A DNA stretch of 21,011 nt from Alphaproteobacteria bacterium (GTDB taxonomy: Bacteria; Pseudomonadota; Alphaproteobacteria; JAEULC01). The DNA lies in the NCBI GenBank assembly GCA_020851015.1, contig JADZDN010000139.1, forward strand, positions 1 to 21,011, in the 5' to 3' direction. Positions 1 through 21,011 of the stretch are shown here, piece by piece. The first letter of the stretch is position 1, and each line of letters begins with the position of its first letter. The notes below the pieces were generated by a model. The model made no database searches. It had not been told where the DNA came from and worked only from the letters and a program-made list of their open reading frames with translations. The position numbers were made by a program, and so were the translations under genes.

Positions 1-215
1 CGATCCTGATGGGCATCACCATGTTCCTGCAGCAGAAGCTGAACCCGCAGCCGCCCGACCCGGTGCAGGCCAAGGTGTTCATGATGCTGCCGATCATCTT
101 CACCTACATGCTGTCGGCCTTTCCGGCCGGCCTCGTGATCTACTGGGCGTGGAACAACCTGCTGTCGATCGCCCAGCAATGGGTCATCATGCGCCGCGCG
201 GGCGTGCACGCGTAG
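1..215 (+). CDS. yidC: Membrane protein insertase YidC, C-terminal fragment
   Basis: This is the last 71 codons of a YidC/Oxa1 family insertase; the reading frame enters at base 3 and stops at 213-215. YidC inserts and folds inner-membrane proteins, alone or with SecYEG. The fragment reads [30 protein letters not shown], the final pair of transmembrane segments of the family with the characteristic FPAGLVIYW turn, followed by the short basic tail [13 protein letters not shown]. The gene begins before the window, so the periplasmic domain cannot be checked. engB follows 156 bp downstream on the same strand, as in many alphaproteobacteria, but a repeat element separates the two. The identification is secure; only the missing part is unknown. 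Confidence 0.95.
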
Positions 216-225
216 CGTCCTTCAT

Positions 226-337
226 CCTTCGAGACGCCCGCTTCGGCGGGCTCCTCAGGATGACGCGAAAACAGTTGGGCATCGCGGTGTATGGTTGCGT
301 CACCCTGAGGAGCCGCCGGAGGCGGCGTCTCGAAGGG
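226..337. repeat. Palindromic intergenic repeat (REP-like), pair of inverted arms
   Basis: The gap between yidC and engB holds two arms of about 40 bp, 226-266 and 297-337, that are near-perfect reverse complements around a 30-bp centre. The left arm contains its own hairpin, CCCGC-TTCG-GCGGG (237-250), with a stable UUCG-type loop; the right arm has a similar inner hairpin (GCCGCCGGAGGCGGC). This is the CTTCGAGACGC...GGCTCCTCAGG type of dispersed palindrome seen in GC-rich alphaproteobacterial genomes. It may end yidC transcripts or stabilise their 3' ends, but no T-run follows. Confidence 0.8.
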
Positions 338-371
338 CGACGCCTGGCACGATCGACAGGATCGTCTTGAG

Positions 372-1031
372 ATGACCACCCAATCCGAGAACGACGAAGC
401 GGCGCGGCTGGAGCATGGCCGCAAGCTGTTCGCGCAGGAGTGCACGTTCTTCTTCGGCGCCGTCACGTTCGAAGGCTTGCCGGAAGCGGGCCGGCCCGAG
501 ATCGCCTTCGCCGGGCGCTCCAATGTCGGCAAGTCGAGCCTGGTCAACGCGCTGACCGGCCGCAAGACGCTGGCGCGCGTGTCCGCGACGCCAGGCCGCA
601 CGCAGCAGCTCAACTTCTTCGACCTCGGCGGCCGGCTGGTGCTCGTCGACCTGCCGGGCTACGGCTACAATCAGGCCGGCAAGGAAAAGGCCCAGATGTG
701 GGGGCACGCCGTGCGCGCCTTCCTGAAGAACCGGCCGACGCTGCGCCGCGTCTGCCTCCTGGTCGATGCGCGCCACGGGCTCAACCGCCACGACCGCGAG
801 ACGATGCGGGCGCTCGACCAGGCCGCGGTCAACTACCAGGCGGTGATGACCAAGGCGGACAAGATGAAGCCGGAGCCGCTTGCCGAGGCCGTGTCGGCGC
901 TGGCGAAGGAACTGAAGGGCCACGTCGCCGCCCATCCGGATGTCATCGTGACCTCGGCGCATGACGGCACCGGCATTCCCGCGCTGCGCGCCGCGCTGGC
1001 GGCGCTGGCGGAGGGGTCGCCCTTCCGCTAA
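372..1031 (+). CDS. engB: Ribosome biogenesis GTPase EngB (YihA/YsxC)
   Basis: 219 aa. A TrmE-Era-EngA-EngB-Septin class GTPase needed for assembly of the large ribosomal subunit. All G motifs are visible: G1 GRSNVGKS (48-55), G2 in TPGRTQ (73-78), G3 DLPG within DLPGYGY (93-99), G4 TKAD (160-163) and G5 SAHDGTG (195-201). The length is normal for the family, and the N-terminal extension before FAGRSNVGK is also usual. The ATG at 372 is the first in frame after the upstream repeat and gives a complete domain. argB begins 31 bp downstream, so the two are probably co-transcribed. The protein is cytoplasmic and binds ribosomes. Confidence 0.97.
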
Positions 1032-1062
1032 TCTCGCGCGCCGCAACATCCGGGCCGATGCC

Positions 1063-1998
1063 ATGACCCAAGCGAAATTCGCCACCTCCACCACGCAGGT
1101 CAGCGACGACCTGCGCGCCAAGACCGCCACGCTCGCCGAGGCGCTGCCCTTCATGCGCATGCATGCCGGCCAGACCTTCGTCGTGAAATACGGCGGCCAC
1201 GCCATGGGCGAGGAGCACCTGGCGCTCAGCTTCGCGCGCGACATCGTGCTGTTGAAGCAGGTCGGCATGAACCCCGTCGTCGTGCATGGCGGCGGCCCGC
1301 AGATCGGCAAGATGCTCGAGCGCTTGAAGATCAAGAGCTCGTTCATCGACGGGCTGCGCGTGACCGACGCCGCGACCGTCGAGATCGTCGAGATGGTGCT
1401 GTCGGGCTCGATCAACAAGCAGATCGTCACCTATATCAGCGCCGCCGGCGGCAAGGCGGTCGGACTTTCCGGCAAGGACGCTGGCCTGGTCCGGGCACGG
1501 CAGTTGCGCCGGACCAAGCGCGATCCCGATTCGAACATCGAGAAGGTGCTGGACCTGGGCTTCGTCGGCGAGCCCGAGAGCATCAATGCCGAGGTGCTGG
1601 CGAATCTGGCGCGGTCGGACCTGATCCCGGTGATCGCGCCGATCGGCGTGGGGCCGAACGGCGAGACCTTCAACATCAACGCCGACACGGTCGCGGGCGC
1701 GGTCGCCGGCGCGCTGAAGGCCAAGCGCCTGCTGCTGCTGACCGACGTGGTGGGCGTGCTGGACAAGTCGAAGACCTTCATCCCCGAGCTGTCGCTCAAG
1801 CGCACGCGCGCGCTGATCGCCGACGGCACCATCGCCGGCGGCATGATCCCCAAGGTCGAGACCTGCATCGACGCGGTGGAGCAGGGGGTGGACGGCGCGG
1901 TGATCATGGACGGGCGCGTGCCCAACGCCGTGCTGCTGGAGTTGTTCACGCCGCCTGGCTTCGGCACGCGCATCAGCCAGGCCGGGGGACAGGCATGA
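1063..1998 (+). CDS. argB: Acetylglutamate kinase
   Basis: 311 aa. It phosphorylates N-acetyl-L-glutamate with ATP, the second step of arginine biosynthesis in the cytoplasm. Family features in order: VKYGGHAM (41-48) with the lysine of the phosphate site, [10 protein letters not shown] (73-82), the substrate-binding DGLRVTDA (96-103), [13 protein letters not shown] (204-216), [12 protein letters not shown] (223-234) and GGMIPKV (259-265). The frame is open further upstream from 961, but that part overlaps engB and looks like translated shadow (arginine- and tryptophan-rich), so the ATG at 1063, just after the engB stop, is chosen. The stop codon overlaps the next gene's ATG (ATGA). The N-terminal helix before the core (residues 1-35) fits the arginine-feedback-sensitive hexameric class, but that is inference. 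Confidence 0.97.
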
Positions 1999-2747
1999 AT
2001 CAGATCGACCTCAAGGACAGGGCGGCCGTCATCACCGGCGGCGCGCGCGGCATCGGGCTCGCGATCGCTAAGCGGTTCCTGATCTCCGGCGCCAAGGTCG
2101 CGCTGTGGGACATGGACGCCCAGGCGATCGCGGCGGCGAAGAAGGAGCTGAGCGGCGGCGCGTCCGTCCATGGCCAGGCGCTCGACATCACCGACGACGC
2201 CAAGGTCGACCAGGCTTGCGCGGCGACGGAAAAGGCGCTGGGCCAGATCGACATCCTGGTCAACAACGCGGGCATCACCGGTCCCAACAAGACGACCTGG
2301 GAATACCCGGTGGCCGACTGGCGGCGCGTGATCGACGTTGATCTGAACGCCGTCTTCATCTGCTGCCGCGCGGTGGTGCCGGGGATGCTGAAGCGCGGCT
2401 ATGGGCGCGTGGTCAACATCGCCTCGGTCGCGGGCAAGGATGGCAATCCCAACGCGCCGGCCTACAGCGCCGCCAAGGCGGGCGTGATCGGATTGACGAA
2501 ATCGCTGGGCAAGGAGCTGGCGGGCAAGGGCGTGATCGTCAACTGCGTGACCCCGGCCGCGGCCAAGACCGACATCTTCAAGCAGATGACGCAGGAACAC
2601 ATCGACTACATGCGCGCGAAAATCCCGATGAACCGCTTCGTCGAGGTCGACGAGATCGCGGCGCTGGTGGCCTGGCTCGCCTCGCCGGACTGCTCGTTCA
2701 CCACCGGCGGCGTGTTCGACATCTCCGGCGGACGGGCGACGTATTAG
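1995..2747 (+). CDS. Classical short-chain dehydrogenase/reductase (FabG-like)
   Basis: 250 aa. An NAD(P)-dependent oxidoreductase of the classical SDR family. Visible are the Rossmann motif TGGARGIG (14-21), an acidic residue after beta-2 (D39 in LWDMD) that favours NAD over NADP, NNAG (90-93), and the catalytic tetrad N118, S144, Y157, K161 (YSAAK). The C-terminal part [20 protein letters not shown] lines the substrate pocket, and the end SGGRATY is typical. Such proteins are often labelled 3-oxoacyl-ACP reductase, but this subgroup also includes sugar and polyol dehydrogenases, so I give no symbol. Its ATG overlaps the argB stop by 4 bp, which implies translational coupling, yet no link with arginine synthesis is known to me. 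It converges on the chuY-like gene. Confidence 0.9.
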
Positions 2748-2853
2748 GGCCGTCGGTCTGCCGGGGCGCTTGCCCGGTCGAGCCGATCCATCCGGTTGGT
2801 TCGCAGCCGTCGAATCTCGTCGCGGCCGAGACCCTGCCGGCCAAGCGCGATGG

Positions 2854-3546
2854 CTACGCCGACGGCCCGTCGGATAGCGGCCGCAATGGAAACGGCGCGA
2901 CGGCGTTGGTTGTCCGCGCCATCTCGGCATCCACTGCGGCGAATGCGCGCCCTGTCGTACCGGAATCGCGGAGCGCGCGCGCGACAAGCTCGGCGACGTC
3001 GCCGCGATTGACGAACCCGTGTGCTTCCGGGTCCGCGATCAGGACGCCGCGACCGGTTGCCGGCGCGGAACGCAGGCCTCCCGGCCGGACGATGGTCGCC
3101 GAGGGAATCGTGCGCTTGAGGTGGTCCTCGGCCCGCGTCTTGGCATCGACCGCCTCCCCGAATGCCGCTATGGCGCGTTCGGATCGAAACGGCGCCATCT
3201 CGCCGCACCCGATCGACGTGACGAGGACGAACCGTTCGACAGGATGGGTCGCGGCTCGCTCGATGACGTTGACATTGCCTTCATGATCCACATAGCGCCC
3301 GTCGTCGGCACGCCCGCCCAAGGTGGAGACGACGTCGCCGCCTGCGGGCAGATGTGCGAATGCGTGCGCGACATCGGACCTCGAAAAGGCGTCCCCGCGC
3401 ACGATCCGAACGCCCAAGCTTTCCAGACCGGAGCTCTCCGCCTGCGAGCGCAGCATCGCCAACACGGGAACATTTCCGACTCTCAGCAGTCGCGCAAGCG
3501 CCAAGCCGACGCCGCGACTCGCTCCAAAGATCATGACCGGACGCAA
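2854..3546 (-). CDS. chuY: ChuY-like NAD(P)-binding reductase (atypical SDR)
   Basis: About 230 aa. An NAD(P)-binding Rossmann protein of the atypical SDR/NmrA-like type, with GASRGVG near the N-terminus, TSIGCG near residue 110, a lysine in AKTRAED where extended and atypical SDRs keep the active-site lysine, and IVRPGGL. Its position as last gene after hutW and hutX matches ChuY of enteric haem operons, which reduces anaerobilin; function is inferred mainly from this context. Start: I prefer the TTG at 3546, because it supplies the residues RPV before MIFGASRG and so a full first beta-strand; the ATG at 3534 (226 aa) is the alternative. Either start lies within 15 bp of the hutX stop. The open frame runs further upstream to 3876, but only as a shadow of hutX. 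Confidence 0.75.
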   Translation of the reverse strand: MRPVMIFGASRGVGLALARLLRVGNVPVLAMLRSQAESSGLESLGVRIVRGDAFSRSDVAHAFAHLPAGGDVVSTLGGRADDGRYVDHEGNVNVIERAATHPVERFVLVTSIGCGEMAPFRSERAIAAFGEAVDAKTRAEDHLKRTIPSATIVRPGGLRSAPATGRGVLIADPEAHGFVNRGDVAELVARALRDSGTTGRAFAAVDAEMARTTNAVAPFPLRPLSDGPSA

Positions 3547-3547
3547 A

Positions 3548-4078
3548 TCACTTGGTCCCGGATGCCACGGCGAACCGGCGTTCGAGTCGGGCAAAGCGCT
3601 CGACCTGATCGGCCTTGAGCCGACGCTCCCGGTCCCTTCCAACGAATATCTTGAACATGGCCTCTCCATCGGCGTTGCAAAACTGGACCGAGAGTGTGTC
3701 CGTTCCCATGAACGGGCGCCGCAGAAACGCGATCGCGCGGCAATTCCCGTGGCGCAAGTGCCCGCGCAAGGGGCCGCCGCCGTTGAGATTGTAGAATCCA
3801 TGTCGCAGTACCCCCGCAGGCAAGCTGCCTTCGAACTCGAGAATGACGTCCTTCGTGTGAACAATCGTCGTAACATCGCCCCAGCCGGAAATGTCCTGCA
3901 TCACGTCCACGAAGTGGTCGCCGGATATGCGTTTGCACATTCCGGCGGGCAGACATTCCATGACGGTCAGAAGCGGCAAATCGTGCTGGCCGGCCAGCAT
4001 CTCCAGCACGCCATCCGGTCTGTCCGCGAGTTCCCGTCGCACGTTGGCAAGTTTCTCCGATACGCCGATCTCATTCAT
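3548..4078 (-). CDS. hutX: Intracellular haem-utilisation protein HutX/ChuX
   Basis: 176 aa. A small cytoplasmic haem-binding protein of the HutX/ChuX family, thought to carry haem or protect the cell from it before degradation. The central region HTKDVILEFEGSLPAG (74-89), followed by GFYNLNGGGPLRGHLR (94-109), is the family signature, and the C-terminal stretch MFKIFVGRDRERRLKADQVERF (141-162) forms the last strand and helix. Length is normal (about 165-180 aa). It lies 51 bp after hutW and directly before the chuY-like gene, so the order hutW-hutX-chuY reproduces the enteric chuWXY operon. Control is probably by the operator upstream of hutW. Codon use is less GC-biased at third positions than in flanking genes. 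Confidence 0.92.
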   Translation of the reverse strand: MNEIGVSEKLANVRRELADRPDGVLEMLAGQHDLPLLTVMECLPAGMCKRISGDHFVDVMQDISGWGDVTTIVHTKDVILEFEGSLPAGVLRHGFYNLNGGGPLRGHLRHGNCRAIAFLRRPFMGTDTLSVQFCNADGEAMFKIFVGRDRERRLKADQVERFARLERRFAVASGTK

Positions 4079-4129
4079 GGCACGCGTCCGTTACCTGTCG
4101 TTTGTCGGAAAGGAGGCCGCATCGCGATG

Positions 4130-5470
4130 CTACGCGCTCGCGGTCGGGGCGGTTGCGGCAACAATGTCGTTGAATGCCGCTATCAGGTTGCCATACCAGA
4201 AGCGACCGGCCGCGGTCAGATGAACCGTGCCATCCGCGACCAGCAACAGCCCGGCCGTCTGCCATTGCTCCAGCAGCGGCGCGAAGAAACTTCCCGCATC
4301 CGGTATGTGCGGGATATCGAGGCCGCGGAGGTCCAATCGCCCGACTTCGAATCCCGCGGCGATATGGTTGCGCGCAGGCTGGAGATCGTCCGCCACGCTC
4401 ATCCCGGCGAGCGGCTTGCGCCCTGCGGCGATCTCGTCCTTGTATTGCTGCAGTTTGCCGGCAAGACTGTAGCTGTACCGGCCTATGGATCCGCCCGCGC
4501 CGGATCCATAGGCCAGACAATCGGCGCCCTGTTTGATGCGCAGATTGTAGACGTTGCGCTCTTGCGGCGTCCGCGCCCAGTGGCTGTTGCTGATTTGGCT
4601 CCAGGCATTGGCCCCGAGAAACTCGGCGCCGATCGTGTACATCGCGGCCATCTCCGGAAACGCGAAAGGCCGGAACTTGCCGGCGCCGGCCGCCTGGAAA
4701 AGCGGCGTTCCCGGAATGAGATTGAGCCCGTAGAGGTCGACGCCGTCCGGCGCCAAATCGACCGAAATGCGCAGGTCCTCCCGCCAAATCTCTTCGGTTT
4801 GTCCCGGCAGCCCGTAGAGCAGGTCGATGACGAGCGCCATGTGCTTGCGCTCGCGGATACCCGCAAGAAAGCGTATCGCCTCGTCCTTCTCGGCGCGGCG
4901 CCCCTGGCGGCGGCGGACCGCAGTATCGAAGCTCTGAACGCCGATCGAAATGCGGTTCACGCCTGCATCGATGCAAGCGGCAATCTTCTCGTCATCGAAA
5001 TGAATGATCCGGCCTTCGACGGTGATTTCGCATTCGGCGGCCAAAGGCAGATTTCGCCTCACCGTGCGGAGAATTCGTTCCAGGTCTTTGGCCGCAAGCG
5101 CGCTCGGCGTTCCGCCGCCGACGTAGACCGCCTGTATCGGTTGATCTCTGATAGCCGGCTCCTCCGCCTCGCGCTCGATCTCGGAAATCACGAGATCCGC
5201 ATATGCCGATGCCTCCTGCGGCGTATAGGCGTTGCGATAGAACCCGCAAAAGAGACAATGATTGGCACAGAACGGCACGTGGATGTAGGCAAGGCGACCG
5301 TGTTGCATTCGATGGCCCGACATCAAGCGGAACCACGCGGCGGGAATGTCTTCGGGCGCGAGCGGCTGCCGATGCTGCCAGGGGATTAGGGCTCTTCGCG
5401 ATGCGAAGGCATTCGCAACGATATCTCCTTCCTGGCTGGCGAAGTAGCGCGTGAAGTCGGCGAAGCTCAT
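4130..5470 (-). CDS. hutW: Anaerobic haem-degrading radical SAM methyltransferase HutW/ChuW
   Basis: 446 aa from the ATG at 5470. A HemN/HemW-like radical SAM enzyme. ChuW opens haem without oxygen, releasing iron and forming the methylated linear tetrapyrrole anaerobilin. The iron-sulphur motif CxxxCxxC lies at about 68-75 (HVPFCANHCLFCGFY), followed by YVGGGTPSAL, the ISIGVQSFD strand and IDLLYGLPGQT, with a HemN-like C-terminal half. HutW and HemN are told apart here mainly by the adjacent hutX and chuY and by the C-terminal sequence, so misnaming as coproporphyrinogen dehydrogenase is the main risk. The ATG at 5494 would add eight residues but sits almost inside the operator and has no visible ribosome binding site; 5470 gives the usual family length. 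Confidence 0.88.
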   Translation of the reverse strand: MSFADFTRYFASQEGDIVANAFASRRALIPWQHRQPLAPEDIPAAWFRLMSGHRMQHGRLAYIHVPFCANHCLFCGFYRNAYTPQEASAYADLVISEIEREAEEPAIRDQPIQAVYVGGGTPSALAAKDLERILRTVRRNLPLAAECEITVEGRIIHFDDEKIAACIDAGVNRISIGVQSFDTAVRRRQGRRAEKDEAIRFLAGIRERKHMALVIDLLYGLPGQTEEIWREDLRISVDLAPDGVDLYGLNLIPGTPLFQAAGAGKFRPFAFPEMAAMYTIGAEFLGANAWSQISNSHWARTPQERNVYNLRIKQGADCLAYGSGAGGSIGRYSYSLAGKLQQYKDEIAAGRKPLAGMSVADDLQPARNHIAAGFEVGRLDLRGLDIPHIPDAGSFFAPLLEQWQTAGLLLVADGTVHLTAAGRFWYGNLIAAFNDIVAATAPTASA

Positions 5471-5499
5471 GCGACTTGCTCGGGCACCTGGCATTAGAT

Positions 5500-5518
5500 G
5501 CAAATGCGACTCATTTGC
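5500..5518. promoter_or_regulatory. Fur-box-like operator of the hutW operon
   Basis: GCAAATGCGACTCATTTGC reads as hexamers in the classical 6-6-1-6 Fur arrangement: GCAAAT, GCGACT, C, ATTTGC. Compared with the E. coli consensus GATAATGATAATCATTATC it matches at 12 of 19 positions, and the outer seven bases on each side are perfectly complementary. It is nested inside a wider imperfect palindrome (TAGATGCAA at 5495-5503, TTGCATCTA at 5521-5529). It lies just downstream of the predicted -10 element and 30 bp before the hutW ATG, where binding would block transcription. Iron control of haem-use genes is well established; the actual regulator here (Fur, Irr or another family member) is inferred. 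Confidence 0.72.
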
Positions 5519-5523
5519 TATTG

Positions 5524-5553
5524 CATCTAGTCCTGGGCGCGAAAATTAGTCAA
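5524..5553 (-). promoter_or_regulatory. Sigma70-like promoter of hutW operon
   Basis: On the minus strand, TTGACT (5553-5548) resembles a -35 element (5 of 6). After an 18-bp spacer comes TAGATG (5529-5524), a weak -10 element (3 of 6). The predicted start of transcription falls in the Fur-box-like site at 5500-5518. The element is also well placed in the 124-bp gap between hutW and the upstream MttB-family gene. Confidence 0.5.
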
Positions 5554-5594
5554 GCAGTCGGCGAAATCGGCCGCGCATTTCGCGCTGCGACAAA

Positions 5595-7148
5595 TCACCC
5601 CACGGCGGAGCCGCGCCGCCGACCCCGGCGCTCGCGCGCCGGGCCGGCGTCGAGGCTTCCCCAGCGCTCCGCCGGCACGGAGTCCCCCGCGACAAGCCCG
5701 GCCGGCAGCCCGGCGCGCACCCGCGCATCGACCGCGGGCGGCAGCGCGTACGGGTTGGGACGCGACAGCAGCCCCTTGGCCCGGGCCAGCGCGCGGCCAT
5801 GCGCATCCGTGGCGCCCTGGTCGTGCCACAACTCCCGCCGCTCGCGGTCGGCCACCGTGGGCAGGAACGCGGCGGTCTTCATGCACGCCACCGTGTTCGG
5901 GCTTGCCACGTACATGCCCGCCGGGCCGGCCGCGCGAATCTCGTCCAGCGTGGCATCGACGTCGCCCAGCGCCAGGTGCTGGCGAAGGCGCTTCAGCATC
6001 TGCGCGATCTCGTTGTCGATCACGAGCTGGCCGAAATCGAATTCCATCAGCGCACCGAGCAGACCGCCGATGGCGATGAAATCGATGCCCGCCGTCGCGG
6101 CCAGGGCCGGCGACATCGCCTTCTCATAGCCGGCCTGGGCATCGCCCAGCTTCGAATTGGTGAGGCCGAGATAGGATCCCGCCGGCACGCGGTAGAAGCG
6201 CGCCATCTGGGTCAGCGCCATCGCCAGGATGCCGGTCTCGACCGCGCCCGAAGCATAGGCGCCCGACCGCATGTCGCCGACGACCGGCAGGTGGTTGTAG
6301 ATCAGCGGCGTGCCCAGCCGCGACATCTGCGCCAGGACCGCCGCCGCCAGCCATTCGGCGTTGCTCTGGACCAGCATGCCCGCCATCGACAGCGGCGCGC
6401 TGATGCCGCCGATCGGCGCCAGCGTGCCATAGGCCGGCAGCCCTTCCTCGGCATAGAACATCAGCATCTCGGTCGAATCGAAGTCCATCGTCAGCGGCGA
6501 AACGATGGCGCAGTAGCCGAAGGTGATGAAGGGCCGGCGGCGGAATTCCGCCTCGTCCCCGGCCACCAGCGCGCCCAGGCGCATCACCTGGCGCGCCTCG
6601 CGCGCGTCGATCACCGAGGTGCGCACCGGCTTGGCGCAGTTCTTCAGCGCCGGATAGAACCGCGACAGGCTGAACTGGTCGGCCGGCGCGTCGTCGGCCA
6701 GGACGGAGATCGAAAACACGTCGATGCCGTCGAGCAGGCTCACCAGGTGCCCGATCCGCGCGATGTCGTCGGAGCGCGAGCGGCGCTCCGCCCCGCTGTC
6801 CGGATCGATCAGGTTGGGCGCCGAGCTCGCGGTCGCCACCACCAGCGCGTCGTCGGGGATCGTCTTGCTGAAACGTTCGTCGCGGGCATGGAAGGTGAAG
6901 CGCGGCGGGATCGCGGCGCGAAACTCCTCGACCACGGCGCGCGGGAACCGGACGATCTCGCTGTCGCTCGCCGTCCGGCAGCCGAAATGCGCGAACCGCT
7001 CGCGCGCCCGGCGATTGCGGACCAGCAGTCCGATCTCTTCCAGCACGTCGAGCGAGCGGTCGTGGATTTGCTTGACCTGCGCTGCGCTCAGCAGCTCCGC
7101 GTGGCGCGCGAACATGGGCTCTTCGCTGGCTGTTGCTCGGGCGCCCAT
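5595..7148 (-). CDS. MttB-family (trimethylamine methyltransferase-like) protein, non-pyrrolysine
   Basis: 517 aa, close to the family's usual 480-500. Recognised from the N-terminal helix AQVKQIHDRSLDVLEEIGLLV (24-43), the central SPLTMDFDSTEMLMFYAEEGLPAYGTLAPIGGISAPLSMAGM region (217-258) and the C-terminal HGRALARAKGLLSRP. Archaeal MttB moves a methyl group from trimethylamine to a corrinoid protein and carries pyrrolysine at an in-frame TAG; this gene is open throughout, as in the glycine betaine and related demethylases. The substrate is not predictable. No corrinoid protein, corrinoid-reactivating protein or second methyltransferase is in the window. The ATG at 7115, preceded by a GAAGAG-like site, is a credible alternative start. 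It is the last gene of the ABC importer operon, 58 bp after the preceding gene. The last 15 residues are an arginine-rich tail. Confidence 0.88.
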   Translation of the reverse strand: MGARATASEEPMFARHAELLSAAQVKQIHDRSLDVLEEIGLLVRNRRARERFAHFGCRTASDSEIVRFPRAVVEEFRAAIPPRFTFHARDERFSKTIPDDALVVATASSAPNLIDPDSGAERRSRSDDIARIGHLVSLLDGIDVFSISVLADDAPADQFSLSRFYPALKNCAKPVRTSVIDAREARQVMRLGALVAGDEAEFRRRPFITFGYCAIVSPLTMDFDSTEMLMFYAEEGLPAYGTLAPIGGISAPLSMAGMLVQSNAEWLAAAVLAQMSRLGTPLIYNHLPVVGDMRSGAYASGAVETGILAMALTQMARFYRVPAGSYLGLTNSKLGDAQAGYEKAMSPALAATAGIDFIAIGGLLGALMEFDFGQLVIDNEIAQMLKRLRQHLALGDVDATLDEIRAAGPAGMYVASPNTVACMKTAAFLPTVADRERRELWHDQGATDAHGRALARAKGLLSRPNPYALPPAVDARVRAGLPAGLVAGDSVPAERWGSLDAGPARERRGRRRGSAVG

Positions 7149-7206
7149 CAGACGACCGCAGCGGGAAGGGATGCAAGCCCTCTGGTCGCCGGCCCGGTGC
7201 GACCGA

Positions 7207-7854
7207 TCAGCGCGTCCCGCTTTGCCGGAACGCCCCGTCGGCCCAGGCCAGGAAGCGATCGAGGAATCGCGTGGTCGCCGGCATGAAATGGCTGCCGTGG
7301 TGATAGAACGGGTCGAGCGTCGATACGATCAGCCGGCCCGGCGCGCTGACGCGGTCGTCGTAAAGCAGGCAACCGGCATCGCCGCCCCCGATCGTCGCGG
7401 CCGGATCCTCGACCACGATCAGCCGCTCGGCGCCCGCGGGTGGGTGCAGCACGCCGTGGTAGTGCCACACCGCGTCCGCGCCATCGAGATGCGCGAACAG
7501 CGGATGATCCGGCCGGGCGACGCGCAGGCCGGGATCGGCGCTGCGCTCGAGCCACCACCAGAAATTCGTCGGCCGGAACGACCATTCGACGCCGGGCAGC
7601 CAGTCCTCGCCGTGCGTCTCGGCGAACACGATCAAGGCGCCGCCGCGCTGGAGATGGTCGAGCAGGACGCGCCGCCGGGCGCGCAGCACGGCGGCATGCG
7701 TGCGATCCGGCACGATCAGCGCGTCGATATCGGCCAGGTCGGGCGTGTCCAGCTCGGGAGCGTAGATCACGCGGTCGAAATGCCGCCGGTAGCGCTCGCC
7801 ATGGATCGCATGGCGGTGATAGGCGGTGCCGGAGTCGAGGATGGCGAGCGTCAT
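7207..7854 (-). CDS. ThuA/class I amidotransferase-like protein (second of tandem pair)
   Basis: 215 aa. Its alternating pattern of hydrophobic strands (MTLAILDSG, ADIDALIVPD, RGGALIVFAETH, PGRLIVSTLDPFYHHG) suggests a flavodoxin-like alpha/beta fold as in ThuA and class I glutamine amidotransferases. I see no amidotransferase Cys nucleophile: the strand that carries Cys in the neighbouring paralogue reads IVFAETH here. It aligns along its length with the upstream protein, including a DHPLFAHLD segment (116-124). The ATG at 7854 overlaps the upstream stop (ATGA); the frame is open further back to 8025, but as arginine-rich shadow. Histidines and aromatics are concentrated at 126-137 and 180-190, a possible binding site. 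Function is unknown; operon position suggests a role with the ABC importer and the MttB-family protein. Confidence 0.75.
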   Translation of the reverse strand: MTLAILDSGTAYHRHAIHGERYRRHFDRVIYAPELDTPDLADIDALIVPDRTHAAVLRARRRVLLDHLQRGGALIVFAETHGEDWLPGVEWSFRPTNFWWWLERSADPGLRVARPDHPLFAHLDGADAVWHYHGVLHPPAGAERLIVVEDPAATIGGGDAGCLLYDDRVSAPGRLIVSTLDPFYHHGSHFMPATTRFLDRFLAWADGAFRQSGTR

Positions 7855-8486
7855 TGCGCGGCCATGGCTTGCGCGTCCGCCGGACCGGCGGCGATCCAGT
7901 CGAGCAGCTGCGGCCCCATCCGGCTGGCGCTGCTGTCGGCCTCCAGATAGGCCCACAGGTCCGATCCGGCGTGCACCAGCAGGCGGCCGCCGGCGGACGG
8001 CCGGCATTCGAAATCGACCGGCCATCGCTGCTTGCCCAGCGTGTTGATCACGCGCGCTCCCGGCGGCGGCGGATTGCAGCCGCGGCCATAGAAGCCGGCG
8101 ACGCCCTTGCGGAACGTCAGGTGCTGCGCGTCGACGCCGCTCCAGACCGGATGGGGCTGTTCCAGGTTCACGCGCAGGTCATCGATCCGATAGCCGGGAA
8201 TCGGCGTGAAATCCCGCAGCTCGTCCATGATCGGATAGGCGACGTGGCCGCAGAACACGATCGTGCCGCCGCTGGCCAGGAAGGCTTCGAGCTGGCCGCG
8301 CTGCCGGGCGAGCAGGCGTTGGTCGGCATGCAGGGTGACGAGCAGCCCGCGATAGCGCGCCAGGTCGATGCGCGGCAGGTCGTGCATCGGCGCCGCGTCG
8401 ACGCGCCCCCCCAGGTCGGGGCGGCGCAGCAGCACGTTGACGCCGCCCTCGGTCTGCTCGCAATCTAGCAGCAGCGCGTCGATCAT
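7851..8486 (-). CDS. ThuA/class I amidotransferase-like protein (first of tandem pair)
   Basis: 211 aa. Predicted alpha/beta protein with strands at MIDALLLDCE, YRGLLVTLHAD, GGTIVFCGH and GGRLLVHAG. The IVFCGH segment (76-81) sits where class I amidotransferase-like folds carry their active-site elbow, so C79 and H81 are candidates for catalysis or metal binding, but there is no full Cys-His-Glu triad that I can assign. PHPVWSGVD (111-119) is the segment shared with the next gene. The ATG at 8486 overlaps the stop of the binding-protein gene by 4 bp, and its own stop overlaps the next ATG, so three genes are translationally coupled. I recognise the fold type only; the specific function is not known. 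Confidence 0.75.
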   Translation of the reverse strand: MIDALLLDCEQTEGGVNVLLRRPDLGGRVDAAPMHDLPRIDLARYRGLLVTLHADQRLLARQRGQLEAFLASGGTIVFCGHVAYPIMDELRDFTPIPGYRIDDLRVNLEQPHPVWSGVDAQHLTFRKGVAGFYGRGCNPPPPGARVINTLGKQRWPVDFECRPSAGGRLLVHAGSDLWAYLEADSSASRMGPQLLDWIAAGPADAQAMAAQ

Positions 8487-9442
8487 CCGGCGAAGGCCAT
8501 CGGGTGGATCAACTCGCGCTTCAGGTCGATCGCGCGCGGGATCATCTTGTTGTCCAGCATGAAGCGCTGGTCGGCCTCGAGGTTGGCGACATCGGCCTCG
8601 GTGATGCGCGGCGAGAAGTCGTACCAGGGCAGCATCCGGCGCGCCTCGGCCATCGAGATCTTCTGCTCGTCGGCGGCGATCTGCAGGGCCTGATCGGTCT
8701 CCTGCTTGAGGAAGGCAAGCGACTCGCCATTGGCCGCCAGGTAGCGATCGACCAGTTCGGGGTATTGCTGCAGGAAAGCCTCCCGCACGGCGATGACCGA
8801 GGTGGGCACCAGCAGGCCGTCTGCGGTGGCGATGACGCGGCCGCCCGCGTTCTCCACCGCGAACATGTGATTGCCGGCCAGCGTGGCGGCGTCGATGCTG
8901 CCCGCCAAGAGCGCGGCGCGCGCGGCCGGCAGGTCCATGTTGATGTACTGCACGTCGTCGAGCTTCAGGCCCTTCGACACCAGCGCTGCGGCGAGGGTCT
9001 GGTTGAGCGTGGTGCCCACGGGCCCGCCCACGCGCTTGCCCTTCAGGCCCTCGATGTCGGCCGGGCCGTTGGCCATGGTCATGATGGCGAAGGCCTTGGG
9101 CGAGCGGCTGAACGCGCCCACCACCTTGACCGGCACGCCGTTGACGCGCCCGAGGATCGCCGAGGCGCCGCCCAGCACGCTGGCGATGTCGACCGCGCCG
9201 GCCGCGATCGCCTGGATCTGCTGCGCGCCCGAGGTGATCTCCGGGTATTCGACCTGGATGCCTTGGGCCTGGAACGCCTTGTCGAGGATGCCGCGCTTGC
9301 GCGCGACGATCGTGGGCACGTTGAACGGCGCGGTCACGTAGGTGACGCGGATCGACTTGGGCGCGGTCTGCGCCAGCGACGGGCGGGCCGCGATCAGGGC
9401 AAGGCCGGCGGCGAGCGCGGCGCGACGGGTGAGCATGCTCAT
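8483..9442 (-). CDS. ABC transporter substrate-binding protein, NitT/TauT (SsuA-like) type
   Basis: 319 aa. A periplasmic binding protein of the nitrate/sulfonate/taurine group. The N-terminus MSMLTRRAALAAGLALIAARPSLAQ is an export signal with an RR pair before the hydrophobic core, so Tat export is possible; cleavage near residue 24. Family features: PFNVPTIVARKRGILDKAF (39-57), the GAVDIASVLGG strand (82-92), LKGKRVGGPVGTTLNQTLAAALVSKGL and AGSIDAATLAGNHM. Ligands for this family range from sulfonates to thiamine precursors and aromatic acids, so the substrate is not predictable. A strong ribosome binding site, GAAGGAG, ends 5 nt before the ATG. It follows the ATPase gene by 14 bp and overlaps the next gene by an ATGA. 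Confidence 0.92.
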   Translation of the reverse strand: MSMLTRRAALAAGLALIAARPSLAQTAPKSIRVTYVTAPFNVPTIVARKRGILDKAFQAQGIQVEYPEITSGAQQIQAIAAGAVDIASVLGGASAILGRVNGVPVKVVGAFSRSPKAFAIMTMANGPADIEGLKGKRVGGPVGTTLNQTLAAALVSKGLKLDDVQYINMDLPAARAALLAGSIDAATLAGNHMFAVENAGGRVIATADGLLVPTSVIAVREAFLQQYPELVDRYLAANGESLAFLKQETDQALQIAADEQKISMAEARRMLPWYDFSPRITEADVANLEADQRFMLDNKMIPRAIDLKRELIHPMAFAG

Positions 9443-9456
9443 CGGAACTCCTTCTG

Positions 9457-10209
9457 TCAGGCGGGAACGGACTCGCCGGTTACGCGCGCCAGGATGCGCT
9501 CGCGCAGGCGAAGCAGTTGCGGATCGACGGGATCGCGCGGATGCGGGCGGTCCACGGCCAGGTCGTCGACGATGCGGCCGTGCTCCATCACCAGCACGCG
9601 CTCGGCCAGGATCGCGGCTTCCTCGACGTCATGGGTGACGAACAGGATGGTGGGGCGCTTGGCCAGCCAGATGCGCACCAGTTCGCGCTGCAGCGTGCGG
9701 CGGGTGAAGGCATCGAGCGCGCCGAACGGCTCGTCCATCAGGATTACGTCGGCGCCGATCGCCAGCGCGCGGGCCACGGCGGCGCGCTGCGCCATGCCGC
9801 CCGAGAGCTGCTCGGGCCGCGCGTCGCGGAACGCCGTCAACCCGACCAGCGCGAGCGCGTCGTCGATGACCGCGCGGACCGCGTCTTCGTCGCGCTCGGC
9901 GTGCAGCGCCAGGCGCACGTTCTCGGCGACCGTCAGCCAGGGCATCAGCCGCGGTTCCTGGAACACCATGCCGACGGGACGCCGGGCCGTGTCGCCGTCG
10001 CGCGCGCCGCGACGGCGGATATGGCCGCCGCTCGGCTCGTCCAGCCCGGCGATCAGGCGCAGCAGCGTGGTCTTGCCGCAACCGCTGCGCCCGACCATGG
10101 CGGTCAGGCTGCCGGCCGCCAGCGACAGCGACACCCCGTCGAGCGCGCGCACCGCGTGCGCGCCCAGGGCGTAGTGCTTGCGCAAACCCAGGATCTCAAG
10201 CACGGCCAA
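9457..10209 (-). CDS. ABC transporter ATP-binding protein, NitT/TauT (SsuB-like) type
   Basis: 250 aa. The cytoplasmic ATPase that powers the importer. Complete set of motifs: Walker A GRSGCGKTT (40-48), Q-loop FQEPRLMPW (83-91), signature LSGGMAQR (135-142), Walker B VILMDEP (155-161), D-loop GALD (163-166) and the switch histidine in VTHD (191-194). The PRLMPWLTVAENV stretch is characteristic of the SsuB/TauB group. The gene starts 14 bp inside the end of the permease gene, so the two are translationally coupled. Confidence 0.95.
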   Translation of the reverse strand: MAVLEILGLRKHYALGAHAVRALDGVSLSLAAGSLTAMVGRSGCGKTTLLRLIAGLDEPSGGHIRRRGARDGDTARRPVGMVFQEPRLMPWLTVAENVRLALHAERDEDAVRAVIDDALALVGLTAFRDARPEQLSGGMAQRAAVARALAIGADVILMDEPFGALDAFTRRTLQRELVRIWLAKRPTILFVTHDVEEAAILAERVLVMEHGRIVDDLAVDRPHPRDPVDPQLLRLRERILARVTGESVPA

Positions 10210-11014
10210 GCTCCGCCGCGTCGCGGATCCAGGGCGCCAGGCGCCTCGTCAACACACGGCCGACGCGGTCGAGCGCCACGCCCAGGATGCCGATGGCCAG
10301 GATGCCCACCAGCACGATGTCGGTGCGCGCGAGCTGCTCGGCGTTGACGATCATGTAGCCGAGGCCGGAGGAGGCGGCGATCAGCTCGGCGCCCACCAGC
10401 GCGCGCCAGGAATAGCCGAAGCCCAGGCGCAGCCCGACCACGATCGACGGCATCGCGGCGGGCAGCACGATGCGCCGGACGATTTCTCGCCGCGGCAGGC
10501 CGCAGACCCGTCCGACCTCGATCAGCTTGGGATCGCACTGCGCAATCCCGCCGGCGGCGCTGAGAAAGATGGGAAAGAACGCGGCCAGGATGATGACCGC
10601 CAGCTTCTGCGCCTCGCCGATGCCGAGCCACAGGATCAGCAGCGGAATCAGCGCCAGGGGCGGCACGTGGCGCAGGAACTCGACGACGGGGTCGAGGGCC
10701 CGCGCGAGCCCCGGCCACAGACCGAACGCGATCGCGAGCGGCAGGGCCAGCAGGCTCGCGCCCGCGAAGCCGCCCGCGATCCGTGCCAGGCTGACCAGCA
10801 GATGACGCAGCAAGGTTCCGTCGGCGATCAGGTCGACCGCCGCCAGGGCGACGGTGAACGGCGAGGGCAACAGGAAGCTCGGCGCCAGCCCCAGCGCCGT
10901 CGCGGTCCACCATGCCGCCAGCAGCGCCAGCGACACGGCCAGGCCGGTCGGCAGCCGGCGCGCCGGCCGGGGCGCCAGGGCATTCGCCGGACTGTATATG
11001 CGACTTACTCGCAT
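10196..11014 (-). CDS. ABC transporter permease, NitT/TauT (SsuC-like) type
   Basis: 272 aa from the ATG at 11014. Integral membrane subunit with about six segments (roughly 24-44, 80-103, 114-133, 137-155, 190-212, 232-252). The EAA loop that docks the ATPase is EVGRVCGLPRREIVRRIVLPAAMP (166-189), and PSFLLPSPFTV (45-55) is typical of SsuC/TauC proteins. It is the first gene of the importer-MttB operon. The start is doubtful: codons 1-7 from 11014 lie inside the operator-like hexamer array at 10994-11018. If 11014 is used, the leader must be very short or absent. A GTG at codon 27 is a possible but poorer choice because it cuts into the first membrane segment. Confidence 0.9.
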   Translation of the reverse strand: MRVSRIYSPANALAPRPARRLPTGLAVSLALLAAWWTATALGLAPSFLLPSPFTVALAAVDLIADGTLLRHLLVSLARIAGGFAGASLLALPLAIAFGLWPGLARALDPVVEFLRHVPPLALIPLLILWLGIGEAQKLAVIILAAFFPIFLSAAGGIAQCDPKLIEVGRVCGLPRREIVRRIVLPAAMPSIVVGLRLGFGYSWRALVGAELIAASSGLGYMIVNAEQLARTDIVLVGILAIGILGVALDRVGRVLTRRLAPWIRDAAELGRA

Positions 11015-11018
11015 TTGC
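10994..11018. promoter_or_regulatory. Fur-type hexamer array at the start of the importer-MttB operon
   Basis: Plus strand hexamers GTATAT, GCGACT, T, ACTCGC, ATTTGC give a 6-6-1-6-6 array, with a 17-bp inverted repeat, ATGCGACTTACTCGCAT (10998-11014), at its centre. It shares the GCGACT hexamer, the single spacer base and the ATTTGC hexamer (followed by TA) with the hutW operator, which has the form 6-6-1-6. The resemblance to E. coli Fur boxes alone is modest (10 of 19 in the best register on the minus strand), so the argument rests on likeness to the hutW site. The array covers the annotated start codon of the permease. Confidence 0.55.
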
Positions 11019-11033
11019 TAGGTAAAGCACGCC

Positions 11034-11075
11034 GCACTGCCCCGCCGCAAGGGTTCAGTTGCCGCAGGGCAGTGC
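11034..11075. other. Inverted repeat upstream of the importer operon
   Basis: GCACTGCCC (11034-11042) and GGGCAGTGC (11067-11075) are perfect 9-bp inverted arms around 24 bp, inside which GCAA (11047-11050) and TTGC (11059-11062) form a second short stem. It occupies the 104-bp gap between the dioxygenase stop and the permease. It could be a terminator for the upstream operon or a regulatory structure, but no T-run follows on the minus strand; a T6 run (11084-11079) precedes it instead. Confidence 0.4.
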
Positions 11076-11118
11076 CGGAAAAAAGCTTAAGATACCGAGC
11101 GGTCGCCGACCAACGGGC

Positions 11119-11907
11119 TTAGCCCCAGGCGTAGGCCTGCATGCCCAGGTTGCCGTGGCTGAAGCTGGAATGGAGGCGTCGGCCCGAGGCTGAGCCGCCC
11201 GCGCCCATCGCCGCGAACAGCGGCAGGAAATGCTCGTCGGTCGGATGGGCCATGACGCCGCCGGGGCTGCGCTCGCGGTAGTGCGCCAGCTCGTCGACAG
11301 CCCCCTCCGCCACCCGTGCATCCAGCCAATCGGCGAAACCGACGGCCCAGTCCTCGGGCTTGGCGTCGCCCCAGCGCAGCGCGCGCAGATTGTGGATCGC
11401 GCTTCCGCTTCCCAGCACCAGCACGCCATCGCGGCGCAGCGGGGCGAGCGCGCGGCCGATCGCCAGGTGGTGCGCCGCACCGGCCTGGGGCTGCACGGAA
11501 AGCTGCAGCACCGGCACATCGGCGTCCGGATACATCACCTTCATGGGAACCCAGGCGCCGTGGTCCAGCCCCTGGCGCGGATCGACGGCGCAGCTAAAGC
11601 CGGCCTCGCCAAGCGCATCGCGGACGCGCGTGGCCAGCGCCGGCGCGCCCGGCGCCGGATAGCGCATCGCGTAGAGCGCGCGCGGGAAACCGTAGAAGTC
11701 GTGGATCGTCTCGGGCCGGTCCGCGGCCGACACGCTGGGCGCGGCGGTCTCCCAGTGCGCGGAGACGCAGACGACGGCGCTCGGCCGGCCGAGCTGCGCG
11801 CCGAGGCCCGAAAGGAACGCAACGGCCGGCCCGCCTTCCAGCAGCAGGGTCGGCGCTCCATGCGACACGAAGACGGCCGGCGGCGCGCCGGCGGCGGGAA
11901 ACGTCAT
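11119..11907 (-). CDS. DODA-type extradiol ring-opening dioxygenase (YgiD-like)
   Basis: 262 aa, normal for this family. A LigB-fold protein related to 4,5-DOPA dioxygenase and E. coli YgiD, which open catechol-type rings between carbons using a metal bound by histidines. Visible are FVSHGAPT with H16, VSAHWE with H51, the central LDHGAWVPMKVMYP (114-127) with H116, and the C-terminal HPTDEHFLPLFAAMGA (221-236) supplying further histidines. The natural substrate cannot be read from sequence. The ATG at 11907 overlaps the stop of the DUF2336 gene (ATGA), so it is the last gene of the GGDEF-DUF2336 operon, an unexpected place for an aromatic dioxygenase. Confidence 0.92.
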   Translation of the reverse strand: MTFPAAGAPPAVFVSHGAPTLLLEGGPAVAFLSGLGAQLGRPSAVVCVSAHWETAAPSVSAADRPETIHDFYGFPRALYAMRYPAPGAPALATRVRDALGEAGFSCAVDPRQGLDHGAWVPMKVMYPDADVPVLQLSVQPQAGAAHHLAIGRALAPLRRDGVLVLGSGSAIHNLRALRWGDAKPEDWAVGFADWLDARVAEGAVDELAHYRERSPGGVMAHPTDEHFLPLFAAMGAGGSASGRRLHSSFSHGNLGMQAYAWG

Positions 11908-13184
11908 CCCTTGCCCAGGCCCTCGATGAACTCGATCTGCCAGTCCATATCGGCCTTGCTGAGCGGAAACTCAACCCCGTTGCGGGCGCGCAGGACCTGT
12001 TGCGGCGGGATGCCCGCCATGCGCATCTGCAGCTGCGTTGCCAGCCGCATCGTGAAGCCGCATTTCCATGTCAGCGAAACCACGCCCTTGGCGCTGCGCA
12101 GCGTGAACAGGTGCTCGATGGTGCGCTGGTTGATGCCGGACCGCACGGCCAGCGCGGCCAGGGCGAAGGGCCGCTCGCCGGTGTTGACGGCGCGCAGCAC
12201 GGCGTCCTCGTCCAGCTCGCCCTTCTGGTGCATCGCTGCCGCGCGTTCCTGGGCGGTCTCGGCTCCGACCTGCTTGCCTTCCGGGCGCGCCGCGGCCGCG
12301 TCCCGCTCCAGCCGCTTGTCCACCTCGGCGGCCAGCGCCGTCGCGGTGGCCGGATCCAGGTCGCTGCGGTCGCGCAGCACGCTCAGCAGCGAATCCGCGA
12401 CGAAGCGCGAGATGCGCCTGACCATTCCGGCCGGCAATTGCGGCCGGCGCACCAGCGGCTCGTGCCAGGCTTCGTGCCGCGGCGCCTTGTCGACGATGCG
12501 GTTCAGCGTCTCCTCGCGGATCTGCGCGCTGGCGTTGCCCAGCAGCGCGGCGACGGCGTCGACGTCGTCGGCGCCCGCAATCGCGTCGGCGACGCGACCG
12601 CCGACCTTCGCGCGACGCGAGATCGCGTTCAAGGCGCCCTGGGCCGGTCCGGCGGCGATGATTTCGATCAGGTCGTCTTCCGACAGCAGCGGCGAGAATT
12701 CCAGCACCGGCGCGGCGACGGCGAGTTCGGCGTCGCGCGCCAGCCGGCCGATCACTTCGGCCGGCGCCTGCGCCATGCTCTTCAGCGACTCGGCCAGGAT
12801 CCGCCGGACATGCGTGGCCTGGTCGCTCGCCAGCTTCTCCAGCACCTGCACGGTGGTGCGATAGACCGTATCCTGCTCGTCGCGGCTGAGATGCGGCAGC
12901 ACCCGCGCGATCTTCGCGGCCAAGCTTTCGCGCACCCCCGGATCGCTGTCGCCGGCCAGCACCAGGTCGGCCTGGCGCGGCGTGGCGGGGTTGGACGCGA
13001 TGGCGCGGCGCACTTCCACCGCGGGATCGGCGGTCAGGAAATAGAGGATCTCCGGCAGCGACGATTCCGACTCGGCCAGGCGCTGGCGGTCCGCCGCGTC
13101 CTTGCTGCGGGCCAGGCGCTTGGCTTCGTCGTAGCTGGGATCGGCCGCGGCCGGGCCCGGCGCCGAACGCGCAGCGGCGCTCAT
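11904..13184 (-). CDS. DUF2336 protein with HEAT-like repeats
   Basis: 426 aa. The protein has repeated alpha-helical units such as DPAVEVRRAIASNPATP and DSDPGVRESLAAKIARVLPHLS, typical of the DUF2336 family found mainly in alphaproteobacteria, and a well-conserved C-terminus (GINQRTIEHLFTLRSAKGVVSLTWKCG, then AQLQMRMAGI-like and GVEFPLSKADMDWQIEFI). No enzyme motif is visible; a protein-protein interaction role is likely. Although the frame stays open to 13826, the part beyond 13184 is a shadow of the GGDEF gene. The ATG at 13184 overlaps the GGDEF stop (ATGA) and its own stop overlaps the dioxygenase start. Coupling to a diguanylate cyclase hints at signalling, but this is inference. Confidence 0.85.
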   Translation of the reverse strand: MSAAARSAPGPAAADPSYDEAKRLARSKDAADRQRLAESESSLPEILYFLTADPAVEVRRAIASNPATPRQADLVLAGDSDPGVRESLAAKIARVLPHLSRDEQDTVYRTTVQVLEKLASDQATHVRRILAESLKSMAQAPAEVIGRLARDAELAVAAPVLEFSPLLSEDDLIEIIAAGPAQGALNAISRRAKVGGRVADAIAGADDVDAVAALLGNASAQIREETLNRIVDKAPRHEAWHEPLVRRPQLPAGMVRRISRFVADSLLSVLRDRSDLDPATATALAAEVDKRLERDAAAARPEGKQVGAETAQERAAAMHQKGELDEDAVLRAVNTGERPFALAALAVRSGINQRTIEHLFTLRSAKGVVSLTWKCGFTMRLATQLQMRMAGIPPQQVLRARNGVEFPLSKADMDWQIEFIEGLGKG

Positions 13185-14851
13185 GCAGCCCGTCCCGGCT
13201 CGACGCCAAAGGCCAGCGCCATCACGACCCGGCCCTTGCCGCCGTGCTTGCCGCGATACATCGCGCCGTCGGCGCGGCCGATCAGCGCTTCCGCCGTCTC
13301 GCCGCTCGACGGATCGAACACGGCCACGCCCAAGGACAGGCCCAGCGGCCGCGCCGGATCGACGTCGAAGCGGCGGAGCTCGGCCGCGTCGGCGATCAGC
13401 CGCGTGGCGCGCGATTTGGCGCCACGCTCGTCGGCATCGGCCAGCCATAGCGCGAACTCGTCGCCGCCCATCCGCGCCACCAGGTCGGTCGGCCTGGCCG
13501 TGCGCTGCAGCAGCGCCGCCACGGCCTTCAGCGCGGCGTCGCCGCGGTCGTGGCCGGCGCGGTCGTTGATCTGCTTGAAGTTGTCGAGATCGACATAGAT
13601 CAGCGCCCCGGCGCGCTTGTCGGCCGCCGCGCGCGTGACATGCTGGCGCAGGCGCTCGGCGAAGGCGCGGCGGTTCAACAGCTCGGTCAGCGGATCGGTG
13701 GCCGACAGGCGCTCCAGCGTCTCGCGCTCGGCGATCTCGGCCAGGGCCACGCCGAGCTGGTCGGACACTTTCGCCAGCAGCGCGCGGTCGGCCGGGCTCC
13801 AATCGGGCGCGTCCGCCTGGCGCCACAGCACGATCCGGCCATTCACAAAGCGGCGGTAGCGCGCATCGGCGGCGATCACGGCGATGGAGCCGCCGGCAAG
13901 CGAATGCGGATCCGATGCGGCCATGCCGTCATCGTCGACTCCCGCCGGCAGCAATCCGACGCCGGCGCATCGCCACAGCGTTCCGTCGTCGCGCGCGCGA
14001 TAGAGGCGGCAGCCCGCGGCCGACAGCGCCGGCACGATCGCCGCGCAAGCCGATTCCAGGATTGCCTTCGGCTCGATTGCCTCGCGCATCGCCGCCAGGA
14101 TGTGTCCCAGTACGCTGGCGGCCTGCAGCGCCTGCGCCAGGTCGGCTTCGCGCAGCCGCTCCTCCGTCACGTCGCGGCACATGCCGCGCACGCCGGTGCG
14201 CCGGCCCTCGGCATCGAAGATGGGCCGGGCGACGGCGGTCAGGCAGCGCGGCCGCCGCTCGGCGTCCAGTGCCCAGAATTCGGTGCCGTCCACCGGCTCG
14301 GCGGAATCGAAGGGCAGCGGCGCGCCGGCGGTCTGCGGATCGATCATGAACTCCGCCGGCCGCCGGCCGATCATGCCGTTCGCGGCGAAGCCCAGCACCC
14401 GCTGCGGGTTGACGAACACGAACGCGCCCGCGGCATCGGTCTCCCAGGCGAAGTCGCTCGACATCTCGACCAGATCGCGAAAGCGCAGCCGCGATTCGAT
14501 CAGCGCGTCGCGCAGGTTCTGCTCCATCGTGCATTCCCGCGCCAGCGCCAGGGTCAGCCCCCCGTCGTCCAGCGGCGCGGTCGACAGCTCGAACCAGCGC
14601 GCCTGGCCCCCCTGGGCGATCCGGACCCGCGCCCGGCCGCCAGCGGCGGGCGCGTGGGCGGCGCGGCGCGCTTCCGCCGCCAGCGCTTGCGCGATCCCGG
14701 CCGCGGCCGCGTTGCAGGCGACCAGCCCGCCCTCAGGGTCAAGCAGGATTCCGGGCTCCGGCAGGGCGCTTAGCATCGACCGCCAGATATCGCCGCGCGG
14801 CACCGGGAGCGGCGGCGCGGCGGCGGGAGGGCTTTGGCTGGGCACAGGCAT
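13181..14851 (-). CDS. Diguanylate cyclase with PAS and GAF-like sensor domains
   Basis: 556 aa. It probably makes cyclic di-GMP from two GTP. The GGDEF motif is intact (462-466, RMGGDEFALWL), and RPTD at 453-456, five residues upstream, is a canonical RxxD inhibitory site, so product feedback is expected. Before it lie a degenerate PAS-like region (about 25-110), a PAS domain with PAC tail (about 122-235: DLVEMSSDFAWETDAAG to GVRGMCRDVTEERL), and a GAF-like domain (about 240-375). No membrane segment is seen, so it should be cytoplasmic. I chose the ATG at 14851; 14911 is possible but adds a Cys- and Pro-rich leader and overlaps the CtrA-like site. It is the first gene of an operon with DUF2336 and the dioxygenase. 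Confidence 0.9.
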   Translation of the reverse strand: MPVPSQSPPAAAPPLPVPRGDIWRSMLSALPEPGILLDPEGGLVACNAAAAGIAQALAAEARRAAHAPAAGGRARVRIAQGGQARWFELSTAPLDDGGLTLALARECTMEQNLRDALIESRLRFRDLVEMSSDFAWETDAAGAFVFVNPQRVLGFAANGMIGRRPAEFMIDPQTAGAPLPFDSAEPVDGTEFWALDAERRPRCLTAVARPIFDAEGRRTGVRGMCRDVTEERLREADLAQALQAASVLGHILAAMREAIEPKAILESACAAIVPALSAAGCRLYRARDDGTLWRCAGVGLLPAGVDDDGMAASDPHSLAGGSIAVIAADARYRRFVNGRIVLWRQADAPDWSPADRALLAKVSDQLGVALAEIAERETLERLSATDPLTELLNRRAFAERLRQHVTRAAADKRAGALIYVDLDNFKQINDRAGHDRGDAALKAVAALLQRTARPTDLVARMGGDEFALWLADADERGAKSRATRLIADAAELRRFDVDPARPLGLSLGVAVFDPSSGETAEALIGRADGAMYRGKHGGKGRVVMALAFGVEPGRAA

Positions 14852-14903
14852 GGGCGACCGGACCGGCGGTAGACAGGCTTGCGCGACTGTAGGAAGGCAT
14901 CGC

Positions 14904-14918
14904 TTAACCATGGGTAAA
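14904..14918. promoter_or_regulatory. CtrA-like binding site between divergent genes
   Basis: TTAACCATGGGTAAA has the form TTAA-N7-TAAA, one base from the CtrA full site TTAA-N7-TTAA, and contains the TTAACCAT half-site. It lies 53 bp upstream of the chosen diguanylate cyclase start and 70 bp upstream of the nucleotidase. CtrA controls cell-cycle, motility and signalling genes in alphaproteobacteria, so it fits the former gene better. One short degenerate motif in one gap is weak evidence. Confidence 0.4.
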
Positions 14919-14952
14919 GAGACGCCGGAACAACGCCTTAAGGCTAGGTCTT

Positions 14953-14968
14953 GCCGGGCTTGCCCGGC
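14953..14968. other. Strong inverted repeat in the nucleotidase leader
   Basis: GCCGGGC-TT-GCCCGGC is a perfect 7-bp inverted repeat 20 bp before the nucleotidase ATG. A 10-bp perfect palindrome, GCCTTAAGGC (14935-14944), lies just upstream. Either could be a protein-binding site or a leader hairpin; the two-base loop makes an operator more likely than an RNA hairpin. Nothing more can be said from the sequence. Confidence 0.35.
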
Positions 14969-14987
14969 CGTGCGAGTTCTAGGGCCC

Positions 14988-15707
14988 ATGGCCGAAACCC
15001 CGACATCCGCCGCCGCCCGACTGGGGCATATCGACACCTGGGTCTTCGACCTGGACAACACGCTCTACCCGGCCGCCTGCAACCTGTTTCATCAGGTGGA
15101 TCAACGCATTGGCGCCTTTGTGTCGCGCCTGCTGGCGCTCCCGGCCGATCAGGCGCGGGTGGTGCAGAAGGGCTACCTGGCGAAATACGGCACGACCTTG
15201 CGCGGGCTGATGGTCGAACACCGGGTCCAGCCCGCCGAGTACCTCAACTTCGTTCACGACATCGACGTGACGCGGGTGCCGCCGAACCCGGTGCTGGATG
15301 CGGTGCTGGGGCGCCTGCCCGGGCGCAAGATCGTCTTCACCAACGGTACCGTCGCCCATGCCGAACGGGTGATGGACCGGCTCGGCGTCGCCCAGCGGTT
15401 CGAGGCGATCTTCGACATCCACGCCGCCGACTACGTGCCCAAGCCCGAGCCCGTGGTATACGACCAGCTGGTCGCCCGCCACGCCATCGCGCCGCGCCGC
15501 GCGATCCTGTTCGAGGACATCGCCCGCAACCTGAAGCCGGCGCACGACCTGGGCATGGCGACGGTGTGGGTGAGGGCCGACTCGCCCTGGGCCCAGCCCG
15601 GCGACGACCGCAGCCACATCCACCACGAGATCGACGATCTGACCCAGTTCCTGCTCGACGCCGCATCGGGTGCGAACGCGGGCGAGGCCGTCCGCCCAGG
15701 CATTTGA
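14988..15707 (+). CDS. Pyrimidine 5'-nucleotidase, HAD superfamily (SDT1-like)
   Basis: 239 aa. A haloacid-dehalogenase-like phosphatase resembling yeast Sdt1, which removes the 5'-phosphate from pyrimidine nucleotides. Motif I is DLDNT (21-25, catalytic D21 and D23), motif II TNG (118-120), motif III the lysine of KPEP (152) and motif IV EDIARN (176-181). [17 protein letters not shown] and the region [12 protein letters not shown] are typical of this subgroup, found next to argB or dapD in alphaproteobacteria. The frame is open back to 14100, but that part is shadow of the GGDEF gene; the ATG at 14988 gives the normal family length. dapD follows 67 bp downstream on the same strand. The true substrate is untested. 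Confidence 0.88.
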
Positions 15708-15734
15708 CAGGCCCGGACCGGAGACGCAAAGTCC

Positions 15735-15760
15735 CGGCCCTTCGCGAACCAAAAGGGCCG
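15735..15760 (+). other. Hairpin in the gap before dapD
   Basis: CGGCCCTT (15735-15742) and AAGGGCCG (15753-15760) are perfect 8-bp complements around a 10-base loop, ending 14 bp before the dapD ATG. It could partly terminate nucleotidase transcripts or occlude the dapD ribosome binding site. It lacks a T-run, and I see nothing resembling a lysine riboswitch. Confidence 0.35.
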
Positions 15761-15774
15761 TTCCGGAACCCATC

Positions 15775-16629
15775 ATGAGCAGTGCAGCGAACCCCAAGGA
15801 ATTGCAGGCCACGATCGACCAGGCCTGGGACAAGCGCGACGGGATCAATCCCGCGACCACCGGCGCGGTGCGCCAGGCAGTCGAGACCGCGCTGGCCGCG
15901 CTCGACGCCGGCGAGATGCGCGTGGCCGAGAAGAAGGACGGGAACTGGATCGTCAACCAGTGGCTGAAGAAGGCGGTGCTGCTGTCCTTCCGCCTGACCG
16001 ACATGGCGCCGATCGAAGGCGCGCCGGGCAAGGCGAGCTGGTTCGACAAGGTGCCGTCGAAGTTCGCGGGTTGGGGCGAGAACCGCTTCCGCGCCGCCGG
16101 GTTCCGCGCCGTGCCGGGATCGGTCGTCCGCCATTCCGCCTATATCGCGCCCAACGTCGTGCTGATGCCGAGCTTCGTGAACCTGGGCGCGCATGTCGGC
16201 GCCGGCACGATGGTCGACACCTGGGCGACCGTGGGCTCCTGCGCGCAGATCGGCAAGAACTGCCATCTGTCGGGCGGCGTCGGCATCGGCGGCGTGCTGG
16301 AGCCGTTGCAGGCCAATCCGGTGATCATCGAGGACACCTGCTTCATCGGCGCGCGCTCGGAAGTCGTCGAGGGCGTGGTGATCGAGGAAGGCTCGGTGCT
16401 GTCGATGGGCGTGTTCATCAGCGCCACCACCAAGATCGTCGAGCGCGACACCGGCAAGATCTCCTATGGCCGCGTGCCGGCCTACTCGGTCGTGGTGCCG
16501 GGGTCGCTGCCCGGCAAGAACCTGCCCGACGGCAGCCCGGGCCCGTCGCTCTATTGCGCGGTGATCGTCAAGCGCGTCGACGCCCAAACCCGCGCCAAGA
16601 CCGCGATCAACGAATTGCTGCGGGATTGA
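15775..16629 (+). CDS. dapD: 2,3,4,5-tetrahydropyridine-2,6-dicarboxylate N-succinyltransferase
   Basis: 284 aa. It transfers succinyl from succinyl-CoA to tetrahydrodipicolinate in the succinylase branch of diaminopimelate and lysine synthesis. The N-terminal helical domain (1-100) is followed by a left-handed parallel beta-helix built of hexapeptide repeats (about 115-225): [41 protein letters not shown] and [29 protein letters not shown] are hallmarks. The C-terminus has [12 protein letters not shown]. The ATG at 15775 is preferred over upstream in-frame codons from 15670, which overlap the nucleotidase. dapE follows in the same direction, so two steps of the same pathway are adjacent. Cytoplasmic trimer. 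Confidence 0.97.
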
Positions 16630-16651
16630 CGGGGCATTGGCTTACCCTTCG

Positions 16652-16740
16652 ACCCTTCGACAGGCTCAGGGTGAGGACTAGAAAATTGGTTGCCTCCTCC
16701 TATTGGTTGCCTCCTCATCCTGAGCCTGTCGAAGGATGAG
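16652..16740. repeat. Palindromic intergenic repeat between dapD and dapE
   Basis: The arms at 16652-16678 (contains CCTTCGACAGGCTCAGGGTG) and 16712-16740 (contains CATCCTGAGCCTGTCGAAGG) are near reverse complements of the TTCGACAGGCTCAGG type of dispersed palindrome common in alphaproteobacteria. Between them, a 15-bp direct repeat ATTGGTTGCCTCCTC occurs at 16685-16699 and 16702-16716. The whole fills most of the 136-bp gap. The element differs in sequence from the one at 226-337, although both are of the CTTCGA class. Confidence 0.75.
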
Positions 16741-16765
16741 GTTCGCGGAAGGGACCGCGCCTGCC

Positions 16766-17959
16766 ATGAACGCACCGATCCAGTCCACGCCTCCGGCCGA
16801 CGCGCTGGAACTCGCCCAGGCGCTGATGCGCTGCCCCAGCGTGACGCCGGTGGACGCCGGCGCGCTCGACGTGATGGAAGGCGCCTTGAAGCCGCTGGGC
16901 TTCGCCTGCCATCGCCTGCCGTTCGAGCAGCCGGGCACCGACCGCGTGGACAATCTCTACGCGCGGATCGGCACCAAGGGCCGGAACTTCTGCTATGCGG
17001 GCCACACCGACGTGGTGCCGCCGGGCGACCGGGCCAGGTGGTCGGTCGACCCGTTCGGCGCGGTGGTGAAGGACGGCTATCTGTGGGGTCGCGGCGCCTC
17101 GGACATGAAGGCGGCGATCGCCTGCTTCGTGTCGGCGCTGCGCGGATTCCTGGGCGATCGGGGCCCCGATTTCGGCGGCTCGGTCAGCCTGCTCATCACG
17201 GGCGACGAGGAAGGGCCGGCGATCAACGGCACGGTCAAGGTGCTGGAATGGCTGAAGGCGCGCGGCGAGACGCTCGATTCCTGCATCGTCGGCGAGCCCA
17301 GCAACCCCGATCACGTGGGCGAGATGGCGAAGATCGGCCGGCGCGGGGCGATGACGGGGTATCTCACCGTGCATGGCGTGCAGGGCCACACCGCTTATCC
17401 GCAGCTCGCCGACAATCCGCTGCACCGCCTGGTGCCAATGATGCAGGCGCTCATCGGCGAACCGATGGACAAGGGCAACCGGCATTTCCAGCCCACGACC
17501 TTGCAGATCGCGACGATCGATGTCGGCAATCCGGTGTCGAACGTCATCCCCGGCGCCTGCAAGGCGACGTTCAACATCCGCTTCTCGAGCGAGCATACCT
17601 CGAAGTCGGTCGAGGCCTGGGTGCGCCAGCGCCTGGACAAAGCCTTCGGCGCGCCCGGGCACAACGGGCCGGCGCGCTACGACATCAGCTTCAACGTCTC
17701 GGGCGAAAGCTTCCTGACGCCGCCCGGCCCGCTCAGCAAGATGGTGTGCGAGGCGGTCGAGGGCGTGACCGGAAAGACGCCCGAGCTCAGCACGACCGGC
17801 GGCACGTCGGACGCGCGCTTCATCAAGGCGCACTGCCCGGTCTGCGAGTTCGGCATGACCAACGCGACCGCGCACAAGTTCGACGAGCGCTGCTCGCTCG
17901 CGGACATGGCGCGGCTGGTGGGCATCTACCGCGGCATGCTCGACCGTTATTTCGCCTGA
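16766..17959 (+). CDS. dapE: Succinyl-diaminopimelate desuccinylase
   Basis: 397 aa. A dinuclear zinc M20 family enzyme that hydrolyses N-succinyl-LL-diaminopimelate, the step after transamination in the same pathway as DapD. Metal and catalytic residues can be read: H80 and D82 in GHTDVVPPGD, D113 in GRGASDMK, E148 and E149 in TGDEEGPA, E177 in GEPS, and H370 near the C-terminus (TNATAHKFDE). The lid domain lies around 190-300 (GRRGAMTGYLTVHGVQGHTAYPQ). The family length is about 375-400. The ATG at 16766 is chosen over 16736, which lies inside the repeat. The membrane-protein gene starts 13 bp after the stop, so these two form an operon. Confidence 0.97.
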   Translation: MNAPIQSTPPADALELAQALMRCPSVTPVDAGALDVMEGALKPLGFACHRLPFEQPGTDRVDNLYARIGTKGRNFCYAGHTDVVPPGDRARWSVDPFGAVVKDGYLWGRGASDMKAAIACFVSALRGFLGDRGPDFGGSVSLLITGDEEGPAINGTVKVLEWLKARGETLDSCIVGEPSNPDHVGEMAKIGRRGAMTGYLTVHGVQGHTAYPQLADNPLHRLVPMMQALIGEPMDKGNRHFQPTTLQIATIDVGNPVSNVIPGACKATFNIRFSSEHTSKSVEAWVRQRLDKAFGAPGHNGPARYDISFNVSGESFLTPPGPLSKMVCEAVEGVTGKTPELSTTGGTSDARFIKAHCPVCEFGMTNATAHKFDERCSLADMARLVGIYRGMLDRYFA

Positions 17960-17972
17960 AGCGCGGGACGTG

Positions 17973-18569
17973 ATGCCGGGCGCCGAACGGGCAAGACGCT
18001 ACCTCAACGGCGCATGGCTGCTTTTCCGCTTCGACGCGCGGGGCGTCGACTTTCTCGACCCGTCGGTCGAGGGCTTCTGGGAGTCTTTCTGGTGCGCCGG
18101 GCTGATCGCGCCGCTCTACGTGGCGCTGCTGGTGCTGCGCTCGATCGGCGCCGACCAGGCCCAGGCCGTGGGCGACGCGGTGGCCGAGCAGCCGTTCTGG
18201 CGCATCGCCGCCGTCGAGACGATCACCTACGTGACGGTATGGGTGGCGTATCCGCTGGTGATGGCCCATCTCGCGCGCGTGCTCGACCGCGCCCAGCGCT
18301 ACTTCGTCTATTTCACCGCCTACAACTGGTGCAACGCGCCGCAGGTCGCGCTGATGGCCGTCGTATCGGCGGTCCGTGCTATAGGCCTTTTCCCCGCGAC
18401 CGCGGTCGACGCGCTCGAGATCGCCTCGCTGCTCTACGCGCTGGGCGTGCTGTGGTTCCTTGCCCGCACCGTGCTCGACGTCAGCCGCGGCACCGCGGCG
18501 CTGATCGTCGTGATCGACTTCCTGCTCAACCAGTTCATCTACGGCGTCGGCCGGATGATGCTGCGCTAG
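17973..18569 (+). CDS. Predicted membrane protein of unknown function
   Basis: 198 aa. I do not recognise the family with confidence. A basic N-terminus ([25 protein letters not shown]) precedes about five hydrophobic segments (roughly 41-58, 78-100, 122-140, 148-168, 174-192), giving an inner-membrane protein reminiscent of small Yip1-like proteins. There are no catalytic motifs. A GTG at 17970 lies directly before the ATG at 17973; I prefer the ATG. It sits 13 bp after dapE. The stop overlaps that of convergent truA by 4 bp. Genes of this type beside dapE and truA occur in related genomes as far as I recall, so it is probably real. Confidence 0.8.
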
Positions 18570-19300
18570 TAGCGCACCTCCACCAGATACAGCCCCTCCG
18601 GCGGGGCGGTCGGGCCGCCCTTGGTTCGGTCGGCGGCGGCGAGCGCCCTGGCCACATCGGCCCTGGTCCATTTGCCGCGGCCCACCAGCGCCAGCGTGCC
18701 CACCATGTTGCGCACCTGGTGGTGCAGGAAGGAGCGGGCGCGCGCGGTCACCTCGATCTCCTCGCCCAGGCGGCGTATGTCGAGCCGGTCGAGCGTCCTG
18801 ACCGGCGACTTGGCCTGGCAGAGCGAGGCGCGGAAGGTCGAGAAGTCGTGGCGGCCCACCAGCACCTGCGCCGCGTCGTGCATCGCGTCGCTGTCCAGCG
18901 CCGCCTGCACGTGCCAGGCGCGGCCCTGGTCGATCGCCAGCGGCGCGCGGCGGTTGACGATGCGGTAGCGGTAAAGCCGCGACGTCGCCGCCAGGCGGGC
19001 ATGGAAATTCGGCGCCGCATCCTCGACCGTCAGCACGGCGATGCGCTGGGGCTTCAGGTGATGGTTGACCGCCTCGCGCACCACGCGCGCCGTCGTCGCC
19101 TTCGCCAGGTCGACATGCGCCACCTGGCCCAGCGCGTGAACGCCGGCGTCGGTGCGCCCGGCGCCCCAGACCTGCACGGTCTCGCCGCTGAACGCATGGA
19201 TCGCCTGTTCCAGCGCCGCCTGGACCGACGGGCCGTTGTCCTGGCGCTGCCAGCCGACATAGGCGCCGCCGTCGTACTCAATCGTGAGCTTGTAGCGCAT
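18566..19300 (-). CDS. truA: tRNA pseudouridine(38-40) synthase
   Basis: 244 aa. It converts uridines 38-40 of the anticodon stem to pseudouridine. The catalytic aspartate is D51 in [20 protein letters not shown] (47-66); other family features are the N-terminal [18 protein letters not shown] (3-20), [17 protein letters not shown] and [13 protein letters not shown]. The ATG at 19300 overlaps the fmt stop by one base (TGATG), so it is coupled to fmt. The frame is open to 19597 but that is shadow of fmt. The stop codon overlaps that of the convergent membrane-protein gene. Confidence 0.97.
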
Positions 19301-20238
19301 CACGGCAGCACGGTGCGGCGCGGGATGCCGCGTCCGCGCAGGAAGGCCTCGGTCGCCATCGCGCCCTTGCCGGCGCGCTGGACCAGGGTCGGCCGCAGCG
19401 CGCCCGCGCCGCAGGCGATCGTCAGCGTCTCGTCCAGCACCGTGCCGGGCGCGCCGTCGCCGTCGTCCGTTTCGGCGGCGAGAACGCGCACGCGCTCCGG
19501 CTCCGCACCGGCTGGGCCGGGAAGCGCGAACCAGGCGCCCGGCGCGGGCGCGAAGGCGCGAACGACGCGAACCAGTTCGTCCGCCGGCCGGCGCCAATCG
19601 AGTCGCGTCTCGGTCTTGTCGATCTTGGCGGCATAGGTGGCGCCCTCGGCGGGCTGCGGCGTCCGCTCCAGCATGCCGGCTTCCAGCCGCGCCAGCGCTT
19701 CCACGATCATCCGCGCGCCCAGCGCGGCAAGCTTGTCGTGCAGCGTGCCGCCGGTATCGTCCGGCGCGATGGGCATGGCCTCGCGGAGCAGCATCGGCCC
19801 GGTGTCCAGCCCCGCGTCCATCTGCATGATCGTCACGCCCGTCTCACGGTCGCCGGCCAGGATCGCGCGCTGGATCGGCGCCGCCCCGCGCCAGCGCGGC
19901 AGCAGCGAGGCATGGATATTGATGCAGCCGAGCCTGGGCGCGTCCAGCACCGCCCGCGGCAGGATCAGCCCGTAGGCGACGACGATCCCGACGTCGAGGC
20001 CGAGCGCGGCGAAATCCTGCTGGATCGCGGGGTCCTTGAGGGAGACCGGGTGTGCCACCGGAATGCCCAGCTCCTTGGCCGCGCGATGCACCGCCGAGGG
20101 CCGCTCGGCATGGCCGCGTCCCGCGGGGCGCGGCGGCTGGGTGTAGACGCGCACTAGGTCATGGCCTGCCTGCGCGAGGGCGCGTAGCGCGGGAACAGCG
20201 AAGTCGGGCGTGCCGAGGAAGGCCAAGCGCAGACTCAT
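19300..20238 (-). CDS. fmt: Methionyl-tRNA formyltransferase
   Basis: 312 aa. It formylates initiator Met-tRNA using 10-formyltetrahydrofolate. The catalytic residues N107, H109 and D145 lie in [22 protein letters not shown] (105-126) and [10 protein letters not shown] (140-149), at about the E. coli positions. The N-terminal [21 protein letters not shown] is typical, and a C-terminal tRNA-binding barrel follows (about 205-305). Start at 20238, chosen over upstream ATGs because it begins exactly at the first beta-strand. In many bacteria def lies immediately upstream; here a plus-strand gene comes between them. Confidence 0.97.
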
Positions 20239-20383
20239 GGCGGACGACGATAGCATGACGCCATTCGGGCCAATGCGCGGATTTGCCGCGTTCCCTATCG
20301 AATAGCAGATTGCCACCTACGAAGAATGCCCGTAGCAATCGTCACTGCAATGCTCGGTCGAAAGCTGCTTGAGGATGCAAGCC

Positions 20384-20902
20384 ATGCGCGCGGCCGCTGA
20401 AGCCAAAGGCATGCGTGCGGGCGTCCGTTCGGTCGTGACCATCCCGGCCCCCGGCATCGTGCGGCTGCGCGCGCTGGCCGACTATTGGCGCTCGAAATGC
20501 GCGGGGCGGATGGCGCCGCGCCGGGTCGACATCGACCCCGCCGAGATCCGCGAGCACATGCCCACCCTGTTCATGGTCGAGGTATTGCCGCGGGGCGAGT
20601 ACCGCTACCGGCTGGTCGGCAGCGAGCTGGTGGAACGCACGGGACGCAACGCCACCGGCAAGATCCTGTCGCAGCTCCACGCCGAGCGGCCCGAGGTGCT
20701 GCGCCTGCTGAAAGCCCGGTTCGACCAGGTGGTGGCGGCCCGGGCGCCCGTCTTCTCGCGCGGCGAAGTCTACTGGCTGGACGGCGACGAGATGCGGCAG
20801 TTCGAGTGCGGCTACTTCCCGCTTTCGGAGGATGGCCGGACCGTCAGCATCATCCTGGCCGAGCTGGTGCTGTTCTGGCCGGACGGGCAGTCCGGCGCCT
20901 AG
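20384..20902 (+). CDS. PAS_5-type PAS domain protein
   Basis: 172 aa. A single-domain protein of the kind found in many copies in alphaproteobacteria: the run LADYWRSKCAGRMAPRRVDIDPAEIREHMPTLFMVEVL (31-68), then YRYRLVGSELVERTGRNATGK (73-93) and the later strands GYFPLSEDGRTVSIILAEL (143-161). No output domain is attached, so it may sense a ligand or act as a partner of another regulator. Starts at TTG 20369 and ATG 20375 are also in frame; I prefer the ATG at 20384 because GAGG lies 9 nt upstream. The 145 bp between it and fmt are divergent and hold no clear promoter that I can defend. Its stop overlaps the def stop. Confidence 0.85.
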   Translation: MRAAAEAKGMRAGVRSVVTIPAPGIVRLRALADYWRSKCAGRMAPRRVDIDPAEIREHMPTLFMVEVLPRGEYRYRLVGSELVERTGRNATGKILSQLHAERPEVLRLLKARFDQVVAARAPVFSRGEVYWLDGDEMRQFECGYFPLSEDGRTVSIILAELVLFWPDGQSGA

Positions 20903-21011
20903 GCTTCCTCCAGCGCCTTCGCCTTCTTCGCCTTCAGAAGCTTGCGCAGGATCATGTTGCGCTTCAGCGCCGAGATGTGGTCGACGAACAGGATGCCGTC
21001 GAGATGGTCCA
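20899..21011 (-). CDS. def: Peptide deformylase, C-terminal fragment
   Basis: Translation of the minus strand from the window edge gives DHLDGILFVDHISALKRNMILRKLLKAKKAKALEEA followed by a TAG at 20901-20899. The HLDGILFVDHIS stretch is the end of the peptide deformylase family, which removes the formyl group from nascent proteins, followed by the usual basic tail. The metal-binding motifs and the start lie beyond the window. Its partner fmt lies further along on the same strand, but the PAS_5-type gene in the opposite direction occupies the space between. The stop overlaps that gene's stop by 4 bp (CTAG). Confidence 0.9.
   Translation of the reverse strand, partial: DHLDGILFVDHISALKRNMILRKLLKAKKAKALEEA

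What the first reader, a model, noticed from the sequence alone, without database searches (positions are those of the whole stretch)
5595..11014. Unrecognised operon: NitT/TauT ABC importer, paired ThuA-like proteins and an MttB-family protein
Five minus-strand genes plus the importer permease form one tightly packed unit: 14-bp overlap, 14-bp gap, ATGA overlap, ATGA overlap, 58-bp gap. An importer with two small proteins of unknown function and a demethylase-like enzyme suggests uptake and processing of one compound, perhaps a quaternary amine or other methylated molecule. The gene set does not match any pathway I know, and the operator suggests iron control. What is seen is the gene content and coupling; the shared function is inference.
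Basis: partly seen in the sequence, partly recalled or inferred. Interest (0 to 1): 0.78.

Follow-up and report, generated by a model that had tools for sequence, protein, structure and literature searches.

The report
Iron-controlled import operon with twin proteins
A bacterial operon with an iron-type control site joins a small-molecule importer to a twin pair of undescribed ThuA-fold proteins; the twins recur in other bacteria beside three unrelated kinds of importer, while the demethylase-like gene that first drew attention looks like a local neighbour.

Summary
In detail: six minus-strand genes lie at 5595-11014 with the stated junctions. The first five recur elsewhere; MttB does not. ThuA1 and ThuA2 match no Pfam or NCBIfam family, are paralogues of each other with a class-I-glutamine-amidotransferase-like fold, and are adjacent in this order in 60 of 66 loci, window included. 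The pair sits beside an SsuABC-type (15 of 63 pairs), FecBCD (33) or Dpp/nickel-type (13) importer, with 11 or more importer changes on a quick tree. A Fur-type palindrome taken from the window was tested elsewhere: 10 of 15 sites fell at starts of system genes (1.15 expected), then 6 of 6 in a second set; it is present at such starts in 13 of 65 loci. Of nine SsuABC-type loci without it, 7 carry a loosely matched Irr-like box. Iron control is supported; the quaternary-amine reading is not. Best reading: an iron-starvation import-and-processing module whose ThuA pair handles the imported compound in the cytosol; substrate and chemistry are inferred. The next operon is chuW-chuX-chuY (heme degradation).

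The parts
10999..11013 (-). Fur-type palindrome TGCGACTTACTCGCA (operator of the operon; overlaps the annotated PERM start)
   Evidence: exact match to TGCRANTNANTYGCA; same motif enriched at system gene starts elsewhere
10196..11014 (-). ABC importer permease, TauC/SsuC type (exact start uncertain)
   Evidence: PF00528 8e-29; TauC model 9e-52, below its cut-off
9457..10209 (-). ABC importer ATPase, SsuB/NrtD type; TTG start, 14-bp overlap with permease
   Evidence: PF00005 1.6e-32; SsuB-type model 2.8e-57, below its cut-off
8483..9442 (-). Substrate-binding protein, NMT1/SsuA family, with signal-peptide-like N-terminus (by eye)
   Evidence: PF09084 1.7e-22; TIGR01728 161.9 bits against cut-off 163.5; closest PDB SsuA 2x26
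7851..8486 (-). ThuA1: first of the conserved pair; class-I-GATase-like fold; motif GVAGFYGRG; no signal-peptide-like N-terminus seen
   Evidence: no Pfam family; alignment A2; model pLDDT 90.4; fold matches
7207..7854 (-). ThuA2: second of the pair; ThuA-like fold; motifs NFWWW and DPFYHHGSxFMPATTRF; no signal-peptide-like N-terminus seen
   Evidence: no Pfam family; alignment A1; model pLDDT 89.8; fold matches 4jqs, 2gk3, 1t0b; paralogue of ThuA1
5595..7148 (-). MttB-superfamily protein (no in-frame stop); local neighbour, not part of the conserved module
   Evidence: PF06253 2.7e-88; not found beside the pair in related loci
5505..5519 (-). Second Fur-type site (1 mismatch), at the start of the hut/chu operon
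4130..5503 (-). ChuW/HutW radical-SAM heme-degradation enzyme (adjacent, separate operon; start uncertain)
   Evidence: TIGR04107 521 bits, cut-off 400
3548..4078 (-). HutX/ChuX heme carrier (adjacent operon)
   Evidence: TIGR04108 207 bits, cut-off 110
2854..3540 (-). ChuY-like NAD(P)H-binding protein (adjacent operon; start set by me inside a longer ORF)
   Evidence: PDB ChuY 5guy 1e-31, ShuY-like 5ffq

Best explanation
The five genes 7207-11014 are an iron-starvation import-and-processing module. When iron is short, Fur leaves the operator at 10999; the NitT/TauT (SsuABC)-type importer brings a small organic compound into the cytosol, where ThuA1 and ThuA2, paralogous class-I-GATase-like proteins coupled by an ATGA overlap and probably working as a heteromer, modify or break it down. 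The constant part across bacteria is the ThuA pair (35 of 66 loci add a weakly FmdE-like partner); the importer is interchangeable (SsuABC, FecBCD often with a TonB receptor, or Dpp/nickel type). The imported compound is most likely an iron-acquisition ligand (a foreign siderophore-like chelate, or a heme-related compound) whose processing releases or spares iron. MttB is a downstream passenger. Shown by computation: gene content, junctions, conservation, importer switching, fold, operator enrichment. Inferred: Fur and Irr as the binding proteins, one transcript, heteromer, substrate and chemistry.
For: ThuA1 directly upstream of ThuA2 in 60 of 66 loci. Importer classes A 15, B 33, C 13, none 2 of 63 pairs; fewest changes 11; one-clade origin of class A rejected (quick tree). 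Fur-type site in L001-L045: 10 of 15 sites with at most 1 mismatch at starts of system genes, 1.15 expected, p 1.4e-8; at 2 mismatches 14 of 40 (3.06 expected); 20 shuffled palindromes reach at most 2. In L084-L103: 6 of 6. Irr-like box: 6 of 15 sites at 3 mismatches in L001-L045 (p 5e-4) and in 7 of 9 class A promoter stretches without a Fur-type site at 4 mismatches (300 resamples: mean 0.93, max 4). Classes B and C carry importer types that include iron-complex and metallophore carriers: FecCD, Peripla_BP_2, TonB receptor; SBP_bac_5 with nikA/CntA models below cut-off. Fold and paralogy. Heme/iron neighbours: chuWXY in the window; an ABM-family monooxygenase resembling IsdG/IsdI in 5 of 66 loci.
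Against: No substrate is known for any member. SsuABC-type importers are best known for sulfonates and similar anions (recalled), and the window SBP is closest to SsuA. The Fur-type site stands at system starts in only 7 of 45 and 6 of 20 loci; 52 of 65 have none there within 1 mismatch, and of the two exact sites in L001-L045 one (L026) lies outside the start regions. L001, the nearest relative, has neither a good Fur- nor Irr-type site. The Fur and Irr consensus are partly recalled, the 4-mismatch Irr limit was set after a first look, and enrichment is not binding. The pair is rare: 5 of 289 genomes of the class, with only the best candidates scored. Class B receptors resemble heme receptors but lack a histidine in the FRAP-NPNL stretch in all 10 read of 18.
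Confidence: 0.62

Rival explanations
1. Heme or tetrapyrrole salvage: the module imports and processes heme, a porphyrin or a linear tetrapyrrole, working beside heme-degrading enzymes.
For: chuW-chuX-chuY lies immediately downstream with a like operator; an ABM-family monooxygenase (best PDB hit the uncharacterised TT1380 7.7e-15, then IsdI/IsdG about 2e-5) lies in 5 of 66 loci and in L032 between ThuA1 and ThuA2; the class B TonB receptor of L038 is closest in the PDB to PhuR and ShuA.
Against: HutW above its cut-off is found in only 4 of 48 genomes with the pair, the HmuQ-like enzyme in 31 of 48 and rarely close by; in 10 of 18 full-length class B receptors the FRAP-NPNL stretch could be read and none has a histidine between the motifs (L035 has one inside its FRHP motif); SsuABC-type importers are not known to carry heme (recalled); iron genes often cluster.
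Confidence: 0.22
2. Uptake and demethylation of a quaternary or methylated amine, with MttB as the key enzyme.
For: MttB lies 58 bp downstream on the same strand with no terminator-like site between; closest PDB relatives are glycine betaine and trimethylamine methyltransferases.
Against: MttB is not beside the pair in the 65 other loci and has no match at 1e-30 in 21 of 25 pair genomes; the close orthologue lies in a genome without a ThuA1 match; no corrinoid-binding family appears among the 22 window proteins scanned; Fur control is not expected for methylamine catabolism (recalled).
Confidence: 0.07
3. Ordinary sulfonate/taurine-type nutrient import with two helper proteins that happens to respond to iron (iron-sparing or sulfur response), not an iron-acquisition system.
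For: Importer and SBP belong to the SsuA/TauA group.
Against: The same pair is coupled to FecBCD- and Dpp-type importers, with the same operator type found in all three classes; no sulfonate monooxygenase was noticed, though none was searched for.
Confidence: 0.13

Closest known systems
SsuABC / TauABC (NitT/TauT-family ABC importers)
   Same: gene set permease-ATPase-SBP, SBP closest to SsuA
   Different: all three score below the named NCBIfam cut-offs shown; iron-type operator; coupled to the ThuA pair
ThuA (PF06283, trehalose utilisation) and other class-I-GATase-like proteins
   Different: no Pfam ThuA hit; no profile similarity of ThuA2 to a true ThuA protein; the pair forms its own two-member family
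FecBCD/TonB siderophore, heme or B12 uptake operons
   Same: class B relatives of the module contain FecCD, Peripla_BP_2, ATPase and often a TonB receptor, some with Fur- or Irr-type sites
   Different: the window lacks them; the known operons, as recalled, carry no ThuA pair or FmdE-like protein
hut/chu/hmu heme utilisation
   Same: adjacent in the window (chuWXY), similar operator; HmuQ-like enzyme near a few relatives
   Different: ThuA1/ThuA2 match no heme enzyme family; HutW in only 4 of 48 pair genomes
MttB-superfamily corrinoid methyltransferases (for example glycine betaine methyltransferase)
   Same: MttB gene product at 5595-7148
   Different: below the TIGR02369 trimethylamine equivalog cut-off (325 against 525); not linked to the module elsewhere

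Membership tests
NitT/TauT (SsuABC-type) ABC importer | NMT1/SsuA-type SBP, BPD permease and ABC ATPase encoded together | tested here: met
NitT/TauT (SsuABC-type) ABC importer | membership of a named sulfonate, taurine or nitrate equivalog | tested here: not met
   scores shown lie under the curated cut-offs (SBP 161.9 against 163.5 for the SsuA subfamily)
ThuA (PF06283) | PF06283 match | tested here: not met
   no match for the window proteins or for the members of A1 and A2 scanned; hhalign of A1 to a true ThuA 0.1%
ThuA-like / class-I-GATase-like fold | the fold | tested here: met
Fur regulon | Fur-type operator at the promoter, recurring in relatives | tested here: met
   window exact site; enrichment at system starts, though only 13 of 65 other loci carry it
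Fur regulon | Fur binding and iron-dependent expression | not testable with these tools
   needs EMSA and transcripts
MttB-based methylamine catabolism | MttB-family enzyme conserved with the importer | tested here: not met
MttB-based methylamine catabolism | cognate corrinoid protein encoded nearby | tested here: not met
   no B12-binding family among 22 window proteins scanned; it could lie elsewhere in the genome, which is not held
Heme uptake system (hmu) | heme-coordinating His in the TonB receptor FRAP/NPNL stretch (class B relatives; residue recalled) | tested here: inconclusive
   stretch read in 10 of 18 full-length receptors, none with His between the motifs; 8 not found by the pattern
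chuWXY anaerobic heme degradation (adjacent operon) | ChuW, ChuX and ChuY homologues in a row | tested here: met
FmdE (PF02663) for the partner protein of classes B and C | PF02663 match | tested here: inconclusive
   3 of 15 members match weakly, best E 0.004

The most novel reading that the evidence does not exclude
ThuA1-ThuA2 (with the FmdE-like protein where present) is a new kind of cytosolic enzyme that takes iron-bearing or iron-scavenging ligands apart after import, portable between three unrelated importer superfamilies.
Probability: 0.35. Interest if true: 0.82.

Novelty: new variant of a known kind. Interest (0 to 1): 0.6.

Why it matters
How bacteria free iron from imported chelates in the cytosol is known for few enzyme types (ferric reductases, esterases, heme oxygenases; recalled). 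A conserved protein pair linked to iron-type operators, whose importer class changed 11 or more times on a quick tree, would mark an undescribed processing step and gives a concrete target: two soluble proteins of about 210 residues with confident models. It also suggests that some NitT/TauT importers annotated as sulfonate or taurine carriers may belong to iron metabolism.

Tried and rejected
Quaternary-amine pathway through MttB: rejected as the core. Riboswitch control (B12, Ni/Co, Moco): no Rfam riboswitch at gathering scores in the window and 13 of the 45 loci then held. NikR-type operator: scanned at 3 mismatches, hits scattered, not followed. Classical ThuA/trehalose function: no family or profile match. 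In L085 a true ThuA, a sugar-type SBP and a LacI regulator lie beside a class A system (like clusters in L086, L087), but no role for ThuA1/ThuA2 follows. PDB sequence searches with the A1, A2 and A3 profiles gave only chance-level hits, best E 0.038. Literature searches for ThuA or FmdE with Fur, siderophore or TonB found no paper on this pair (open-access library only; one search listed PMC12016528 with one mention of ThuA, not opened; one search showed 12 of 24 papers, none with ThuA; the one paper, PMC10308882, was seen in passages and uses fmdE for another gene). HmuQ-like link: picked after seeing it among shared neighbours, so it is only suggestive. Class labels are mine: L033 is labelled C on an ATPase alone (contig end), the Dpp genes of L025 are about 7 kb away, L038 and L099 hold both FecBCD and Dpp genes and were counted as B. 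Rows dropped before the tree: L021, L044, L045 (no full pair). The MttB class search and the ThuA1 searches scored only the best candidates per genome, so their tallies are lower bounds.
Full report
What is there. The minus strand of the window carries PERM 10196-11014, ATP 9457-10209, SBP 8483-9442, ThuA1 7851-8486, ThuA2 7207-7854 and MttB 5595-7148, with a 14-bp overlap, a 14-bp gap, two ATGA overlaps and a 58-bp gap. Pfam and NCBIfam place the importer in the NitT/TauT (SsuABC) group, below the named cut-offs, and the last gene in MTTB; ThuA1 and ThuA2 match no family at 1e-3. There is no promoter-like match in 5400-11150 and one terminator-like match, inside PERM, so a single transcript is plausible but not shown. 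No whole genome is held for the window.

The pair. Protein searches found 608 relatives of ThuA2 and 133 of ThuA1 at E 0.001 or better. AlphaFold models are confident (mean pLDDT 89.8 and 90.4). ThuA2 matches ThuA-like and other class-I-glutamine-amidotransferase-like structures (4jqs, 2gk3, 1t0b); ThuA1 matches the same broad fold more weakly, without an entry named ThuA among the 50 shown. Profile comparison shows that the two are paralogues (95.2%, E 2.6e-8), while a true PF06283 ThuA shows no similarity to ThuA2. The label ThuA-like is right for the fold and wrong for the family. Neither shows a signal-peptide-like start (by eye), so both are probably cytosolic (inference).

Relatives. One scan of species genomes gave 45 loci. 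Whole-genome searches found ThuA1 in 5 of 289 genomes of the class of G001, 5 of 23 of its order and 19 of 248 of the Bosea-containing family (in 65 and 67 only the best candidates per genome were scored). I fetched 20 longer regions, L084-L103. Over window, L001-L045 and L084-L103, ThuA1 lies directly upstream of ThuA2 in 60 of 66; the other six are L021 (ThuA2 alone), two fragments (L044, L045), two pairs in the reverse order (L088, L103) and one split cluster (L032).

Three importers. The pair lies beside an SsuABC-type importer (class A: window and 14 loci), FecCD plus Peripla_BP_2 plus ATPase, often with a TonB receptor (class B: 33), or a Dpp/nickel-type importer (class C: 13); 2 of 63 show none. 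On a tree of 63 concatenated pairs the importer label needs at least 11 changes with the two unlabelled rows left out, and a single origin of class A is rejected (p 3e-105). This is a quick tree with 13 weak forks, and the labels are mine. The window groups with L001 (99*). A third protein of about 175 residues, weakly FmdE-like (3 of 15 members, best E 0.004), is found in 35 of 66 loci, none of them class A; in 5 of 14 class A genomes it lies elsewhere, in G383 and G415 beside FecCD and Peripla_BP_2 genes.

Iron control. The window operator at 10999 is an exact TGCRANTNANTYGCA (pattern set from the window site and a recalled Fur consensus before the other loci were scanned). In L001-L045, 10 of 15 sites with at most one mismatch lie within -200/+100 of system gene starts, which make up 7.6% of bases (p 1.4e-8); of the two exact sites one lies in and one (L026) out; at two mismatches 14 of 40 (3.06 expected); 20 shuffled palindromes reach at most 2. 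In L084-L103 all 6 such sites lie at system gene starts, five of them exact (position judged by me). Sites occur in all three classes, but only in 7 of 45 and 6 of 20 loci. Nine class A loci lack the site; 7 of the 9 have an Irr (ICE)-like box within 4 mismatches upstream of the permease, against 0.93 expected and a maximum of 4 in 300 resamples (limit and stretches chosen after a first look). In L001-L045 the ICE pattern at 3 mismatches gives 6 of 15 sites at system starts (1.15 expected). I read passages found by term in PMC3751524, PMC2631029 and PMC9368920 on iron control in other bacteria; the term search found no ThuA in the main text of the first and third, and I could not read a letter consensus there.

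MttB. The window MttB has no counterpart beside the pair in the 65 other loci, some of them short (L023 holds a 27% relative about 5.4 kb away). L001 ends the row at ThuA2 and goes on with an elongation-factor-G gene. Of 25 pair genomes 4 have an MttB match at 1e-30. One close orthologue (69%) occurs in G313, which has no ThuA1 match; its neighbours are a TauE-type gene on the other strand and, 2 kb upstream, an amino-acid-type binding protein, with no NitT/TauT genes on the 20-kb piece. In the class, 12 of 289 genomes match at 1e-60, at 34% identity or less. No corrinoid-binding family appears among 22 window proteins scanned. I conclude that MttB is a neighbour.

Heme link. Directly downstream, under its own Fur-type site at 5505, lies chuW-chuX-chuY. 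An ABM-family monooxygenase resembling IsdG/IsdI (HmuQ-like; name recalled) lies in 5 of 66 loci (L022, L032, L034, L090, L093), in L032 between ThuA1 and ThuA2 in a row of partly overlapping genes. Against heme as the general substrate: HutW proper is in 4 of 48 pair genomes, the HmuQ-like enzyme in 31 of 48 but rarely near, and none of the 10 class B receptors whose motif stretch could be read (of 18 full-length) has a histidine between the motifs.

Verdict. A real, recurring operon core with iron-type operators in part of its members, an undescribed protein pair as its constant part and an exchangeable importer. Function beyond 'imported compound linked to iron supply' is inference.

Noticed in passing
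2854-5519: chuW-chuX-chuY heme-degradation genes in a row with their own Fur-type site at 5505.
   Followed up: partly
11119-11907: LigB / 4,5-DOPA-dioxygenase-like gene just upstream on the same strand, ahead of the operator.
   Followed up: no
L029:7546-10621, L033:1866-5465: Two ThuA1-ThuA2 pairs in tandem in Devosia MAG loci.
   Followed up: no
L032:77-4521: ThuA1, a DUF2325 protein, an IsdG/HmuQ-like monooxygenase, a small ORF, ThuA2 and an LCM-type methyltransferase lie in one row, several overlapping.
   Followed up: partly
L017:7307-8266: Nitrile hydratase beta subunit upstream of the module; members of the same sequence cluster in L007 and L009.
   Followed up: no
L085:1205-7162: Sugar-type SBP, a true ThuA (PF06283) and a LacI regulator beside the class A module; like clusters in L086 and L087.
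   Followed up: partly
L013, L028: The pair in MAGs labelled Chloroflexaceae and Sulfurovum; transfer or binning error not resolved.
   Followed up: no
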